Positions 1 to 64,000 of a DNA stretch of 64,000 bases are shown one piece after another. How positions within the stretch are numbered: position 1 is the first letter of the stretch; every line of letters begins with the position of its first letter. The translations under genes and the position numbers were made by a program. The DNA comes from Spirochaetae bacterium HGW-Spirochaetae-1 (GTDB lineage: Bacteria; Spirochaetota; UBA4802; UBA5550): contig PGXY01000002.1 in NCBI GenBank assembly GCA_002839375.1, positions 250,392 to 314,391 on the forward strand, in the 5' to 3' direction. The notes under the pieces were generated by a model. That model saw only the letters and a list, made by a program, of their open reading frames with translations. It did no database searches and was not told where the DNA came from.

Positions 1-2
1 AG

Positions 3-2114
3 TTTCTTCTCGACGCCACAATAGGTTTTCTTTTTTCCGGCATCGTGTCCTTTCATGTGCATAAGATCAGCATCAACGCTCTGGAAAGATATATTGAAAA
101 CGCCAATGAGATAATGCGTCAGAAAAATGAAATGGAGCAGGTGAATGAACAGCTGCAGGCATCAATGGAGGAACTGGAAGCTACCAATGAAGCCTTCGAG
201 CGACAGAATCAGGAGCTCCTGGAAGCGCAGCACGAACTGAAAGACAGCGAATATCGCTTCAAAGTTTTGCATGAGGCATCATCGGGCGGTATAGGCATTC
301 ATGACAAGGGAATGCTGATAGACTGCAACCAGGGACTATGCGACCTCACGGGATATACTTATGATGAACTCATAGGTATGAACGGCTTATTGCTCATCGC
401 CGAGGATTTCCGCGACATGGTTATGAAGAACATCATGAGCGGGTACGAGGAGTCCTATGATGCCATGGGAGTGCGAAAGGATGGGACGCGATACTATCTG
501 GAAATTCTGGGAAAGCAGATTCCTTATCATGGGGCCGTTGTCAGGGTAACGGAGTTCAGGGATATTACCGCCAGGAAAGAAGCAGAAATCGCTCTCCAAA
601 AGGAAAAAGAGCAACTGGCCGTTACGCTACGCAGCATAGGCGACGGAGTCATTACCACTGACCTGGATGGAAGGGTTGCCCTGATAAACGGGGTTGCCGA
701 GGTTCTGACAGGCTTTTCTCAGGAAGAGGCGGTGGGAACGCATTTTATAGAAATATTCAGGATACAGCCACGGGGAGGCGCAGGACTCACGATTAATCCC
801 GTTGAACTGGTGATAAAGTCGGGCAACACGGTAAACCTCGAGAGGGATATAGAACTGATCGGCAGGGACGGTATCGCCAGGATCATTGAAGACAGTGCAG
901 CGCCCATTAAAAATATCGACGGTGAAATCATCGGCGTGGTCCTGGTGTTTCGTGATGTTACCAGGCGTGATTTTATAGAAAAGGAACTGAACAAGATGCA
1001 GCAGCTTGAATCTCTTGGTGTTCTTGCCGGCGGCATAGCCCATGATTTCAACAATATTCTCTCTTCGATCCTGGGCAATGTAAGCCTGGCAAAACTGGAG
1101 ACGATGACACAGGAAGAGAGAATGCAGTGCATAAATGATGCGGAAAAAGCGGCAATTCAGGCGCGTCATCTCACCTCCCAGCTGTTGACATTCTCCAGGG
1201 GGGGGGTGCCCGTCCGTGAAACAGCTGAGATAAAAGATATCATCACTGACTCGGTAATCTTCAGTCTGAGCGGTTCCAATGTGAAATGCCAGTATGAATT
1301 CAGTGACGATCTCTGGCACGGTGTCGTGGACAAGGCGCAGATAAGCCAGGTTATACAGAATCTCGTGATCAATGCGAAGCAATCCATGCCGGGAGGCGGG
1401 CTTCTGCAGATACGGGCTGAAAATGTATCGCTGCCGGAACAGAATGAGTTCCATCTCTATGCCGGTGATTATTTGAAAATTTCAATCCGGGACCAGGGCG
1501 GGGGGATTCCCCGGGACCTGCAGGCGAGAATATTCGATCCCTATTTTTCCACGAAGAAGAAGGGGCACGGACTTGGTCTTTCCGTCGTATATTCAGTAAT
1601 CACGAAACATGACGGATACGTGACCGTGGATTCCGAACCGGGCAAGGGGACGATGTTCACCATTTATCTTCCTGCCACTAAAGACAGACTTGCCGAAAAA
1701 AAACAGGAAGACGAAGCCGCCTGTTTCCAGAGCGGGAAAATTCTCTTCATGGATGATGAAGAGGGAGTCCGCCGGGTGGCTGAGAAGATGCTTCGGAGTC
1801 TGGGCTGTGAGGTGAAGACTGCTGCGGACGGGGGTGAGGTTTTACGGGAATACTCTGAAGCCATGAAAAATATGGTACCGTATGACCTGGTTATAATGGA
1901 TGTGACCGTTCCGGGAGGCATGGGTGGTAAAGAGGCAATAGGTAAACTGAAAGAAATCAATCCTCATGTGAAGGCCATTGTTTCCAGCGGATATTCCAAT
2001 GATCCGGTAATGGCGGAATACCGGAAATACGGGTTCCGGGCCGTCATCGTCAAACCCTATCGTCTTGATGAACTGAGCAAAGAAGTGATTGCCGTATTGA
2101 GTGAGAAGTTCTGA
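3..2114 (+). CDS. Hybrid sensor histidine kinase with receiver domain, 5' partial
   Basis: Two-component hybrid kinase cut by the left edge: the frame is open back to base 3, and the first visible residues (about 3-50) are hydrophobic and read like the end of a membrane segment. The first possible start inside the window, GTG at 45, is therefore probably not the true start. Numbering from base 45: a short coiled coil (about 20-65), two PAS domains (about 68-180 and 185-310), a HisKA domain with phosphoacceptor H333 in GGIAHDFNN, an HATPase domain (N box NLVINAKQSM, G boxes DQGGGI and GHGLGLSVV), and a C-terminal receiver domain with phosphoacceptor D619 in IMDVTVPGG and the conserved K in VKPYR. 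It probably senses an intracellular or membrane signal and relays phosphate within itself. No output regulator gene is adjacent, so it is an orphan in this window. Confidence 0.93.
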   Translation, partial: FLLDATIGFLFSGIVSFHVHKISINALERYIENANEIMRQKNEMEQVNEQLQASMEELEATNEAFERQNQELLEAQHELKDSEYRFKVLHEASSGGIGIHDKGMLIDCNQGLCDLTGYTYDELIGMNGLLLIAEDFRDMVMKNIMSGYEESYDAMGVRKDGTRYYLEILGKQIPYHGAVVRVTEFRDITARKEAEIALQKEKEQLAVTLRSIGDGVITTDLDGRVALINGVAEVLTGFSQEEAVGTHFIEIFRIQPRGGAGLTINPVELVIKSGNTVNLERDIELIGRDGIARIIEDSAAPIKNIDGEIIGVVLVFRDVTRRDFIEKELNKMQQLESLGVLAGGIAHDFNNILSSILGNVSLAKLETMTQEERMQCINDAEKAAIQARHLTSQLLTFSRGGVPVRETAEIKDIITDSVIFSLSGSNVKCQYEFSDDLWHGVVDKAQISQVIQNLVINAKQSMPGGGLLQIRAENVSLPEQNEFHLYAGDYLKISIRDQGGGIPRDLQARIFDPYFSTKKKGHGLGLSVVYSVITKHDGYVTVDSEPGKGTMFTIYLPATKDRLAEKKQEDEAACFQSGKILFMDDEEGVRRVAEKMLRSLGCEVKTAADGGEVLREYSEAMKNMVPYDLVIMDVTVPGGMGGKEAIGKLKEINPHVKAIVSSGYSNDPVMAEYRKYGFRAVIVKPYRLDELSKEVIAVLSEKF

Positions 2115-2539
2115 TGGGCTACGCTGGTTCGTAGCGGGTAATATCCTCTTTATTTCCTATCAATAAATCTGCATAAAACTCATTGTGGATCAGGGAAACC
2201 ATACCCGGGAGGGTAATGATTTTACCGCACTTTTTCTTCTGCTGAATTCAGCGATAAAACAGCCGGCAACGGGGAAAAAATGTTTGACTGTGACGCTGGA
2301 TTTAAATCATGTGTAAATTTTACACAGTATAAGCAAGCCTGCTGACCTTGATGAATGCAGCCTGTCTGGAATGTTTGCATAAGTCAGGTAACTGTAGATT
2401 TAACCTGTCCTGACGGAGTCTATACATTATTTTGGTGTATGAAACCGGGGAATCTGCTGCATATAAACTCACAGCAGTGCGCAAAGGAACTGCCTGAATT
2501 CACGGCAGTTAACAATATTAACGTATAGAGGTAGTAACA
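2115..2539. other. Intergenic region before tig
   Basis: 425 bases without a credible gene. It holds a 6-bp-stem hairpin just after the kinase stop (2118-2135, no T tract) and a striking palindrome at 2310-2326 next to a TATAAG -10-like hexamer at 2328-2333. No convincing -35 partner was found, so the tig promoter is not fixed. Confidence 0.5.
2310..2326. promoter_or_regulatory. Perfect 8-1-8 palindrome, candidate operator upstream of tig-clpP
   Basis: The bases TGTGTAAA-T-TTTACACA form a perfect inverted repeat. They lie one base before a TATAAG hexamer (2328-2333), where a -35 element and spacer would be, so a bound protein could act as activator or repressor of transcription toward tig. 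Assignment as an operator is inference. Confidence 0.45.
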
Positions 2540-3889
2540 TTGAATATTCGGGATAAAAAACTGGAAAACTCAAGGGTAGAACTGGAAATCGAACTTCCCG
2601 CAGAGCGCGTGGAGATAGAGTATAAATCTGTTTTTGACGGCATACAGAAAAACGCTAAAGTAGACGGATTCCGGAAAGGGAAGGCCCCGATTCAGATGGT
2701 TGAAAGAAAATATATGGAATATGCCGATCAGGAAGTGGCTGAAAACCTGATGAAAAGCGCTATTGTAGACGCCATAACTGAAAAAACCCTCAATCCTATC
2801 TCTGAGCCGGCATACAGTTTTGATTCGGTCAGAAGAGGTGATCCGTTTTCCTTCAAAGCAGTGATTGAAGTATATCCCACCATAGAATTGGCCACCTATA
2901 AAGAGATTCACGCCGACGAAAAGGTCTGTAATGTTACCGATGAGGATATAAAAGATGAAATAGATTCCATCCGTGAACGGTATGCCACAGTGACTAAAAA
3001 GGATGAAAATGGAATCATTGAGAATGGCAACCTGGCCAAGATCAAGGTTAAAAGAGTTGATGAGGCTCAAGAGGATGATAACTTTAAAGATTATTCCATA
3101 ATTGTGGGAAAAACAAAGGATGATTCAGCCCTGGACAAGAAAATTGTCGGAATGAAGGCCGGTGAAGAGAAAGAGGTTGAAGTCAAATATCCCAAAGACT
3201 ATCATATAAAGGAACTGGCGGGAGAAAAGGTCAAATACCTGGTCAAAATTGAAGAGGTCAGTACCATGGAATTGCCGCCTCTCGATGATGACCTGGCTAA
3301 AAAAGCCAACTATGAGTCAGTGGACGATATGAAGACTAAGACCTCGGAGTATATCCATAATTTTGTGTCCACCAAGACCAGGGGGGAATCCAAATCTCAG
3401 ATTATAGAATCGATAGTTAAAAATTGTACCTTTGATATTCCCGAATCCATGGTCTATGCCGAAATGAGCGCTATCTACAAGAAGACAAAGGATAGAATAG
3501 CATATCAAATGGGAATTCCGGCACAGAATCTCAGCGACTATCCTATGGATGATTTTGCTGAAATAATGGGAATGAATCCCGAAGACTTCAGGGCTAAAAT
3601 CAAGACCGAGGCCGAGGCATCGGTGAAAACCACCCTGATGCTGGCCGAGGTGGTCAGGAAGGAGAATCTTGCCGTGAGCGAAGAAAGATTCAAGGAATTT
3701 GTGGAAAAATTTGCCAAGGGATACGGTATGGCTGCCGAGCAGGTTGAGGAAATGATCCAGAAAAACAACTCCAGGGAAAACATTGAAAATGAACTCATCC
3801 TTGAGGTGGCCATGGACTTTTTATATGACAATGCAAAAATCAAAAAACTGAAGCCCATATCTCTTCAGGACCTGGTGCGGCAGCAGTAA
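2540..3889 (+). CDS. tig: Trigger factor, ribosome-associated chaperone and prolyl isomerase
   Basis: 449 residues, normal for trigger factor. It binds the ribosome exit site and shields nascent chains in the cytoplasm. The N-terminal ribosome-binding domain (about 1-140) has the signature GFRKGKAP near residue 45. An FKBP-type isomerase domain follows (about 155-240), then the helical C-terminal chaperone arms. The start is TTG at 2540, with an AGAGGT ribosome-binding site 8-9 bases upstream; the protein then begins NIRDKK, which matches the family's first beta strand. It heads a classic tig-clpP-clpX-lon order, joining folding of new proteins to quality-control proteolysis. A 250-base gap with a hairpin separates it from clpP, so clpP may also have its own promoter. 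Confidence 0.95.
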   Translation: MNIRDKKLENSRVELEIELPAERVEIEYKSVFDGIQKNAKVDGFRKGKAPIQMVERKYMEYADQEVAENLMKSAIVDAITEKTLNPISEPAYSFDSVRRGDPFSFKAVIEVYPTIELATYKEIHADEKVCNVTDEDIKDEIDSIRERYATVTKKDENGIIENGNLAKIKVKRVDEAQEDDNFKDYSIIVGKTKDDSALDKKIVGMKAGEEKEVEVKYPKDYHIKELAGEKVKYLVKIEEVSTMELPPLDDDLAKKANYESVDDMKTKTSEYIHNFVSTKTRGESKSQIIESIVKNCTFDIPESMVYAEMSAIYKKTKDRIAYQMGIPAQNLSDYPMDDFAEIMGMNPEDFRAKIKTEAEASVKTTLMLAEVVRKENLAVSEERFKEFVEKFAKGYGMAAEQVEEMIQKNNSRENIENELILEVAMDFLYDNAKIKKLKPISLQDLVRQQ

Positions 3890-3903
3890 TTAATGGATTG
3901 CTG

Positions 3904-3937
3904 CTGCCACTTATTATCCGTATATTATAAGTGGCAG
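3904..3937 (+). terminator. Stem-loop between tig and clpP
   Basis: CTGCCACTTAT (3904-3914) pairs perfectly with ATAAGTGGCAG (3927-3937) across a 12-base loop, starting 15 bases after the tig stop. There is no T tract after it, so it may be an mRNA-processing or stabilising hairpin, or a weak attenuator, rather than a strong intrinsic terminator. Confidence 0.5.
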
Positions 3938-4139
3938 ACAGTGAAACATTATTGCCGGTAATGGCTATATATATTTGTATTTAATGATACTATTTATTTT
4001 CACAGAGTAACTTCTTTAAAAATATTTGTTCTATCAGGACAATGTGGGAAATTAATGGTTTTTACGGAAAAATGAATTCCTCTATTCCCTGGTATGTGCC
4101 GAATTAATGTATAGACAATGAATAAGTGAGGTTCTTTTT

Positions 4140-4721
4140 ATGAGTTTGGTACCAATAGTAATTGAGCAAACGAGTCGTGGCGAGAGGTCCTATGACATCT
4201 ATTCACGTCTTCTGAAGGATAGAATTATTTTTCTTGGTGAACAGATCAATGATCATATTTCGAGTCTGATAATAGCCCAGATGCTTTTTCTTGAGGCCGA
4301 TGATCCGGACAAGGACATCTATCTTTACATCAACTCACCGGGTGGCGTAGTCACTTCAGGACTTGCCATATATGACACCATGCAGTATATTAAACCCGAT
4401 GTGGCCACCATCTGCATAGGCCAGGCCGCCTCAATGGGGTCCCTGCTGCTCAATGCCGGTGCCGCGGGAAAACGTTCAGCGCTCCCCAACTCCCGGATAA
4501 TGATTCATCAGCCCATGGGCGGATTTGAAGGGCAGGCTTCGGATATTGAAATACATGCCCAGGAAATAATAAAAGTTAAAAAGCGGTTGAACGGTATTTA
4601 TTCCAAGCATACGGGTAAACCGCTGGAAAAAGTAGAAAAGGATATGGATCGTGATTATTTCATGTCAGCTCAGGATGCCGTAGAATATGGGATCATTGAC
4701 AAGGTTATAGAAAGAAAATAA
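4140..4721 (+). CDS. clpP: ATP-dependent Clp protease proteolytic subunit
   Basis: 193 residues, the family's usual length. ClpP forms the tetradecameric serine protease chamber that is fed by ClpX and, in this organism, probably also by ClpC encoded at 18-20 kb. The catalytic triad is visible: S98 in GQAASMGS, H123 in RIMIHQP and D172 in DRDYFMS. The start ATG at 4140 has a GAGG ribosome-binding site 8 bases upstream. It lies 14 bases before clpX, so the two are almost certainly co-transcribed. Confidence 0.97.
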
Positions 4722-4735
4722 GTCCAGGAGTTAGC

Positions 4736-5992
4736 ATGGCTTCTAAAAAGAAAGATATGAAACCAAAATTATTTTGTTCATTTTGCGGCAAAAGTCAGGA
4801 AGTGGTTAAAAAGCTCGTAGCCGGTCCTGATGTTTATATATGCGATGAATGCATCGAGCTGTGCAATGAAATTGTGGCAGAAGAAAGGGACAGCACCTTT
4901 GAAAGCAATTTCAGCAATCTGCCCAAGCCCCGTGAAATAAAAGATATTCTCGATCAGTATGTGATTGGCCAGGAAGAATCCAAAAAGGTATTATCCGTGG
5001 CCGTTTACAACCATTATAAAAGAATTTTCAGCAATACAAATCTGAAAAAGAATGATGTGGAACTGGAAAAGAGCAATATCCTTCTTGCCGGTCCTACCGG
5101 TTCAGGGAAGACACTTCTGGCCCAGACCCTGGCCAGGATACTCCAGGTTCCCTTTGCCATTGTTGATGCCACGTCGCTTACTGAAGCGGGATATGTGGGA
5201 GAGGATGTGGAGAATATTCTTCTCAGGCTTATTCAGAATGCCGATGGTGATCTGAAAAAAGCCGAAATAGGAATAATCTATATTGATGAGATCGATAAAA
5301 TTTCGCGCAAGAGCGATAATCCTTCAATAACCAGGGACGTATCGGGCGAAGGTGTTCAGCAGGCGCTCCTGAAGATCATAGAGGGAACAATCGCTAATGT
5401 TCCGCCCCAGGGAGGACGGAAGCATCCCCACCAGGAATTTATATCCATCGATACGAAGAACATACTTTTCATTGTGGGCGGTGCCTTTGTCGGTCTTGAT
5501 AAAATCGTCCAGCAGCGGATCGGTAACAAGACTTTGGGATTCGGCGCTGAAATAAAATCTAAAAAAGAAATTAATGAATGCAATATACTGAGGCAGGTTA
5601 ATCCCGAGGATATGATAAAGTACGGTCTTATCCCGGAATTTGTCGGACGTCTGCCTATTGTGGCCGTCCTGGATGAACTGGATAAAGAGGCGCTGGTGCG
5701 GATACTCATGGAGCCGAAAAACGCCCTGATCAAACAGTACAATAAAATATTCTCATTTGAAGAAGTTGAACTGGTTTTCCGCAAGGACGCCATTGAAGAA
5801 ATTGCAACTATTGCCATGAGCAGGGAATCGGGAGCGAGAGGACTGCGGGCTGTACTGGAAAAGATAATGCTGGATCTCATGTATGATATTCCTTCCAAGG
5901 ATAATATTGAAAAAATTATAATTGCCCGGAACATGGTCCGGGGTACGGAGCAGGCCGAGATTATCTACAGGGAAGAAGAAAAATCGGCATAA
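4736..5992 (+). CDS. clpX: ClpX, AAA+ unfoldase subunit of ClpXP
   Basis: 418 residues. It unfolds substrates and threads them into ClpP. The N-terminal zinc-binding domain has C14, C17, C36 and C39. The AAA+ module has Walker A GPTGSGKT (119-126), Walker B IYIDEID (D184, E185) and a sensor-2 GARGLR motif near the C terminus. The ClpP-contacting loop reads LGF (in KTLGFGAE) instead of the IGF of E. coli, a conservative change that should still dock on ClpP. An AGGAG ribosome-binding site precedes the ATG at 4736. Confidence 0.97.
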
Positions 5993-6104
5993 CTGGACTC
6001 AATTGCCGATTTGATGGGATCGTAAGGATTGAACAATTCAAAACGATAAATGATTTAACGCAGAACCGGGCTATCTTCCGATTACCTCAGAAGGAAATTT
6101 TTTA

Positions 6105-6133
6105 TTTACATTTTAAAAAATCTTCAATATAAT
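6105..6133 (+). promoter_or_regulatory. Sigma-70-type promoter for lon
   Basis: TTTACA (6105-6110), a 17-base spacer and a perfect TATAAT (6128-6133). Transcription would begin near 6140, giving a leader of about 175 bases before lon. This lets lon be transcribed independently of clpPX. The rest of the 323-base clpX-lon gap shows no gene. Confidence 0.7.
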
Positions 6134-6164
6134 TAATGCAATGGTTATAGACTATTACATTAAT
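6132..6164 (+). promoter_or_regulatory. Imperfect inverted repeat at the lon transcription start
   Basis: Eleven-base arms (6132-6142 and 6154-6164; ATTAATG and CATTAAT at the ends, one mismatch) surround an 11-base centre. The repeat overlaps the end of the -10 element and the predicted start site, a position suited to a repressor. A 5' leader hairpin is an alternative. Confidence 0.4.
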
Positions 6165-6315
6165 TAACGGGGAAAGCGCTCTCATCCCGCATCGGCATGT
6201 CTATGAAGGGCAGGGGAGTCAGTGAACCGGTTATAAGGCTATGGGCTCCTTGCACGGCCGGATTTTTTGGTCTGCATCCTGGGCCCTGTAAGGTGAATGC
6301 TCAAAGAGGAGAATA

Positions 6316-8763
6316 ATGAAAAAAAATATAGATTTTACAAAACGATATCCACTGCTTCCACTCAGGGATGTAGTGGTGTTTCCCCACATGATCGTGCCGC
6401 TTTTTGTCGGCCGGGAAAAATCGGTGAACGCTCTTGACAAGGCCATGAAAGGCGATCGTCTCATTGTACTAGCCACGCAGATGGATGCACAGATAAGTGT
6501 TCCCGAAAGAAAAAACCTCTATGACGTCGGCACTATTGCGGAAATACTCCAGCTTTTAAAGCTTCCTGATGGAACCATCAAGGTCCTGGTGGAAGGTGTT
6601 GCCCGTGGATATCTCTCGGAATTCGATGCTGAAGATGAAGTGTTAGAGGTTCAGGTTAAGGAAATAGAGCGTAATATTGAAGCCGGTCCCGACGCCCAGG
6701 CGTTGAGAAAAGCGCTTGTTGACGTATTTGAAAAATACATAAAACTGAATAAGAAAGTCCCCAAGGAAGCACTCACAACGGCGTCAAGCATCGAAGATAT
6801 TTCTCAGCTGGCCGATGTCATCGCCTCCCATGTGGAAATGAGAATAGAGTTTAAACAGGCTGTTCTGGATATCGGCAACGCAGCCGAGCGCATCACCAAA
6901 CTTATTGAACTTATCAATGGCGAAATAGAGGTGATGTATATTGAGAAAAAGATACAGGGTCAGGTTCGCAAACAGATGGAGAAGACCCAGAAGGAATACT
7001 ATCTCAATGAACAGATGAAGGTTATCAAGCGGGAACTCGGCAGCGGCGATGATGAGGTCGATGAAATCACCGAGCTTAAAAATTCCATTGAAGAAGCTAA
7101 AATGAGCACCGAGGCTAAGGCCAAGGCTCTGCAGGAATTAAAGAGACTGGAGAAGATGCCCCCCATGTCGGCCGAGTCCGCTGTCGTGCGCACTTACATT
7201 GAATGGCTAAGGGATGTACCGTGGCATAAACGCACACGGGACAGGAAGGATATTGAGCAGTCCATGGAGATACTCAATGAAGACCATTACGGCCTCGAAG
7301 AGGTGAAGGAACGGATTGTTGAATATCTCGCCGTAAGCCAGCTGTCCAAGAAACTCAAAGGCCCCATCCTGTGTTTCGTGGGCCCTCCCGGTGTGGGAAA
7401 AACCTCGCTTGGGAAGAGTGTGGCCCGCGCTCTCGGCAGGAAATTTATAAGAATGTCCCTGGGAGGAGTTCGTGATGAGGCCGAGATCCGGGGTCACCGG
7501 AGAACCTATGTGGGTGCTCTTCCCGGCAGGGTCATACAAATGATGAAGAAGGCGGGGACGGTAAATCCTGTTATCCTCCTCGACGAGATAGATAAAATGT
7601 CCATGGATTTCCGGGGAGATCCGTCATCGGCGCTCCTGGAGGTACTGGATCCCGAGCAGAATTTTGCCTTCATAGACCATTACATGGAGGTCACCTATGA
7701 CCTCACAGACGTAATGTTCATTACCACGGCCAATGCTCAGCACAAGATTCCGGCGCCGCTTCAGGATAGGATGGAAATAATTGAGATATCGAGTTATACG
7801 GAGCCCGAGAAGCTTCGCATAGCAATGGAATTTCTCCTCAAAAAGCAGATAGAGGAAAACGGTATCAGGCAGGAAAACCTGGAATTCGGCGAAGAATCAA
7901 TACTGTATACCATCCGTCATTATACACGTGAAGCCGGTGTAAGAAGCCTGGAGCGCGTTATTGCCAAGATATGCCGAAAGGTAGCCCGAGAGGTGGTTGC
8001 AAACGACATCAACTTTAAAAAAGTCATAACGCAGCAGGTGCTTCAGGAATACCTTGGTCCCATCAAGTTCAAGTACATGGTAAAGGAACTGAAAAATGAG
8101 GTCGGCCTGGCAAATGGTCTGGCATGGACTGAAGTCGGCGGGGATATTCTCAACATTGAAGCGTCACTGGTGAGGGGGAAAGGGAAGCTTACCCTGACGG
8201 GGAAACTGGGAGAAGTCATGCAGGAATCGGCACAGGCCGCATTCACCTATGTCCGTTCAAATCACCAGTTTTTTAATGTCGAGGATGAAGTGCTCCAGGA
8301 GCATGATGTCCATCTCCATGTTCCCGAGGGGGCCATTCCCAAAGATGGTCCGTCGGCCGGAATTACCATGGGCGTCGTCCTGTCGTCCCTGTTGAGCAAC
8401 ATACCCATCCGATGTGATGTGGCCATGACGGGCGAGATAACGCTCCGGGGAAAAGTGCTTCCCATCGGCGGACTGAAAGAGAAAATTCTGGCAGCTCACC
8501 GTGGGCATATTAAACATGTCATTATCCCCAAGGATAATGAAAAGGACCTGGAAAAGATTCCGGTATACGTGAGGGAACAGATGATTTTTCACCCCGTCAG
8601 CACCATGGAGGAGGTACTGTTCCTCGCCCTGGAAAAACCGGAAAAATTCTTCAAAGATGTGGAAAAGACAAAGCGTCTGTATAAGCAGTGGAAAGATACG
8701 CTGGGTGACTGGATCGTTGACGTGAGCAGCATCGCTTTCGATGAAAGCACGATACAGATGTGA
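6316..8763 (+). CDS. lon: Lon protease (LonA), ATP-dependent
   Basis: 815 residues, typical of LonA. It degrades misfolded and short-lived regulatory proteins in the cytoplasm. Domains in order: N-terminal substrate-binding LON domain (about 8-205), a helical linker, an AAA+ module with Walker A GPPGVGKT (356-363) and Walker B ILLDEID (D423, E424), and a C-terminal S16 protease domain with catalytic S680 in PKDGPSAG and K723 in GGLKEK. The start ATG at 6316 follows an AGAGGAG ribosome-binding site. It has its own strong promoter and a terminator downstream, so it is probably a single-gene unit within the proteostasis block. Confidence 0.97.
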
Positions 8764-8785
8764 CCTGAAATATATTCTATGTGTA

Positions 8786-8812
8786 AAGAGGATGTCCCCG
8801 GGGCATCCTCTT
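8786..8812 (+). terminator. Rho-independent terminator after lon
   Basis: AAGAGGATG (8786-8794) pairs with CATCCTCTT (8804-8812), with additional CCCC/GGGG pairing inside, followed by CTGTTTT. It sits 22 bases after the lon stop and just before the end of the convergent methyltransferase gene. Confidence 0.75.
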
Positions 8813-8823
8813 CTGTTTTGGCG

Positions 8824-9579
8824 CTATTCCTTTTTTAATAAAAGCAGCATCTTATTGGACATCTGCTGGAACGGTTCCTTTAGTGTGCCGGCGTATATGT
8901 TGCGTATGGTAAATCCGTTATCCATGATGAAGGGCCTGATTTCCTCCAGTTTGAACGCGCGCATGACGTGCTGGTCGGTTATGACCCGGCTCTGTCCGCC
9001 GTTGTGGAGTGAATACCGGTAGTTGACCTCGAACAGTGTTCTTCCATGCGGATCGTTAAGCATGCGGAAGCCCCTCTCCCTGTCGATACGCGTTCCTTCA
9101 TACGCGGTCGTTGATACACGCGATATGTCCTTGTGATTGATCTGAAGCAGCGGTTCCGAATTCCATATTTCAAGCAGTGCCGTGCCTTCGTCTTTCAGGG
9201 CGCGCCAGATGTTCCAGAAGGCCTTATCAACGATTTCATCGGAAAGAAGGTAATTCATGGACCCGAAAAGTGATGTCACCATGTCGAAGTCGTTGTAAAA
9301 GTCAAAATCAGCGATGTCCCCCTTGACGAATATTATTTGTTGAGGGAACCTTCTTCGCGCGATGCTAAGCATGTCGTCACTGTTGTCCAGGCCGTAACAA
9401 TTGATGCCGTATTTGCTCAGAATAGACAGGTGCTCCCCGGTGCCGCATCCCAGGTCGAGTAATCGAGTATCCTTGCGATCCGGCAGGAGGGAGCGGATCA
9501 GATTGATATCGTTGTTGATGTCCCGATGGTTGGCTTCAATGGCGAAATAATAATAGGCCAGTTCGTGGTAGAGTTTCAT
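8824..9579 (-). CDS. Class I SAM-dependent methyltransferase
   Basis: 251 residues. The SAM-binding motif I LLDLGCGTGEH (near residue 40) and the following acidic motif GLDNSDDM are clear, so the Rossmann methyltransferase fold is secure. The substrate is not evident; similar proteins are usually annotated as methyltransferase domain 11/25 proteins. Its ATG lies one base after the TAG stop of ptsI (TAG-C-ATG), so it is translationally coupled to the enzyme I gene upstream on the same strand. No link between phosphotransfer and methylation is known to me, so the functional connection is open. Confidence 0.85.
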   Translation of the reverse strand: MKLYHELAYYYFAIEANHRDINNDINLIRSLLPDRKDTRLLDLGCGTGEHLSILSKYGINCYGLDNSDDMLSIARRRFPQQIIFVKGDIADFDFYNDFDMVTSLFGSMNYLLSDEIVDKAFWNIWRALKDEGTALLEIWNSEPLLQINHKDISRVSTTAYEGTRIDRERGFRMLNDPHGRTLFEVNYRYSLHNGGQSRVITDQHVMRAFKLEEIRPFIMDNGFTIRNIYAGTLKEPFQQMSNKMLLLLKKE

Positions 9580-9580
9580 G

Positions 9581-11326
9581 CTAGAGTAAGTTCTCTTTAA
9601 ATTTATCCCTGAAGCGTTCTCTTACTTCATCCTCTATTTCAGCGGTTTCCCTGATGTCAAAAAGCCTGTTGACCATGTCTTCACATTCCTTGATGCTTAC
9701 TGACCGGATTATCCGTTTTACCTGGAACATGTAGGTGGGACTCATGGAGAAGTGCCTGAACCCGAGCCCGAGGAGGACCATGGTGTACTGGGGCTCGCCG
9801 GCCATTTCACCGCAGATGGAAAGCGGAATATTCTTCGCATTGGCCACATTGACTATCTGCTTCAGAAAGCGAAGTACGGCAAGATTGAGCGGGTTGTACA
9901 GATATGCTATCTTTTCACTTATGCGATCCACGGCAAGTATATACTGTACGAGATCATTGGTGCCCACGGAGAAGAAGTCGACATACTCGGCAAGGACGTC
10001 GGCGTTGATGACGGCCGATGGAACTTCTACCATGATTCCCACGGGAATGTTCTCATCGAAGGGAATGCCTTCTTCCCGGAGGTCCTGCATTATTTCCCTG
10101 GTGAGAGATTCGGCGCGGTGAAATTCTTCAACGGTGGAAATCATGGGAAACATCATCTTGACATTGCCGTAATGGCTGGCGCGAAGAATGGCCCTTAACT
10201 GGATACGGAAGAGATTTTCGTGTTCGAGACTGAATCGGATCGCCCGGCATCCCAGGAAGGGGTTACGTTCCTTGTGTGGCTGCGTATAGGCATATATTTT
10301 GTCTCCTCCCACGTCGAGCGTCCGAATGGTTACCGGGAGGGGATTGAAAAATTCCACAACCTTCCGGTATTCAATAAACTGCCGTTCTTCATCGGGGAGA
10401 GATTTATCGAGAAAGAGGAATTCGGATCTGAAAAGTCCTATCCCCTGTGCGCCGTGATCGAGAATTATTTTCATCTCTTCGGGGATTTCAATATTACCAT
10501 AGATAAAAATATCTTCCTTGTCCAGGGTCTGAGCAGCAAGGTTTGTAAGCTTTGCCAGCTCCTGTTCCATTTTCCGGAAATCCCGCTGGGACCGGGTGAA
10601 TTGTTCTACCTCTTTTTTTGTGGGATTGACGATGATACTGCCGTGTATGGCGTCGACGATAACCGTGTCCCCTGTTTTAACCAGCGATGTGGCATTGAGG
10701 GTTCCCACGATGGCGGGGATTTCCATGGCCCGGGCCATGATTGCCGTATGAGAGGTTCTTCCTCCCTTGTTAGTGACAAAGGCAAGTATGTATTCCTTGT
10801 TCATTAAGGCCGTTTCCGATGGGGTCAGGTCCGGTGCAAATACGATGACTTCTTCATGAATGTCAGAAAGGGATGTGCTTTGATTTTTCTGAAGATTCGA
10901 TATGAGGCGTTTGTTGATGTCGGAGATGTCAATAATTCTTTCCCGGATGTATTCATCCTCTATGGAATCCAGGCTCTGGATTAACTCGAGGATGATATCA
11001 TTGATGACCCACTCGGCGTTTTTCTTTTCTTTTTTGATTATCTCCCTGGCTCTTTCATCGATCTTGGGGTCCTCGAGAACCATGAGGTGGCTGGTGAAAA
11101 TATCGGACATTTCATTGGAAAGGCTCTGGGCTATCTGCTGCTGAATCTGGGAAATATCATGCTTGGTTTTTTCCAGGGCATTTTCATATCGCTTCAGTTC
11201 CCTGTCTATTTCATCATCGCGTAGCATATATTTGGGAATAAAAACCTTGTGCCCGTGTATGACATAGGCCTTACCCATTCTGATTCCCGGTGAAGCTACT
11301 TTACCGCTGGTGATTGTTATTGACAT
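9581..11326 (-). CDS. ptsI: PTS enzyme I, phosphoenolpyruvate-protein phosphotransferase
   Basis: 581 residues from ATG 11326; an upstream in-frame start at 11365 would add 13 residues but lacks a ribosome-binding site and family similarity, while SITITSGKVASPGI fits the usual start. Enzyme I takes phosphate from PEP onto a histidine and passes it to HPr. The phosphohistidine domain carries GGRTSHTAIMAR with H193 (E. coli H189), and the C-terminal PEP-binding barrel contains RTLDVGGDK, FLGCRAIR and ICGEMAG. No HPr, EIIA or permease gene is nearby, so it is an orphan here and may serve a regulatory phosphorelay. It is followed by a one-base-spaced methyltransferase and preceded by argC on the same strand. 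Confidence 0.93.
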   Translation of the reverse strand: MSITITSGKVASPGIRMGKAYVIHGHKVFIPKYMLRDDEIDRELKRYENALEKTKHDISQIQQQIAQSLSNEMSDIFTSHLMVLEDPKIDERAREIIKKEKKNAEWVINDIILELIQSLDSIEDEYIRERIIDISDINKRLISNLQKNQSTSLSDIHEEVIVFAPDLTPSETALMNKEYILAFVTNKGGRTSHTAIMARAMEIPAIVGTLNATSLVKTGDTVIVDAIHGSIIVNPTKKEVEQFTRSQRDFRKMEQELAKLTNLAAQTLDKEDIFIYGNIEIPEEMKIILDHGAQGIGLFRSEFLFLDKSLPDEERQFIEYRKVVEFFNPLPVTIRTLDVGGDKIYAYTQPHKERNPFLGCRAIRFSLEHENLFRIQLRAILRASHYGNVKMMFPMISTVEEFHRAESLTREIMQDLREEGIPFDENIPVGIMVEVPSAVINADVLAEYVDFFSVGTNDLVQYILAVDRISEKIAYLYNPLNLAVLRFLKQIVNVANAKNIPLSICGEMAGEPQYTMVLLGLGFRHFSMSPTYMFQVKRIIRSVSIKECEDMVNRLFDIRETAEIEDEVRERFRDKFKENLL

Positions 11327-11428
11327 TATGTTATTTTTCTGGATTTTTTTGCTTTTATACATCACGCGCGTCTGGATACGATGAAATTCAATCCTTACGA
11401 TACAGTATGTACGTTGTCAAGATTTAAA

Positions 11429-12472
11429 TTAAGGATAAAAGGCCGGGTTATTGATGCCCAGCGTTTCTTCAAATCCCATTATCAAATTGGCATTTTGAAC
11501 GGCATTTCCCGATTGTCCTTTAATAAGGTTGTCAATTACCGCTGTGATCAAAAGTTTTCCCGTTCTTTTGTCAACCATGGTCCTGATTTCGCACCTGTTA
11601 GAACCCCGAACATCAGCCGTATTGGGAGAACGGTCCGTAATAAGAATAAAGGGCTCATTGTGATAATAATCCCGATAGAGTTTCTGGACTTTATCAGTAG
11701 TATAGCCTTCCCGTATGTCTGCATATATGGTCACCAGGATGCCCCGGTTCAGGGGAACAATCTGAGGAACAAAGAGTATCTTTTTTTCCGATTTCCCGTT
11801 GAGGTTTATGATGTTTTCCACCTCTACCAGATGCTGGTGTTTCCCCTCCCGGTATGTGTTGACATTTTCATGTCTCTGGGGATACAGATTGGCCTCGCCC
11901 GAATTTTTCCCGGCTCCGGAAACGCCGGTCTTACCGTCACAGATGATGGTGTCTGACACAATAATGCCTTCTTCTGCAGCGGGCAGAAGGGCCAGTATCA
12001 TGTTAATGGCGAAACACCCGGGATTACCCACTACCGTGGCGTTTCGTATTTCGTCACGGAATTTTTCGGGAAGCCCGTAGACCGTTTCCTTCAATATATC
12101 CGGGGCCAGGTGCGTGTCCTCCATCCCCTTGTTTCGCGCATAAATGCCATAGTCGGCGGTATTGTTGAACCTGAAGTCGCCGCTGAAATCGATAACCGGA
12201 ATGCTTCTTTTATGGAAGTCGTTTATAATAGTCATGCCTGCCCGGTCCGGGGTGGAGAAAAAAACCAGGTCTGTATCGTAATCGGTTTTTTCCGGTGAAT
12301 CGACTATGATGTCACAGTATCCCTTGAGATGAGGGAAGACGTCGCTGACGGGGATGCCCGTATCCTTTCGGGCTACGAGTTGTTTGATATTGAATTCCGG
12401 ATGTCTCAGCAGTATCTCGATGAGGCCCAGTCCGCCGAACCCTGTTGCGCCGATTATTGTGACATTCTTCAT
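11429..12472 (-). CDS. argC: N-acetyl-gamma-glutamyl-phosphate reductase
   Basis: 347 residues, matching type 1 ArgC. It reduces N-acetylglutamyl phosphate to the semialdehyde with NADPH in arginine biosynthesis. The N terminus has the nucleotide-binding GATGFGGLGLIE motif, and the active-site cysteine is C153 in GNPGCFA. A conserved histidine lies in the GKHQH segment. A GGAGG ribosome-binding site sits 6-7 bases before ATG 12472. No other arg gene is adjacent. It is upstream of ptsI by about 100 bases on the same strand and could be co-transcribed. Confidence 0.95.
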   Translation of the reverse strand: MKNVTIIGATGFGGLGLIEILLRHPEFNIKQLVARKDTGIPVSDVFPHLKGYCDIIVDSPEKTDYDTDLVFFSTPDRAGMTIINDFHKRSIPVIDFSGDFRFNNTADYGIYARNKGMEDTHLAPDILKETVYGLPEKFRDEIRNATVVGNPGCFAINMILALLPAAEEGIIVSDTIICDGKTGVSGAGKNSGEANLYPQRHENVNTYREGKHQHLVEVENIINLNGKSEKKILFVPQIVPLNRGILVTIYADIREGYTTDKVQKLYRDYYHNEPFILITDRSPNTADVRGSNRCEIRTMVDKRTGKLLITAVIDNLIKGQSGNAVQNANLIMGFEETLGINNPAFYP

Positions 12473-12684
12473 GACGTCCTCCGCAACGATTATGTATCAA
12501 AAAGATGAAAGAAAACTTATCTACTATGGCATGCTGATTTGTAAAGATATTTTTTAATCATTACGGTGTTCTCTCCTGATTTATGTATACGGGCTGTACG
12601 GACATGGGAAAGGGGGTAAAATACGGGTAAGCAGATTATCTTTCGGTTTTGGTCCTGGCGTGAGTGCATCACAGTCTTTACGTG

Positions 12685-12717
12685 GTGCCTGACATCATCA
12701 GCGATGATGTCAGGCAC
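12685..12717. terminator. Perfect 15-bp hairpin between argC and the CHI-like gene
   Basis: GTGCCTGACATCATC (12685-12699) pairs perfectly with GATGATGTCAGGCAC (12703-12717) over a 3-base loop. It begins 5 bases downstream of the leftward CHI-like gene's stop codon. The T tract (ATTTTT, 12719-12724) lies on the rightward side only, so for the leftward gene this is a strong hairpin without the usual U tail. Confidence 0.6.
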
Positions 12718-12722
12718 GATTT

Positions 12723-13283
12723 TTATAAGCCCAGCATGGCTTTTTTCATGTCTGCCTGGGGAGGTTTCGCACCTATCCAGATGCCGAAAAGAGCTTTTTT
12801 CATGTCCAGGCCCTTCGTCGTGCTTTTGTATGCACCGTTTTTATAAACCTTGATTCCCTCACCGGGTATATATATGATGTCATATACATCATTTACTTTA
12901 ATACCGCTATTGAACACAGCGATGAATTGATCGATACGCGTGCGCAGCGGGGCCGTATTGCCGTTCGTTGATTTTACGAATCCCTCATTGGTCGCTTTTG
13001 CCATTCGCTCCCCGTTTATGATGCTCGACGTTATGTGAAGCCTGACTGCCATCGCCTCATCGGCATTGAGAATGGCCTGGGCGTTGCTGTTTTTGGCTTT
13101 GAGATAGAGGCCGCTTACATAGACATCGACAAAGAATTTATTCCTTATTCCGGCACCGTTGAGCACCAGTGTTTCCTTTTCAGCCTTCAATGTGTCCGGC
13201 ATATTGATGCCGCCAATGGGTCTTGCGTAGATGGCGGTAGCGGTGAGAATGGAAATAAGAAAAATAATGGCCGGTTTTTTCAT
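12723..13283 (-). CDS. Chalcone isomerase-like exported protein
   Basis: 186 residues from ATG 13283, chosen because an AAGGAG ribosome-binding site lies 7 bases upstream; an in-frame start at 13364 adds residues that would disrupt the signal peptide. The first 20 or so residues (KKPAIIFLISILTATAIYA) form a signal peptide, so the protein is exported to the periplasm. The remainder resembles the bacterial chalcone-isomerase-like family (GIRNKFFVDVYVSGLYL is its hallmark strand; later GFVKSTNGN and a C-terminal LFGIWIGAKP-type segment). Bacterial members are not true chalcone isomerases as a rule; a fatty-acid-binding role has been proposed for the fold. The actual role here is unknown. Confidence 0.8.
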   Translation of the reverse strand: MKKPAIIFLISILTATAIYARPIGGINMPDTLKAEKETLVLNGAGIRNKFFVDVYVSGLYLKAKNSNAQAILNADEAMAVRLHITSSIINGERMAKATNEGFVKSTNGNTAPLRTRIDQFIAVFNSGIKVNDVYDIIYIPGEGIKVYKNGAYKSTTKGLDMKKALFGIWIGAKPPQADMKKAMLGL

Positions 13284-13379
13284 AGGGTCTCTCCTTGAGT
13301 TTTGTGTTTTTGATGATGTTAAATACTGATTGAGGAATCTATCGCCCGTTGAAGGTGATGTCAATGAAAAAAAAGAAGT

Positions 13380-14174
13380 CTACATTTCACGGTACAACGA
13401 TCTGTTTATGCCGAAATCATCATCGCATGTGCTGGCGTTGTCGCCTAAAGATACCGTTATGAGATAGTGAGGAGTTCCTTTATCCGTTTTTTCCCCCCGG
13501 GCGATGTCCATGGCTGTGCCGTGGTATTCCAGGTCGAGCCCGTAAAAGTACCGGTGGCAGAGCTGATAGGAAAAAGGAAAGGACCCCTTGTATAACGATG
13601 TTGTTTTTTCTCCCAGGGCCAGGGCCAGCTCAGTCTGTATGCACGCGGCATGGGTTACGGGCATCCAGTTGTTCCAGGTATGAGTTGCGTTGCCCACAAT
13701 ATATTCCGGCGATGTGGCGAAAGCCATTCCGGCAATGGCGTCATAGTCGCAGAGAAGGACCTGTGAGTGGGGAGCGCTTGTGTTTAAACGACGGATCGCG
13801 TCTTTTTTAATGTCGGAAAAAGTGTTCTTTCCGGGATCTTTTACATGGATGTCGAGAAAGGCTGCACCGGTGACTTCATCTCTGTCATGGAAGGATATAT
13901 GCAGGATAAAGGCCATGGAGCTGAATATCTTTTCCGGGGGGTCTGCCGTACAGTAGGCCTTCCATTTTGTAAAAAGGGAACCTCCCGGGACATGGATTGT
14001 TCGTTCGTTGAAAAGGCTGCACAGCTTTTCCGACAGTGATGCACTCATCAGGTCCGCGTCCCACACTGCCGAAAACTGTTTCCGCACGATTTCCATTATT
14101 CCCGTTTCCAACTGAAAAACGGCGCTTTTTAGATTGCTGCCATCGTGGTTTTTAATCTTTCGTATCACATCCAT
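13380..14174 (-). CDS. Unrecognised 264-residue protein
   Basis: An open frame with good codon character but no family I recognise. It has no signal peptide or membrane segment, so it is probably cytoplasmic. Notable features are several Trp/His/Cys residues in the middle and C-terminal third (HTWNNW, HAACIQTE, QLCHRYFYGLD) and an acidic cysteine-containing tail (STCDDDFG). It lies between the CHI-like gene and the methyltransferase/ATP-grasp pair on the same strand, 162 bases after the methyltransferase, and may or may not be part of that unit. Sensitive profile searches or structure prediction would be needed to place it. Confidence 0.7.
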   Translation of the reverse strand: MDVIRKIKNHDGSNLKSAVFQLETGIMEIVRKQFSAVWDADLMSASLSEKLCSLFNERTIHVPGGSLFTKWKAYCTADPPEKIFSSMAFILHISFHDRDEVTGAAFLDIHVKDPGKNTFSDIKKDAIRRLNTSAPHSQVLLCDYDAIAGMAFATSPEYIVGNATHTWNNWMPVTHAACIQTELALALGEKTTSLYKGSFPFSYQLCHRYFYGLDLEYHGTAMDIARGEKTDKGTPHYLITVSLGDNASTCDDDFGINRSLYREM

Positions 14175-14336
14175 GCGAATATCCTCGGAGAGATTTTACT
14201 CATGATGATATATATGAATGATACAAAGATAATTCGTTTTGTCAAGCATATCACCTGTTTTTCGGTAAACCGGGAAGTAATTAAAAAATAACAGCAGCTA
14301 TGCTGTTTCCCGGTTCCAGTTACAGGCCGTGGGAAG

Positions 14337-14981
14337 CTACTTTAATGCATGGATGATCCAGTGGGATATGATGCTTCCCGTATCACCCATGAGGCTTCTC
14401 TCGCTTATGCCGTATTCAAGTTCATTGAAGAGAGTAAAGTGACGTTTTAATTCATCCTCGGAGTAAAAAGATACGATGGTCCCCTGAAGATCCGGCAGGT
14501 CAGTCTGCCACATGTTGTTCCCCAGGTGGGAGCCTCTTTTCAGGTATGTGTCCCTGTCGGAACGGAGAGTGGCGAAGAGCCGGCCTCCGGGCTTGAGGAT
14601 GCGGTATATTTCCTGCGTCATATGGGAAAGTTCTTCCTTGTAGTTATAATGCAGGGAACCCCAGGCTACTACGATGTCGAGAGAGTTGTTTTTGAGGGGG
14701 ATTTGCCTGTTGTCGCCGTGAATAAGATATTCAATTCCCAGCTCTTCAGTCAAACGGAGCGCGTTGTCGCTTACATCCATTCCCATGACGATGCCGGTGC
14801 CCAGTTCCGCGAGGAGTCGGCAATGACGGCCGCTTCCGCATCCCATATCCAGGGCTGCCAGTGATTGGGGATCGTCCTGCGTGTTTAAATATCGCCGTAG
14901 CATGCGCACCAGGTTTTCATCGGGATAGGTTAGGCGTGATTTATCCTTTGTATAATGTGATTGCCAGGATTTTTTTTTCAT
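14337..14981 (-). CDS. Class I SAM-dependent methyltransferase paired with an ATP-grasp ligase
   Basis: 214 residues. Motif I is LDMGCGSGRHC (near residue 45), followed by GMDVSDNAL and the post-motif DIVVAWGSLHY, all typical of UbiE/methyltransferase-11 type enzymes acting on small molecules. The ATG at 14981 is one base after the TAA stop of the ATP-grasp gene (TAA-C-ATG), so the two are coupled in translation and probably act on the same product. Substrate unknown. Confidence 0.85.
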   Translation of the reverse strand: MKKKSWQSHYTKDKSRLTYPDENLVRMLRRYLNTQDDPQSLAALDMGCGSGRHCRLLAELGTGIVMGMDVSDNALRLTEELGIEYLIHGDNRQIPLKNNSLDIVVAWGSLHYNYKEELSHMTQEIYRILKPGGRLFATLRSDRDTYLKRGSHLGNNMWQTDLPDLQGTIVSFYSEDELKRHFTLFNELEYGISERSLMGDTGSIISHWIIHALK

Positions 14982-14982
14982 G

Positions 14983-16230
14983 TTATTTTTTTATCCGGAT
15001 CTGCATACTTTCCGATGCCTGCTCCGCCGCCGCAAGAGCAGTCTCTGGATTTTTATCCCGGGTAATTATCACACCGAGCCTGTCCAGATTTGTTTCGGGC
15101 CTGTTAACCTCGGCCCCGATTTCCTTGAATATTCTTGAGAAAATGACATTTCTCATTTTTTTTGGTCCATCGGGATTGAAGGAGAGAAGTGTCCCACTGG
15201 TTCCTGTAATATATTTTACCACAACGGCATTTCGTGCTTTTTTCCTGAGGGGAGGTTTGAAGCCCGTATCGGTATTGGCTTTTATCGCTTCCCCGATGAA
15301 GTTATAACCGGTCCTGGCGGGGATAACCACATCGGTGAGAAACTCTCCGCCGAATTCCGGCACTGCCTCTATAAGGCATGGCCTGCCGTCGTCATCCAGG
15401 ACGAATTCCATTATGAGGGGTGAATTGGCGATGTTGAAGGCATCGGCCACGGACTGTCCTATACCAGCTATCTCATCGAAAAGATGATAGTATCGCGACG
15501 GGGACATATGCATAATGTCGACGAAATGGGGAAGCTCCGTTGTCTCCTTGTCCGTTATATCGACGAGATGGAATCTCCGCTTGTGGACGATTCCGGCGGC
15601 GATTATCTCATCGCCATTAATGAATTTTTCAAAAAGAACTTTCTCCTTTTCCTGAGTTTCAGGCCAGTGTTTCTTCAGGTCTGCCGCATTTTTGAGGAAG
15701 TGGATCCCTACTTTTGCGTGGCCGATTACCGGTTTTTTAATAATGGGGAATTTCTTTTTTTCTATTTTCTCGATACGGTTTTTTGAAGGAAGGGCGAAGA
15801 TTTCCGGTGTGCGTATGTTGTTTTGCAGGAACAGGTCCTTCATAAGTTTTTTATTGATGAAATATTCGCTTCGTGACAGCGGCATGTAAGGAACATTGAA
15901 TCTTTCGGCAAGAAAGGCCGTGGAGCGAATGGCTATACCATATGATTTTGTCATTACACCGGCTATTCTGCCGTCGAAGAGCGTTTCAATGAGTTTTTTG
16001 TATATATCCTCATGGTTTTCAATGGATTCCTGTATTTTTAAATCGCAATGCATGAATCCCGGAGCAAGGGGATTGGTATCGACACCTATGACATGAAAAC
16101 CGTGTTTTTTTGCCTCACGGATTAACGGAATTTGGTTAAGTCCGGCTCCAATTGATACGAAAAAATTAATATAGGGGTTGTGTTTTTTGTTCCAGAACAT
16201 ATTTACATTTCGCGTATATGATGCTATCAT
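14983..16230 (-). CDS. ATP-grasp domain carboxylate-amine ligase-like protein
   Basis: 415 residues from ATG 16230 (an alternative ATG at 16200 is possible; neither has a strong ribosome-binding site). The N-terminal pre-ATP-grasp fold (SIGAGLNQIPLIREAKKHG, then IGVDTNP) is like PurK, carbamoyl-phosphate synthase and peptide-ligase proteins. The ATP-grasp core follows, with lysines in FPIIKKPVIGHAKVGI, an ATP-contacting EKFINGDEI segment and the metal-binding acidic pair region LIMEFVLDDDGRPCLIEAVPE (given here in part). Such enzymes join a carboxylate to an amine or thiol using ATP. Its coupled methyltransferase suggests a modified small product, for example a peptide or cofactor derivative. 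It has its own promoter divergent from mcsA. Confidence 0.85.
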   Translation of the reverse strand: MIASYTRNVNMFWNKKHNPYINFFVSIGAGLNQIPLIREAKKHGFHVIGVDTNPLAPGFMHCDLKIQESIENHEDIYKKLIETLFDGRIAGVMTKSYGIAIRSTAFLAERFNVPYMPLSRSEYFINKKLMKDLFLQNNIRTPEIFALPSKNRIEKIEKKKFPIIKKPVIGHAKVGIHFLKNAADLKKHWPETQEKEKVLFEKFINGDEIIAAGIVHKRRFHLVDITDKETTELPHFVDIMHMSPSRYYHLFDEIAGIGQSVADAFNIANSPLIMEFVLDDDGRPCLIEAVPEFGGEFLTDVVIPARTGYNFIGEAIKANTDTGFKPPLRKKARNAVVVKYITGTSGTLLSFNPDGPKKMRNVIFSRIFKEIGAEVNRPETNLDRLGVIITRDKNPETALAAAEQASESMQIRIKK

Positions 16231-16297
16231 GTGCTATTGAAGCCGTCTGGCAATATCGTTCAGAATGTACCGGCGATCGACATATAACAAGTGTAAA

Positions 16298-16326
16298 TCT
16301 ATACAGACTCTTTCATTTGTCGTCAA
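16298..16326 (-). promoter_or_regulatory. Leftward sigma-70-type promoter for the ATP-grasp/methyltransferase pair
   Basis: On the minus strand TTGACG (16326-16321), a 17-base spacer, and TATAGA (16303-16298). The start site would be near 16291, about 60 bases before the ATP-grasp ATG. A near-palindrome TGTA-N6-TACA (16292-16305) covers the -10 element and could be an operator. Confidence 0.6.
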
Positions 16327-16331
16327 CTAGT

Positions 16332-16365
16332 TTATTGAAAATTGAATATATTAAATTTTCAATAA
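16332..16365. repeat. AT-rich inverted repeat between divergent promoters
   Basis: TTATTGAAAATT (16332-16343) and AATTTTCAATAA (16354-16365) are perfect complements around a 10-base AT-rich centre that is itself partly complementary. Its place between two divergent promoters suits a regulator-binding site that controls both directions. Confidence 0.55.
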
Positions 16366-16421
16366 CGATATGATTGAAGATTGATGAATTAAAGTTGCAT
16401 TTTCACGGCTTCAAATAATTG

Positions 16422-16450
16422 TTTACATCTGTTTTATTATATAGTATATT
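16422..16450 (+). promoter_or_regulatory. Sigma-70-type promoter for mcsA-mcsB-clpC
   Basis: TTTACA (16422-16427), a 17-base spacer, and TATATT (16445-16450). Transcription would start near 16457, about 100 bases before the preferred mcsA ATG. Confidence 0.65.
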
Positions 16451-16560
16451 ATGTCTGTGAAAAACCGTGATCATGACGAAATAGGCTGGTTTTTTACCGA
16501 TATTTGAAGGTTTTTGAAGATAATTGCGTTTTTTTAATCAAATATATGGACTATATTACT

Positions 16561-17094
16561 ATGCTTTGTGAACGATGTAAAAAGATCGAGGCAACCATTC
16601 ATCTGACGGAAATCATAAAAGATGTAAAGTCAGAAGTACATCTATGCGAGTCCTGCGCCCGTGATATAGGATTGAATTCCAAGCTGTCCAATTTTTCTCT
16701 CTCCGTACCGGAAATGCTGTCCTTTCTCGAGGTCAATGATGTGACGGATATGGATGAAGGAAACCGCTGCATGACCTGCGGAATGACCTTTGTCCAGTAT
16801 ACAAGACAGGGTAAGGTTGGATGCGCCGATTGTTATACCCAGCTTGATAATTCCCTCAATTCGGTCATACGAAGCTATCATGGGGATAAAAAGCATATTG
16901 GTAAAATACCCGCCCATGTCAGTGTGAATCATGAACCCGTGAGGCAGGAAAAAGTCGTAGTGAAAAGACAATCCTTTCAGGAACTCCAGACCAGGCTGCA
17001 GAATGCAGTGATGGAGGAGCGGTTTGAGGAAGCGGCGCTGCTCAGGGACCGCATAAGGGAAGAAACAGAACGGGAAGCTCATAAGGGGATATAA
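16561..17094 (+). CDS. mcsA: McsA-like zinc-finger activator of the arginine kinase McsB
   Basis: 177 residues from ATG 16561; in-frame TTG 16504 and ATG 16546 lie upstream but the family normally starts MLCExC, as here, although no good ribosome-binding site is visible for any choice. McsA binds metal through cysteine pairs and activates McsB in protein quality control. Cysteine pairs are CERC (3-6), CESC, CMTC and CADC. A C-terminal UVR-type domain (QELQTRLQNAVMEERFEEAA) is the part that contacts partners such as Clp ATPases. It lies two bases before mcsB. In Firmicutes this operon begins with the repressor gene ctsR; none is present here. Confidence 0.88.
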   Translation: MLCERCKKIEATIHLTEIIKDVKSEVHLCESCARDIGLNSKLSNFSLSVPEMLSFLEVNDVTDMDEGNRCMTCGMTFVQYTRQGKVGCADCYTQLDNSLNSVIRSYHGDKKHIGKIPAHVSVNHEPVRQEKVVVKRQSFQELQTRLQNAVMEERFEEAALLRDRIREETEREAHKGI

Positions 17095-17096
17095 CA

Positions 17097-18158
17097 GTGC
17101 TGGAAGAAAAAAAACTGCTGCCGCGGGGATTCTGGACCGGAGCGGGTCCCTATAATGACATTGTCCTGTCAAGCAGGGTGCGCTTTGCCAGGAATATCCG
17201 TTCCGTACCATTCCCCAATCGTTTTGACGAGAGTGAAGCCCAGATCGTAAAGGCCCTGGGGGAAAAATTTATCAGGGATTCTTTATTTCAGCAGTCCGTT
17301 CTCATGGATCTTTCGGGCATGGACAAGCACAGGAAAAGACTCCTGCGGGAGAGAAATATCATAACGATGGAAATGGAGCTTGCCGAAAACAGCGCCGTCA
17401 TCATAAATGAAAAAGACGACTTTTCCATAATGCTCAACGAGGAAGACCACATTAGGATACAGGTCATACGTCCCGGCCTGCAGATACGGGAAGCCTATGA
17501 GATGGCAGACCGGATTGACGATGAACTCAACAGGTTTGTGCCCTATGCCCATTCTCCCGAATATGGATACCTGACGGCATGCCCGTCCAACCTGGGAACG
17601 GGCATGAAGGTATCGGTACTGCTCCATCTGCCTGTTCTTACCATGAAAAAGAATCTTTCCCTGCTCACGGGACAGCTTCAGAATCCCGGAGTCGTGATAG
17701 CCGGGACAGCCGGGGAAGGCATAAGGACCTATGGCGCCATATACCAGCTTTCCAACAGGGTATCACTGGGAATCTCCGAGGTGGATATTATCGAGATAAT
17801 GGACGGCGTTATCAGCCGCATAATCGATCTCGAGGATTCGGCTCGCGATGAATATGTTTCACAGTCGCGTCTTGAGCTGGAGGACCGCATCTGGCGTTCC
17901 TTCGGGATATTACAATACTCGAAGCGTATCAGCTATGCCGAGGCCATAGAGCATCTCTCCAATGTGCGGCTGGGAATAATCCTGGCCATCGTGAAGAATG
18001 TCGATATAGTGCAGATCAACAGCCTGATGGTTACCATCCAGTGGGCCCATCTTCAGGAAATGTTCAAAAGAACTTTCAACAGCACGCTGGAGAGCGATGA
18101 AGCAAGAAGCAATTATCTGCGAATGAATTTTTCAGCCATGGAGTGCGGTAATGTTTGA
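17097..18158 (+). CDS. mcsB: Protein-arginine kinase McsB (ATP:guanido phosphotransferase family)
   Basis: 353 residues from GTG 17097, typical for bacterial McsB. It phosphorylates arginine side chains, marking proteins for ClpC-ClpP. Family segments visible are the N-terminal VLSSRVRFARNIRSVPFP, the nucleotide-binding GTGMKVSVLLHLP, a GEG-IRTYGAIYQLSNR segment and the substrate-loop region. It overlaps clpC by 8 bases (ATGTTTGA), so the kinase and its unfoldase are translationally coupled, which supports the arginine-phosphate degradation role. Confidence 0.94.
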   Translation: MLEEKKLLPRGFWTGAGPYNDIVLSSRVRFARNIRSVPFPNRFDESEAQIVKALGEKFIRDSLFQQSVLMDLSGMDKHRKRLLRERNIITMEMELAENSAVIINEKDDFSIMLNEEDHIRIQVIRPGLQIREAYEMADRIDDELNRFVPYAHSPEYGYLTACPSNLGTGMKVSVLLHLPVLTMKKNLSLLTGQLQNPGVVIAGTAGEGIRTYGAIYQLSNRVSLGISEVDIIEIMDGVISRIIDLEDSARDEYVSQSRLELEDRIWRSFGILQYSKRISYAEAIEHLSNVRLGIILAIVKNVDIVQINSLMVTIQWAHLQEMFKRTFNSTLESDEARSNYLRMNFSAMECGNV

Positions 18159-20649
18159 ATTCACAAAACGATCGAGAAAAGTCCTTGAGGAAATGGCTCA
18201 ATCCGAGGGACGAAGGCTCAATTCCGATTCACTCGGCCCGGAACATATTTTTATAGCCCTTCTCAACGATGAAGACTCCGTTGCTGCCCGCATCATGAAA
18301 AATCTTGGCATAAATTTTGAGCGTTTAAAAAAAGAGATTGAACAGGCCATCCGGCAAACGGGTACCACGATAATTCTTGGAAAAATTCCCATCAGTCCGC
18401 GATATAAAAGAATCATCGAGCTCTCCAAGGAGGAAGCGAGAAAATTAAAAAATTCCTATATCGGGACCGAGCACCTGCTGCTTTCGATTTTCCGCGACGG
18501 TACATCGGCTGGTCTTGACAGTCTTATAAAGGCCGGGATCGATTACAATGTGATACGGAACGAGATTCTCAGGGTGCTGGGTGTAAAGGTGGGGACAGAA
18601 AAAGTCGGCAAGCCCAAGACCGTCACCAAGCCGCCGGCACTGGAGGAGTTCGCCCAGGACCTGACCAAGCTTGCCTCGGAGAATATGCTTGATCCCGTTA
18701 TCGGCCGTAATGAGGAAACAAACCGCGTCATACGGATTCTGTCGCGGAAAAGAAAGAACAATCCGATCCTCATCGGCGAGGCCGGTGTGGGGAAGACGGC
18801 CATTGTCGAAGGCCTGGCTCAGCGGATTGTAGCCAAACAGGTTCCGGAGCAGCTCCAGGCCTGCCGGGTCATGTCTCTTGATATGGCCGCCATCGTGGCG
18901 GGAACGAAATACCGAGGAGAATTTGAAGATCGGCTTAAACGGGTCGTTGAGGAGATACGGGAACTGAAGAATGTTATTATATTTATTGATGAAATACATA
19001 CCATTATCGGCGCAGGCGCTGCCGAAGGTGCTATTGATGCGGCCAATATACTGAAACCCGCCCTGGCCAGGGGTGAACTCCAGTGCATTGGTGCCACTAC
19101 GCTGAATGAATACCGTCTGCATGTGGAAAAGGACGCAGCCCTGGTGCGGCGGTTCCAGGCCGTCATGGTCGACGAGCCCACCATTGATGAGTCCCTGACC
19201 ATTCTCCGCGGACTGAAACTCCGGTACGAGGAACACCACAAGGTTCAGTACCGGCAGGAGGCCCTTGAGGAAGCTGTGCATCTTTCATCGCGCTATATCA
19301 ATGACCGGTACCTGCCTGACAAGGCAATCGACATAATCGATGAGGCGGGCGCCATGGCCAGGCTGGAGAACTATGAACGGCCCGGGGACATCACATCTCT
19401 TGAAAATGAAATAGAGGAGCTGAACAGGAAAAAGAACGAACTGGTCCTGATCCAGGAGTATGAACAGGCCGCAGCTGTCAGGGACCTTATTATTGTCAAG
19501 AAGGAACAGCTTAACCACAAGCTGGAAGACTGGAACGAGAAACGAAATGATTATGCCATCATAGTTGATCTGGATAAAATCGCCGCCGTTGTGGCCGAGA
19601 GTACGGGAATTCCCATAGAAAACCTGGAGGAGTCGGAAACGGAAAAGCTCATCCGCATGGAGAGCGAGCTTCACCACCGGATCGTGGGACAGGACCAGGC
19701 TATATCGGTCATATCCAAGGCATTGAGAAGGTCCCGCGTGGGACTGACCGACGACGACCGTCCCCTGGGTTCTTTCATATTCCTGGGGCCCACGGGTGTA
19801 GGAAAAACGGAGCTTGCCAAGGCCCTGGCGGAATTTCTTTTTGATGATGGGAAGAATCTCATACGGCTCGATATGTCGGAATACATGGAAAAGCATTCCG
19901 TGGCAAGGCTCATAGGCTCACCCCCGGGATATATCGGCTATGACGATGGGGGACAGCTGTCGGAAAAAGTCCGCCGAAAACCCTATTCAATCGTTCTTTT
20001 TGATGAAATTGAAAAGGCTCATCCCGATATTTTCAATATACTGCTGCAGATTCTCGATGAAGGAGAGCTTACCGACAGCGCCGGGACGACCGTGAGTTTC
20101 AGGGATACTATCATTATCATGACTTCGAACCTGGGGAACAGGGAGTACCAGAAGATGTCACGACTGGGATTTTCCAGCGCCGAGATCCAGGCCGTCGACA
20201 ATAATGACAAGGTGGAAGAGGAGCTTAAAAAACTTTTTAGTCCCGAGTTTATCAACCGTGTCGATGAAATCGTATTTTTTCATAAACTGGAAAAGAAGCA
20301 CATTAAAATCATTGTGGATTTAATGCTCAATGAAGTGAAGTTTGCACTGGGAAAAAGAAAAATCGAAATTGAATTCGCTCCAGGTGTAAAGAAGCACCTG
20401 ATTGACATGGGATTCAGTGAAAATTATGGTGCCCGGAATCTCAGGAGGACCATCCGGCGTGAAGTAGAAGACAATCTGGCCCTGCAGATGTTGAAAGGAC
20501 AGTTTGACGGGTGCAGCAGACTCCGTGTCGTTATGAAGGGGGGGAATGTCTCCTTTAAATTACTGGAAAAGAACTACTCCCGGGATGAAAACCTGTCCGG
20601 GAGGGATGATGAGTCTGCCGATACCCCTGTAGTGGAAATGAAAAAGTAG
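18151..20649 (+). CDS. clpC: ClpC, two-ring AAA+ unfoldase
   Basis: 832 residues. ClpC unfolds substrates, including McsB-marked ones, for ClpP. The N-terminal double Clp-N domain (about 1-145) is where arginine phosphate binds in the Bacillus protein. AAA-1 has Walker A GEAGVGKT (209-216). A middle UVR-containing coiled coil (about 410-475) marks this as ClpC rather than ClpA. AAA-2 has Walker A GPTGVGKT (546-553), and a ClpP-docking LGF occurs in the segment SRLGFSS. The stop is 4 bases from the stop of the convergent downstream gene, with no terminator between. Confidence 0.95.
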
Positions 20650-20653
20650 CGGC

Positions 20654-21103
20654 TTATATATATTTTGTTTTTTCCTTTTTCAATATATCGCGGTGATTGA
20701 ACTCTTCTTCAGCCAGTTGGGAAATATCCTCAGATATGGAATGGTAAAAATCACCCAGCTCCTTGTAATGATTTGACAGAATGATATACATTTTTCCCAC
20801 CAGTTCCTCGGCCCGGGCCAGGACATCAAAGGCTTCTGAAGCCCGTTTAGCCTCGGCAATTTCCCGGGTCAGTGAATCCTGAATCTGTTTGCTCACATGA
20901 AGATAAAAGGAATTGTCTAAGTGGGGTTTTGCGTGTTTTTCGCGCATGGTTTCAACTGTTTCCGCATGTCCGCGGGAGTGGGAGTTCATGAAATCGAAAA
21001 CGGAATGACTCTCCCTGAAACGAGCCGTAGATTTGAGGCGGATGTAGTGGTCAGCCAGATCTTTTTCCAGTTGAGCGATAAAATCAAATACGTTCATTTC
21101 CAT
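20654..21103 (-). CDS. Small helical protein, possibly ferritin-like
   Basis: 149 residues, predicted to be almost wholly helical with no signal peptide. It has spaced acidic/histidine pairs such as SHSRGHAETVE and EEEFNHRDIL, a pattern reminiscent of ferritin-like or rubrerythrin-like four-helix bundles, but the full diiron ligand set cannot be confirmed by eye. It is convergent with clpC with only 4 bases between stops. Function unknown. Confidence 0.7.
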   Translation of the reverse strand: MEMNVFDFIAQLEKDLADHYIRLKSTARFRESHSVFDFMNSHSRGHAETVETMREKHAKPHLDNSFYLHVSKQIQDSLTREIAEAKRASEAFDVLARAEELVGKMYIILSNHYKELGDFYHSISEDISQLAEEEFNHRDILKKEKTKYI

Positions 21104-21297
21104 TGGGATTCCTCTCTTTCGGGCCGTTTAATAAAGTCCCCTGTTCTGGTATTTTATTATAATGCATGAAATAATGCCGGTCAAGTATGTAAATGTGTGG
21201 AAGGGAAATATCATTGTATGGTGGTATGCTCTTTATTTTGTTGTTAATGAAAAACCTGATTATTAGAGTGCCCATAATAGAAAAAAGAGAAAAATAC

Positions 21298-21326
21298 TTG
21301 ACGATATTGGCATGAATTTGTAGATT
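21298..21326 (+). promoter_or_regulatory. Sigma-70-type promoter for the XRE-cupin/leuCD group
   Basis: TTGACG (21298-21303), a 17-base spacer, and TAGATT (21321-21326), with a start site about 25 bases before the ATG at 21358. Confidence 0.6.
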
Positions 21327-21357
21327 ATTAACAAATACTTAAGATGCTTAAATATAT

Positions 21358-21942
21358 ATGAAGAATGATGCAAAATACAATTTTGGTGATATTCTGCGTT
21401 CCGTGAGGGAACGACGCGGTGTCACCCTGAAAAGCGTGGCAGAAAAGGCAGGCGTGAGCGAAAGCCTGGTTTCCCAGATAGAACGAAACCGCGTTTCGCC
21501 CTCTATCGATACTCTTCTTACCCTGACGGATATACTGGAGATTGACCTGGATTATCTTTTCCGTTTCCGGAAGCAGAACAAGGTCGTGGACCTGGTGAGG
21601 AAATCGGAACGCAGCAGTATTACAACGCCGCAGGTCACATACAGCCGGCTTTCCGTATTGCCGGACCAGTCCGAGGAGCACTCCATAGAGGCTTTTCTCA
21701 TGGATGTCAATACCGGCGCGGAAAAGGGGAGCCAGGAATATGGACACGTCGGCAAGGAGTTCGGCTATATCCTGGAAGGGCAGGGTCAGCTGCTCTATGG
21801 AACTGAAACATATGAATTGGGCGAGGGGGATAGTATTGCTTTTGCGTCGGATATCCCTCACATTCTGAAAAATACGGGAGATACGATTCTCCGGGCCCTC
21901 TGGGTCATAACACCGCCGAGAAAATTATTTGTTGAAAAATAG
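21358..21942 (+). CDS. XRE-family transcriptional regulator with C-terminal cupin domain
   Basis: 194 residues. The N-terminal helix-turn-helix (about 10-65) contains TLKSVAEKAGVSESLVSQIE, and the C-terminal cupin (about 110-190) carries EYGHVGKEFGYILEGQG and a second strand set ending in HILKNTGD. Such proteins sense a small ligand through the cupin and control adjacent metabolic genes. It lies 18 bases before leuC, so it probably regulates its own operon, perhaps responding to a dehydratase substrate or product. No strong ribosome-binding site precedes the ATG. Confidence 0.88.
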   Translation: MKNDAKYNFGDILRSVRERRGVTLKSVAEKAGVSESLVSQIERNRVSPSIDTLLTLTDILEIDLDYLFRFRKQNKVVDLVRKSERSSITTPQVTYSRLSVLPDQSEEHSIEAFLMDVNTGAEKGSQEYGHVGKEFGYILEGQGQLLYGTETYELGEGDSIAFASDIPHILKNTGDTILRALWVITPPRKLFVEK

Positions 21943-21960
21943 ATATTAAGAGGTTCTGGC

Positions 21961-23247
21961 ATGGGAAAAACAATTGCTGAAAAAATTTTTGATGCTCATC
22001 GCGTTGAAATGCTGGGGGAGGATATCCATGTTCTGAAACTGGACGCGGTATTCGCTCATGAGATAACGACACCTATCGCCATAAATGACCTGGCGGCGCG
22101 TGGCAAGGACCGGGTTTTTGACCCTTCGAAAATCAAGGCCGTCATCGATCATGTGACTCCCGCTAAGGACAGCAAAACCGCTGAACAGGGGAAGGTGCTT
22201 CGTGAATGGGCCCGGAGAAACAATATCAGGGATTTCTATGATATCGGCCGCAACGGTGTATGCCACGCCCTGTTTCCGGAAAAGGGCTTTGTCCGTCCGG
22301 GATACACTATCATCATGGGCGACTCTCATACCTGTACACATGGCGCTTTCGGGGCCTTTGCAGCCGGCGTGGGAACGACTGATCTCGAAGTGGGCATACT
22401 CAAGGGAGTGTGTACGTTCAAGACGCCGAAAACCATGAAGGTGCATATCACGGGAAAACTTAAAACCGGCGTGTATGCCAAGGATGTTATCCTTTCAATC
22501 ATCGGGAAGATCGGAGTGAACGGCGCCACGAACCGGGTCATCGAATTTACCGGCCCCGTAATTGATTCCATGACCATGGAGTCACGCATGACCATTTGCA
22601 ACATGGCCATCGAGGCCGGAGGGACCAGCGGTGTGTGCATGCCCGACATGGTCACCGTGGATTACCTGTGGCCTTTCATTAAAAATGATTTTAAAAGCAA
22701 AGAGGCGGCTCTGGAGGAATACTCACAGTGGATTTCCGACACCGATGCTTTGTATGAAGAAGTCATAGAGCATGATGTTTCCGGCCTGGAGCCCATGGTG
22801 ACCTTCGGATACAAGCCCGACAACGTGAAGCCCGTGAAGGAAATGGAGGGCTCGCACGTGGACCAGGTGTATATCGGTTCATGCACCAACGGGCGTATCG
22901 AGGACCTGCGTGAGGCCGCAAAGGTCCTGAAGGACAAAAAGATCGCCTCCCATGTGCGCGGCATAGTATCTCCTGCCACACCTGATATTTTCAGCAGGGC
23001 CCTGGATGAAGGGATCATCAGGATATTCATGGATGCCGGTTTCGTGGTTACCAATCCTACCTGCGGTGCCTGTCTCGGTATGAGCAATGGCGTACTCGCT
23101 GCGGGAGAAGTGGCGGCATCCACAACGAACAGAAATTTTAATGGAAGGATGGGTAAGGGCGGAATGGTTCATCTCATGAGCCCCGCCACTGCCGCGGCCA
23201 CGGCCATTGCCGGTCATATTACCAATTCAGAATTATACAGGGGTTGA
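21961..23247 (+). CDS. leuC: 3-isopropylmalate dehydratase large subunit (LeuC/homoaconitase family)
   Basis: 428 residues, the length of the shorter archaeal-type LeuC/HacA group rather than the ~466-residue enterobacterial LeuC. It isomerises 2-isopropylmalate (or a homologue) using a 4Fe-4S cluster held by C308 (GSCTNG), C368 and C371 (PTCGACLG). The aconitase-family GDSHTCTHGAFGAF motif is intact. It pairs with leuD downstream. Because this subgroup also includes homoaconitase, citraconate and dimethylmalate hydratases, and no leuA or leuB is adjacent, the exact substrate is uncertain. Confidence 0.9.
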   Translation: MGKTIAEKIFDAHRVEMLGEDIHVLKLDAVFAHEITTPIAINDLAARGKDRVFDPSKIKAVIDHVTPAKDSKTAEQGKVLREWARRNNIRDFYDIGRNGVCHALFPEKGFVRPGYTIIMGDSHTCTHGAFGAFAAGVGTTDLEVGILKGVCTFKTPKTMKVHITGKLKTGVYAKDVILSIIGKIGVNGATNRVIEFTGPVIDSMTMESRMTICNMAIEAGGTSGVCMPDMVTVDYLWPFIKNDFKSKEAALEEYSQWISDTDALYEEVIEHDVSGLEPMVTFGYKPDNVKPVKEMEGSHVDQVYIGSCTNGRIEDLREAAKVLKDKKIASHVRGIVSPATPDIFSRALDEGIIRIFMDAGFVVTNPTCGACLGMSNGVLAAGEVAASTTNRNFNGRMGKGGMVHLMSPATAAATAIAGHITNSELYRG

Positions 23248-23260
23248 GGAGGTCTCATCA

Positions 23261-23785
23261 ATGAAAACATTCAGTGGAAAAATACTTTTCCTGGACAGGT
23301 CCGATATAAATACCGACGAAATCATACCGGCAAAATATCTCACGGAGATTGATAAAGAAGCTTTGAAGCCCTTTCTGCTGGAAGATCTGAAGGTCGAGGG
23401 TTTTAGGCCCGATCGCGATATTCAGGGCAGAAGTGTCATCGTGACCAGGGCAAATTTCGGATGCGGTTCTTCACGGGAGCACGCTCCCTGGGCCCTGGAG
23501 GTCAACGGCATCAACCTGGTCATCGGGGAAAGTTATGCCAGGATATTCCGTCAGAACATGTATAACTGCGGCATGATGGCAGTGGAGCTTCCCGGCGCTA
23601 CTATTGACCGGCTCTTCAGCAAATTTGCAGGACAGGACGCGGAAGTGGAAACGGATTTTGAGAGGGGAAGATTTATCTTCCGGGCCGCAGGCAAAGAGGA
23701 AGTCGTTCCCTTTGAGCTTTCAGAATTTGACCGATCCCTTGTCACGGCTGGGGGTTGGCTCGGCTACGCCGATTCGAGGTACTAG
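23261..23785 (+). CDS. leuD: 3-isopropylmalate dehydratase small subunit (LeuD family)
   Basis: 174 residues from ATG 23261, preceded by a GAGGAGG ribosome-binding site; an in-frame start at 23207 inside leuC is less likely. It supplies the swivelling domain that completes the active site with LeuC. Hallmarks are DINTDEIIPAKYL, GCGSSREHAPWAL and NMYNCGM. The substrate-recognition loop after KYL reads TEID. The last bases of the gene, CTAG, also form the stop of the convergent AsmA-like gene. Confidence 0.92.
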   Translation: MKTFSGKILFLDRSDINTDEIIPAKYLTEIDKEALKPFLLEDLKVEGFRPDRDIQGRSVIVTRANFGCGSSREHAPWALEVNGINLVIGESYARIFRQNMYNCGMMAVELPGATIDRLFSKFAGQDAEVETDFERGRFIFRAAGKEEVVPFELSEFDRSLVTAGGWLGYADSRY

Positions 23786-25902
23786 TTCGATCGTTTTATA
23801 TTTTTTCCTTCGGTGATATTGCCCTGGGCAATAAAAGGAATGATGTACCATTGTCCTCTTTTGTTGCCCCGGAGTCCGAGAGCCACGGCAGGAAGGTCCT
23901 GGATAAAATGGTCGGTAAATTCCAGGTTGATGTCCAGGCGGGTCGTATCCAGCTTGTCATTTATTGGTCCCTGTATTTTCAGCCTGATATCCTCGGAATT
24001 GAATATAAATGACCTGATGATGTAATTATTCCGGTCGAAAGAAATGTTCCCGTAAATTTTATTAAATTCCAGGTCCTTCAATTTATATTTCAGTTCCGCC
24101 AGCAGCAGGCCCAGGCCGTTCTGTATTCCCGTATTTACAATCTTTCCCCGATCAATGGAAAACTCGATATTACCGTTCATGGTACTGAGAATATCCGGGG
24201 CGATGAGAAAGGCAAGCTGACCCTTTCCGTCGGCGATTCCGAAAAAGCGGTTCTGAAAGCTGCTGCTCAGCGTCGCTATGTTCTGGATCTTCAGTGCGTT
24301 AAATCCGAACATAAAGGATGCCTGGGGAAACTCTCCGTTGAGCTGGATATCTCCATTGCCGGAGACCGTGCCTTCCATAAAATTTGCCGTGAATCGTTCA
24401 AAGACTATCTGGTTTCCTGTTATACGGTAATTGACCTGGGGTTTATTTACAACGATCTTACCGCGTTGAATGGAGTTGAGGTTGATCACTCCCGAAACGG
24501 TAATGGGTATCTTCATGCCCAGGGAAGATGTTGTGGCTGTTGCCGCCGGAGATTCTGCGGGCTTGGTCTCGCCGGGCTCCTCGAGGCGGAAGTCGCCGCC
24601 GTTAATATTCAGGAAGATTCGTTCCATGCTTGTTTCAGTCGATGCAATGGAAACGGTACACGGGTTCCCCATGATGGTAACGGGAATCCCCTGTTTCTTG
24701 AACATATTTCCCGTAATGACGAGCTCCGTGTTTACACCCGATATCAGCTTCCGTCCGGGATCATATCCAACATCATTGAGTGACAGATTCCCGCTGAAAA
24801 CACCGGCGTCATAGGAAAGATTGCCGCTGACTTTTCCGAATAATTTATTGGGGAACCCGGGGATAATCGGTTTTACATTGTTCAGGGCAGCATCAATATT
24901 TCGGGCATCAAAATTTTTCAGGCTGCCGTCGAAGGTAAACAGGAGAGAATGAAGAAGAAACGTAGATGTGTCGATTTTACCTTTTATGTTTGATAGAAAT
25001 ACCGTCCTGTTTTTTACGCTGACGCGGCAAAAGCCGTCGGCAAAAACCATATTTTTCGAATTAATCAGTGTCGATGATGCCTTGGCATTTCCCTCGATAT
25101 CCACATCATTTTTATCCGTGATGATGATACGGAGATTTTTAACATCGCCGTTGGCTATGTGATAGGGCTGGGGCTGCGGTTTTGAGGACCACTGGTATAC
25201 CCAAAGAAGGGATGTCTTTTCAAGACCCACGTCGCCGGAGATAATAACCTTGCCGCCTTCAGTAGCAATGGCTATATCGGGGAAAACCATCCCCCTTTCT
25301 TCCGGCAGTGTTATCTTGCAGTGGTTAACGGCAATGATTCCCTTCTGCGACAGATCTATAGTACCGTCAATACGAAATGTACCGGCCAGGGGCTTATAGA
25401 CCTTCTGTGGATTTATCACACTGATCAGGGCGTTGGAAAGACGGATTGTGTTTATTTTTGTGCTGATAGAGGATTCTTTTTTCCCCCCCTGTTTCAGATC
25501 TTCGACGAGTGTCTGCAGGTTGGTCTTGTTTTCTTCATTAAAAACGATGTTCAGGCTGAGGTCCTGCAGGTAGATGTCATTGATGTTGAGTTTTTTATGG
25601 AGGAGATCGTAAAGGGAAAAACCAAGGCTGGCCTCAGCGGCCTTTACCAGGACCGGGGCCGATGAATCAGTTCCGTCATAGAGCGTTATTCCCCTGAGGA
25701 TAATTCCCCTGAAACCGTAATGAAAACCGTCAATGGAAATCCGCCTTTTCAGGGAGCTCTCTATCTGGTTCACCACCATATCCCTGACTTTTTCTTCGGG
25801 GTAAAGGTAGAGAAAAGCGGCCGATGCGGCTCCTACGATTACAACGAAAACGGCGAGAGATATGATAAAATTTTTAATAATTTTTGCTTTTACTGGCTTC
25901 AC
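23782..25902 (-). CDS. AsmA-like envelope protein
   Basis: 706 residues from GTG 25902. One N-terminal membrane anchor (about 10-33, NFIISLAVFVVIVGAASAAF) is followed by a long beta-rich periplasmic region that begins with the AsmA-type signature (RRISIDGFHYGFRGIILRG) and ends with AsmA C-terminal-like strands (GNIEFSIDRGKIVNTG, LGLLLAELKYKL). Proteins of this group are thought to bridge the inner and outer membranes and help move lipids. It overlaps the end of the upstream cyclic-nucleotide-binding gene by 29 bases, so the two are coupled, and its TAG stop shares CTAG with leuD. Confidence 0.82.
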   Translation of the reverse strand: MKPVKAKIIKNFIISLAVFVVIVGAASAAFLYLYPEEKVRDMVVNQIESSLKRRISIDGFHYGFRGIILRGITLYDGTDSSAPVLVKAAEASLGFSLYDLLHKKLNINDIYLQDLSLNIVFNEENKTNLQTLVEDLKQGGKKESSISTKINTIRLSNALISVINPQKVYKPLAGTFRIDGTIDLSQKGIIAVNHCKITLPEERGMVFPDIAIATEGGKVIISGDVGLEKTSLLWVYQWSSKPQPQPYHIANGDVKNLRIIITDKNDVDIEGNAKASSTLINSKNMVFADGFCRVSVKNRTVFLSNIKGKIDTSTFLLHSLLFTFDGSLKNFDARNIDAALNNVKPIIPGFPNKLFGKVSGNLSYDAGVFSGNLSLNDVGYDPGRKLISGVNTELVITGNMFKKQGIPVTIMGNPCTVSIASTETSMERIFLNINGGDFRLEEPGETKPAESPAATATTSSLGMKIPITVSGVINLNSIQRGKIVVNKPQVNYRITGNQIVFERFTANFMEGTVSGNGDIQLNGEFPQASFMFGFNALKIQNIATLSSSFQNRFFGIADGKGQLAFLIAPDILSTMNGNIEFSIDRGKIVNTGIQNGLGLLLAELKYKLKDLEFNKIYGNISFDRNNYIIRSFIFNSEDIRLKIQGPINDKLDTTRLDINLEFTDHFIQDLPAVALGLRGNKRGQWYIIPFIAQGNITEGKNIKRSN

Positions 25903-27100
25903 GCTTTCTTTCCAGTGCGGCCTGCTTCTTGAAAAAATGCACGGTTTTTTCCAGTTCCTGAAGGTCAGTGCAGAATATCTTGCCTTGCTCGAGCTTCATG
26001 TGCTTGTCTTCCAGGACCTGGACCATGATGACATCGCCCTTGTCGGGAGGGAGACCTACCATGTTGATAAGCTCTTTTGATCCGAACTCGAAGTTGTGGG
26101 CTTTTTTTGCTTCGATAGGTATTTTCTGTTTTTCTATCTGGATCAGGAGCGTGTCGTAGATGCGTCCAACATCGCTCTTGATCATGAGGTTTTCGAGCTG
26201 GCGATAAGCGGTCCATATCCGCTCACTGAGGAGCTGGATGAGACGGGTTGCCAGTTGGGGCTGCTGCTGAACCATATTCTCGAAGTTCTGCTTATTGATG
26301 GCGAGCACGGTCACGTCGCCGAAGGTGATGGCCGAGGCGCTGCGCGGTTTATTGTCCAGGAGGGCCATCTCGCCGAAGATATCGCCCGGTTTGAGTACGG
26401 CCAGGAGCACTTCCTCGTCGACTATCTTGGTAATTTTTACTTTTCCCGACTGGATGATGAAGAGTTCCTCGCCCGGTTCGTATTCGCTGAATATCATGGT
26501 ATTGTCTTTGTAGATCCTGTTCATCTGGCCCGTTAACGGCTGATCGCTGATCTTGAGGGGTGCCTTCATGGTCTGGAGACGCTGGATGGCGGCATTGGCG
26601 TTCTCCCCTCGGGGACAGTACTGGAGATAGCGCTGAAAGGCGTATATGGCATGTTTCGGGGAACGCTTTTTAAGATAATAATCGCCGATGTTGAAAAGAT
26701 GGGTTGGATCTTCGGTTATGGCGTTCTTGAAGGTCAGGTTGGTTATGGCATGGTCGAAATCCCGCAGTTTTCTGCTGAAAAACCTGATTATTTTCATGGC
26801 AACGGCGGGGTTTTTCTGGATAAGCAGGCCGAACAGCTCGCGTTCAACGGATATGAGCGAGACATTTTCCAGGGCGATGGCTGTGTCAAGGCGGGCGTGT
26901 CCGCTCATACACGATATGACGCCGAAGAAATCACCGGGGCCCAGGATGGCATAGGGTTCTTCGGCCATAACCGGGTTTTCTTTGGCTACCTTCACGCGCC
27001 CGCTTCTGATTATGTAGAAATTATGAGCATTTTTCTTGCCTTCGATCATAACGAATGAATTGGCAAGATAATTCTCTGTTTTAAACTGCATATCCGCCAT
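25874..27100 (-). CDS. Double cyclic-nucleotide-binding-domain protein with CRP-like C terminus
   Basis: 408 residues. Two CRP/FNR-type cyclic-nucleotide-binding folds occur (about 5-120 and 190-300; the second has PGDIFGEMALLDNKPRSASA, the phosphate-binding cassette pattern). A short TPR-like helical stretch (HAIYAFQRYLQYCP, about 150-170) lies between them. The last ~80 residues (GSKELINMVGLPPDKG and on) look like a CRP-type winged helix, so a DNA-binding regulator is possible. The cassette arginine is present in the second domain; the first is less canonical. It is soluble and precedes the AsmA-like gene with overlap. Confidence 0.85.
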   Translation of the reverse strand: MADMQFKTENYLANSFVMIEGKKNAHNFYIIRSGRVKVAKENPVMAEEPYAILGPGDFFGVISCMSGHARLDTAIALENVSLISVERELFGLLIQKNPAVAMKIIRFFSRKLRDFDHAITNLTFKNAITEDPTHLFNIGDYYLKKRSPKHAIYAFQRYLQYCPRGENANAAIQRLQTMKAPLKISDQPLTGQMNRIYKDNTMIFSEYEPGEELFIIQSGKVKITKIVDEEVLLAVLKPGDIFGEMALLDNKPRSASAITFGDVTVLAINKQNFENMVQQQPQLATRLIQLLSERIWTAYRQLENLMIKSDVGRIYDTLLIQIEKQKIPIEAKKAHNFEFGSKELINMVGLPPDKGDVIMVQVLEDKHMKLEQGKIFCTDLQELEKTVHFFKKQAALERKREASKSKNY

Positions 27101-27468
27101 GGAGCCTCTTGGTTCACAATTCAGAAATTAAGGAATACACTATCATTAAATTCGGCACAATACCAGTATATTTCCATGATTTTATCAACACCATATTGCA
27201 TAAATTGCTTGATAACACTGAAACGGCCGGGATAGCTTTCAGGCCCCCCGGCGTATTATCCTGATTTATTGATATATCAACAGTCACCACCCCATAGGAG
27301 GTGATGAACAATCGTATAATGTAAAAGCCCCCCCGAGGGGCGAAATAGTAATTTACAACATAGTGAACATAACGGGCGTGACAATATTAGTCAATCATAT
27401 TTCTTCGGCCCTACCGCGACTCAAATATGTGGACAATATAACTAAAATGCATATGTATGCATTATCTA
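27101..27468. other. Intergenic region between mutS and the cyclic-nucleotide-binding gene
   Basis: 368 bases without a gene. It holds a 12-base palindrome TTGATATATCAA (27269-27280), an imperfect dyad around 27285-27305 (TCACC...GGTGA) and a terminator-like hairpin (27327-27341). No promoter with both elements at good spacing was found. Confidence 0.5.
27327..27341 (-). terminator. Terminator-like hairpin downstream of mutS
   Basis: On the minus strand GCCCC-TCGGG-GGGGC type pairing is followed at once by TTTTAC. It lies about 130 bases after the mutS stop. A very similar hairpin occurs at 32769-32782. Confidence 0.5.
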
Positions 27469-30048
27469 TCAGCGCCCGATCAGTTTTTTCAGGCGGTTCA
27501 GTTCATTCAGGGCATCAAGGGGGGTTACGGCGTTCAGGTCGATATTCTCCAGGGCCTGAATGACCAGGTGATTCGCAGCGTTGAAAATCTCCAGCTGTTC
27601 CGAGGCGGAATCTTCTCCGGCGTCGAATTTTTTGCGTCCCGACGACGCATTTTCCAGCTTGTCCAGTATCTTCGCGGCACGGTTTACTATCTGTTGAGGT
27701 ATCCCGGCCAGTTTGGCCACATGGATGCCGTAGGATTTATCGGCGGAACCCGGGGCGACCTTGTGCAGGAAGTCCACGCCGCTTAAATGCTCCCTGACCA
27801 TGACATTGTAATTAACTATGCCCTGTCGGGAGCCCAGCTGCGTAAGTTCATGATAGTGCGTGGCAAAGAGGGTTTTCGCCCTGATGTAGCGGAGAATGTA
27901 TTCCGTAACAGCCCAGGCGATGCTGAGGCCGTCATAGGTGCTGGTACCGCGACCCACCTCGTCCATTATTATAAGGCTTCGTTCCGTGGCGTTGTTCAGG
28001 ATATTGGCCGTTTCATTCATCTCCACCAGGAAGGTCGATTCTCCCCGGGAGATATTGTCCGAGGCGCCAATCCGCGTGAATATCCTGTCCACGATGGAGC
28101 AATCGGCTTCGCGGGCCGGGACAAAGGAGCCGATCTGTGCCATGAGCTGAACCATGGCGCAGGTGCGGATGTATGTTGACTTTCCCGACATGTTGGGGCC
28201 CGTGATTACCTGGATCATGTTTTCCCCGGTGTCCAGATGGATGTCGTTGGGAATGAAGACTTCGCGGGTATAATATTTTTCCACGACGGGATGCCGGGCG
28301 TCTTTAATGTCGGTTATGCCTTCGCCGTTGAATGCGGGCCTGACGTACCTGTTCTCTATGGCGGCGAAGGCCAGGGAGGCGTAAAAATCCAGGAGTCCCA
28401 TGGTTTCTCCCAGCTTCTGGATATCCTCGCGGCGCGCAAGTATCAAGCCCCGCAGCTTTTCGATTTCTTCTTTTTCAAGGGAGACGATCTTTTCCGAGGC
28501 GGACATAATGTCGGTTTCGAACTTCTGCAGTTCCTCCGTGGTATAGCGCTCCGCTCCCACCAGGGTCTGTTTCCTGAAATAGGTTTCGGGAACGCCGTGT
28601 GTCTGGCCCTTGCTTATCTCGATATAGTATCCCAGGATACGGTTGTACTTGATTTTCAGGGTTGAGATGCCCAGCCTTTTCTTTTCATCCTCCTGGTATT
28701 GCAGAACCCATTCCTTGGCGTGCGTTTTCAGGTTGTAGAGACGGTCCAGTTCGGCGGAATATCCCTCTCTTATGACGCGGCCCTGTTCCGGTGACAGGGC
28801 CGGTTCATCGGCAATGGCGGCGCTGATGGCCGCGGCAAGGTCCCGAAGGTCCGGAATTCCCGCCAGGAGGCCGCTGAAATAATCAACGGGCTGTTCCAGG
28901 AGAATAGCCTGTATTTCCAGGGCCGCCGTAACGGAATGCTCCAGGGCGATGAAATTGCGGGGGAAAGTCTTCCCCAGGATGAACCGCGAGAGGATGCGCT
29001 CAACGTCATGGATGTTTTTAAGCACGGACTGGAGCTTTACCGTGAGGTCATGGAATTCATGAAAGTACTGCACTATATCGAGCTTTCTTTCGATTTCGGC
29101 CTGACTGAGAAGGGGCTGCAGGATGCTTCGTTCCAGGACGCGCCTGCCCATGGGGGTCTTTGTGTGGTTCAGCACCGAGAAGAGGGAACGGTTCTTTGAA
29201 CCGTCCTGCTGGTTCAGTATCAGCTCCAGGCTGCCGATGGTGGCGTCATCCAGGACCATCCTGTCCGACGACAGGAGCTTTTGGGGGGCTTTCAGATGCC
29301 CGAAGGCCTTCCGGTGGGTTTCGCGCAGATACTGCAGGATCGATCCGGCCGTCATTATCTCCATGTCGCTCTGTATGCCCAGTCCCTTTGTGCCGGCTGT
29401 TTTATAGACATCGCAGATGAGGTCGCGCATGTAATCCGTATCATAGAGCCACTCGTTGATGCGGTACACGGGGATATCCCGGCCCCTGATGAATTCGATG
29501 AAAGAGCCGTCATTGGGATCACTTCCTTCCCTGAGAATTATTTCCGTGGGATTGAAGCGGGCGATTTCCCCCCGGAAGAGTCCCAGGGACTTGTCGATTG
29601 ATGAGAGGAAAAAATCACCCGTAGAAATGTCGACAAAGGCGAGGCCGATGCCCTTTTCGCCGATTATGGCCGACGCAAGAAAATTATTCTCATCGGAGTG
29701 GAGCAGGTTCTGCTCGATAACCGTCCCCGGCGTGATGATGCGTACCACCTCGCGTCTTACAACGGTGCCCGTCGAAGGCACTGTTTCCATCTGCTCGCAT
29801 ATGGCCACGCGTTTGCCCGCCTTGATGAGCCGTACGATGTAGCTCTCGGCGGCATGGAAGGGGATGCCGCACATGGGAACGTCGTTCTGGCGTGAGGTAA
29901 GGGCGATGTCCAGTATTTTCGAGGCGGCGTGGGCGTCGTCGAAAAACATTTCATAGAAATCACCCATCCTGAAAAAGAGGATCTCGTTCTGGTGCTTTCT
30001 CTTTATCTCCATGTACTGCTTCATCATGGGTGTCAGGGTGGAATCCAT
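27469..30048 (-). CDS. mutS: DNA mismatch repair protein MutS
   Basis: 859 residues from ATG 30048. This start has a GGAG ribosome-binding site about 7 bases upstream and lies one base after the stop of the preceding gene (TAG-C-ATG); the ATG at 30060 has no such site. MutS recognises mismatches and recruits MutL. The N-terminal mismatch-binding motif FFRMGDFYEMF, with the wedge phenylalanine, is present. Connector, lever and clamp domains follow, then the ATPase with Walker A GPNMSGKST (K623) and DEVGRGTST. A C-terminal tail follows. mutL is not in the window. Confidence 0.97.
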   Translation of the reverse strand: MDSTLTPMMKQYMEIKRKHQNEILFFRMGDFYEMFFDDAHAASKILDIALTSRQNDVPMCGIPFHAAESYIVRLIKAGKRVAICEQMETVPSTGTVVRREVVRIITPGTVIEQNLLHSDENNFLASAIIGEKGIGLAFVDISTGDFFLSSIDKSLGLFRGEIARFNPTEIILREGSDPNDGSFIEFIRGRDIPVYRINEWLYDTDYMRDLICDVYKTAGTKGLGIQSDMEIMTAGSILQYLRETHRKAFGHLKAPQKLLSSDRMVLDDATIGSLELILNQQDGSKNRSLFSVLNHTKTPMGRRVLERSILQPLLSQAEIERKLDIVQYFHEFHDLTVKLQSVLKNIHDVERILSRFILGKTFPRNFIALEHSVTAALEIQAILLEQPVDYFSGLLAGIPDLRDLAAAISAAIADEPALSPEQGRVIREGYSAELDRLYNLKTHAKEWVLQYQEDEKKRLGISTLKIKYNRILGYYIEISKGQTHGVPETYFRKQTLVGAERYTTEELQKFETDIMSASEKIVSLEKEEIEKLRGLILARREDIQKLGETMGLLDFYASLAFAAIENRYVRPAFNGEGITDIKDARHPVVEKYYTREVFIPNDIHLDTGENMIQVITGPNMSGKSTYIRTCAMVQLMAQIGSFVPAREADCSIVDRIFTRIGASDNISRGESTFLVEMNETANILNNATERSLIIMDEVGRGTSTYDGLSIAWAVTEYILRYIRAKTLFATHYHELTQLGSRQGIVNYNVMVREHLSGVDFLHKVAPGSADKSYGIHVAKLAGIPQQIVNRAAKILDKLENASSGRKKFDAGEDSASEQLEIFNAANHLVIQALENIDLNAVTPLDALNELNRLKKLIGR

Positions 30049-30049
30049 G

Positions 30050-31174
30050 CTATTCTCCATATATGTAAAGACTGCCGTTTTTGCCCGATACCCGGACTAT
30101 GTTGCCGTTTATGCCCAGCTCTTCGGCCAGGCGTATTTTTACGCCCAGGGCCTTTTCCAGGGTGGGGCTCTTTCCCACATAATGAATAAACCCTTCGCGG
30201 AGACGCACTGTGCTTACCGGTTCGAACCCCATCAATAGCTTTTTGATTTCCGAGGTCTGCGACAGGGACTGGAAGGGGCCGATGGCCACGGCGAAGAAAG
30301 GGGCGCCGTCTTCATTTTCCCGGACGGCCATGTCGGGTGAAATATCGATACTGTCGGTCCCGGCTATGGTCTTCTCATCGGGATAATAGGGCACCCCGAC
30401 GGTTTTGTTTCCCTTCAGTTCTTTCAGTCTCTCCCTGGCCAGGTCTGCCTCGGGTGAGCGGGGATAGAGCTTCTCCAGGTCCTCGTAGGCCGTAAGGGCC
30501 CTGCCGGCGTCGCCCGTGTGGTCATAAAAATCTCCGAGAAGAAAGAGAATCGATGGATGGACCGCTGAATCCTTGTAGCCCAGGAGAAGCTCGCGAAGAG
30601 TGTATATATAGCCGCGGGAATAGCCGTCCTGCTTCCGGTTTAGACTGGCCTGGATAAGAAGGGTTTTTGCCAGGGTCTCGTAGTTATGGGTGCTTTCCGT
30701 CAGTGCCCGTGCCGTATCTCCGGCAATGTCGTACCGGTACATCTTGAGCGCGGCAGCTATGTAAAAGAAACGGAAATCGGTGAGGTAGACGGATCGGGGA
30801 AAGGTTCCCATGCCGTATTGAGAATCAATTTTCAGGGCATTCCAGTCTGCCGAGAGATGGTGTATCTCGCAGATGCGGAGCTGGGCGTAATCACGTTTAT
30901 CGAAACGGGGGTACCAGCGCACAATGGACCTGAACAGGGCAAGGGCCGCAGCGGGACTGGATTCAGCATCGGCCTGAATGAGGCGGACCGATGGAACATG
31001 TCCGCTGCGGGGATATTTTTTCAGGAATTCGCCGCAAAGGGGGCTGACGCCTGACCTGTCATGCGCCTGCTGTTTTACAATGCGCCTGAAGAAGTCATCG
31101 TCGCCGGCGGCATGGAGGGATGACGCTGCGACCAGGGCGCAGAGAATCAGTATCATGTGCGTTTTAACCGGCAA
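30050..31174 (-). CDS. Exported TPR and SPOR-domain protein
   Basis: 374 residues from TTG 31174, which has an AGGGG ribosome-binding site and overlaps miaB by 11 bases; an ATG at 31156 is the alternative. A signal peptide (about 1-22, ILILCALVAASSLHA) sends it to the periplasm. The middle is helical and TPR-like (LFLLGDFYDHTGDAGRALTA and neighbours, about 30-255). The last ~80 residues (FFAVAIGPFQSLSQTSEIKK, then GFIHYVGKSPTLEKA) form a SPOR-type domain, which in other proteins binds denuded peptidoglycan at division sites. It lies between miaB and mutS in an apparently co-translated row. Confidence 0.8.
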   Translation of the reverse strand: MPVKTHMILILCALVAASSLHAAGDDDFFRRIVKQQAHDRSGVSPLCGEFLKKYPRSGHVPSVRLIQADAESSPAAALALFRSIVRWYPRFDKRDYAQLRICEIHHLSADWNALKIDSQYGMGTFPRSVYLTDFRFFYIAAALKMYRYDIAGDTARALTESTHNYETLAKTLLIQASLNRKQDGYSRGYIYTLRELLLGYKDSAVHPSILFLLGDFYDHTGDAGRALTAYEDLEKLYPRSPEADLARERLKELKGNKTVGVPYYPDEKTIAGTDSIDISPDMAVRENEDGAPFFAVAIGPFQSLSQTSEIKKLLMGFEPVSTVRLREGFIHYVGKSPTLEKALGVKIRLAEELGINGNIVRVSGKNGSLYIYGE

Positions 31175-32489
31175 TTTTCATCCCCTGGAGCGTTGAACCG
31201 TTTATACCCAGGATTTTTATTCTGGTATATCTGCCGATGTCTTCATCATCGCCGGGAAACACGGCGGGATGATTAAGGAAGGTCTTGCCCATAATTTCGT
31301 TTCCGGAGTTTCTGCTTATTCTTTCGGGAATGAGTTCCTCAATCCTGTTGATGCGCGCCTCCAGTTTCTCCCGCGATATGGCGCGCTGTACCGAAATCAG
31401 TTCATTGAGACGGGCTATTTTTTCATCGCGGGTCAGGAGCTCCCGAAGGCCGGCCGACGGTGTTCCTTCCCGGGGAGAGTAGGCGTACATGAAGGCATCG
31501 TCGAAACGGACACGGCGCACCGCTTCCATGGTTGCGGCGAAGTCGCTTTCATCCTCGCCGGGAAACCCCACGATGAGGTCCGTGGTAATGGAATAATCCT
31601 CCAGTCCGCTGTCAATGAGTTCCACGATGGAAAGATAACGGTCAAGGGTATATTTGCGGTTCATGGAAGCCAGGATTTTATCGGAGCCGCTCTGCAGGGG
31701 CAGGTGAATGCTCCGCGAGATGTTGCCGTGGTCCTTCATGACGCCGATGATTTCAGGATCGAAATCTTTAGGATGCGATGTGAGGTAGTTGATCCTGACA
31801 AGACCTTTAATGCGGGCCGTTTTTTCCAGGAGGGCATAGAACGGGATATCGCCGCTGTCGTGGCCGAACTGATTTACGTTCTGTCCCAGGAGTGTTATCT
31901 CCTTCACGCCCTTTGCAGCCAGGGAATTTATATGTTTTAGAATATCCTGTGAACGAAAAGAGATGAGCCTGCCGCGCACATAGGGAACGATGCAGTAGGC
32001 GCAGTAGTTTTCACAGCCGTGGGTGATGGTGACCCATTCATGCCATCGTTGTCCTTCATGTTCCGTCGCTATGGAGTCAAAGAGCCGTCCCTGGAAGTCC
32101 GCCGCTTCCTGGGACAGGAAGGCCCGCCCCTTTTTTCCTTCGAGGTAATTCCCTACGATTTCGCCGATCTTCGGTGACTGGTAGGGGCCGATGACAAGAT
32201 GGGCAAGACCGTCCTGTACCAGCTTTGTCCCTATCCTCTGGGCCATGCATCCCGTGACCACGATGATGCCATTTTTGCGATTAACGGCGGGGCGTATGGA
32301 CCGGATGCGGGCCGTGGCCCTGTTCTCAGCATGCTGCCGCACGGAGCAGGTGTTGTAGACCACCACATCGGCCTCACTTTCCGACGGGGCAGGGAGAAAT
32401 CCGTTTTTTATCAGCGACGATTCCATGAGTTCTGAATCGCTCTTGTTCATCTGGCAGCCGAAGGTCTCTATGTGAAAGGTTTTATGCAA
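31164..32489 (-). CDS. miaB: tRNA-2-methylthio-N6-dimethylallyladenosine synthase
   Basis: 441 residues. It methylthiolates i6A37 in tRNAs that read UNN codons. The N-terminal UPF0004 domain has cluster cysteines in FGCQMN, a CSVRQHAE-type loop and VTGCMAQR. The radical-SAM triad is C159, C163 and C166 in CENYCAYC. A C-terminal TRAM domain follows. The signature LPLQSGSD is present. This pattern favours MiaB over the related RimO and MtaB. It has its own promoter about 50 bases upstream. Confidence 0.94.
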   Translation of the reverse strand: MHKTFHIETFGCQMNKSDSELMESSLIKNGFLPAPSESEADVVVYNTCSVRQHAENRATARIRSIRPAVNRKNGIIVVTGCMAQRIGTKLVQDGLAHLVIGPYQSPKIGEIVGNYLEGKKGRAFLSQEAADFQGRLFDSIATEHEGQRWHEWVTITHGCENYCAYCIVPYVRGRLISFRSQDILKHINSLAAKGVKEITLLGQNVNQFGHDSGDIPFYALLEKTARIKGLVRINYLTSHPKDFDPEIIGVMKDHGNISRSIHLPLQSGSDKILASMNRKYTLDRYLSIVELIDSGLEDYSITTDLIVGFPGEDESDFAATMEAVRRVRFDDAFMYAYSPREGTPSAGLRELLTRDEKIARLNELISVQRAISREKLEARINRIEELIPERISRNSGNEIMGKTFLNHPAVFPGDDEDIGRYTRIKILGINGSTLQGMKIAG

Positions 32490-32544
32490 AATATTCCTCA
32501 GGAAGTGTCAAAATATATGCTGATTTAAAGGTAAAAGGCGACTG

Positions 32545-32574
32545 AAGATACCATTTACGGGGAGAATATGTCAA
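32545..32574 (-). promoter_or_regulatory. Sigma-70-type promoter for miaB
   Basis: On the minus strand TTGACA (32574-32569), an 18-base spacer and TATCTT (32550-32545). The start would be near 32538, about 50 bases before the miaB ATG. Confidence 0.55.
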
Positions 32575-32768
32575 CAGTAAAGTAAAAATATTGTAAATTG
32601 GAGATGCAGCCCCCGGCGTATACTCTCATTTTTTACATTTATCGGTAGGCGCCACCCCCCTAGGGGGTTTTTAAACAGATGTATCAGGCATATGTAATTT
32701 TAATTAAATGATATCCGCTTTTAATGAATCAGGAGAGATTATCGGTGTAATTGATCTGTAAGTTTAAA

Positions 32769-32782
32769 GCCCCTTCAGGGGC
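32769..32782 (-). terminator. Hairpin after the small lipoprotein gene
   Basis: GCCCC-TTCA-GGGGC; on the minus strand the GGGGC arm is followed by TTTAAAC. It lies about 62 bases after the lipoprotein stop and resembles the hairpin after mutS. Confidence 0.5.
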
Positions 32783-32844
32783 GGCGATAGAGGGTATATG
32801 AAACACATTCCCTCTATACGCCGGGGGTCATGGCAGGATCGGTA

Positions 32845-33186
32845 TTATTCCCTGCTGTACATGAGTCCCATGACGTTGAGATGATTATTTTTGCAGTCCA
32901 GCGCGAAGGTCCATTCCGCTGTCTGACCGGCATATTTTATTACCGGCTTGCCATCCTTCATCTCCCAGGTGAAGTTGCTGGGGCTGTCATCTCCCTGTTT
33001 TTCGAAACCGGTTTTATCCCTGTTGAACGTCAAGAGCTTAATTTTTCCCGATTCCACCACTTTCCAGGTGCCCGCGAGGCAGGACGAGGGGTCAGTATCC
33101 TTTTTATCTTCTTTTCCGCAGCCGGTAATCAGGGAGAGGGATGCGGCAATCATGATGGAACTCAGGAGAAAAAGGTACCTTTTCAT
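32845..33186 (-). CDS. Small lipoprotein
   Basis: 113 residues with a classic lipoprotein signal peptide (lipobox LITGC, lipidated C23). The mature part is short and beta-rich, with a GTWKVVESGKIKLLTF start and a GKPVIKYAGQTAEWTF strand, which looks like the compact barrel of lipocalin-like small lipoproteins, though no specific family is certain. GGAGG lies 7-8 bases before the ATG. It has its own promoter and terminator and so is probably a single-gene unit. Confidence 0.8.
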   Translation of the reverse strand: MKRYLFLLSSIMIAASLSLITGCGKEDKKDTDPSSCLAGTWKVVESGKIKLLTFNRDKTGFEKQGDDSPSNFTWEMKDGKPVIKYAGQTAEWTFALDCKNNHLNVMGLMYSRE

Positions 33187-33236
33187 TAATAATCCTCCGG
33201 GTTTGTCGGGTCATATACTCATTTGTATTGGTAAAA

Positions 33237-33264
33237 CATATACTATTCCCGGGGTAATTGTCAA
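33237..33264 (-). promoter_or_regulatory. Promoter for the small lipoprotein gene
   Basis: On the minus strand TTGACA (33264-33259), a 16-base spacer and TATATG (33242-33237), about 50 bases before the ATG. Confidence 0.55.
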
Positions 33265-33333
33265 GCATGAGAATCGGCAGATTTTTTCTCCGGATAAGAA
33301 ACAGAATTTTTTTTGCTTGATTTTATATCTGCA

Positions 33334-33353
33334 ACGAGTAAGTATTCACTCGT
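33334..33353. promoter_or_regulatory. Imperfect 20-base palindrome resembling a TetR-family operator
   Basis: ACGAGTAAGTATTCACTCGT is symmetrical at 16 of 20 positions, with outer ACGAGT/ACTCGT arms. The layout resembles operators of FadR/AcrR-like TetR regulators. It lies about 90 bases before the sulfatase start. The regulator is not encoded nearby. Confidence 0.4.
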
Positions 33354-33444
33354 TTATTGAATTGGGATATCAATGTTTCTATTGCACATAAAGGACAGTT
33401 TCTGGTATTGAAAAATTTACTTGTGAACTTCAGGGAGGTGCGGG

Positions 33445-35055
33445 GTGAGTGATAAAAAAATAACCAGGCGATCTGCAATGAAGAAAGGGGTAAGCGCTGC
33501 AGTGGGATTTGCCCTGGCGAATACTCTTTTTTGTTCGGGGGATGATAATAAATCCTTCGCCATTACTGTGGATGAGGACATATTTAACGATACAGTCCGT
33601 GACGCCCTTGCAGCCGATACGGTAATTAGTAAAAAACCCGGTATCGGGACCCCAAAACCAAACATCATTGTAATCCTCACCGATGACATGGGATATGGTG
33701 ACCCGGGATGTTACGGCAACGAGGCCATTCAGACACCTCATATCGATACCATGGCACGGGAGGGTGTCCGCTTTACCGATTTCTACTGCAGCAGTCCACT
33801 CTGTTCACCGTCCCGGGCCGGGCTTCTCACGGGCCGCTATCCTCTCCGCAGCGGCATTACCTTTCCCTTGCAGCCCGGGAAAGATACCTTGATGAGAAAA
33901 GTAACCCGACAGATGGGCTACATGTTCGGCTCGCTGGGCATCTTTGATATGCGTAACGCCGAGAATGTCGTCAGTGGACTGCCCGCTTCGGAAATAACCA
34001 TTGCCGAGGCGCTGAAAGTAGCGGGATATACATCGGGAGCCATCGGCAAGTGGCACCTGGGAGATTTTGTCAACAATCCTCAATATCATCCCCATAACTA
34101 TGGCTTTGATTTTTTTACGGGGTTCAACGCCTCCAATGATGACTGGCCCGCGGCCTTCTGGCGCGACAAAACCGAAATAGTAAAGGATATCGGACTTGAC
34201 CAGGGGAAGTACACCGGTCTGTTCACACGTGAAGCCGTGAGTTTTATAGAACGCTCGAAAGACAGGCCCTTCTTCCTGTACCTGGCCCACAAGGACCCGC
34301 ATCAGCCCTGCATTCCTTCAAAAGATTTTGAAGGAAAATCGGAAGGGGGCCCCCATGGCGATACGGTCACCGAGGTGGACTGGAGTGTCGGAGAGATCAT
34401 GAAGGCCCTGAAGAAAAACGGCCTCGATAAAAATACCCTGGTAATCTTTACCAGCGATAACGGCCCCTGGTTCGACGGCAGTCCCGGCGGATTGCGCGGA
34501 AGGAAGGGGATGAGTTTTGAAGGGGGATTCAGGGTGCCCATGATAGCCCGGTGGCCCCGTCACATTCCTCCGGGCAGTGTCTGCCGTGAACCGGCCATGA
34601 ACATAGATTTTTTCCCAACCATGCTGGACCTGGCAGGGCTCACCCTGCCGTCTGACCGTGTGATCGATGGAAAAAATATCATGGGTCTTTTCGATAGCAC
34701 GGAAAAGAAGAGCCCCCATGACGCGCTGTTTTATTTTCATTATAATGAAATTGAGGGAGTTCGTTCCGGGAAATGGAAATACTTTCGTTATGTCAACAAC
34801 CTTGCATGGCCCATTCCCCTGGATAAACCGGTTACGTTTTTTGGGAAAGCAGCGGGAGGCCACGATTACAGGCCCGAGGGTTCGGATAAATCGGTTCCCA
34901 CTATGGCGTCATGGCCCATACTGTACAACATGGAGCGTGATTGCGGCGAGAGCTACAATGTCATGAAGAAGTATCCACGAGAGGGTGATACACTTCTTCA
35001 GAAGATTCGGGATTTTGAAAAGAAATTCAGAGAAAATCCCCGGGGGTGGTTATAG
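33445..35055 (+). CDS. Tat-exported type I sulfatase (arylsulfatase family)
   Basis: 536 residues from GTG 33445 with a GGGAGG ribosome-binding site. The N terminus (KKITRRSAMKKG followed by a hydrophobic stretch) is a twin-arginine signal, suggesting export after folding. The sulfatase core has the metal-binding NIIVILTDDMGYGDPG, the formylglycine motif C120-S-P-S-R followed by AGLLTGRY, the GKWHLG lysine-histidine motif and the C-terminal-side TSDNGPW. The cysteine in CSPSR must be oxidised by a maturase (FGE or anSME) not seen here. Substrate unknown; alkaline-phosphatase-fold sulfatases often act on sulfated polysaccharides. The next frame downstream is a marC remnant. Confidence 0.92.
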   Translation: MSDKKITRRSAMKKGVSAAVGFALANTLFCSGDDNKSFAITVDEDIFNDTVRDALAADTVISKKPGIGTPKPNIIVILTDDMGYGDPGCYGNEAIQTPHIDTMAREGVRFTDFYCSSPLCSPSRAGLLTGRYPLRSGITFPLQPGKDTLMRKVTRQMGYMFGSLGIFDMRNAENVVSGLPASEITIAEALKVAGYTSGAIGKWHLGDFVNNPQYHPHNYGFDFFTGFNASNDDWPAAFWRDKTEIVKDIGLDQGKYTGLFTREAVSFIERSKDRPFFLYLAHKDPHQPCIPSKDFEGKSEGGPHGDTVTEVDWSVGEIMKALKKNGLDKNTLVIFTSDNGPWFDGSPGGLRGRKGMSFEGGFRVPMIARWPRHIPPGSVCREPAMNIDFFPTMLDLAGLTLPSDRVIDGKNIMGLFDSTEKKSPHDALFYFHYNEIEGVRSGKWKYFRYVNNLAWPIPLDKPVTFFGKAAGGHDYRPEGSDKSVPTMASWPILYNMERDCGESYNVMKKYPREGDTLLQKIRDFEKKFRENPRGWL

Positions 35056-35342
35056 ATCAAGCTCGGCAATCTGCTGAAACTGACAGTGCTTTTTCTGGTC
35101 ATCTTTAATCCCCTGGCAAGCTTCTCCGTGTTCACCGTGGCCACGGCAGGCTCCTCACGGTACTGGCCGTGATCATCTCCCTGATGGTCACGGGGTTCAT
35201 GCTTTATTTCGCCGACCTGCTCAACCGGTTTCTGGACCGGACTACTATCCAGATCATGTCCACCCTCCTGGGTATCATCACCATCAGCTGTTCCGTGAAT
35301 TTTATCTTCACGGGTATAAAGGGAATATTCCTGTACCATTAG
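35056..35342 (+). pseudogene. Internally deleted marC-family pseudogene
   Basis: Right after the sulfatase stop the same frame encodes about 38 residues (NLLKLTVLFLVIFNPLASFS...) that match the N terminus of MarC/UPF0056 membrane proteins (the NPL motif in the first helix), without a start codon. It stops at TGA near 35172. A different frame then encodes the MarC C terminus (LTVLAVIISLMVTGFMLYF... through TLLGIITISCSVNFIF...) to a TAG at 35340-35342. Roughly the middle half of the ~200-residue protein is missing, and the two ends are out of frame with each other. It cannot make a functional protein. Confidence 0.8.
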
Positions 35343-35345
35343 GAA

Positions 35346-35384
35346 TAGAAGCTCGGTAGAAGCTCGGTAGAAGCTCGGTAGAAG
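35346..35384 (+). repeat. 11-base tandem repeat
   Basis: Three perfect copies of TAGAAGCTCGG (35346-35378) are followed by a partial fourth (TAGAAG). The short unit, few copies and lack of spacers rule out a CRISPR array. It lies four bases after the marC remnant. Confidence 0.85.
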
Positions 35385-35584
35385 TCGTGTGTGGAATGTC
35401 ATGCCCGTTGGAAAGGATATTTTAACAATTATGGGGCATTCAAGCTGATTTTTGCCGCGAGGAACACTCAGAATGACAGGCGTATTTTACAGTTGTCAAC
35501 AATACAAGGATAGCTTAAAATACATAAAATGACAAGGAATAATGATATCTTGTATATTATACGAGAAAACATCGATTTGTCGTA

Positions 35585-35614
35585 TTGACAAAATGATGAT
35601 AAATCTCCTATAAT
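35585..35614 (+). promoter_or_regulatory. Consensus sigma-70 promoter for the second hybrid kinase
   Basis: Perfect TTGACA (35585-35590), an 18-base spacer and perfect TATAAT (35609-35614). Start near 35621, about 60 bases before the ATG at 35681. It is the best promoter match in the window. Confidence 0.75.
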
Positions 35615-35680
35615 TATAAGTCAGCGCTAAGTAAAAAGTGCTGGAATGACAATGGTTTAACAAAGTGAGGCAGGGCCCGA

Positions 35681-38600
35681 ATGAGCATAAAGCTCCGGTG
35701 TGGAAAAGAAAGAGGCGGGAATCACCATCGATGTATACCGGTGACCATAATCGTGATCCTGGCAGCAGCAGCACTCCCGGCCTTATGCATGGAAACCACG
35801 GGCATGGGAACTGAAAAAACACAATTCACGGCAGAACAGGCGCTCATTGTGCTGGGAGGAGCCGTCATTGTCTGGCTGCTAATCCTGCTTTCCCGGAAAA
35901 ATAAATCACAAGAGGAAGGTGAGGCAATAGAGCGTTTCAGATCACTTTTCCTCCTGGCACCGATCCCCATGGCATTCATATCACAGAGCGGTCAGATACT
36001 GTATCTGAATCGTCGTTTCACAGCGGTTATGGGTTTTAAGATCGACGATATTCCGTCAGTTGATGAATGGTTCGCCCAAGCCTTTCCCGATCCGCAGTAT
36101 CGTCTAAGAGCCATGGATTTATGGCAGGAGGCAACCGGGGGCGACGACAACGGGAGTCGGAGTCCGAAGGATATCCAGATAATCTGCCGGGACGGTTCGA
36201 AACGTTTCATGGAAATAAACGCTGCCGGTCTGGGGGAGGTGATTCTTGTCTGTTTCGTCGATATCACCGATCGCAAGCTGGCGGAAGAGAACCTGAAAAT
36301 TTTCATGGAGTCCGTAGACAACTCCTCTGATGCAATAGGAATGTCCACTCCCGAAGGCAGACACTACTATCAAAACAGGGCGTTTGATGAACTTCTCGGG
36401 AAAATCGGCGACAATCCACGTGAAACCGTCTACGTCGATAAAAAGGTAGGAGAAGAGGTTTTCAGCACAATAATGGCGGGAGGGCAATGGAGCGGTGAAA
36501 TTCAATTGTATGCCGCTGATGGAAGAATTCTGGATATTTTTCAGCGGGCCTATTCGGGGAAAAATGAAAATGGAGATGTTTCGGTTTTGGTCGGTGTTAA
36601 TACCGATATCACGGAACAAAAGCGGGCCGAGAACGAATTGCGTGAGAGCCAGCGTTTTCTTTCCGAGGTGATTGAAAATAGCGGCACCCTCATTTATGTA
36701 AAAGACAGGAATGGCCGCTATGAGATGGCGAACAAAAAATGGGATGAGGTCACTCTTTTAACGCGGGATTTCATCCTCGGTAAAACCGATGAAGAGCTCT
36801 TTCCGGGACAAGTTGGTTCTGATTTCAGAAAAGTAGACCTGCAGGTGATGGAATCAAAAAAAGTCATGCAGGTTGAAGAAATACTGGAAGACGCGGCCGG
36901 GAAGCGGTATTTTCTCTCGATAAAATTTCCCCTATTGGATAATGATAAAAATGTGAAAGGCCTGTGCGGGATGTCCACGGAGATCACCGAGCGAAAAGGG
37001 ATGGAGAACGCATTGCGCGAGAGCGAGAAACGCGCCGGGATGCAGCGGACAGCAATTGCCCATCTGGCGGTTAAGCAGTATACCGACGGTGTGGACCAGA
37101 TTTCCGGGATTGAGCATATTTCAAAAGTCATGGCCGAAACCATTGGTGTAGCGCGTGCCAGTGTTTGGAAACTTAGTGATAACAAGTCTGAATTGCTTTG
37201 CCTCTCGCTCTATGAGGCAGATAAAAAGAAGTTCAGCTCAGGAGAGATTCTTGACCCGAATACATTTTCCTCCTACTTCGAAGCCATTATGGCCGAAAAC
37301 CGGGTATATGCGGAAGATGCCCAAAACGATCCGCGGACCCGTGAATTGACCGATTTTTACCTGAGGCCGCTGGGCATCGCATCTCTTCTTGATGCCGGTA
37401 TTTTTGTTGAAGGCAGACTGGTTGGTCTCGTAAGCTGTGAACATATCGGAGACAGAAGGAAGTGGCATGCCGATGAGGAATCCTTTATCAGCACCATGGC
37501 ATCCATTACAGCCCAGCATTTCATTAATCAGGAACGCCGACGGGATGAAGAGGAGCGTGAAAACTTGAAGGGACAGCTGGTCCAGGCCCAGAAGCTGGAA
37601 TCCATCGGCCGTCTGGCCGGAGGCATCGCCCATGATTTCAACAATATGCTGGGAGTGATACTGGGCCGCACAGAACTGGCCCTGGGAAAGGTTGATTCGT
37701 CGCATCCGCTCCATAAATCCCTGAAGGAGATCCGCAAGGCGGCCGAGCGTTCCGCCGATCTGACCCGGCAGCTCCTGGCCTTTGCGCGCAAACAGACCAT
37801 TGCTCCGCGGCCTCTGGATTTCAACCGCACCGTGGAAGGCATGCTGACAATCGTTCGACGGCTCATTGGCGAGAATATCGAACTTGTATGGCGGCCCGGC
37901 GAAGGCCTGTGGTCTGTCAAAATGGACCCGTCACAGATCGACCAGGTCCTGGCCAACCTCTGTGTAAATTCCCGCGATGCCATTAAGGGTGTAGGCAACA
38001 TCACTATCGCTACGGAAAACAGGATCATCGATGGGGTTTACTGCGCAGGAAAAGCCGATTGCGTTTCCGGGGAATATGTGATGCTTTCCATTGCCGATAA
38101 CGGCTGCGGCATGGAGAGGGAAATCCTGACCAATATCTATGAGCCTTTCTTTACGACGAAGGAGATGGGTGAGGGCACGGGACTGGGGCTTTCCACAGTC
38201 TACGGCATTGTCAGGCAAAATGACGGCTTTATCGATGTAAACAGCGAACCGGGCCGGGGAACGACATTTAACATATACCTGCCGCGGCATACAGCCGTAC
38301 ATGAATCACTGCAGGACAAAAACCAGGCAGACCAGTCGGCGCGCGGTCATGAAACCATTCTCGTCGTGGAGGACGAAACAACCATACTGGAAGTGGCGGC
38401 TGTCATGCTGGAGGAACTGGGTTATGCTGTTCTTACAGCAGGAACTCCCGGCGATGCCATAGCCATCGCTGAAGAGAACCACGGCAAAATTGACCTCCTC
38501 ATAACCGATGTGGTTATGCCCGGGATGAACGGTCGTGAATTATCCGATAAACTGCTGTCGATATATCCCGATCTACGGTGTCTATTCATGTCGGGATACA

Positions 38601-38713
38601 CGGCCAGTGTGATTGCCCGGCACGGTGTGCTCGACGAAGGGATGCATTTTTTACAGAAGCCCTTTTCCATGAAGGATCTGGCCGCAGGTGTACGGGAAGT
38701 ACTGGAAGGGTAA
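35681..38713 (+). CDS. Membrane hybrid sensor histidine kinase with PAS, GAF and receiver domains
   Basis: 1010 residues. Two N-terminal hydrophobic segments (about 20-37 and 53-71) anchor it with a short periplasmic loop. Then come PAS domains (about 85-205, 205-325 and 325-450), a GAF-like domain (about 465-625, EHISKVMAETIGVARASVW) and the kinase core. H651 in RLAGGIAHDFNN is the phosphoacceptor. HATPase boxes are NLCVNSRDAI, DNGCGM and GTGLGLSTVYG. A C-terminal receiver domain has D943 in ITDVVMPGMNG and KPFSM with its lysine. It is transcribed from a strong promoter, and no partner regulator adjoins it. Confidence 0.93.
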   Translation: MSIKLRCGKERGGNHHRCIPVTIIVILAAAALPALCMETTGMGTEKTQFTAEQALIVLGGAVIVWLLILLSRKNKSQEEGEAIERFRSLFLLAPIPMAFISQSGQILYLNRRFTAVMGFKIDDIPSVDEWFAQAFPDPQYRLRAMDLWQEATGGDDNGSRSPKDIQIICRDGSKRFMEINAAGLGEVILVCFVDITDRKLAEENLKIFMESVDNSSDAIGMSTPEGRHYYQNRAFDELLGKIGDNPRETVYVDKKVGEEVFSTIMAGGQWSGEIQLYAADGRILDIFQRAYSGKNENGDVSVLVGVNTDITEQKRAENELRESQRFLSEVIENSGTLIYVKDRNGRYEMANKKWDEVTLLTRDFILGKTDEELFPGQVGSDFRKVDLQVMESKKVMQVEEILEDAAGKRYFLSIKFPLLDNDKNVKGLCGMSTEITERKGMENALRESEKRAGMQRTAIAHLAVKQYTDGVDQISGIEHISKVMAETIGVARASVWKLSDNKSELLCLSLYEADKKKFSSGEILDPNTFSSYFEAIMAENRVYAEDAQNDPRTRELTDFYLRPLGIASLLDAGIFVEGRLVGLVSCEHIGDRRKWHADEESFISTMASITAQHFINQERRRDEEERENLKGQLVQAQKLESIGRLAGGIAHDFNNMLGVILGRTELALGKVDSSHPLHKSLKEIRKAAERSADLTRQLLAFARKQTIAPRPLDFNRTVEGMLTIVRRLIGENIELVWRPGEGLWSVKMDPSQIDQVLANLCVNSRDAIKGVGNITIATENRIIDGVYCAGKADCVSGEYVMLSIADNGCGMEREILTNIYEPFFTTKEMGEGTGLGLSTVYGIVRQNDGFIDVNSEPGRGTTFNIYLPRHTAVHESLQDKNQADQSARGHETILVVEDETTILEVAAVMLEELGYAVLTAGTPGDAIAIAEENHGKIDLLITDVVMPGMNGRELSDKLLSIYPDLRCLFMSGYTASVIARHGVLDEGMHFLQKPFSMKDLAAGVREVLEG

Positions 38714-38761
38714 GTTGTGTAAATATCATTTTAAAAATATTTTATCAATCATGAGGTTAGT

Positions 38762-40783
38762 ATGAAAAAACTACCAATAATTATTTTGGTCATAGCTTTT
38801 TCAAGCATGCTTTATGCACAAGAAAATACGATTACACCTTATATTGATAATAAACAGATAGATATTGATTCTATTCCTAAAGGTGAGCCTGTCATCGTCG
38901 GAGATAAGGAATTATTTAGAATTCACTCTGTACTAGGCCCTTTCTCTTCTAAAGAGAGAGCATCAGCTACTATTCAAAGATTAAATAGAATACTGGAAAA
39001 GAAACTGTTTGATCGTGATAAACTTAAGGTGATTACTTCGGAATTTACAACTGACATAGTTTATGACAATGCAATTATTATGTCAATTACTGCAATCGAT
39101 GCAAAAGAAGAAAATAAAAATCCCGATGAGCTGGCAAATGCATATATTGAAACAATTGCCGATATTCAGAAAACTCGACCCCAGCATACAATTGTCAATA
39201 AACCGGAGGATATTTATACATTTATTATTAATAATCGAGATACTTTAATAAAAGCGGTTGTTGCATTATTTTCATCGATTGTTTTTTTAATTATATATTA
39301 TTTTTTATCAAAATTATTTTCTAAGATATACACGGTAGTAGAAAAAAGAAAAGGGACTACATTCAAATCTATTATAATCAAAAATAATGAAATTATAAGT
39401 GATTCTACTTTAGTTTCGCTCCTCGTATCAATTCTTAAAGCTGTAAAACTTTCAGCTGTTATTGGGCTTTTATATCTACTCATAACCATAATTTTTATTC
39501 TTTTCCCCTGGGCAAAATCTGCTTCCGTCATGAATATTATAAAAGGTATCCTTCTCACAATTTTGACTACTGTTATTGCTATTGGAATCTTTAAAACAAT
39601 TAAAATTGGAATGAAAGCTCTTCAGGATAATATTTCAAATTGGAAAGGGACGCTTATAAAACCATTAAAAATAAAAACTGTAAGTGTTCTTACCGAGGAG
39701 CAAAGTGTTAATATTCTAAAGAAAATGATCCTTGCTTTTTATATAATACTCAACATTTTTCTTCTGTATATTTTTATCCCCATTATTTTCAGCTATTTCG
39801 AATTTACAAGTACCTGGGCGGATTCTCTATTCGGCTATATTTTAACACCACTGAAAATGATGATTTCAGCATTTGCCGGATTTCTTCCCAATTTATTTTT
39901 TATTTTTGTAATTATCTTTGTCAATCGATACGTCATCAAATTAACAAAAGTTATTTTTGATGAGATTGCAGCTGGTAATATTGCAATTCATAATTTTCAT
40001 CAGGATTGGGCTGAACCGACATTTAAAATTGTTCGCAGCATGATAATAATTTTTACAATAATTGTCGTATTCCCATATCTCCCGGGTTCTCAATCCGACG
40101 CATTTAAAGGTATCTCAATATTTCTGGGGATTCTCTTCTCTTTAGGTTCTACTTCTGTTATAGCAAATATAGTAGCTGGTACAATTCTAACATATATGTA
40201 TGCATTTAGAATCGGTGATCGGGTAAAAATTGGCGATACTGTCGGTGATGTTATTGAAAAAACACTCCTTGTAACAAGAGTCAAAACAGTTAAAAACATA
40301 ATGGTCACAATCCCAAATTCAATTGTAATGGGAAGTCATATTATTAACTATACCACTTCATCAACTCATGGTGAAGGCCTCATTCTATGTACAACCATTA
40401 CGCTTGGATATGATATTCCATGGAAAAAGGTACATGATACTTTAATTAATGCAGCACTTGCTACGGCAGATATAAAAAAACAACCTTCCCCTTTTGTTCT
40501 TCAAACGGGTCTTGATGATTTTTACGTAAGTTATGAGGTCAACTGTTATACTGACAGACCTGAGATAATGGCTCGTATATATTCCGAATTACATCAGAAT
40601 ATTCAGGATAAATGCAGCGAAGCAGGGATTGAAATACTATCCCCTCACTATACAGCTGCTCGTGATGGAAATGCCTCTACAATACCAGGTCAATCTTTAC
40701 AGGAAACATACCAGGCTCCTCCTTTTGTTATAAAAATTATTGATAAGTTGATTAAAAAGGATAAAAATGGTGATGATAAATAA
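38762..40783 (+). CDS. MscS-family mechanosensitive ion channel, AT-rich
   Basis: 673 residues. A signal peptide (about 1-19) precedes a periplasmic domain of ~130 residues (with GPFSSKERASATIQRLN), then about five to seven membrane segments (from ~160 to ~460). The conserved MscS pore helix region is GILFSLGSTSVIANIVAGTILTY in part, followed by the beta domain (FRIGDRVKIGDTVGDVIE, NIMVTIPNS) and the C-terminal cytoplasmic vestibule. MscS channels release solutes on osmotic downshock. The gene is strikingly AT-rich next to its neighbours (about one-third or less G+C by eye, with AT-rich codons), a sign of transfer from another genome. A strong hairpin ends it. Confidence 0.9.
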   Translation: MKKLPIIILVIAFSSMLYAQENTITPYIDNKQIDIDSIPKGEPVIVGDKELFRIHSVLGPFSSKERASATIQRLNRILEKKLFDRDKLKVITSEFTTDIVYDNAIIMSITAIDAKEENKNPDELANAYIETIADIQKTRPQHTIVNKPEDIYTFIINNRDTLIKAVVALFSSIVFLIIYYFLSKLFSKIYTVVEKRKGTTFKSIIIKNNEIISDSTLVSLLVSILKAVKLSAVIGLLYLLITIIFILFPWAKSASVMNIIKGILLTILTTVIAIGIFKTIKIGMKALQDNISNWKGTLIKPLKIKTVSVLTEEQSVNILKKMILAFYIILNIFLLYIFIPIIFSYFEFTSTWADSLFGYILTPLKMMISAFAGFLPNLFFIFVIIFVNRYVIKLTKVIFDEIAAGNIAIHNFHQDWAEPTFKIVRSMIIIFTIIVVFPYLPGSQSDAFKGISIFLGILFSLGSTSVIANIVAGTILTYMYAFRIGDRVKIGDTVGDVIEKTLLVTRVKTVKNIMVTIPNSIVMGSHIINYTTSSTHGEGLILCTTITLGYDIPWKKVHDTLINAALATADIKKQPSPFVLQTGLDDFYVSYEVNCYTDRPEIMARIYSELHQNIQDKCSEAGIEILSPHYTAARDGNASTIPGQSLQETYQAPPFVIKIIDKLIKKDKNGDDK

Positions 40784-40862
40784 AAGAATAATCCAATTTT
40801 AGCGGTTTCATACGTCCTGTCTTTCTTGTTCAGTGAGAAGAGTTCAAGAGCTCCGTAAATTA

Positions 40863-40892
40863 AAAGAGGAGGCCGTTAACAGCCTCCTCTTT
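40863..40892 (+). terminator. Terminator after the MscS-family gene
   Basis: AAAGAGGAGGC (40863-40873) pairs with GCCTCCTCTTT (40882-40892) over an 8-base loop. The symmetrical A/T ends let it serve either strand. Confidence 0.75.
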
Positions 40893-40960
40893 ACGTATCA
40901 GGGCGATTTTTTTCAGATAATATACATCAGGTTGATTTCTCTCCTGTTGTGCAATCTTAT

Positions 40961-41070
40961 GGGCACCTCTAAAAATTAGGTTTTTCATTAATTAAAAAAT
41001 GAAAAAACCTAATTTTTCCTATGCTTGTGCCCACAAGGGAACTTCCAAAATCTAATTTATAGAGGTTCCC
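40961..41070 (+). mobile_element. Short inverted-repeat element, copy A (MITE-like)
   Basis: A 110-base element bounded by GGGCACCTCTAAAAATTAGG and, inverted, GGGAACCTCTATAAATTAGA (terminal inverted repeats of about 25 bases with few mismatches). Inside is a near-perfect hairpin (40971-41017) and the segment ATGCTTGTGCCCACAAGGGAAC. The same terminal repeats and internal segment occur in opposite orientation at 60918-61109. No transposase is encoded, so it is non-autonomous. TTAT lies on both outer flanks and may be a target duplication or part of the element. Confidence 0.7.
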
Positions 41071-43320
41071 TTATTGGAGTGTGAATGAGCGTGTATTGTT
41101 TTTGTAAGGCCGTATAATGTGTGTCCAGCCCGATTCCTGGTGCCCCTGCTGTACGATTCGGTATGTTCCGGGAGCTGCCCCCTTGGTGTACCAGGTGACA
41201 GTGCAGTGGTTACAGGCAACGCTGTCGCGTTTCCAGTGATATTCTACCTGGGGATCCCAGTCGAAATACACCTGTTTCCACTGGCCGTTTTCATACTTCT
41301 CGATGATCCCGAAAGGATAGATGGCATGCTTTTTCTGCTTAATGAAATAGTTGAGCGTTGAACGGGGGTGCCCACCCCAGAAGGTCACCGCAATGGTATC
41401 CCCGACTTTATATGTGCTGTTCGGTTCTTTTACGGGATCACCCCAGTCAGTGAAGAGTTCCTTGTCGTCGAAGAAAACTCCCGAGGAAAAGTTCCACTGA
41501 CTGTTTGAGAGATCCATTGGTGTGGGGCCGGGTTCTACCGGTGAGCCCGATACAATGGCGTCGGCCAGTTTCCTGATTTCCTGCTGGCAGGCTTTCAGCT
41601 GATTCGGGCCGAACCATGTCCCTGCTGCGGCATAGGATTGTATCTGGTATTCCTCCCATGTTGCCATATATGAGGCATAGGCATTGGCAAGGCCGGAGAC
41701 GACGCTGTATTTTACACCGGCACTTTGAAGTTTCTCAAGGGCGGTTGCCTTGAGACGGCGTCCGGCCATGCTTGTTATTTCAAAGGGCAGGGCTGAAATT
41801 GCTACAGAACCGATTTTCAGAACCTGAATGGGCAGAATTTGAGGAATCATGTCAACTTCCGGATCGAAGTTGATGCCCATTGCTCCCACGGGAAGTATGA
41901 CCGGTTTCGGATAGTGGCATTCCTTGTATGCGGGATCTGCCGATTCAGTCCAGAAAACTCCGATGAGGGTGCCGACAAATCCGTTGATGACGTCAGTGGA
42001 GTATTCATCCTGCCAGCTGGGACTGTTAACGGTGATATGAAGCGGATACAGTGGTGACGGCGAGGGATTGTCGGCGGGAGAGCCCGCAGAATACGAGGCC
42101 CCCATCCCGCCTGCACAGGTAGTACGCCCGGCTTCTGTGACATAGAGGCTTCTGAAATCGACATATTCATGTCTGAAAGCCAGAGGTCCGGTGACTTTTT
42201 CCGTTGCAGTATTATAGAGATGTTTCGCCATCGTGTACTGGCGTTCCACGATTACATTGAGAATGGGATTGTTTTCGATTCTGGGTTCTTTATATGCCTG
42301 ATAAAATGGAAATCCGAAATCCTCAGCTTCCTCCAGGGTCCATCCCAATTCCGCGGCAGCTTCTTCAGCTGAGCCAAGGAACTCTGTAAAGGGGACATTC
42401 GGTGTTACATCACCTGAATTGGACTGGGCAAAAGCGGCAATGAACGTGTCTCCGGATAAGTAATTGGTACCTTTGTCTTTTTCAAAAAGATATGATGAAA
42501 GCCCCTTGCTGTCACCGCTGATGAGTTTGTTTTCCGGGCCGATGCAGTCGGGATGCACGGCATACCAGTTGATCATACCGCGTTCTGTACCGTCTGTTCC
42601 TACAAACTTGAGGAGAATCATTTCCTTATCTGTGTTGAAATCGTAGAGAGCCCTTTCTTCCGATGGATTGTTGTTATAAGCAAGGGTGTCTCTGCTCCAT
42701 CCGGCATTGGGGATGATGCCGCGGTTGACATAAATATACGATGGTTTAATATTGTTGTGAGCGCGTTTGATTGACTCATAGATGCCCTCAACAGTGGCGA
42801 ACATGGTATCTTTCAGGAAACCTTTCTGAGTCGCGTTGTAAAGAAAATACCATGAAGCACCACTGACTGAATTATGAGTATGCGTCGCGCTGATAAGGAT
42901 ATTCTTTTCATTGTAATACTGGCTCAATTCAGAATCGGCGGCAATTTTCTTTGCCACTTCGAGTTTGACGCCCAGGTCGATCATCCACGTATCGGCGCTG
43001 ACAAAGACAACACTGGTTGTTCCGTCATTGATGATATACGCCCGTGACCAGAGACGCGTTGAAATTCCTTCAGTTTTCTGATCTTCAATAGCGTAGCCGC
43101 CCATAACGACCTCCGCGGCAGGTCCTGTAATATCAAAGATTCCGGTGCCTACCATATATTGGCCATCAGCGGCATTCAGAGTAACTGTGGATCTTGGAGT
43201 GTTTTTCACAGTTGAATCCCCTGTTGCCTGTGAGTCATAGCCGCAGGCGGAGAAAACAATTATTGCCATGACCATGGCCGCCAGAGATTTGCGATACAGT
43301 GGTAAAAAAAATTGTTTCAT
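41071..43320 (-). CDS. Neutral/alkaline ceramidase, lipoprotein
   Basis: 749 residues with a lipoprotein signal (lipobox VFSAC, lipidated C26). Neutral ceramidase cleaves the amide bond of ceramide. The family start GTGIFDITGPAAEVVMGGYA (mature domain near residue 58), the zinc-binding SATHTHNS, and the GDSKGLSSYLFE segment that holds the nucleophile region are present, followed by the C-terminal immunoglobulin-like domain. GGAGG precedes the ATG. The TAA stop directly abuts the small inverted-repeat element. Bacteria seldom make ceramide, so it may act on host, environmental or own sphingolipids. Confidence 0.9.
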   Translation of the reverse strand: MKQFFLPLYRKSLAAMVMAIIVFSACGYDSQATGDSTVKNTPRSTVTLNAADGQYMVGTGIFDITGPAAEVVMGGYAIEDQKTEGISTRLWSRAYIINDGTTSVVFVSADTWMIDLGVKLEVAKKIAADSELSQYYNEKNILISATHTHNSVSGASWYFLYNATQKGFLKDTMFATVEGIYESIKRAHNNIKPSYIYVNRGIIPNAGWSRDTLAYNNNPSEERALYDFNTDKEMILLKFVGTDGTERGMINWYAVHPDCIGPENKLISGDSKGLSSYLFEKDKGTNYLSGDTFIAAFAQSNSGDVTPNVPFTEFLGSAEEAAAELGWTLEEAEDFGFPFYQAYKEPRIENNPILNVIVERQYTMAKHLYNTATEKVTGPLAFRHEYVDFRSLYVTEAGRTTCAGGMGASYSAGSPADNPSPSPLYPLHITVNSPSWQDEYSTDVINGFVGTLIGVFWTESADPAYKECHYPKPVILPVGAMGINFDPEVDMIPQILPIQVLKIGSVAISALPFEITSMAGRRLKATALEKLQSAGVKYSVVSGLANAYASYMATWEEYQIQSYAAAGTWFGPNQLKACQQEIRKLADAIVSGSPVEPGPTPMDLSNSQWNFSSGVFFDDKELFTDWGDPVKEPNSTYKVGDTIAVTFWGGHPRSTLNYFIKQKKHAIYPFGIIEKYENGQWKQVYFDWDPQVEYHWKRDSVACNHCTVTWYTKGAAPGTYRIVQQGHQESGWTHIIRPYKNNTRSFTLQ

Positions 43321-43711
43321 TAGATAGCCTCCATGAAATAAATTCTATTATACTGTTTATGTCTCTTTGTTTAGCGGCATAATTGTGTAAAACTGGTGAC
43401 TTTATTTTTAAAAAAGATTCAATCGCCGCTAATCACATAACATATAGTTGATGATGTTATTGTTTTCAATTAAGTTTTTCATATTACGCTGGTCGTATTT
43501 TGATGATGTGTTTATACTAACAGAATCATTCTATCATTTAACATTGTAATCAGTAATATTACCTTTTAAGATAAACTACTATATAGTGGTTGACTTATGA
43601 GATTTGTATTCTGGAAATGAATTGTTTTGTGTTAGTATTCACTTGACTCAAGTCTAACCCCGCCATTCATGGCGGGCCATAATAATACATCATCACAAGG
43701 ACACTCCTTTC
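43321..43711. other. AT-rich intergenic region between ceramidase and beta-lactamase
   Basis: 391 bases between divergent genes. It holds a TATAAT-like hexamer for the ceramidase (minus strand, near 43350), a 6-1-6 palindrome ACTTGACTCAAGT (43641-43653) and the dyad CCCGCCAT-TC-ATGGCGGG (43659-43676) before the beta-lactamase. No other gene is seen. Confidence 0.5.
43641..43676. promoter_or_regulatory. Two adjacent palindromes upstream of the class D beta-lactamase
   Basis: ACTTGA-C-TCAAGT (43641-43653) includes a TTGACT -35-like hexamer, and CCCGCCAT-TC-ATGGCGGG (43659-43676) follows at once. Their place 35-70 bases before the start suits operator sites or a leader hairpin. Confidence 0.4.
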
Positions 43712-44494
43712 ATGAAGCATCTCATCATAACCGCAATCAGCATCTTACTCTCAGCCGCCATTCCGGCGAACAGCAATAAAGGCCCTTTTCTCCGGGACTA
43801 TATGCGCGACAACAACATCACGGGCACCGTGGTGATCGAATCGTTGCAGACCAATAAAAAATTTGTATACGATGAAAAGAGGGCCGCGGTGAGGTTTACG
43901 CCGGCTTCGACTTTCAAGATTGTCAATACGCTTATCGCCCTGCAGGAAAAGGCTGTGAATGATGAAAATGAAATCATTAAATGGGACGGTCGCGTTTCGG
44001 AATTTGCCGACTGGAACAGGGATCAAAGTATTAAAAGCGCCTTTGGTGTGAGCTGCGTGTGGTTTTACCAGGAGCTGGCCAGGAGGGTAGGCAATGGAGC
44101 CTATATGTCGTATCTGAAAAGGATGAACTATGGTAATCAGAAAACAGGAGAGCATATCGATACATTCTGGCTTGACGGTAGTCTGCAGATTTCTGCCCTT
44201 GAACAGATTTCGGTTTTGAAAAATATCTATAATGAGAAATACGGCTTCGATAAAAAAAATTATGAAATATTGAAAGAGGTTATGATCGTTGACCGGACCG
44301 GCGACTATATCGTACGGGCCAAGACCGGCACGGCAATGCGTGTGAAGCCCGTGACAGGCTGGTACGTGGGCTACATTGAAACGAAAGGCGATGTCTGGTT
44401 TTTCGCCTGCAATATCGATATGGAAAGGCCGGAACAGTCGAAGCTGAGAAAGGAAACGGTGTACAGGGCATTGAGGGAAGCAGGGTTACTTTGA
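43712..44494 (+). CDS. Class D (OXA-like) serine beta-lactamase
   Basis: 260 residues with a signal peptide (about 1-20), so periplasmic. All class D motifs are present: S66-T-F-K69 (PASTFKIVN), S114-C-V116 (SxV), Y140-G-N142 and K204-T-G206, plus W217 in WYVGY. K69 is the residue that is normally carboxylated. Class D enzymes hydrolyse penicillins and sometimes other beta-lactams. Sequence alone cannot give its spectrum. The SxV motif carries Cys in the middle position. It is followed, with 53 bases between, by a cupin gene. Confidence 0.93.
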   Translation: MKHLIITAISILLSAAIPANSNKGPFLRDYMRDNNITGTVVIESLQTNKKFVYDEKRAAVRFTPASTFKIVNTLIALQEKAVNDENEIIKWDGRVSEFADWNRDQSIKSAFGVSCVWFYQELARRVGNGAYMSYLKRMNYGNQKTGEHIDTFWLDGSLQISALEQISVLKNIYNEKYGFDKKNYEILKEVMIVDRTGDYIVRAKTGTAMRVKPVTGWYVGYIETKGDVWFFACNIDMERPEQSKLRKETVYRALREAGLL

Positions 44495-44547
44495 ACCGGG
44501 GCAAGTCCGGGATACTTTTTAGTGTTTCGTATCATGATGAGGCAGAA

Positions 44548-44916
44548 ATGGAAATTTTCAATAAGGATAATACACGCAACACCGGCTCCCTTGAAATATT
44601 AAAATCATACATGCTAATAGGCAGTCGTAATGTCAAGGATGCCGGCATATCAATTCAGATATCATATATACCCGTAAATTCCGGGCAGCCCATTCATAGC
44701 CACGAACCTGAACAGTGCTATTATATTATCAGCGGTAATGGGCTGATGAGTATCGACAATGATGAAGAATATGTAAATGCCGGAGACGCCGTTCATATTC
44801 CTTCCGGTAAAAAACACGGAATCAGAAATGTCGGCACTGACGCACTGCAGTATTTGACGGCCAATTCACCGGCCTTCAGTGAGGAGTATGAAAGCAGGTT
44901 GTGGCCTGAAAAATAA
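44548..44916 (+). CDS. Small cupin-domain protein
   Basis: 122 residues from ATG 44548, which has GAGG 6 bases upstream; an upstream in-frame TTG at 44491 is less likely. The cupin barrel has both motifs: SGQPIHSHEPEQCYYIISG (metal-binding histidines and glutamate) and GDAVHIPSGKKHGI. It is a single small barrel of the type that binds sugars, signals or metals. It follows the beta-lactamase; no functional link is known. Confidence 0.85.
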   Translation: MEIFNKDNTRNTGSLEILKSYMLIGSRNVKDAGISIQISYIPVNSGQPIHSHEPEQCYYIISGNGLMSIDNDEEYVNAGDAVHIPSGKKHGIRNVGTDALQYLTANSPAFSEEYESRLWPEK

Positions 44917-44966
44917 ATTGACCCGGGGTTTGTGACAGGGAAATACTTTCGCTGGCAGCTTTCTTC

Positions 44967-45308
44967 TCAGCAGGCGATGATTTCCTTGATGTTGAACTCC
45001 CTTCCGCACAATAAATCCCACTCACTTTTCCCGCAGTCGGGACACTTCCTGTTGTTCGCAATGAGATTATAAACCGCGTTGCACTTTTTGCAGATGGCAT
45101 TGCCCGGCAAAATCTCAATCTTTAATTTTGTTTCCTGCAATAATGTACCGTCCACGGCAACCGGGTAGCATGACTCGATATACCGCGGGATTATCGATGA
45201 GAGTTCGCCGATCTGGAGAACCAGGGTGTCGATTCTGGTAACACCGTTTTTCCTTGCGAAATCTTCAACGGTTTTGACGATCTCAATCACGATACCCAAT
45301 TCATGCAA
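44967..45308 (-). CDS. hypA: Hydrogenase/urease nickel-incorporation protein HypA
   Basis: 113 residues from TTG 45308, fixed because the family begins M-H-E and the histidine at position 2 binds nickel; AGAGGT lies 8 bases upstream. HypA helps load nickel into NiFe hydrogenase with HypB. The zinc-binding cysteine pairs CKKC and CPDC are intact. It is separated from the flavoprotein gene upstream by 75 bases that contain a hairpin. No hydrogenase structural genes are in the window. Confidence 0.92.
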   Translation of the reverse strand: MHELGIVIEIVKTVEDFARKNGVTRIDTLVLQIGELSSIIPRYIESCYPVAVDGTLLQETKLKIEILPGNAICKKCNAVYNLIANNRKCPDCGKSEWDLLCGREFNIKEIIAC

Positions 45309-45337
45309 AGGAATTTACCTCTTCTGTTAATGTGTAA

Positions 45338-45365
45338 GGGCAGGGGGAACAGAAATCCCCTGCCC
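45338..45365 (-). terminator. Hairpin between the Fe-S flavoprotein gene and hypA
   Basis: GGGCAGGGG (45338-45346) pairs with CCCCTGCCC (45357-45365). On the minus strand it is followed by TTACACATT, a weak U tail, so partial termination that lowers hypA expression is possible. Confidence 0.5.
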
Positions 45366-45383
45366 ATTATTTCATTCTCGGAA

Positions 45384-48095
45384 TCAATTCCTCAAGTCCG
45401 TCTTTTCGCCTGAAAATGCCGATCTCAGAAATTTAACGGGCTTCATGAGAGCGATTCTTACCTTGCGCTTTAACGCATATTTAATGACAGCAGGCTTCAG
45501 GTCCTTGAGTTCCACGCTTGCGCTGTCGTATTTCCTGACCAGCTTGATCGCGTCGAACTTGCACTTGGTAACGCAAACCCCGCAGCCCACACAGAGAAAT
45601 TCATCGGCCACCGTAGCGCCGCAGCTGAGGCAGCGTTCCGTTTCCATTTTGACCTGTTCTTCCGTGAAGGTTACGCGTAAATCCTTAAAAGTTTCCTTTG
45701 ATACATTGCCGTCGACATGATTTGCTTTTTGCCGCGGAAGACGATCGTAACCCTCCAGATCAAGGTTCTCTTTGTCCAGGGAGCGATAATCTCTCATGGT
45801 GCGGCCGAGAAGCAGGCTCTGTCCCGGCTGCACAAAGCGATGGATAGAGATCGCTCCTTCCTTACCCATGGCGATGGCGTCAATGGCGAACATGGGCCCG
45901 GTCAATGCGTCGCCGCCGGCGAAAACGTCGGGCTCGCCTGTCTGATACGTGGCAGGATCGGCTTTAATTGTCTTGTTGGGATTAAGTTCAATGTTGCTGC
46001 CGGCGATGAGGTTGCCCCAATCCATTGCCTGACCAACGGAGATCAGGACATTGTTTGCCTTTAAAACCTTTGTTTCATTGTCGTCGAAGACGGGATTGAA
46101 CTTTCCCTTTTCATCGAAGACGGATGTACATTTTCTGAATTCAACACCGGTAACACGTCCGTTTTCCGCAAGGATTCGTTTGGGGCCCCAGGAATTGTTG
46201 ATGATGATGCCTTCAGACACCGCTTCTTCAATTTCTTCTTCCAGGGCCGGCATTTCTTTCCTGTTCTCCAGGCAGTACATCTCTACCGGTGATGCGCCGA
46301 CGCGCAGGGCGGTCCGGGCCACATCAATGGCCACGTTTCCGCCGCCGATTACCACGGTTGGCCCTTCCAGTTTTACCCCTTCATTGAGGCTGACATTGCG
46401 AAGGAACTCAACACCGGTGATGACACCCCGGGCATCTTCACCTTCGATGCCGAGCTTACGGCCGGCCTGGGCGCCGATGGCGAGATAAAACGCTTCAAAG
46501 CCCTGGCCGCGCAGGTCCTTGAGAATGACATCTTTACCAACTTCGATACCTGTTTTGAACGCTACACCCAGTTCTTTCAGGATATCAATTTCAGCGTTCA
46601 CTACATCTTTCTCCAGTCTGAAGGAGGGGATGCCCATCGTGAGCATGCCGCCCAGTGCTTTTTGCTTTTCAAAAACCGTAACCCTGTACCCGTCAACGGC
46701 CAGGTAGTAGGCGCAGGAAAGTCCAGCGGGCCCGGCGCCTATAACGGCAATATTTTTTCCGTACTGATGTTTTATCCTTGGAACAAAGCGGGTGGCCGCG
46801 TTCAAATCCTGTTCAGCAATGAATTTTTTGATATCATCGATGGCGATGGGATCATCCACGTCGCCCCTGGTACAGGCCGATTCGCAGTATCTCGGGCAGA
46901 CGCGTCCGCATACTGCAGGGAAGGGATTCTCGTACTTGATGAGTTCAAGGGCTTCGGTATATTTTCCCTGTGATGCCAGCTTGATATATCCCTGGATGCC
47001 GATATGGGCGGGACATTCCGCTTTGCAGGGACTGGTGCCTGAATCGACAACAACTTTTCTGTTGGTGCGATATTCGTAATTCCATCTGTCAGGGCCCCAT
47101 TCCGTATCGTAGGGAAGGTCTTTTCTTGATCGATCAGGAATCGGCGTTTTTGTGCAGAGCTTCTGACCGAGCCGGAGGGCGTTCATCGGGCAATTCTCGA
47201 CGCATTCTCCACAGGCCACGCATTTGTCTTGATCCACGTGTGAAACGTAGTTCGAACGCACCATGTCGGGGTTTGTCCACATCTCGGCGACTCTCATGGA
47301 GAAGCAACCGCAACCGCAGCAATTGCATATGGCGTGCGTTTTTCCGGGACCGTCGGTGTTCGGTATTGAATGCATCAGACCGTTCGCCTCGGCTTTTTTA
47401 ATGATTTCGAAAGCCTCTTCGCGGGTGATCTCCCGGCCCCGGCCCGTGCGGATATAGTATTCGGCGGCATGGCCCATCTGGATGCACATATCCTCCTTCA
47501 GGTGGCCGCATCCCTCTCCCATGATTTCCCTTGAAGTGCGGCAGGAGCAATCGGAAACCGAGAAAAGGTTGTTTTCGTTGAGATAGGTGGAAACTTCTTC
47601 GTAGGATGCTGTTCTGCTTTCACCGTTTAGGGATTGTTCAATGGGGATGACACGCATAGGCCCCAGACCCACGGGGAATATTCCTGCAGTCGCCGGTCCC
47701 CGTCTTTTGCCGTAGGCATCGAAGGCTTCGGCTATCTGCGGATACTTTTTAACGTTTTCTTTGTTGTTGACCATCATCTCCATGTGGCCCGGAACCCAGA
47801 GGTCCTGCCAGTATTTATCGACGCCGTCGATTTTATTGACAAAAGCCACACCGGCAACGGCCAGTTCCCATAAGAGCTTTTCCGTTTCCTCTACGGATTT
47901 GCCGCACAGGGGAGCAACCTCCGCGGCGCTCATGGGTTTGCGCAATTTCAGGCAGAGTCCCACTTCCGCCATTGCTTCCGTAACAACGGGCTCCAGAATT
48001 TTATATTCCGGATAGTCCGGTTTTATCTCGTCTTTTGTTCCGCGTTTTGTCCTGCTGATCTTATTGGCAAGATCCATTACCTTTTCATTTACCAT
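45384..48095 (-). CDS. Large iron-sulfur FAD/NAD(P)H oxidoreductase (GltD-like)
   Basis: 903 residues, cytoplasmic. The first ~280 residues include a winged-helix-like start and two unusual cysteine clusters (DCSCRTSREIMGEGCGH at about 182-198 and CNCCGCGC at about 257-264). A ferredoxin motif follows (CVACGECVENCP, about 292-303), then a glutamate-synthase-small-subunit-like domain (CKAECPAHIGIQ, VCGRVCPRYCESAC), FAD binding (AVIGAGPAGLSCAYYLA, near 450) and NAD(P) binding (VVIGGGNVAIDVARTA). A final CVGCGVCVTKCK-type cluster is at the C terminus. It probably moves electrons between NAD(P)H and ferredoxin-like carriers. It is flanked by hypB and hypA on one strand, so a hydrogenase-linked role is inferred. 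Confidence 0.85.
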   Translation of the reverse strand: MVNEKVMDLANKISRTKRGTKDEIKPDYPEYKILEPVVTEAMAEVGLCLKLRKPMSAAEVAPLCGKSVEETEKLLWELAVAGVAFVNKIDGVDKYWQDLWVPGHMEMMVNNKENVKKYPQIAEAFDAYGKRRGPATAGIFPVGLGPMRVIPIEQSLNGESRTASYEEVSTYLNENNLFSVSDCSCRTSREIMGEGCGHLKEDMCIQMGHAAEYYIRTGRGREITREEAFEIIKKAEANGLMHSIPNTDGPGKTHAICNCCGCGCFSMRVAEMWTNPDMVRSNYVSHVDQDKCVACGECVENCPMNALRLGQKLCTKTPIPDRSRKDLPYDTEWGPDRWNYEYRTNRKVVVDSGTSPCKAECPAHIGIQGYIKLASQGKYTEALELIKYENPFPAVCGRVCPRYCESACTRGDVDDPIAIDDIKKFIAEQDLNAATRFVPRIKHQYGKNIAVIGAGPAGLSCAYYLAVDGYRVTVFEKQKALGGMLTMGIPSFRLEKDVVNAEIDILKELGVAFKTGIEVGKDVILKDLRGQGFEAFYLAIGAQAGRKLGIEGEDARGVITGVEFLRNVSLNEGVKLEGPTVVIGGGNVAIDVARTALRVGASPVEMYCLENRKEMPALEEEIEEAVSEGIIINNSWGPKRILAENGRVTGVEFRKCTSVFDEKGKFNPVFDDNETKVLKANNVLISVGQAMDWGNLIAGSNIELNPNKTIKADPATYQTGEPDVFAGGDALTGPMFAIDAIAMGKEGAISIHRFVQPGQSLLLGRTMRDYRSLDKENLDLEGYDRLPRQKANHVDGNVSKETFKDLRVTFTEEQVKMETERCLSCGATVADEFLCVGCGVCVTKCKFDAIKLVRKYDSASVELKDLKPAVIKYALKRKVRIALMKPVKFLRSAFSGEKTDLRN

Positions 48096-48129
48096 GCATA
48101 GTACCCCGTTAATAAATTTTCAGTATGTT

Positions 48130-48801
48130 TTATTTTTCTTTCCAGTTTTTGACTTCGGTGCGAATCCAGTCGGCCCATTCATCAATTCCTTTTCCCGTTT
48201 TGGCCGAGATGGGGATAACCCTGATGTCGGGGTTTAATTTTTTTGCGCGCTCTTTGACCGCATCCGGATCAAAATCAAAATAATCTATTGTATCTATCTT
48301 GTTGATCAATAAGACATCAACAATGGAAAACATGAGAGGATATTTCAGCGGTTTGTCATCACCCTCGGGAACGCTCAGGATCATCGCGTTTTTCGATGCG
48401 CCGGTATCGAATTCCGCCGGGCATACCAGGTTACCGACATTTTCCAGGATGACAAGATCAAGGCCTTCTGTTCCGAGCCCCGAGAGACCCTGCCTGGTCA
48501 TATCGGCATCGAGATGACACATGCCGCCGGTATGGAGCTGGATTACTTTTGTGCCCGTCTGCGCGACAGTATGGGCATCGACATCGGAATCGATATCGGC
48601 TTCAAGAATTCCAATGCTCATTTCATCTTTGAGCGCCTCAATTGTTCGTATAACAGTGGTTGTTTTTCCGGAACCTGGAGACGACATTAAATTCAGTAAA
48701 AAGGTCTTGTTTTCTCTCAATTCATTCCTGAGCAAATCAGCTTGCCGGTCATTGTCTTCAAAAACACTTTGTTTGATTTCCAGTATTTTATATGCATCCA
48801 T
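48130..48801 (-). CDS. hypB: Hydrogenase nickel-incorporation GTPase HypB
   Basis: 223 residues from ATG 48801, chosen for the GGAGGT site 8-9 bases upstream. HypB uses GTP to drive nickel delivery with HypA. The P-loop SSPGSGKTT, the metal-binding MCHLDA (Cys-His) and the guanine-specificity NKIDTID are present. The histidine-rich N-terminal nickel store and the CxxCGC motif of some HypB proteins are both absent. It is 34 bases before the flavoprotein gene and leads the group hypB-flavoprotein-hypA. Confidence 0.93.
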   Translation of the reverse strand: MDAYKILEIKQSVFEDNDRQADLLRNELRENKTFLLNLMSSPGSGKTTTVIRTIEALKDEMSIGILEADIDSDVDAHTVAQTGTKVIQLHTGGMCHLDADMTRQGLSGLGTEGLDLVILENVGNLVCPAEFDTGASKNAMILSVPEGDDKPLKYPLMFSIVDVLLINKIDTIDYFDFDPDAVKERAKKLNPDIRVIPISAKTGKGIDEWADWIRTEVKNWKEK

Positions 48802-49029
48802 ATCGTTTTTACCTCCATCGCCGGAACAAGCCATATATATAAAGAACAAAAAATTATGAGAAATGTAAATAGGGGAAAACTGTATTGTCTATAGGGGGAA
48901 TTCACTTATAACAAAAGGGAGTAGTGTGTATTTTATATTGCATAAAAAAGAAGGGAAACTTCTGAACACCATAGCTGCATGGCTCAGTCGATGCAGATTG
49001 TCGAGAATCACGGATAAATTTTTGGCTGC

Positions 49030-49066
49030 CTTTCCCCTTCTCCCTGTGGGAGAAAGGGAAAGGGGG
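49030..49066. repeat. Near-perfect inverted repeat downstream of purB
   Basis: CCTTTCCCCTTCTCCC (from 49029/49030) and GGGAGAAAGGGAAAGG form a hairpin with a TGT loop and one mismatch. Sequences of this shape are widespread as REP-like elements; it may also act as the purB terminator, but no U tail follows on the purB strand. Confidence 0.55.
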
Positions 49067-49086
49067 ATGATGTCGAAAAGTTTTCC

Positions 49087-50382
49087 CTATAGCAATCCGG
49101 CCTTCTTATAGATGGCGTCAATGTTTTTCAGGTACCGCTGCAGGTTAAAAATAACATCGAGTTCTTCTTTTGATATTTTCCCCGCCACAGCGGGTTCACG
49201 TTCCGTGAGTTCCCGCAGGGTTCCTTCGCGCTTCCACACGCGCATGGCCATGTCCTGAACGAGCTTATAGGAATCCTCACGAGAGAGTCCTTTCTCAATG
49301 AGCTTCAGGAGCAGGGATTGTGAATAAAAGAGACCACCGGTACGGTTGATGTTATCCATCATGTTTTCCGGGTACACGTGGAGATTGTTGATGATAAAGA
49401 TCATGCGGTGCATGAGATAATCCAGGGCGATCGTGGAATCGGGCATGATAACACGTTCTGCCGAGGAGTGGGATATGTCACGCTCATGCCACAGGGTAAT
49501 GTTATCCAGGGCCACATTCATGTTGGCCTTTATGACACGTGAAAGTCCTGTAACGCGCTCCGAGAGGATGGGATTCCGTTTGTGGGGCATTGCTGATGAT
49601 CCCTTCTGACCTTTCTGGAAGGGCTCTTCGATTTCGCGAACCTCGGTTCTTTGGAGATGGCGGATCTCCGTTGCCAGCTGATCCAGGCTTCCGGCCGTGA
49701 TGGCCAGGGCGGCCATGAATTCGGCGTGACGGTCCCGCTGTATGACCTGCGTTGAAACGGGATCGGGCTTCAGACCCAGCTTCGTGCAAACCTCTTCTTC
49801 TATTTCCGGTGATACGTTGCTGAAGGTGCCCACGGCGCCGGATAGCTTGCCGAAGGATATGTTTTCAATGGCCGTTACAAGTCGCTGCCGGTTTCTTCTG
49901 AATTCCTCGTGGTACAGGGCCATCTTGACGCCAAAGGTCATTGGTTCGGCGTGCACGCCATGGGAGCGGCCCATGCAGGGCGTATCCTTGAATTCCAGGG
50001 CCCGGGCCTTCAGGGCCTCCATGAGAAGGTCGACGTCCTTGACGAGAATTTCCCCGGACTGGCGCATCTGGATGGACAGGGCCGTATCGCCGATATCGCT
50101 GGAAGTGAGGCCGTAATGAATATGGCGCCCCGCAGGACCTACTTTTTCGTTCACGGCCGTGAGAAAGGCGATGACATCATGATGCACCTCATTTTCTATT
50201 TCCAGGATGCGGTTTACGTCGAAGTCGGCCTTTTCCTTGATTATTGCCAGGTCTTCTTTCGGGATCATGCCCCTGCCGGCATAGACTTCGCATACGGCGA
50301 TTTCAATGTCGAGCCATATGCGGAACTTGTTTTCCAGGTCCCATATTTTGGAAATTTCCGGTCGTGAATATCGATCTATCAT
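49087..50382 (-). CDS. purB: Adenylosuccinate lyase
   Basis: 431 residues from ATG 50382; a longer in-frame start at 50418 would lie upstream of the likely promoter and lacks a good ribosome-binding site, whereas GAGG precedes 50382. PurB works twice in purine synthesis, releasing fumarate from SAICAR and adenylosuccinate. The fumarase/aspartase signature SSAMPHKRNP is perfect, and the conserved TSSDIGDTA and MGRSHGVHAEP histidine segments are present. No other purine genes are near. Confidence 0.95.
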   Translation of the reverse strand: MIDRYSRPEISKIWDLENKFRIWLDIEIAVCEVYAGRGMIPKEDLAIIKEKADFDVNRILEIENEVHHDVIAFLTAVNEKVGPAGRHIHYGLTSSDIGDTALSIQMRQSGEILVKDVDLLMEALKARALEFKDTPCMGRSHGVHAEPMTFGVKMALYHEEFRRNRQRLVTAIENISFGKLSGAVGTFSNVSPEIEEEVCTKLGLKPDPVSTQVIQRDRHAEFMAALAITAGSLDQLATEIRHLQRTEVREIEEPFQKGQKGSSAMPHKRNPILSERVTGLSRVIKANMNVALDNITLWHERDISHSSAERVIMPDSTIALDYLMHRMIFIINNLHVYPENMMDNINRTGGLFYSQSLLLKLIEKGLSREDSYKLVQDMAMRVWKREGTLRELTEREPAVAGKISKEELDVIFNLQRYLKNIDAIYKKAGLL

Positions 50383-50407
50383 GTTTTCCTCGCGGTGTTT
50401 TCTTTTC

Positions 50408-50437
50408 AGTGTATGCACAGACAGGTTAAGCTGTCAA
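50408..50437 (-). promoter_or_regulatory. Promoter for purB
   Basis: On the minus strand TTGACA (50437-50432), an 18-base spacer and TACACT (50413-50408). Start near 50401, giving a leader of about 20 bases. Confidence 0.55.
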
Positions 50438-50640
50438 TATAACCATGGGAATGGCGGGATATATCTTTGCAATAAATTTATTAATTTTTTGAAAATGCCG
50501 GCTGAGAGGCGATGCAACGCGTTCCTGCCGGCTGTCAGAATAATTACCCTTCCTCCGTAATTGGCTATTCAGGATATTGTGTATTTTGACAGCTGTTATG
50601 TGTAACGTGTCGTTATGGACTGATGTATGATGGTACTATA

Positions 50641-53600
50641 TCAAGCACCGTTTTCCAGAATCTCATGCAGTTTTTCCGTCAGGGTCCTGCCCGAGTAGGG
50701 TTTCTGGAGAAATGCCGTAACTCCCAGGTCTATGACTTTCTGTACCCGTTCATCCTGTTTGTAACCCGATGCCAGGAGCACTTTTACTTCGGGAACAATA
50801 TTTTTAAGAGACTGAAAAACCTCCAGTCCCGACATGACCGGCATGGACATGTCGAGAATAACAGCTCTTATTTCCTTTTTATGACGCTTGAAAAGACTGA
50901 GCCCTGTCTTTCCCGATTCAGCCAGAATGACCCGGTAGCCGGCCTCCATGAGTATGCCTTCTGCCACCGTTCTCATGACCTCTTCATCGTCGATGACCAG
51001 TATCGTCCCGCTTCCAGGAATCATCTCGTGGCTCGTTGCCGTGGAGATGCCTTTGCCCATCCTATCGGTCATTTCCGGCAGGTATATATTGAAAGTCGAC
51101 CCCACTTTCGGTTCAGAGAGCACATCGATAAACCCGCCGTGTTGTTTGACAATATTGTAGACCATGGCAAGTCCGAGCCCTGTTCCCATATCTTTGTCTT
51201 TTGTCGTGAAGAAGGGGTCGAATATCCTGTCTTTCACGGCCGCATATATGCCCACGCCCGTATCGGTCACGGAAACCATCATATAGCTTATTCCTTCAGT
51301 GGCATCGGGATGCATTTTGCAAAAATGATGGTCGGCCTGAAGTTTTCTGAGAGAAACCGTCAGTTTTCCTCCCTGCTTTTCATTATCATCTCTCATGATA
51401 GTCATGGCGTGAGAGGCGTTTACGCAGAGGTTGAGAATTACCTGCTCAATCTGGGTGGGATCCGCAAAGGCTCGCATGGGCGATGGGCCGTATTCCGTAT
51501 GGAGCTCCACGTTTTTAGGAAAGCTGTTCTGGCATATCTTCATGACATGTTTGACCGAATAATTCAGGTCAACGGGAGCGAATTGTATATCGTGCTTGCG
51601 CGACAGGGTCAGCAACTGCTTGATCATGTCAGTTGCCCTGAAGGAGGCGTCACGGGCCGTGTCGATGTATTTCCGTATTTTATCACCGCTGCTCAGGGTT
51701 TCTTTTCGTAAAAGCATGTTAAGCATGTCAATGCTGCCCAGGATGCCCCCCAGGATGTTGTTGAAGTCATGGGCCAGGCCCCCTACCAGGGTCCCGATGG
51801 CTTCCATCTTCTGAGCCTGAAGGAGTTGCGCCTCCATCTGGACCTGTTCGCTTATATCGCGTTTTACAGAGACATATCCCATGATATGGCCCAGTTGGTT
51901 ACGGATGGGGGAGATATTGGCGTCCTGAGTTATGAATTCTCCGTCTTTTCTTTTGTTGATGATTTTTCCGGTCCAGGTAAGGCCCGTGCTTATGGTATCC
52001 CAGAGATTCTTGTAAAAACCCTCTTCATGCCTGCCGCTCTTCAGTATGCGCGGATTTTTCCCCAGTGCTTCGTCGCGGGAATAGCCCGTTGTTTTTTCAA
52101 AGGCGGGATTGACATATTGGATGTTGCCTTCCGTATCGGTGAGAATAATATCCTCTGCTGCCTGTTCAACGGCCGTGGCAAGTCGTTTCATTTCTGCTTC
52201 CGAGTCTTTTTTCTCGGTTACATCGGTGGTGATTATATATTGGTCTGAGTTCCAGTCGCTCCCTTTTTTCCCGCTATAGCGGTTGAGTATGCAGCGGCGT
52301 TCTCCATCTTTGCGGATTATCCAGAATTCAAGTTCACGGGGCGGGCTTCCGCTTTTTATTGATTCTATGTAGATATGCCGTATACGTTCCTTTTCTTCAG
52401 GAGCATAGATATCGCCGATATTGAAGTTTCTTAACTCCTCGTGGGAGTAACCGGTTATTTCCGAGACCCTGCTGTTGGAGTATACGAGCCTGCCGTTTTC
52501 AATGATGCTCAGCCCGTCCCGGATGTTGTCCGCCATGCTTCTGAAACGTTCCTCGCTCAGCTGCAGGGCCTTTTCCATTTTATGGCGGGTCAGGACACCG
52601 GCAATTATGTTGGCAACATTCTGAAGGAGAGGGATTGCTCCCGCAAAAAATATTTTTTCTTCATGCAAGGTGCAAAGTCCCATATAGCCGATCATGTTCT
52701 CGCCATAAATGAGGGGTATGTCCACAAGGGATTTAATCCCGGCCTCATGCAGCCGGAGATAGAATTCCGCCGTGCTGTCGGGAATGACCTCAAGGGAGGG
52801 GATATTGCATATCTCTCCGCTGTTTAGTTTTTTATACCACCATGTCTGATGTTCCACGGGAAGTTCCCGCAGCATGGCGGGATCAGAGGCAGTTTTCCCG
52901 GCGGTCCATTCCGCGGTGCATAGGGCTTTGGAAAAATCTTCGTTGAAGAGGTATATATAAGCACGGTCGACGCCGGTGAACAGTCCTACATCCTGAAGCG
53001 CTTTTGTCAATTCCGGCTCAAAGTTTTCCGCTGTCGTAGTTATAAATCCTGCAGAAATGGCGGTGATAAGGCGCTCAAACTCCGATTTATACTGAAGATT
53101 CAGCTGTGATTTTTTAAGATCGGTAATATCCCGTCCCACATACTGATATTCAATCAAAACTCCGGCCTTGTTGAAGATGGCCCTCACGGTCCACTGGAGC
53201 CATCGGGTCTCCCCATTTTCCAGAATTGTCCTGCTTTCAAAATCGGATACCCGGTTTTCAGGAGAAAGGGAATGGATGATTTTTGCAACCCTGTCGGTAT
53301 CGTCTTCATGAACCCTGGGGCTGAAAAATGTTCCCGTAACTGTTTGACATTCAACATTAAAATAACGGCAGTAGGCCTCGTTGACAAAAGTAATGGCACC
53401 ATTGGGCCTGCTTCTGCCGATGAGTTCCGTCTGGTCTTCTACAACAGAACGGTAGCGGTGTTCGGTACGTTCCAGTTCCTGGTTGGCGGCAATAAGCTCT
53501 TCGTTCTGCGCTTCAAATTCCTCGTTGGTGGCTTCAAGTTCCTTTATGGTTGTGTTTAGTTGGATGTTCAGTTCCTGGAGTTCCTGGTTCTGAAGTGTTA

Positions 53601-54465
53601 TCGTTTGTTCAGCCTGCATTATTCTTGTTATATCCTGGACAGTACCTGAGATCTTTATCGTGTCTCCATATTCATTATGAACCAATTCCGCCACGCTGTG
53701 GATAATGCGGCGGCCGTCTTCGGGGTTGATGACGGTGTAGATTTCATTATAATCGGGGTTTTCGCCATGGAGGAGACGGTTAAAGCTGATCCTCTGTCTC
53801 TCCCTGTCTTCCCCGGCTACATGGGTGAGAATTGATTCAAAATCCATGGGACCGCTGTTTTTTTTGATGCTGAAAAGCCTCATGGCCTCTTCGGAACCCT
53901 CAAATATTCCAGTGACCAGATCACATTCCCATGTGCCCAGTAATGCCCTGACCTGGGCTCGCTCAAGGTTCTTTCGGATTTTCTGCAGTTCCGCCTGGGT
54001 CTGCCACAGCTCATCCTGGGCCATGAGAAGGGCCATGCTCTGGGCCTGATGTTCATTTTTTGATGCTTCAAGTTTTTCTATGGTGCTCTTCAGCTCATCG
54101 TTCAGTTTTGTTTCTTCGGTTACGTCCGTCACAATGACGACGATACCGTCTTCAATGTTGGAAGGATTAACTGCGGAGCCGAGGAAGCAGGCGTGGAAAA
54201 AAGAGCCGTCCTTTTTTTTAACGCGGGTGCGGATTTGCCCTTTGCCGGTTTGATGTATCGATTTATAAAATTCACGCTCGATACGATTATACTCCTCCTT
54301 GCTTTCATAGATGGGCAGGACATCGGTGCCTATGACAGTCTCTGTTGAGTACCCCAGTAATTCTTCAAGTTTCCTGTTGTGCCAGATGATGCGGCGGTTT
54401 TTAATGAGCCCAATGCCATGAGGCAGTGTATCAAATATGGTGGTGAGGTGCTTATCGCTGTTCAT
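50641..54465 (-). CDS. Large soluble hybrid histidine kinase with five PAS-type domains, GAF and receiver
   Basis: 1274 residues, no membrane segment, so cytoplasmic. Approximate order: PAS (1-120), coiled coil, PAS (170-285), coiled coil with a run of E/N/Q (about 290-340), PAS (335-455), GAF (465-630), PAS (635-755), PAS (755-885), HisKA with H899 in VGGLAHDFNN, HATPase (NLCVNASHAM, DTGVGI, GTGLGLAMVYN), and a C-terminal receiver with D1205 in ILDMSMPVMSG and KPYSG. It likely integrates several small-molecule or redox cues. It is the third orphan hybrid kinase of the window. Confidence 0.93.
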   Translation of the reverse strand: MNSDKHLTTIFDTLPHGIGLIKNRRIIWHNRKLEELLGYSTETVIGTDVLPIYESKEEYNRIEREFYKSIHQTGKGQIRTRVKKKDGSFFHACFLGSAVNPSNIEDGIVVIVTDVTEETKLNDELKSTIEKLEASKNEHQAQSMALLMAQDELWQTQAELQKIRKNLERAQVRALLGTWECDLVTGIFEGSEEAMRLFSIKKNSGPMDFESILTHVAGEDRERQRISFNRLLHGENPDYNEIYTVINPEDGRRIIHSVAELVHNEYGDTIKISGTVQDITRIMQAEQTITLQNQELQELNIQLNTTIKELEATNEEFEAQNEELIAANQELERTEHRYRSVVEDQTELIGRSRPNGAITFVNEAYCRYFNVECQTVTGTFFSPRVHEDDTDRVAKIIHSLSPENRVSDFESRTILENGETRWLQWTVRAIFNKAGVLIEYQYVGRDITDLKKSQLNLQYKSEFERLITAISAGFITTTAENFEPELTKALQDVGLFTGVDRAYIYLFNEDFSKALCTAEWTAGKTASDPAMLRELPVEHQTWWYKKLNSGEICNIPSLEVIPDSTAEFYLRLHEAGIKSLVDIPLIYGENMIGYMGLCTLHEEKIFFAGAIPLLQNVANIIAGVLTRHKMEKALQLSEERFRSMADNIRDGLSIIENGRLVYSNSRVSEITGYSHEELRNFNIGDIYAPEEKERIRHIYIESIKSGSPPRELEFWIIRKDGERRCILNRYSGKKGSDWNSDQYIITTDVTEKKDSEAEMKRLATAVEQAAEDIILTDTEGNIQYVNPAFEKTTGYSRDEALGKNPRILKSGRHEEGFYKNLWDTISTGLTWTGKIINKRKDGEFITQDANISPIRNQLGHIMGYVSVKRDISEQVQMEAQLLQAQKMEAIGTLVGGLAHDFNNILGGILGSIDMLNMLLRKETLSSGDKIRKYIDTARDASFRATDMIKQLLTLSRKHDIQFAPVDLNYSVKHVMKICQNSFPKNVELHTEYGPSPMRAFADPTQIEQVILNLCVNASHAMTIMRDDNEKQGGKLTVSLRKLQADHHFCKMHPDATEGISYMMVSVTDTGVGIYAAVKDRIFDPFFTTKDKDMGTGLGLAMVYNIVKQHGGFIDVLSEPKVGSTFNIYLPEMTDRMGKGISTATSHEMIPGSGTILVIDDEEVMRTVAEGILMEAGYRVILAESGKTGLSLFKRHKKEIRAVILDMSMPVMSGLEVFQSLKNIVPEVKVLLASGYKQDERVQKVIDLGVTAFLQKPYSGRTLTEKLHEILENGA

Positions 54466-54572
54466 ATATAGTTCCCGGATATCTTCATCATGGCTATTCA
54501 GTTCATTATATTCAAAAATGAATGAAAGTCAATACTTTATGTGTAAGGGCGGCTCTTTTTCGTGAAAATGAA

Positions 54573-54593
54573 TACTTGACAAATACACAAGTA
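54573..54593. promoter_or_regulatory. Inverted repeat over a TTGACA element before the binding-protein gene
   Basis: TACTTG (54573-54578), nine bases, then CAAGTA (54588-54593). The repeat overlaps a perfect TTGACA (54576-54581); the matching -10 is weak. The site is about 60-80 bases before the binding-protein start and could bind a metal- or substrate-sensing repressor. Confidence 0.4.
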
Positions 54594-54650
54594 CATGTCA
54601 TTAGACTTCAGATAAAAAGAATGAAAATGATTCGGGATGGATATGCGGAT

Positions 54651-55748
54651 ATGAGATTCAGGAATTTAATTATGCTGTTTCTTGCGGGGGGGATGATATT
54701 GCATCCCGTTTTCGGCGGACATGACAAAGGGACTCTGCGGGCCATGGAAAATACCAGGACGATTATCGATTGTGCCAACCGAAAAGTCCAGGTTCCCCGC
54801 CGGGTGAAACGCATAGCCTGCCTCTATGCCTTCAGCGGCCACGTCGTGACCATGCTGGGCAGGGGAACCGATATCGTTGCCGTTGTAGGCGGGCTCAAGC
54901 GTGACGTTATGCTGACATATCTCTGTCCATCCATTGCCGACGCCGTTGTTCCGCGATACAATGGAGCACTGAACGTGGAGGAACTGTTGAAGTCCCGCCC
55001 CGACGTGGTTTTTCTAAAGGAGGATATGGCCGGAAAAGAATCGGAGACGTCAGGTCTTGACCGGTTCCACATACCCTGGGTGGTCATATCCTTCAACTCA
55101 ATGGCGGAGCAGCAGAAAGCCGTTGCCATAATCGGAGAGGTCATCGGAGAGACGCGTGCCGCTGCAGATTATAATTCCTACTACAGGGAAACGATCGACC
55201 GCGTCGGTACTATCGTGAAAAGCATACCAGGGGACCGGAAACTCTCTCTTTACCACTCGACCCTGGAACCGCTGAAAACCGACGGACCGCGTTCCCTGGC
55301 CGCTGAATGGACAAGAACAGCAGGAGTTATCAATGTATCTGCGGGAGCTGAACTGATAACGTCCGGTGAGGATTACTATGCAACCATTGAGCAGGTTCTC
55401 CTGTGGAATCCCCGGGTAATTCTGGTCAATGAAGAAGGCATTGATGACTATATGAAGAATAACTCCCTCTGGTCCCATATGGATGCGGTAAAGCAGGGGC
55501 GGATATATAAAATGCCCACGGGCATATCGCGGTGGGGGCATCCCGGGTCGGTGGAAACGCCACTGGCCCTTCTCTGGACGGTAAAAACACTGTATCCTGA
55601 ATATGCCGTAAGTATCAATCTCAGGACCGAGACGAAAAGATTTTATAATACCTTTTTCAATTATGAACTCTCCGACACAATGACCGACAGCATCCTCAGC
55701 GGAAAAGGGATGAGAACGGCAAAAAGTAAAAGGAATAAGAAGAAATGA
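54651..55748 (+). CDS. Periplasmic substrate-binding protein of a FecB/BtuF-type ABC importer
   Basis: 365 residues from ATG 54651; longer in-frame starts exist (for example 54522, 54621), but this one begins the signal peptide RFRNLIMLFLAGGMILHPVFG. The mature part has the class III binding-protein layout: first lobe (VQVPRRVKRIACLYAFSGHVV), a long linker helix (SYYRETIDRVGTIVKSI) and second lobe (VLLWNPRVILVNEEG). It would deliver a metal-chelate, corrinoid or similar ligand to the FecCD-type permease at 62-63 kb. Its last four bases (ATGA) overlap the start of the next gene. Confidence 0.88.
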   Translation: MRFRNLIMLFLAGGMILHPVFGGHDKGTLRAMENTRTIIDCANRKVQVPRRVKRIACLYAFSGHVVTMLGRGTDIVAVVGGLKRDVMLTYLCPSIADAVVPRYNGALNVEELLKSRPDVVFLKEDMAGKESETSGLDRFHIPWVVISFNSMAEQQKAVAIIGEVIGETRAAADYNSYYRETIDRVGTIVKSIPGDRKLSLYHSTLEPLKTDGPRSLAAEWTRTAGVINVSAGAELITSGEDYYATIEQVLLWNPRVILVNEEGIDDYMKNNSLWSHMDAVKQGRIYKMPTGISRWGHPGSVETPLALLWTVKTLYPEYAVSINLRTETKRFYNTFFNYELSDTMTDSILSGKGMRTAKSKRNKKK

Positions 55749-56491
55749 AAATTTACATGGCAATAGACGACACCGATATCCTGGGAAGCCGGGGCACTGG
55801 ACATCTTGCTGAAGACATCAGAAGAGATATTGTCTCGATATTTTCCGGGACATGCGAGAATATATCGCGCCACCAGCTTTTCGTATGCGACGATATCCCC
55901 TATACATCGCATAACAGTTCCATGTGTTTTGTCGCCGATATCGGTGATGATGCATTTGAGGGAATAGTGAAACATACGATTAATATGCTGGAGACATGCA
56001 GCGCCGACGGATCTGATCCTGGTTTCTGCATCTTTAACCTTGAAAAACTTGATGAAGAAGGCGCCGGAAGACTCATGGATTTCGGTCATCGTGCCAAGCG
56101 GACCGTTCTCACCAAGGAAGAGGCTTACGGCCTGGCCGCCGAACTGGGCATTCATCTTTCAGAGCACGGAGGAACCGGACAGGGAATAATCGGCGCCCTG
56201 GCCGGAACAGGCCTCAGGCTCGAAGGCAATGACGGCCGGTTCCGGGGCTGGATATTTGAAAATGCCGACACGGAGATGACTGTCCGGGAATGCCTGGAGC
56301 AGCTGCCGGTTCGGGAAGTTGTCGACCTGGCCGGAGCGGTTATTAATGGATCGGATTTAGTGCGGCTGAACGGCAAGGTAAAGACCGTGCCCAGGAGAGG
56401 TCGCCAGGTTCTGCTGGTGAAAAAAAAGAAAGACAACGGGCAATCGTTCTGGGTGAATCTTAACCGGGATGAAATCAAGGGCCTTGACTAA
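55745..56491 (+). CDS. TiaS-like IDDTD-motif protein coupled to a binding protein
   Basis: 248 residues starting MKIYMAIDDTD (IDDTD at 7-11). That motif and the glycine-rich stretch HGGTGQGIIGALAGTG (141-156) resemble the N-terminal catalytic part of TiaS, the archaeal tRNA-Ile2 agmatinylcytidine synthetase. The zinc ribbon and OB fold of TiaS (about 420 residues) are missing. It overlaps the binding-protein gene by four bases (ATGA), so it is translationally coupled to a transport gene, which would be odd for a tRNA enzyme. It may be an ATP-using enzyme that modifies or releases the imported ligand. Function unknown. Confidence 0.78.
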   Translation: MKIYMAIDDTDILGSRGTGHLAEDIRRDIVSIFSGTCENISRHQLFVCDDIPYTSHNSSMCFVADIGDDAFEGIVKHTINMLETCSADGSDPGFCIFNLEKLDEEGAGRLMDFGHRAKRTVLTKEEAYGLAAELGIHLSEHGGTGQGIIGALAGTGLRLEGNDGRFRGWIFENADTEMTVRECLEQLPVREVVDLAGAVINGSDLVRLNGKVKTVPRRGRQVLLVKKKKDNGQSFWVNLNRDEIKGLD

Positions 56492-56497
56492 GGGTGA

Positions 56498-58882
56498 TTA
56501 AAACTTTGCTGAACATCCTCCATAAAACATGCGTCCCGGACCCGGGATAAAGGGGTCGGCCTCGTAGTCGTCGAGCACGTTTTTACACATGACATAAACC
56601 TCGTAATAAATGAGAAAAGACTGGCTCAGCCTGATATTGAGCATGACCGGGTCATGCAGCCGTACCGCCTCGAAGTATTCCGTTGAAAAGGGTGTTTGAA
56701 CCGGTCCGGGCTCGGGCCGTTCCTTCATGCAGTACACATACTGATTCACGGTGCTGTAGCCCCAGATGTTCAGGCCCGTGCCCCCTTTGAACTTCAACCG
56801 CAGATCCGCCGAAATCTGGTGTGATGGTGTAAATTCTATTATCTCACCTTTGTTGATTTTCTCCTCTTCAGAATTATCCCTGTTCCGCGTATAAAGGTAT
56901 GTGTAGGAGCAGACCAGGGTCATATCCATAATATCGAAAATTCCTTCCCTGGTGTAGGTTATAATGGATTCCAGTCCCTGCGAATCGACCCTGCCGATAT
57001 TCACGGGCGGATCAATGCCGCCGGAAATTTTTTCGATGCGGTCCTTAACCACGCTGACAAAATAGTCGGCGCGCAGGGAAAGGGCGCTATCGAAGAAAAA
57101 GAGTTCGAAGCCAGTGTTGCCGTTGTATGATCGTTCAGGTTTCAGCCGGTTGTCCCGCTTGTCATCGACGATTTTTGAATATTCACTGAGATCGGGAAAG
57201 CGTGTTTTTATGGAACCGGCGGCACGAAGGATAAGCCGTTCTTTCATCGGTGTGAATATAAGACCCGCCACGGGATTGATGGAGTCCTTGGTTCCCAGAA
57301 GTTTCGAGTCAGCAGCAACGATGTAGGCATCTTCAAACTGGTACAGGGCCTCGCGGTTCTTGAAACTGTGCAGTATTTGCATATCATACGAGACGCCCAG
57401 GGAAATGTTCAGCCGGTCCTTATAGTTTATTTCATCTTCGACGGCTATTGTAAAATAAGATACATCGAGCCGCTGAACCGGGTAGGGATCAGTGCCGAAG
57501 AGCGTGGCCGCGATAGCCGGGGAAACTGTGGCAGAAATGGCCTGTTCGTTTTCCTGGTACAGGGAATAACGCCCCAGCAGGGCAAAGTTAAGGGTGTTCC
57601 ATTGGGCTATTTTCCATGAGGGGTACAGGTTTGCGCCTGCAGTGAGATATTCTTTTATGGTGTAAAAGGGCTCAAGGACCGTGTCGGCCAGGACCGTGTC
57701 GCCGGGCCAGGTATGGTCCGTGGTGGCGTACTTTTCCTGTTTGGCCGTCATGTATGTGTAATAGGCGTTTCCCTTCAGTTTACATTTATTATAATCCAGT
57801 GTGAAATAAGGCGACACACGCACGTTGTGGATGGCCGGCCACACGAAGGAACGGTTTCGGAACGCAGCGCTTTTTATATCCCGCGGATCAGAAGAAACAT
57901 CAAAAATCGGATCTTCCCATTCTGTGTTTTTTGCTTTAAAATTACTGTATGCATTGAGCTGGTAGCTCGACGTATTGGCTGTTTTGAAATAGTATTCGGC
58001 AGTGATCCCTGCCTCGCTTTTATCATCGATGCGGTACCCTATCTTCGTGGCCAGGGAATACTGGGTGGAGTCATTGTGATTCCAGATACCCGTGTCGTTT
58101 ATATATCCCTCCACGGCAGGAAGATTGAGATCTTCGAAGTTTAAACCGTAAAGGTCGTAGCGCACCAGGCGGTCGAACCATTCACGGCGTTTTTTACTGT
58201 CCAATTTTCCCGATATTTCATATCCGCCCGAGTGCTGTACCGAGGCGTTGATCCAGTAGTAGAAATTCCCCAGAGGCGCTCCATGGGCCGCGTTAATGAG
58301 CCAGTTGTTATACTGGCCGTATTCGGCGCCGATCTCGTAATAGGGCGCGTCGGGTTTTTTCGTGATGATGTTGATGACACCCACGGCCCCGTAGGTTCCC
58401 AACAGGGCTGACGTGGCGCCCCTGTTCACGATGATTTGTTCAACATTATTCAGGGGAATATTCGAGATGTCTATGTCCGTGGAAAAAACGTCATTGATAG
58501 GGACCCCGTCGATGAGGATTGCCACCTTGTTCTGGTCAAAGCCGCGGAAGCGGGCCCGCACATAGCCCTTTTTATGCACGCCCACCTGGATACCCGGCAC
58601 AGACTTCAGGGAGTCGTCCAGGGTCTTATCGGAATGCTCTTCGATCTCCTCGGACGATATAACCGTGGTGTTGGTCGCTTTTTCTATCTGGGGGATGGCA
58701 CGCCCGTATATGACGATTTCACCGGCAGAATAGATGTGTTTTGCCTGGTTCTCTTTTTTTTCCTTTGGGGGTTCCTCCGGAGATTTCTTGTCGGTGTTTT
58801 CTCCATGAAGCGGAGAGAAGCAGAAGACGAGCGATAAAATGAGGACCGGGAAATGGACAAATAGATTAGTTTTGATTTTCAT
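56498..58882 (-). CDS. TonB-dependent outer-membrane receptor
   Basis: 794 residues. A signal peptide (about 1-27) is followed by a proline/lysine/glutamate-rich linker, a plug domain (about 55-175, SSEEIEEHSDKTLDDSLK, RFRGFDQNKVAILIDGVP) and a beta-barrel ending in a C-terminal phenylalanine (GGCSAKF), as BAM recognition requires. It imports a scarce large ligand using TonB energy. It faces the TiaS-like gene with 6 bases between stops and follows two lipoprotein genes on its own strand, so the lipoproteins probably help at the cell surface. Confidence 0.92.
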   Translation of the reverse strand: MKIKTNLFVHFPVLILSLVFCFSPLHGENTDKKSPEEPPKEKKENQAKHIYSAGEIVIYGRAIPQIEKATNTTVISSEEIEEHSDKTLDDSLKSVPGIQVGVHKKGYVRARFRGFDQNKVAILIDGVPINDVFSTDIDISNIPLNNVEQIIVNRGATSALLGTYGAVGVINIITKKPDAPYYEIGAEYGQYNNWLINAAHGAPLGNFYYWINASVQHSGGYEISGKLDSKKRREWFDRLVRYDLYGLNFEDLNLPAVEGYINDTGIWNHNDSTQYSLATKIGYRIDDKSEAGITAEYYFKTANTSSYQLNAYSNFKAKNTEWEDPIFDVSSDPRDIKSAAFRNRSFVWPAIHNVRVSPYFTLDYNKCKLKGNAYYTYMTAKQEKYATTDHTWPGDTVLADTVLEPFYTIKEYLTAGANLYPSWKIAQWNTLNFALLGRYSLYQENEQAISATVSPAIAATLFGTDPYPVQRLDVSYFTIAVEDEINYKDRLNISLGVSYDMQILHSFKNREALYQFEDAYIVAADSKLLGTKDSINPVAGLIFTPMKERLILRAAGSIKTRFPDLSEYSKIVDDKRDNRLKPERSYNGNTGFELFFFDSALSLRADYFVSVVKDRIEKISGGIDPPVNIGRVDSQGLESIITYTREGIFDIMDMTLVCSYTYLYTRNRDNSEEEKINKGEIIEFTPSHQISADLRLKFKGGTGLNIWGYSTVNQYVYCMKERPEPGPVQTPFSTEYFEAVRLHDPVMLNIRLSQSFLIYYEVYVMCKNVLDDYEADPFIPGPGRMFYGGCSAKF

Positions 58883-58914
58883 TCAAACTGGCCGAACGGG
58901 GCGATCTCCGAATT

Positions 58915-59706
58915 TTATGGGCAATAGTCCGCGACACTCTGTATTGGCAGCTTGTCCCCGGCTGACATGGTCGCGTCATCTGATCTTAAAAAAATCCTGC
59001 CCATGCCGCCGCTTCCTGTATTGGGTTTTCCCAGGACCCAGTTTGCATCTATAGTGAGGGTTATGCCCTGGGAGTCTTCATTGACTGTGATGGTGTCGGC
59101 AAGATCCGCGAAGGGAGTTCCAATGTCTTCATTGGCGGGATCATTGTCATAGATGGAATAGCGGTCGTAACGGTTCAAAAGGTTTTCTCTGTTGCCGCCG
59201 TAATTATAATCGTAAAAGGCCACCACATAATAGTCGCCATGTGCGATATTTTTAATGGTAATTGTACTGTTGTTCGATGAAGAAGTTCCCTTGTACAATA
59301 CCGGTTGGATGTTCGAGATATAATCACCATTTATATCAGCGGTAAGTGTCCCGAAAAGATACACAATGTTTATTTTATCGCCCAGGTCATCAGGTCCGAT
59401 CATTTCATCGGCCAGGTCCTCGAGCCAGGCATCATCCTCGCCGCATTGCCAGTCGCCGATATGGTCGGGGGGCACATCCCAGCCCACACCGCCGGTTTCG
59501 GCATACATCCAAGTGCCGTCTTTTGCTCCATAAGATCCGGTATTCGCCAGTGTTTGTCCTACGCGGGGATATCCCCACATATCAGAGTCGGTCTGTACCG
59601 TTATGGATATCCTGCCCTGGTAAGTATCTCCTGTGTTATCGCAGGAGATATATATTGCGCTTATAAGACTTAAAAATATGCACGGCAGTAGAATGAAGTT
59701 TTTCAT
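58915..59706 (-). CDS. Lipoprotein with one copy of a novel GDYYVxAFYDY domain
   Basis: 263 residues with a lipoprotein signal (ISC lipobox, lipidated C22). The mature part is beta-rich and acidic. Residues 157-188 (GDYYVVAFYDYNYGGNRENL and a following DRYSIYDND) closely match two stretches of the neighbouring lipoprotein; the unit then ends with LTIDANWVLGK. No known family is recognised. It lies 32 bases before the TonB receptor gene, so it may be a surface partner that captures the receptor's ligand. Confidence 0.8.
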   Translation of the reverse strand: MKNFILLPCIFLSLISAIYISCDNTGDTYQGRISITVQTDSDMWGYPRVGQTLANTGSYGAKDGTWMYAETGGVGWDVPPDHIGDWQCGEDDAWLEDLADEMIGPDDLGDKINIVYLFGTLTADINGDYISNIQPVLYKGTSSSNNSTITIKNIAHGDYYVVAFYDYNYGGNRENLLNRYDRYSIYDNDPANEDIGTPFADLADTITVNEDSQGITLTIDANWVLGKPNTGSGGMGRIFLRSDDATMSAGDKLPIQSVADYCP

Positions 59707-59802
59707 TATCAGAATTCTCTCATGGCATACTTAATCGCATATTACCATCTCCAGGGGCCTCCTCATTGACAGGGAGACCCCGGGTGGATGATGGAATATC
59801 CC

Positions 59803-60747
59803 TTAGGGAGTTACCGCCCATGTAGCTCCGTCACCGATAGTATAAATAATTGTATCATCTTCGCTGATAGTTGCAGTTGAAGCAACGGTTGAGCCAGTCG
59901 TCCCGTTTCTGATATCATGATAAATCTCATACAGGTCTCCTGTATTGATTATATTGCTACCACCTGTAGCAGAATTCAGCAGGCATACTACATAAAAATT
60001 ACCGGAGTAATTGGTGAGAATGTTGTCAATAACGATGGCCCCATTATTGCCGACAATATTTCCCTGGTAAAGAATATTATTTCTCGGTGAATTGGATTCA
60101 AGCTGACGGTAAACAAAAGCATAGGCATTGTATGCGCCGCTACTTGAATAATCAACATTTATTGTCATTGTGTTTCCGGTAAGTGATGTAATGAAAGTTT
60201 TTGAACTTCCCATTTCCCAGTTACGCTGAATGGTGAGGGATATGGCATTGGGACCTTCTTCTGTGATTGTCAGTTTCTGTGTGTCGGAGATCAGGGGGGA
60301 ACCGGTACCGCCGTCATAGAATGCATAGCGGTCAGCCTTGGTAATCAGGTTGGAATCATCTCCACCCGTACGGTAATCATAGAAGGCAATAACATAATAG
60401 TCACCCGGTTCTATGCCAGTAATATCCGTTGCCGTATTATTATCATTGTTTATGGCTGTTTCGCTGTAAAGATAATCATTCATATCGTTGGATACATCAC
60501 CATCGACTGTAGTGGGAAGTACATTTGGGTCCGGCATATCTGCGCAGGAATAGAGCTGCACATAATTGATTTTCTGACCGGCATATCCTGTTTGCGTATC
60601 ATAGTCATCACCATAATTGCCCTGATAATTAACCGTCACTGAAAGAGTTGCCCCTGGATCATCACTGCTGCCACCTTCACAGGCCGAAAAAGTAAAAAGT
60701 GCAGCGATCATTATCGCCGTCAGAATTAAAAGACTTCTTTTTTTCAT
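59803..60747 (-). CDS. Lipoprotein with two copies of the GDYYVxAFYDY domain
   Basis: 314 residues with lipobox FSAC (C23). Two related units occur: about 35-185 (core GDYYVIAFYDYRTGGDDSNL at 115-134, then DRYAFYDGG) and about 185-314 (core GNFYVVCLLNSATGGSNIIN at 249-268, then DLYEIYHD). Each ends with a tryptophan segment (QRNWEMG; GATWAVTP). The shared pattern with the next gene shows a duplicated extracellular-type beta domain. Function unknown; a ligand-binding or adhesion role at the outer membrane is inferred from the TonB context. Confidence 0.8.
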   Translation of the reverse strand: MKKRSLLILTAIMIAALFTFSACEGGSSDDPGATLSVTVNYQGNYGDDYDTQTGYAGQKINYVQLYSCADMPDPNVLPTTVDGDVSNDMNDYLYSETAINNDNNTATDITGIEPGDYYVIAFYDYRTGGDDSNLITKADRYAFYDGGTGSPLISDTQKLTITEEGPNAISLTIQRNWEMGSSKTFITSLTGNTMTINVDYSSSGAYNAYAFVYRQLESNSPRNNILYQGNIVGNNGAIVIDNILTNYSGNFYVVCLLNSATGGSNIINTGDLYEIYHDIRNGTTGSTVASTATISEDDTIIYTIGDGATWAVTP

Positions 60748-60917
60748 AAGTTCCTCGCTATTAGAATTAAATGTTCGTATTTTATATTTTTCAGGATTTA
60801 AAGTCGATGATTTTATGTCAATAGAATTAGCAGATAATTTGAAAACAATTTTTAGAAGAATGAAAAAGATTACAATATATTACAAAAAAATACAGCGATA
60901 ATACGCTATCAGGATAA
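60748..60917. other. AT-rich upstream region of the lipoprotein gene
   Basis: 170 bases of very AT-rich sequence with a TTGACA on the minus strand (60821-60816) but no well-spaced -10. The inverted-repeat element follows at 60918. Confidence 0.4.
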
Positions 60918-61109
60918 GGGAACCTCTATAAATCATTTTGAGGCAGAGCCATTTTAGCTCATCCTAAGCTGGCTTTGGGCAGCGCCTTTATTGAACATCC
61001 TGTTCAGGCACTGCATTCGAGTGTCCTGCTCAGCACATTCGATCATCGTGATCAGTAGATGTTCCCTTGTGGACATAAGCATTGGAAAAACCAAATTTCT
61101 GAGGTGCCC
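60918..61109 (-). mobile_element. Short inverted-repeat element, copy B (MITE-like)
   Basis: A 192-base element in the opposite orientation to copy A. Its ends are GGGAACCTCTATAAAT and (inverted) GGGCACCTCAGAAATT, matching copy A's ends, and the internal segment ATGCTTATGTCCACAAGGGAAC matches copy A at 20 of 22 positions. A further ~85 bases inside (from about 60940 to 61060) are absent from copy A, so A may be a deletion derivative. No transposase is encoded. Confidence 0.7.
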
Positions 61110-61181
61110 ATACATTAAAACAAGGCGATGTATAATGGTATTCGAGTCTGGCCGGGATTGTGCGCCTGCATCTTAAAAGTT

Positions 61182-62006
61182 TTATTCCCCGTCATTGTCA
61201 TCGGCAGCCGTGGCCAGGGCGATGATGGCACCGGCCTTTTTGCTTGCCTGCCGATAGGAGAGAATCTTTGATTCTACCCTGAATATTTTCATCATGGTCT
61301 CTTCGGTGAGGACGGAACGGGGACTGCCCAGGGCGAAGATTTTTTCTTCGTTCATGATTGCCATGGTCGTGGGAATGCCGTTATTCTCGAAATAGAAGGC
61401 ATGGTTCGGAGAATGGGTCGCGATGATAAAGGAAAGGCCCCGTACTCTCGCCAGGGAGGCGATTTTTTCCAGGAGCATTATCTCGTGCCGGAAGTCCAGG
61501 TGCGAAGCCGGCTCATCCATGATGATAATGGGCGACCGCTGGGCCAGGGCCCGCGCCAGCATAACCAGCTGTACCTCGCCGCCGCTCAGCTGTGTGTAAA
61601 GCCTGTCCTGCAGCGACTCGATTCCCACGTCCTTCAGGGCCTCCTGCGCGAGCAGGTGATCTTCACGGGACGGGCCGCTGAAAGGGGTGATATAGGCCGT
61701 TCTTCCCATGAGAACCACTTCGCGGACCAGGTAGGGGAAGGTGCGCTCGTGTATCTGCGGCACATAGGCCATGCGGCGCGCCAGTTCATGGGGACGGTAA
61801 TCCGCTATAGTTTTACCGTAGACGCGTATTTCACCCTCTTCGAGGGAATGAATTCCCAGGATGCAGTCGAGAAGGGTTGTCTTGCCGCAGCCATTGGGAC
61901 CGAAGAGTATGACTATTTCGCCTTCGCGCAGTTTCAGGTTGATGCCGGAAAAGATACTGCGGCTGCCGTATGAAAAATGTCCATTGCTTACTTCAAGGAC
62001 CGTCAT
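61182..62006 (-). CDS. ABC transporter ATPase of FecE/BtuD type
   Basis: 274 residues. Walker A GPNGCGKT (36-43), Q-loop VPQIHERTF, signature LSGGE (140-144) and Walker B IIIMDEP (D164, E165), then a His-switch region (ATHSPNHAF). It energises uptake of siderophore-, heme- or corrinoid-like ligands. The ATG is three bases after the permease stop. The binding protein for this pair is probably the one at 54.6 kb, about 6 kb away on the other strand. Confidence 0.92.
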   Translation of the reverse strand: MTVLEVSNGHFSYGSRSIFSGINLKLREGEIVILFGPNGCGKTTLLDCILGIHSLEEGEIRVYGKTIADYRPHELARRMAYVPQIHERTFPYLVREVVLMGRTAYITPFSGPSREDHLLAQEALKDVGIESLQDRLYTQLSGGEVQLVMLARALAQRSPIIIMDEPASHLDFRHEIMLLEKIASLARVRGLSFIIATHSPNHAFYFENNGIPTTMAIMNEEKIFALGSPRSVLTEETMMKIFRVESKILSYRQASKKAGAIIALATAADDNDGE

Positions 62007-62009
62007 GGT

Positions 62010-63038
62010 CTACCATCCTCCGCCGCGCGTTCTCCGCAGGAGATAGATGAAGAAGGGACCCCCGATCAGTGATGTCAATATTCCCAGGGGAATCTCGCCG
62101 CCCGATATATTGCGGGCGATATTGTCGATGATCACCATGAAGCAGGCACCCAGGGAAATACTCACGGGCATGAGAATACGGTTGTCGTTGCCGGCAATCA
62201 TTCTTCCCATGTGGGGGATCACCAGTCCAACCCATCCTATGATGCCGCTGATGCAGACTGCACCGGCCGTGGCGATAGTTGTGAAGACAATTATTGCTGC
62301 GCGGTTGAGGTTCACGTTGATTCCCAGGGTTTTGGCCTCCCGTTCCCCCATGGAGAGAACGTTGATGCGCCAGCGAATGAGCATGAGGCCCATGATACCG
62401 CCCAGCATGGGAATCGACGCCGCCAGTACGTCATGACCCTGAATCGAGGCCAGGCTCCCCATGAGCCAGAATACGATGGAGGGAAGATCTTCATAGGGGT
62501 CGGCCAGAAACTTGAGGAATGAAATCATGGCGGAAAATATCGATGATATTATCACTCCGCCCAGGACCAGCATGATGGTCGGTGCGCTGTTGTAAATTTT
62601 CCCCACCAGGTAGCTTAAGATGACGGCCAAGATTCCAAAGATAAAGGCGCAGATATATATGGCGGCCGTGCTTTTGAACATGATGATGGCCAGGGCTGCG
62701 CCGAAACCGGCCCCGGAACTGACGCCCAGCATACCGGAGCTCACCAGGGGATTGCGGAAGAGCCCCTGGAGTGCTGTGCCGCTGGCAGCCAGGCTTGCGC
62801 CTACCAGGGCGCCCAGGAAGGCCCGGGGGAGCCGTATCTCCCAGATGATGGAACTCTGGATGGAAGCTGCCACGTCGGGTCCACGGGAGATTATGCTCCA
62901 GATAAGGGGAAAAACTTCAGTGTAATGTATGGGGTATCTTCCCAGGAAAAGGGAGAGCACTATGCAGGCAAGAGGAGCTGCAACAAGAAGAACGGTGACA
63001 CCGGCCTTCTTGAGAATTTTCTTTTTCCTGGCGGTCAT
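62010..63038 (-). CDS. FecCD/BtuC-type ABC transporter permease
   Basis: 342 residues with about ten predicted membrane helices. Family hallmarks are RLPRAFLGALVGASLAASG (in part), PLVSSGMLGVSSGAGFGA, and the coupling helix region REAKTLGI, followed by GIIGWVGLVIPHMGR. It works as a homodimer with the ATPase downstream. It is not directly linked to a binding protein on its strand. Ligand specificity cannot be read from the permease. Confidence 0.92.
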   Translation of the reverse strand: MTARKKKILKKAGVTVLLVAAPLACIVLSLFLGRYPIHYTEVFPLIWSIISRGPDVAASIQSSIIWEIRLPRAFLGALVGASLAASGTALQGLFRNPLVSSGMLGVSSGAGFGAALAIIMFKSTAAIYICAFIFGILAVILSYLVGKIYNSAPTIMLVLGGVIISSIFSAMISFLKFLADPYEDLPSIVFWLMGSLASIQGHDVLAASIPMLGGIMGLMLIRWRINVLSMGEREAKTLGINVNLNRAAIIVFTTIATAGAVCISGIIGWVGLVIPHMGRMIAGNDNRILMPVSISLGACFMVIIDNIARNISGGEIPLGILTSLIGGPFFIYLLRRTRGGGW

Positions 63039-63131
63039 AATAAAAAAATAGATCAGGTGCGAAAACCGTCAATTGTTATTTCCTGGAAGGGTATATTTTG
63101 TCGGATTTGGATGGAATTGCCGGAAGTAATA

Positions 63132-63183
63132 AACCCCGTCATTGCAGGAAGGGGTTCAAACCCTTCCTTACAATGACGGGGTT
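63132..63183. repeat. Long inverted repeat between the acyl-CoA synthetase and the permease gene
   Basis: AACCCCGTCATTG (63132-63144) and CAATGACGGGGTT (63171-63183) are perfect complements, and the inner parts (GGAAGGGGTT and AACCCTTCC) also pair. On the minus strand it is followed by TATTAC after GGGGTTT, so it may terminate the acyl-CoA synthetase gene, or be a REP-type repeat. Confidence 0.6.
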
Positions 63184-63197
63184 ATAATGATTTTCAA

Positions 63198-64000
63198 TTA
63201 CTTGTAAAGCGAAGCGATCTGATCCTTGTATTCCTTGACCACCACATGCCTCTTCAGTTTCATAGTCTGGGTCAGCATGCCGTTTTCCAGGGTGAAATCA
63301 CTGGTCATGAAAACATATTTTTTGGGGATTTCATATCCGCCGTATTTTCCTTTGAGCTGATCGGTGATTTCCTTCTCGATCATATCCGTAACTGTTTTGT
63401 TTTTTATAAGCTGTTCCGGATCAGCGGGAAGGTTGTTCTGCACTGCCCATTTTCCCAGCATCTCAAAATCGGGGATAACGATGCAGACATTGTAGGCTTT
63501 TCCTTCTCCGTAAACCATGGCGTTTGCCACGAAGGGGAGGAGGCGGATATCCTCCTCGATGGAGGCCGGGAAAACATATTTCCCGTTTTCCAGCTTGTAC
63601 TGTTCCTTGATGCGTCCCGTGATATAGAGGAAGCCTTCAGCGTCGAAGCGGCCCCGGTCACCGGTTCTGAACCCTCCATCGGGAGTCATGACCTGGGCGG
63701 TTTCCGCCGGCTTGTTGTGATATCCCTTCATGACATTGGGACCGTATACAACTATCTCGCCGTCATCGGCACCGTCTTCCACAACGGATTTGTCCAGGAC
63801 GATGCGCTGTCCCTCTAAAACCTTGCCGACGCTGCCGATCTTCCAGGCGTCGGGCGCGTTCATCGTAACGGCAGGCGATGTTTCGGACAGACCATAACAG
63901 TCGTATGTGGGAATGCCGATGCTGTAAAAGAACTCGCCCACTTCCTTGTTCATAACGGCACTTGCCGTAAGTGCTCCTGTGAGCCTCCCGCCGAATCCCG
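63198..64000 (-). CDS. Long-chain acyl-CoA synthetase (AMP-forming), 5' partial
   Basis: C-terminal part of an AMP-binding enzyme cut by the right edge. The frame stays open past the first in-window ATG (63953) to the edge, and the upstream residues (GFGGRLTGALTASAV) match the family's conserved GGR.....G.A segment, so the true start is outside the window. Visible motifs are YGLSETSP, GYHNKPAET, FRTGDRG and GRIKEQYKLENGKYV, which form the adenylate-forming A8/A10-type C-terminal region. It activates fatty acids for beta-oxidation or lipid synthesis. Confidence 0.92.
   Translation of the reverse strand, partial: GFGGRLTGALTASAVMNKEVGEFFYSIGIPTYDCYGLSETSPAVTMNAPDAWKIGSVGKVLEGQRIVLDKSVVEDGADDGEIVVYGPNVMKGYHNKPAETAQVMTPDGGFRTGDRGRFDAEGFLYITGRIKEQYKLENGKYVFPASIEEDIRLLPFVANAMVYGEGKAYNVCIVIPDFEMLGKWAVQNNLPADPEQLIKNKTVTDMIEKEITDQLKGKYGGYEIPKKYVFMTSDFTLENGMLTQTMKLKRHVVVKEYKDQIASLYK

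Follow-up and report, generated by a model that had tools for sequence, protein, structure and literature searches.

Organization of the locus

In the 64,000-nucleotide stretch of DNA analysed here (the window), the plus strand carries a gene for a periplasmic binding protein of the FecB/MolA class (BP, 54651..55748; Peripla_BP_2, 5.1e-19), whose full reading frame spans 54522-55748 and for which 54651 is, in our reading, the probable signal-peptide start. This frame overlaps by 4 bp the frame of IDDTD (55745..56491, also plus strand), a stand-alone TiaS-type kinase domain (TCKD), assigned by an AlphaFold fold match and a conserved motif, followed by an unassigned C-terminal part of about 80 residues. 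Convergent with these two, the minus strand encodes a TonB-dependent outer-membrane receptor (56498..58882; Plug, PF07715, 8.2e-21; barrel, PF00593, 1.4e-21), the lipoproteins LP1 (58915..59706) and LP2 (59803..60747), a MolC-like ABC ATPase (61182..62006; family match 5.9e-31) and a MolB-like FecCD permease (62010..63038; family match 3.5e-85). A preliminary description had given this gene content and arrangement, and both were borne out, each gene being an open reading frame at its place. A gap of 434 bp separates the receptor/lipoprotein block from the ATPase and permease genes, so the two groups may not share one transcript.

The lipoproteins had been described as sharing a repeated domain, which sequence comparison confirmed: the one copy in LP1 matches LP2 (35% over 133 amino acids, E 2.4e-18), and the halves of LP2, its two diverged copies, are weakly alike (E 3.7e-5). 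LP1 matched no Pfam or NCBIfam family, and LP2 modelled together with LP1 by AlphaFold reached a pLDDT of 36.8, too low for any statement on its fold.

The permease and ATPase resemble MolBC

Searched against the PDB, the permease found H. influenzae HI1471 (2nq2_A) first, with 240 bits, followed by HmuU (172 bits), while E. coli-type BtuC chains scored at most 128 bits. The ATPase likewise found HI1470 first (2nq2_C, 141 bits; next 116 and 112 bits). For BP the top match was 4ovk_A (92 bits), whose ligand is not named, and the second was the MolA-type HI_1472 (3psa_A, 76 bits); a six-sequence profile gave 150 and 126 bits, respectively. HI_1472 is thus the best PDB relative of BP with an assigned ligand, with 4ovk still ranking higher. 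We take HI1470-1472 to be MolCBA, a molybdate/tungstate type II ABC importer. MolA binds molybdate and tungstate (PMC4031551). Compared with MolBC-A, the window adds a TonB receptor, lipoproteins and a TCKD kinase, and its ligand is one that we infer. Since permeases 40-50% identical to that of the window, with no assigned ligand, also occur in genomes without IDDTD, the ligand cannot be read from resemblance to MolB alone.

In general design (TonB receptor, class III binding protein, FecCD permease, ATPase) the locus also matches BtuB/BtuCD-F and the haem TonB/FecCD systems; it differs from them in that its proteins reach no equivalog cut-off and its neighbours point to molybdenum/tungsten (Mo/W). 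The BtuB models matched the receptor partially (71 of 600 and 62 of 836 bits) and the BtuC models scored 236 of 461 and 189 of 334 bits with the permease, all under cut-off, so that by these models neither protein qualifies as a vitamin B12 receptor or importer.

IDDTD is a TiaS-type kinase domain distinct from TiaS

Residues 1-166 of the IDDTD model have the TiaS kinase fold (VIA Z 19.4 to TiaS, 3amt_A), with a pLDDT below 50 in the stretch 12-16. In alignment A3, which holds 36 of 39 sequences (L072, L087 and L089 were excluded as near-duplicate or broken), D8, D9, T10, D11 and T18 are kept in all 35 rows that are ungapped there. The kinase-domain fold and the IDDTD...Thr18 motif are common to IDDTD and TiaS, the archaeal tRNA-Ile2 agmatidine synthetase, and Thr18 is presumably the position that is autophosphorylated in TiaS. 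TiaS, however, has about 420 amino acids against the 248 of IDDTD, which is bacterial and linked to Mo/W genes. We rejected the identification of IDDTD as TiaS, since the TiaS model NF040849 covered only residues 1-160 with 37 bits (1.1e-9), far under its curated cut-off of 600 bits. Residues 2-157 also align with the C-terminal half of methanogenesis marker protein 11 (TIGR03280), itself without an assigned function, at 32.2 bits (5.6e-8) against a cut-off of 255.8 bits, which leaves IDDTD outside that equivalog. Apparent IDDTD fusions, open frames of 470 amino acids in G480, G627 and G578, were dropped as probable upstream frame extensions in G+C-rich DNA because IDDTD itself starts inside them.

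Conservation of the gene set

The locus had been proposed to encode one uptake system with a TiaS-like enzyme, and gene order in relatives supports this. The permease-ATPase-BP-IDDTD set recurs in seven loci from two phyla, and in one genome (G009, locus L016) receptor, permease, ATPase, BP and IDDTD are contiguous, a receptor 61% identical to that of the window abutting the permease gene. All seven permeases at least 60% identical lie near an IDDTD gene, six within 4 kb and that of the window at 7.3 kb, and BP and IDDTD genes adjoin in L013, L016 and L066-L069. A contig scan with a single protein query recovered two loci only, so its silence says little.

The expected co-occurrence of six families held for permease, ATPase, BP and IDDTD but only in part for the lipoproteins, LP1 being near 2/39 and LPx near 3/39 IDDTD loci, and for the receptor, as IDDTD was not matched in 21 of the 29 relatives that carry it. 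The receptor family is therefore more widely distributed than IDDTD. A relative of LP1 (52% identical) adjoins a receptor in L141; within the phylum the lipoproteins accompany this kind of TonB receptor, not IDDTD in general.

IDDTD loci are associated with molybdenum/tungsten genes

Five markers were scored: a MolB-like permease at least 55% identical, a two-domain ECF ATPase, TupA/WtpA, the Mo/W storage protein and a regulator combining HTH_17 with a PBP-like domain. At least one lay within 10 kb in 28 of 39 IDDTD loci but in none of 19 control stretches (Fisher 6.5e-8). Of 20 controls chosen, one did not exist; the controls are contig starts or round coordinates rather than random draws, seven of them measure less than 17 kb, and related IDDTD loci are not independent of each other. 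Without the five loci that had supplied reference proteins the count was 23/34 (P 8.4e-7). Among the 11 loci with none of the markers, several lie at the end of a contig or escaped the simple gene caller, neither of which applies to L078 and L080.

Near IDDTD we found the storage protein at 10/39 loci, and TupA/WtpA and the TaoR-type regulator at 8/39 each. The storage protein matched MoSto beta with 217 bits and uridylate kinases with at most 37 bits, and the WtpA match exceeds its NCBIfam cut-off. The HTH plus PBP-like architecture is that of TaoR, which regulates tungsten aldehyde oxidoreductase (PMC11980592). Among 59 relatives the storage protein occurs in five, all of them among the nine with IDDTD (P 2.5e-5, a count that leaves out a sixth genome, G053, with E 5.8e-11 and 29%). 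By comparison, co-occurrence of AOR with IDDTD is marginal (9/9 versus 33/50 relatives, P 0.048), and Mo-bisPGD oxidoreductases are not enriched near IDDTD (3/39 versus 1/19 controls).

The genome of the window has TupABC, seven AFOR_N matches and a storage gene that lies elsewhere, near ExbD and TonB genes (L138); no further PF13531 (ModA/WtpA) protein was found in it at 1e-8. Neither the window nor the 10 kb around it holds a Tup, Wtp, storage protein or TaoR-type gene, so the Mo/W link runs through relatives. A suggested riboswitch search returned no riboswitch, of Mo/W type or other, in the window at gathering score or in 21 relative loci, where the one hit was a tRNA.

A probable molybdenum/tungsten acquisition system

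Based on these data, the locus is probably a molybdenum/tungsten acquisition system, and IDDTD is best read as an ATP-using, Mo/W-handling enzyme. The TonB receptor, perhaps with LP1 and LP2 as surface lipoproteins, would carry a Mo or W species over the outer membrane. Its form would more probably be an organic chelate than the free oxyanion, given that TupABC is already encoded in the genome and that the ligands of TonB receptors are normally large. BP would then pass it to the MolBC-type permease and ATPase for entry into the cytoplasm, where IDDTD, presumed to use ATP and carrying the conserved Thr18, might process it, for instance through phosphorylation of the chelator, of a partner or of IDDTD itself. 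The metal could then supply the storage protein and the pterin cofactor used by the seven tungsten-enzyme homologues of AOR type.

The preliminary description had raised nickel as ligand from nearby hypA/hypB genes. We rejected this on linkage, since HypB lies within 10 kb of only 2/39 IDDTD loci (the window and L080) and HypA of 1/39 (L080), the HypA gene of the window being just beyond 10 kb. Uptake of a tetrapyrrole (corrinoid, haem or nickel-tetrapyrrole), with IDDTD as a salvage kinase, would fit the pairing of TonB receptor and FecCD permease, the classic B12/haem design, and the sub-cut-off BtuB and BtuC similarities; the weak likeness of IDDTD to methanogenesis marker 11 agrees with it. 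Among the neighbours of IDDTD, ECF components have CbiQ and ABC_cobalt matches, and a lipoprotein in L021 carries a tetrapyrrole-methylase (TP_methylase) domain; these observations favour the tetrapyrrole reading. We nevertheless regard tetrapyrrole uptake as improbable: the permease is far closer to MolB than to E. coli-type BtuC chains, tungstate-type transporters occur at the IDDTD loci L075, L077 and L081, and the storage protein, TupA/WtpA and TaoR-type regulators near IDDTD would be left unexplained.

That IDDTD is instead a Mo/W-responsive regulatory kinase or sensor, autophosphorylated on Thr18 and tuning expression or transporter activity with no processing role, seems unlikely. Such a role would suit the invariance of Thr18 and the fact that IDDTD has no one constant transporter, being found beside different types and beside TaoR-type regulators, but Pfam and NCBIfam searches recognised no partner receiver or DNA-binding domain in IDDTD. 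FecCD/TonB systems mostly serve iron, and TonB-siderophor was the top-scoring NCBIfam model for the receptor, below cut-off. An iron-siderophore system with IDDTD as a chance neighbour is nonetheless very improbable, as no Fe-specific equivalog model reached its cut-off, and the overlapping or adjoining BP and IDDTD genes and the observed co-occurrence speak against chance.

Passage of Mo and W across the Gram-negative outer membrane is usually ascribed to porin diffusion, a view that a TonB receptor for scarce Mo/W, if confirmed, would change. Our literature search found no paper bringing together TonB dependence, an outer membrane receptor and both tungstate and molybdate, and none among the matches listed joined TiaS-like proteins to Mo/W, subscription papers lying mostly outside its scope. 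One paper (PMC7676072) has both 'tungsten uptake' and 'TonB-dependent', and a TonB link for tungsten may already be mentioned there. Tentatively, IDDTD could found a new family of ATP-using, Mo/W-handling kinases, perhaps with marker protein 11 as an archaeal branch, and the receptor of the window could be among the first candidates for TonB-dependent Mo/W-chelate receptors, in which case these anaerobes would draw on a metallophore-like Mo/W supply and process it within the cell. The IDDTD family also gives a starting point for work on methanogenesis marker protein 11, and the association offers a testable function for an uncharacterised kinase family that is tied, in two or more phyla of bacteria, to transporters, storage proteins and regulators for Mo/W.

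Conservation of the IDDTD gene with the ABC transporter

All seven genes of the preliminary description were found in the window, and its proposal that they are conserved together held for the ABC part and IDDTD (55745-56491, plus strand), because all seven permeases at least 60% identical to the window's lie near an IDDTD gene, six within 4 kb and the window's own at 7.3 kb. Two of the seven genomes that bear these permeases, the window's and G009 of the same family, are among 59 relatives; the other five, G428, G297, G505, G456 and G628 (the last with a partial permease), belong to a set of 345 from the phylum of the Desulfobacterales MAG that contains locus L012, a set in which matches were taken down to 1e-80. 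The next-closest permeases were 50% and 49% identical in the two sets, respectively. IDDTD itself was present in 9 of 148 relatives, the identical nine being recovered phylum-wide among 296 genomes, and in 28 of the 345. In the G009 locus (L016), the genes run in the order receptor, permease, ATPase, BP, IDDTD on a single strand, neighbours overlapping or standing a few bases apart. Permease, ATPase, BP and IDDTD are also contiguous in L013 and, by tblastn, in L066, L068 and L069, and are so arranged in L067, where the permease is partial at the contig end.

The window's genome (5.2 Mb, 14 contigs) carries one IDDTD gene and two PF00593 receptors above cut-off. Elsewhere, a haloarchaeal plasmid of Natribaculum luteum (L024, 9579-12708) bears an IDDTD gene, absent from PLSDB's gene table, with a binding protein, a FecCD-type permease (35% identical) and an ATPase as neighbours, and in genome G592 (L089, 9627-10377) the gene is broken across two overlapping frames, giving two matches. 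Within the window we also observed a near-perfect palindrome of ~52 bases between the AMP-binding and permease genes (about 63132-63183), possibly a terminator or repeat element; by eye, a large Fe-S/NAD(P)-type oxidoreductase gene flanked by HypA-like and HypB-like genes (44967-48849); and, likewise by eye, an ORF resembling a class D beta-lactamase-like or penicillin-recognising protein (43712-44494).

Receptor relatives were found in 29 of the 59 relatives, and since 21 of these 29 have no IDDTD match, the receptor family is wider than the IDDTD-linked system. A receptor of a query type lay within 10 kb of IDDTD in 13 of 39 loci. In the window, L020, L021, L141, L142, L144 and L145, these receptors have lipoproteins of the LP type next to them, and none was seen beside those of L143, L146, L147, L148 and L149.

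Evidence for a molybdenum or tungsten ligand

In sequence searches of the PDB, MolB was the top match of the permease (240 bits; runner-up 172) and MolC that of the ATPase (141 bits; runner-up 116), while MolA came second for BP, behind a protein with an unnamed ligand. The IDDTD neighbourhoods are evidence on the ligand independent of this ranking. At least one of five markers occurred near 28 of the 39 IDDTD loci versus 0 of 19 control stretches from the same genomes (Fisher test), a count whose reference proteins were drawn from the IDDTD loci themselves, and in which related genomes contribute non-independent loci (e.g. L014/L015, L018/L020/L021, L072/L073). The markers were a molybdenum storage protein of the AA_kinase family (217 bits to MoSto beta; 10 loci), a two-domain ECF ATPase (10), TupA/WtpA (8), HTH_17+PBP_like regulators (8) and a MolB-like permease (6), as counted on neighbour genes called by a longest-ORF script that missed genes in G+C-rich loci (L072); their Mo/W identity, the ECF type excepted, was assigned by searching PDB, NCBIfam and Pfam. 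The WtpA of L077 was above its cut-off, and the TupA proteins of L020 and L075, at 244 and 247 bits, were below theirs of 400. AOR-type genes were near 3 of 39 loci versus 0 of 19 control stretches, and Mo-bisPGD oxidoreductases were not enriched (3/39 versus 1/19).

All five of the 59 relatives with the storage protein carry IDDTD. The storage gene of the window's genome lies on a different contig, close to ExbD, TonB and a relative of a molybdopterin-fold protein that stands beside IDDTD in L012. This genome also has TupABC, its TupA being the sole PF13531 match at 1e-8; among genomes lacking IDDTD, G002 and G022 are alike in this and G007 has no match, so that absence of ModA/WtpA is not peculiar to IDDTD carriers.

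The IDDTD enzyme and its proposed role

Residues 1-166 of the IDDTD structure model (3 sequences; pLDDT 79.5, pTM 0.63) matched TiaS, with a Foldseek value of 5.5e-9 and a VIA Z of 19.4 (rmsd 2.1, 153 aligned), versus Z of at most 8.2 for other folds; the match ends before the C-terminal part (about 167-248). D8, D9, T10, D11 and T18 are kept in all 35 ungapped rows of an alignment of 36. In TiaS, phosphorylation is directed at Thr18 and cytidine 34.

We propose that Mo/W, probably chelated, would be imported via the receptor, BP and the MolBC-type transporter, after which IDDTD would handle it in an ATP-dependent manner. IDDTD is found with ECF and FecCD systems as well as with transporters of the bare oxyanions (Tup, Wtp), which points to a role downstream of import, in the metal pathway and not at a single transporter.

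Related cassettes in other loci

A two-domain ECF ATPase, often with TonB receptors too, stands beside IDDTD in L020 (6874-10075) and similarly in L021, L064, L070, L073, L076 and L083, several of these loci adding CbiQ-type and ABC_cobalt-like (PF09819) membrane proteins; this system is a putative new ECF importer that would share its ligand with the studied locus. Further FecCD systems of the same phylum were seen in L143 (10297-16922), L147 (1930-6216), L149 (5847-11818) and L137 (4970-11063); TonB receptors and genes of the radical SAM, FmdE-like or methyltransferase kind are grouped with them, these last three domains being Pfam-shown for L143 only. Another recurring cassette joins a relative of the Oxidored_molyb-fold neighbour to CcsA-like and ResB-like proteins and is mostly accompanied by a TonB receptor: L012 (4073-9957), L021 (3210-9492), L141 (2-3135), L143 (1166-6366), L145 (4665-9946) and L146 (6562-11812). 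Those of L021 and L141 also contain a tetrapyrrole-methylase-domain lipoprotein, the domain being shown for L021, to which that of L141 is 70% identical.

Follow-up and report, generated by a model that had tools for sequence, protein, structure and literature searches.

The question raised by this locus is what a protein resembling the catalytic domain of archaeal TiaS does in a bacterium, where its gene follows directly on that of a substrate-binding protein (SBP). The window, by which we mean the whole stretch of 64,000 nt analysed here, carries an ORF with the IDDTD and GIIGALAGTG motifs that the first-pass annotation had described. We call its product TCKD-like, after the Thr18-Cyt2 kinase domain (TCKD) of TiaS. 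The annotation had the protein fused to transport by a four-base overlap; the 4-bp overlap (ATGA) is real, but there is no fusion and the two genes are separate. It also gave the length as little more than half of that of TiaS, and the ratio to the 420 residues of A. fulgidus TiaS is indeed 59%. The gene and its conserved elements are these:

55745..56491 (+): TCKD-like protein gene, 248 aa, ATG start (ORF call, profile search, AlphaFold model, structure search)
55763..55777 (+): IDDTD motif, residues 7-11 (alignment to A. fulgidus TiaS; nearly invariant across 15 members)
55796..55798 (+): Thr18 codon, inside the family-wide GTG triplet (aligned with TiaS Thr18)
55910..55918 (+): H56-N57-S58, family-specific, N57 common to TiaS (invariant in 15/15 members)
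56009..56023 (+): GSDPG, residues 89-93, family-specific, P92 and G93 common to TiaS (alignment of 15)
56168..56200 (+): GGTGQGIIGAL, residues 142-152, its G-x-IGAL core common to TiaS (alignment)
56222..56488 (+): C-terminal beta-rich domain, about residues 160-248 (no TiaS, Pfam or PDB match)

Residues D8, D9, T10, D11 and Thr18 align without gaps to the same-numbered residues of A. fulgidus TiaS in a single-sequence phmmer search. Thr18 of TiaS is the residue from which the domain takes its name. Among the 15 family members, IDDTD and G17-T18-G19 are nearly invariant, and R42, Q44, T54, H56-N57-S58, GSDPG (89-93), G114, A117, G142-G143, G147, IGAL (149-152) and G164 are invariant in 15/15. 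The second motif of the window protein (residues 142-156) reads GGTGQGIIGALAGTG.

The suspected relation to TiaS holds in profile searches. The NCBIfam TiaS profile (NF040849) matches residues 1-160 (E=1e-9, 37 bits), and single-sequence phmmer against the TiaS structures gives E=4e-4. The family profile, searched against the PDB, finds the TiaS of P. furiosus (3u02, E=4e-12) and that of A. fulgidus (E=6e-8). These values argue against a chance likeness, as do the two motifs, which vary little or not at all among the 15 homologues from several phyla.

It holds also in the predicted structure. The AlphaFold model (pLDDT 89.6, pTM 0.81) has the TCKD fold, and nine TiaS chains are all that Foldseek finds for it in the PDB below E=1e-3. 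In the alignments the ATP- and metal-binding aspartates are kept, as is Thr18. The compact TiaS structure alignments span about 160 residues at 2.5–3.9 A, and the full-length model matches well over the first ~160 residues only. The TCKD fold of the window protein is thus almost beyond doubt, and the homology to the TiaS kinase domain, as judged from sequence and model, is certain. The same TiaS feature, a TCKD domain with the Asp motif and Thr18, is found in the family at large.

Beyond this domain the family departs from TiaS. The annotation had noted that zinc ribbon and OB fold are lacking, and neither of them nor the FLD has a Pfam match in any of the 15 members. In place of the other TiaS domains, the C-terminal ~88 residues are confidently predicted as a beta-rich domain, for which, when modelled alone, a PDB structure search gave no match better than E=0.24. 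Against the 600-bit cut-off of the NCBIfam TiaS equivalog the window protein scores 37, while four archaeal controls also stay below this cut-off in a six-frame search. In the tree, all 15 members stand apart from the two TiaS rows with 100/100 support, these being the only TiaS rows and the branches being long.

The annotation had also turned to tilS, and TilS is found over its cut-off in the window's genome. Since tRNA-Ile2 is thereby already served, a tRNA-Ile2 role is unlikely for the TCKD-like protein, and we hold with high confidence that it is not the tRNA-Ile2 enzyme.

Methanogenesis marker protein 11 (TIGR03280) is a further relative. Its C-terminal half is matched by 15/15 members, some of them better than TiaS is, and the best member reaches E=2.5e-15 against marker 11 and 1.1e-9 against TiaS. 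The window protein scores 32 bits, where the cut-off is 255.8, and matches positions 134-282 of 292 only. With its TCKD-like half, marker 11 may itself function in a kinase-type reaction.

On sequence grounds, the 15 members from bacteria and haloarchaea form a single family that is clearly distinct from TiaS and scores under the marker 11 cut-off. Two come from Thermodesulfobacteriota MAGs (L001, L002) and ten from genomes of the window's phylum, nine of these within its order; plasmid records add two Natribaculum megaplasmids (haloarchaea) and one Pimelobacter, no other plasmids being found. The Pimelobacter record, a circle of 3.8 kb, is possibly a fragment from an assembly. Since haloarchaea require TiaS for their own tRNA, the Natribaculum plasmid copies are likely something other than TiaS.

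The gene is rare, occurring in 10/393 genomes of the window's phylum, and a search of viral contigs found no relatives. The genome search was centred on that phylum, so the spread is a lower bound. Searches of the literature for bacterial TiaS relatives, COG1571 and marker 11 returned nothing relevant. As far as these sources show, the family is so far uncharacterised and places a variant of a known fold in new surroundings.

The setting in the window is an importer, made up of the following genes:

54522..55748 (+): Peripla_BP_2 SBP (E=5e-19), 4-bp overlap with the TCKD-like gene start
56498..58882 (-): TonB-dependent receptor; in the window's order its family is linked to molybdate-type regulators
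58915..59706 (-): lipoprotein, 263 aa, of a kind that also accompanies this TonB family at other loci
59803..60747 (-): lipoprotein, 314 aa, of the same kind as the 263-aa lipoprotein at 58915..59706
61182..62006 (-): ATPase of a FecCD/BtuCD-type importer
62010..63038 (-): permease of a FecCD/BtuCD-type importer

The SBP, the TCKD-like gene, the receptor and the importer together occupy about 54.5–63.0 kb of the window. A Peripla_BP_2 SBP (its likely start, judged from the signal peptide, is at 54651), a FecCD permease and a cognate ATPase make this a FecCD/BtuCD-type importer. When the SBP profile is searched against the PDB, HI_1472 (3psa, 3psh) is the second-best solved relative (E=8e-33), the better one being 4ovk, whose ligand is unassigned. 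HI_1472 is MolA, the molybdate-binding protein of H. influenzae.

The lipoproteins at 58915-60747 (-) resemble others beside the same TonB family, at L019:12576-13094, L083:7587-8237, L085:4706-5894 and L089:2714-4458. Where read, these small lipoproteins contain YYVxxFYDY-like repeats; they are possibly the surface partner of the receptor and have no Pfam match over cut-off. Elsewhere in the window, a class D (OXA-type) beta-lactamase gene lies at 43712-44494 (+), with 282 bits for an NCBIfam cut-off of 250, on a 575-kb contig.

The coupling to transport is no accident of the window, as it recurs in other genomes. The FecCD-type set is shared by the window, L016 and L002, with SBPs 45–57%, permeases 61–68% and ATPases 46–53% identical, and is found in more distant form in Natribaculum. 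In G189 (L016), TonB, permease, ATPase, SBP and TCKD-like genes form one operon. Within the order, no genome but the window's own and G189 (57%) has a close relative of the window SBP; the remaining SBPs reach 31% at most.

An ECF set occurs at L017-L020, consisting of fused ATPases, a CbiQ-type protein, a 171-aa protein and an S component. The S component is found in 4/46 genomes of the order; 4/4 are TCKD-like carriers and have it on the same contig, 3–4 kb away (p=8e-4 for the association, with related genomes treated as independent). The Pimelobacter record also has a distant S-like gene beside its TCKD-like gene (28% identity, E=5e-7). At L018:2664-2745 (-), a NiCo riboswitch over the gathering score sits just upstream of the gene for a cation-transporting ATPase and is not ECF-linked.

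The TonB receptors of the FecCD-type and ECF-type loci are orthologues (44–61%). Hence two unrelated inner-membrane importers go with orthologous receptors and one enzyme, which suggests a common cargo. In the stretches read at L014, L015 and L033 there is no importer, and L032 is a short contig. The same TonB family is also seen with FecCD importers and a radical SAM protein at L090:11491-18922, L091:7847-13202 and L092:4970-9978, L090 and L091 having an FmdE protein (PF02663) too; these stretches are without a TCKD-like gene.

Around several members lie genes of molybdenum and tungsten (Mo/W) metabolism. A molybdenum-storage-protein (MoSto) homologue adjoins the TCKD-like gene at L014 and L015; the L014 copy matches the MoSto beta subunit at E=4e-64 as against 7e-10 for UMP kinase, and the L015 copy is close by sequence. 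At L014 and L032 the gene is next to an HTH_17-PBP_like regulator with a sensor domain that resembles a MoeA-PBP protein in its tail. A TupA-like tungstate-binding protein is near the gene at L019 (by profile) and at L017 and L020 (by sequence), and L019 and L020 have the HTH-PBP regulator as well. L001 has a ModE domain, a MocA-like NTP transferase with a TrsS cassette (a Mo-cofactor set) and two Oxidored_molyb-like proteins.

In the order, 4/9 carriers have the HTH-PBP regulator at most 10 kb from the TCKD-like gene (0.05 expected), and 16/29 genomes have it at most 10 kb from a receptor of the window's TonB family (0.2 expected), the statistics ignoring shared ancestry in both cases. A single-sequence search of solved structures found no relative of this regulator. 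The SUOX-like proteins beside the TonB receptors match Pfam Oxidored_molyb in one copy, and a PDB sequence search with them found none. The window module has no Mo/W gene within it. Co-occurrence with AOR enzymes was rejected as Mo/W evidence; they are present in 40/46 genomes of the order, so that their presence in carriers is uninformative and the AOR-like gene close to L002 and L014 counts for little.

A recurrent operon of TonB, tandem SUOX-like, short CcsA and short ResB genes was observed at L020:4858-8493, L081, L085, L086, L089 and L090. It is often near the HTH-PBP regulator, includes a lipoprotein of the tetrapyrrole-methylase fold at L020 and L085, and looks as though it belongs, as a periplasmic component, to this Mo/W theme.

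We propose that the window encodes an ATP-dependent enzyme of the TCKD fold, served by an importer route (TonB, then FecCD or ECF), for Mo/W metabolism, and give this reading as a whole a probability of about 0.5. Its parts are individually more probable. That the protein acts on an imported molecule is quite likely; a role in Mo/W metabolism is equally so, and phosphotransfer is somewhat less so, though favoured. From homology and gene context together we infer ATP use, phosphotransfer, a small-molecule substrate and a direct Mo/W link. The core of the annotation's idea stands in this reading; the Mo/W link is the chief addition to it, beside the ECF alternative, the TonB receptor and the relation to marker 11.

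With the Asp motif and Thr18 kept, ATP-dependent phosphotransfer is the simplest reading of the chemistry. Because the tRNA-binding parts are missing and the importer context recurs, the acceptor would most simply be the imported molecule or its product. The Mo/W neighbourhood suggests for this cargo a Mo/W chelate, a chelator or a pterin-type cofactor piece.

In the proposed scheme, the cargo would enter through the TonB receptor and then either the FecCD-type ABC importer with its SBP or the ECF importer. The cytosolic protein, a TCKD joined to a new C-terminal beta domain, would bind Mg-ATP by D8, D9 and D11, and phosphate would pass via or beside Thr18 to the imported molecule. The molecule may thereby be trapped or activated, or metal release or insertion prepared. 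The most specific version is tentative and we lean against it in full detail: a new family of bacteria and haloarchaea that would use the TiaS kinase domain to phosphorylate an imported Mo/W chelator or pterin-type cofactor, on an undescribed import and salvage route of TonB with FecCD or a dedicated ECF importer.

The cargo could also be a B12-type compound or a haem-like ring, which the TCKD-like enzyme would phosphorylate or amidate in corrinoid or tetrapyrrole salvage. The best NCBIfam matches of the permease are BtuC, permease and ATPase are as close to B12 and haem importers as to any, and B12 is one of the few substrates of both FecCD-type and ECF importers. Further, the S component weakly matches PF09819 ABC_cobalt, with no match in NCBIfam or PDB, and L020 and related operons have the tetrapyrrole-methylase-fold lipoprotein and CcsA/ResB proteins. 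However, eight loci gave no cobalamin riboswitch at the gathering threshold and the window gave none even up to E=1, no riboswitch of any kind was found at the module, and beside the family Mo/W genes are recognised instead of corrin biosynthesis genes. We consider corrinoid salvage unlikely. An ATP-dependent activation or storage of molybdate or tungstate with no organic substrate is more doubtful still. MoSto uses ATP, and its homologue is next door at L014/L015 with TupA and ModE near other members, but TonB and ECF routes normally take organic or chelated cargo and the TiaS relation indicates phosphorylation of an organic oxygen.

Two further readings concern the protein itself. It could bind ATP with no chemistry and gate the importer or a regulator in the manner of PII proteins, which regulate transporters and are among the next Foldseek matches after TiaS (E about 4e-3). 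This match is weak and partial, a ferredoxin-like fold resemblance, and Thr18, the Asp motif and the many invariant polar residues exceed what nucleotide sensing needs, which leaves such a sensor slightly more doubtful than the oxyanion handler. Given its homology to the TiaS catalytic domain, the protein could alternatively be a descendant of TiaS that modifies RNA or tRNA in bacteria. The absent FLD, OB and zinc-ribbon domains, the TilS of the genome, the recurrent importer link and the score far under the TiaS cut-off all argue against it, and we regard it as very improbable.

To our knowledge, experimental work on the TCKD fold is limited to TiaS, where it acts as a kinase on tRNA and protein. 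The transporter-linked family suggests that the fold serves ATP-dependent reactions more generally, and it would offer a way into marker 11, where the domain also occurs. Should the Mo/W reading hold, it would point to organic Mo/W uptake or cofactor salvage by a TonB receptor with two interchangeable inner-membrane importers, a route of which we found no description in the searchable papers.

Among known systems, the closest on the importer side is HI1470-1472 (MolBC-A), the FecCD-type molybdate/tungstate importer of H. influenzae (PMC4031551). Both have a FecCD-type permease and ATPase, and the window SBP matches HI_1472; the window set differs by the better match to 4ovk and by its TonB receptor and TCKD-like gene. 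The ECF set shares fused ATPases and a CbiQ-type T component with the ECF vitamin and metal importers (CbiQO type; YkoE/PF09819-like S), whereas its S component lacks NCBIfam and PDB relatives and is confined to carriers in the window's order.

On the enzyme side, marker 11 has the same TCKD-like domain in its positions 134-282, whereas its N-terminal ~130 positions are absent from the TCKD-like family and the window protein is below its cut-off. With TiaS (NF040849; PF22641 TCKD; PDB 3amt, 3amu, 4rvz, 3u02), the family shares the TCKD fold over about 160 residues and, in the window protein, D8, D9, T10, D11, T18, N57, P92, G93 and the IGALA stretch. It differs from TiaS in being without FLD, OB and zinc ribbon, in having its own C-terminal domain and a separate place in the tree, and in its importer context in bacteria that have TilS.
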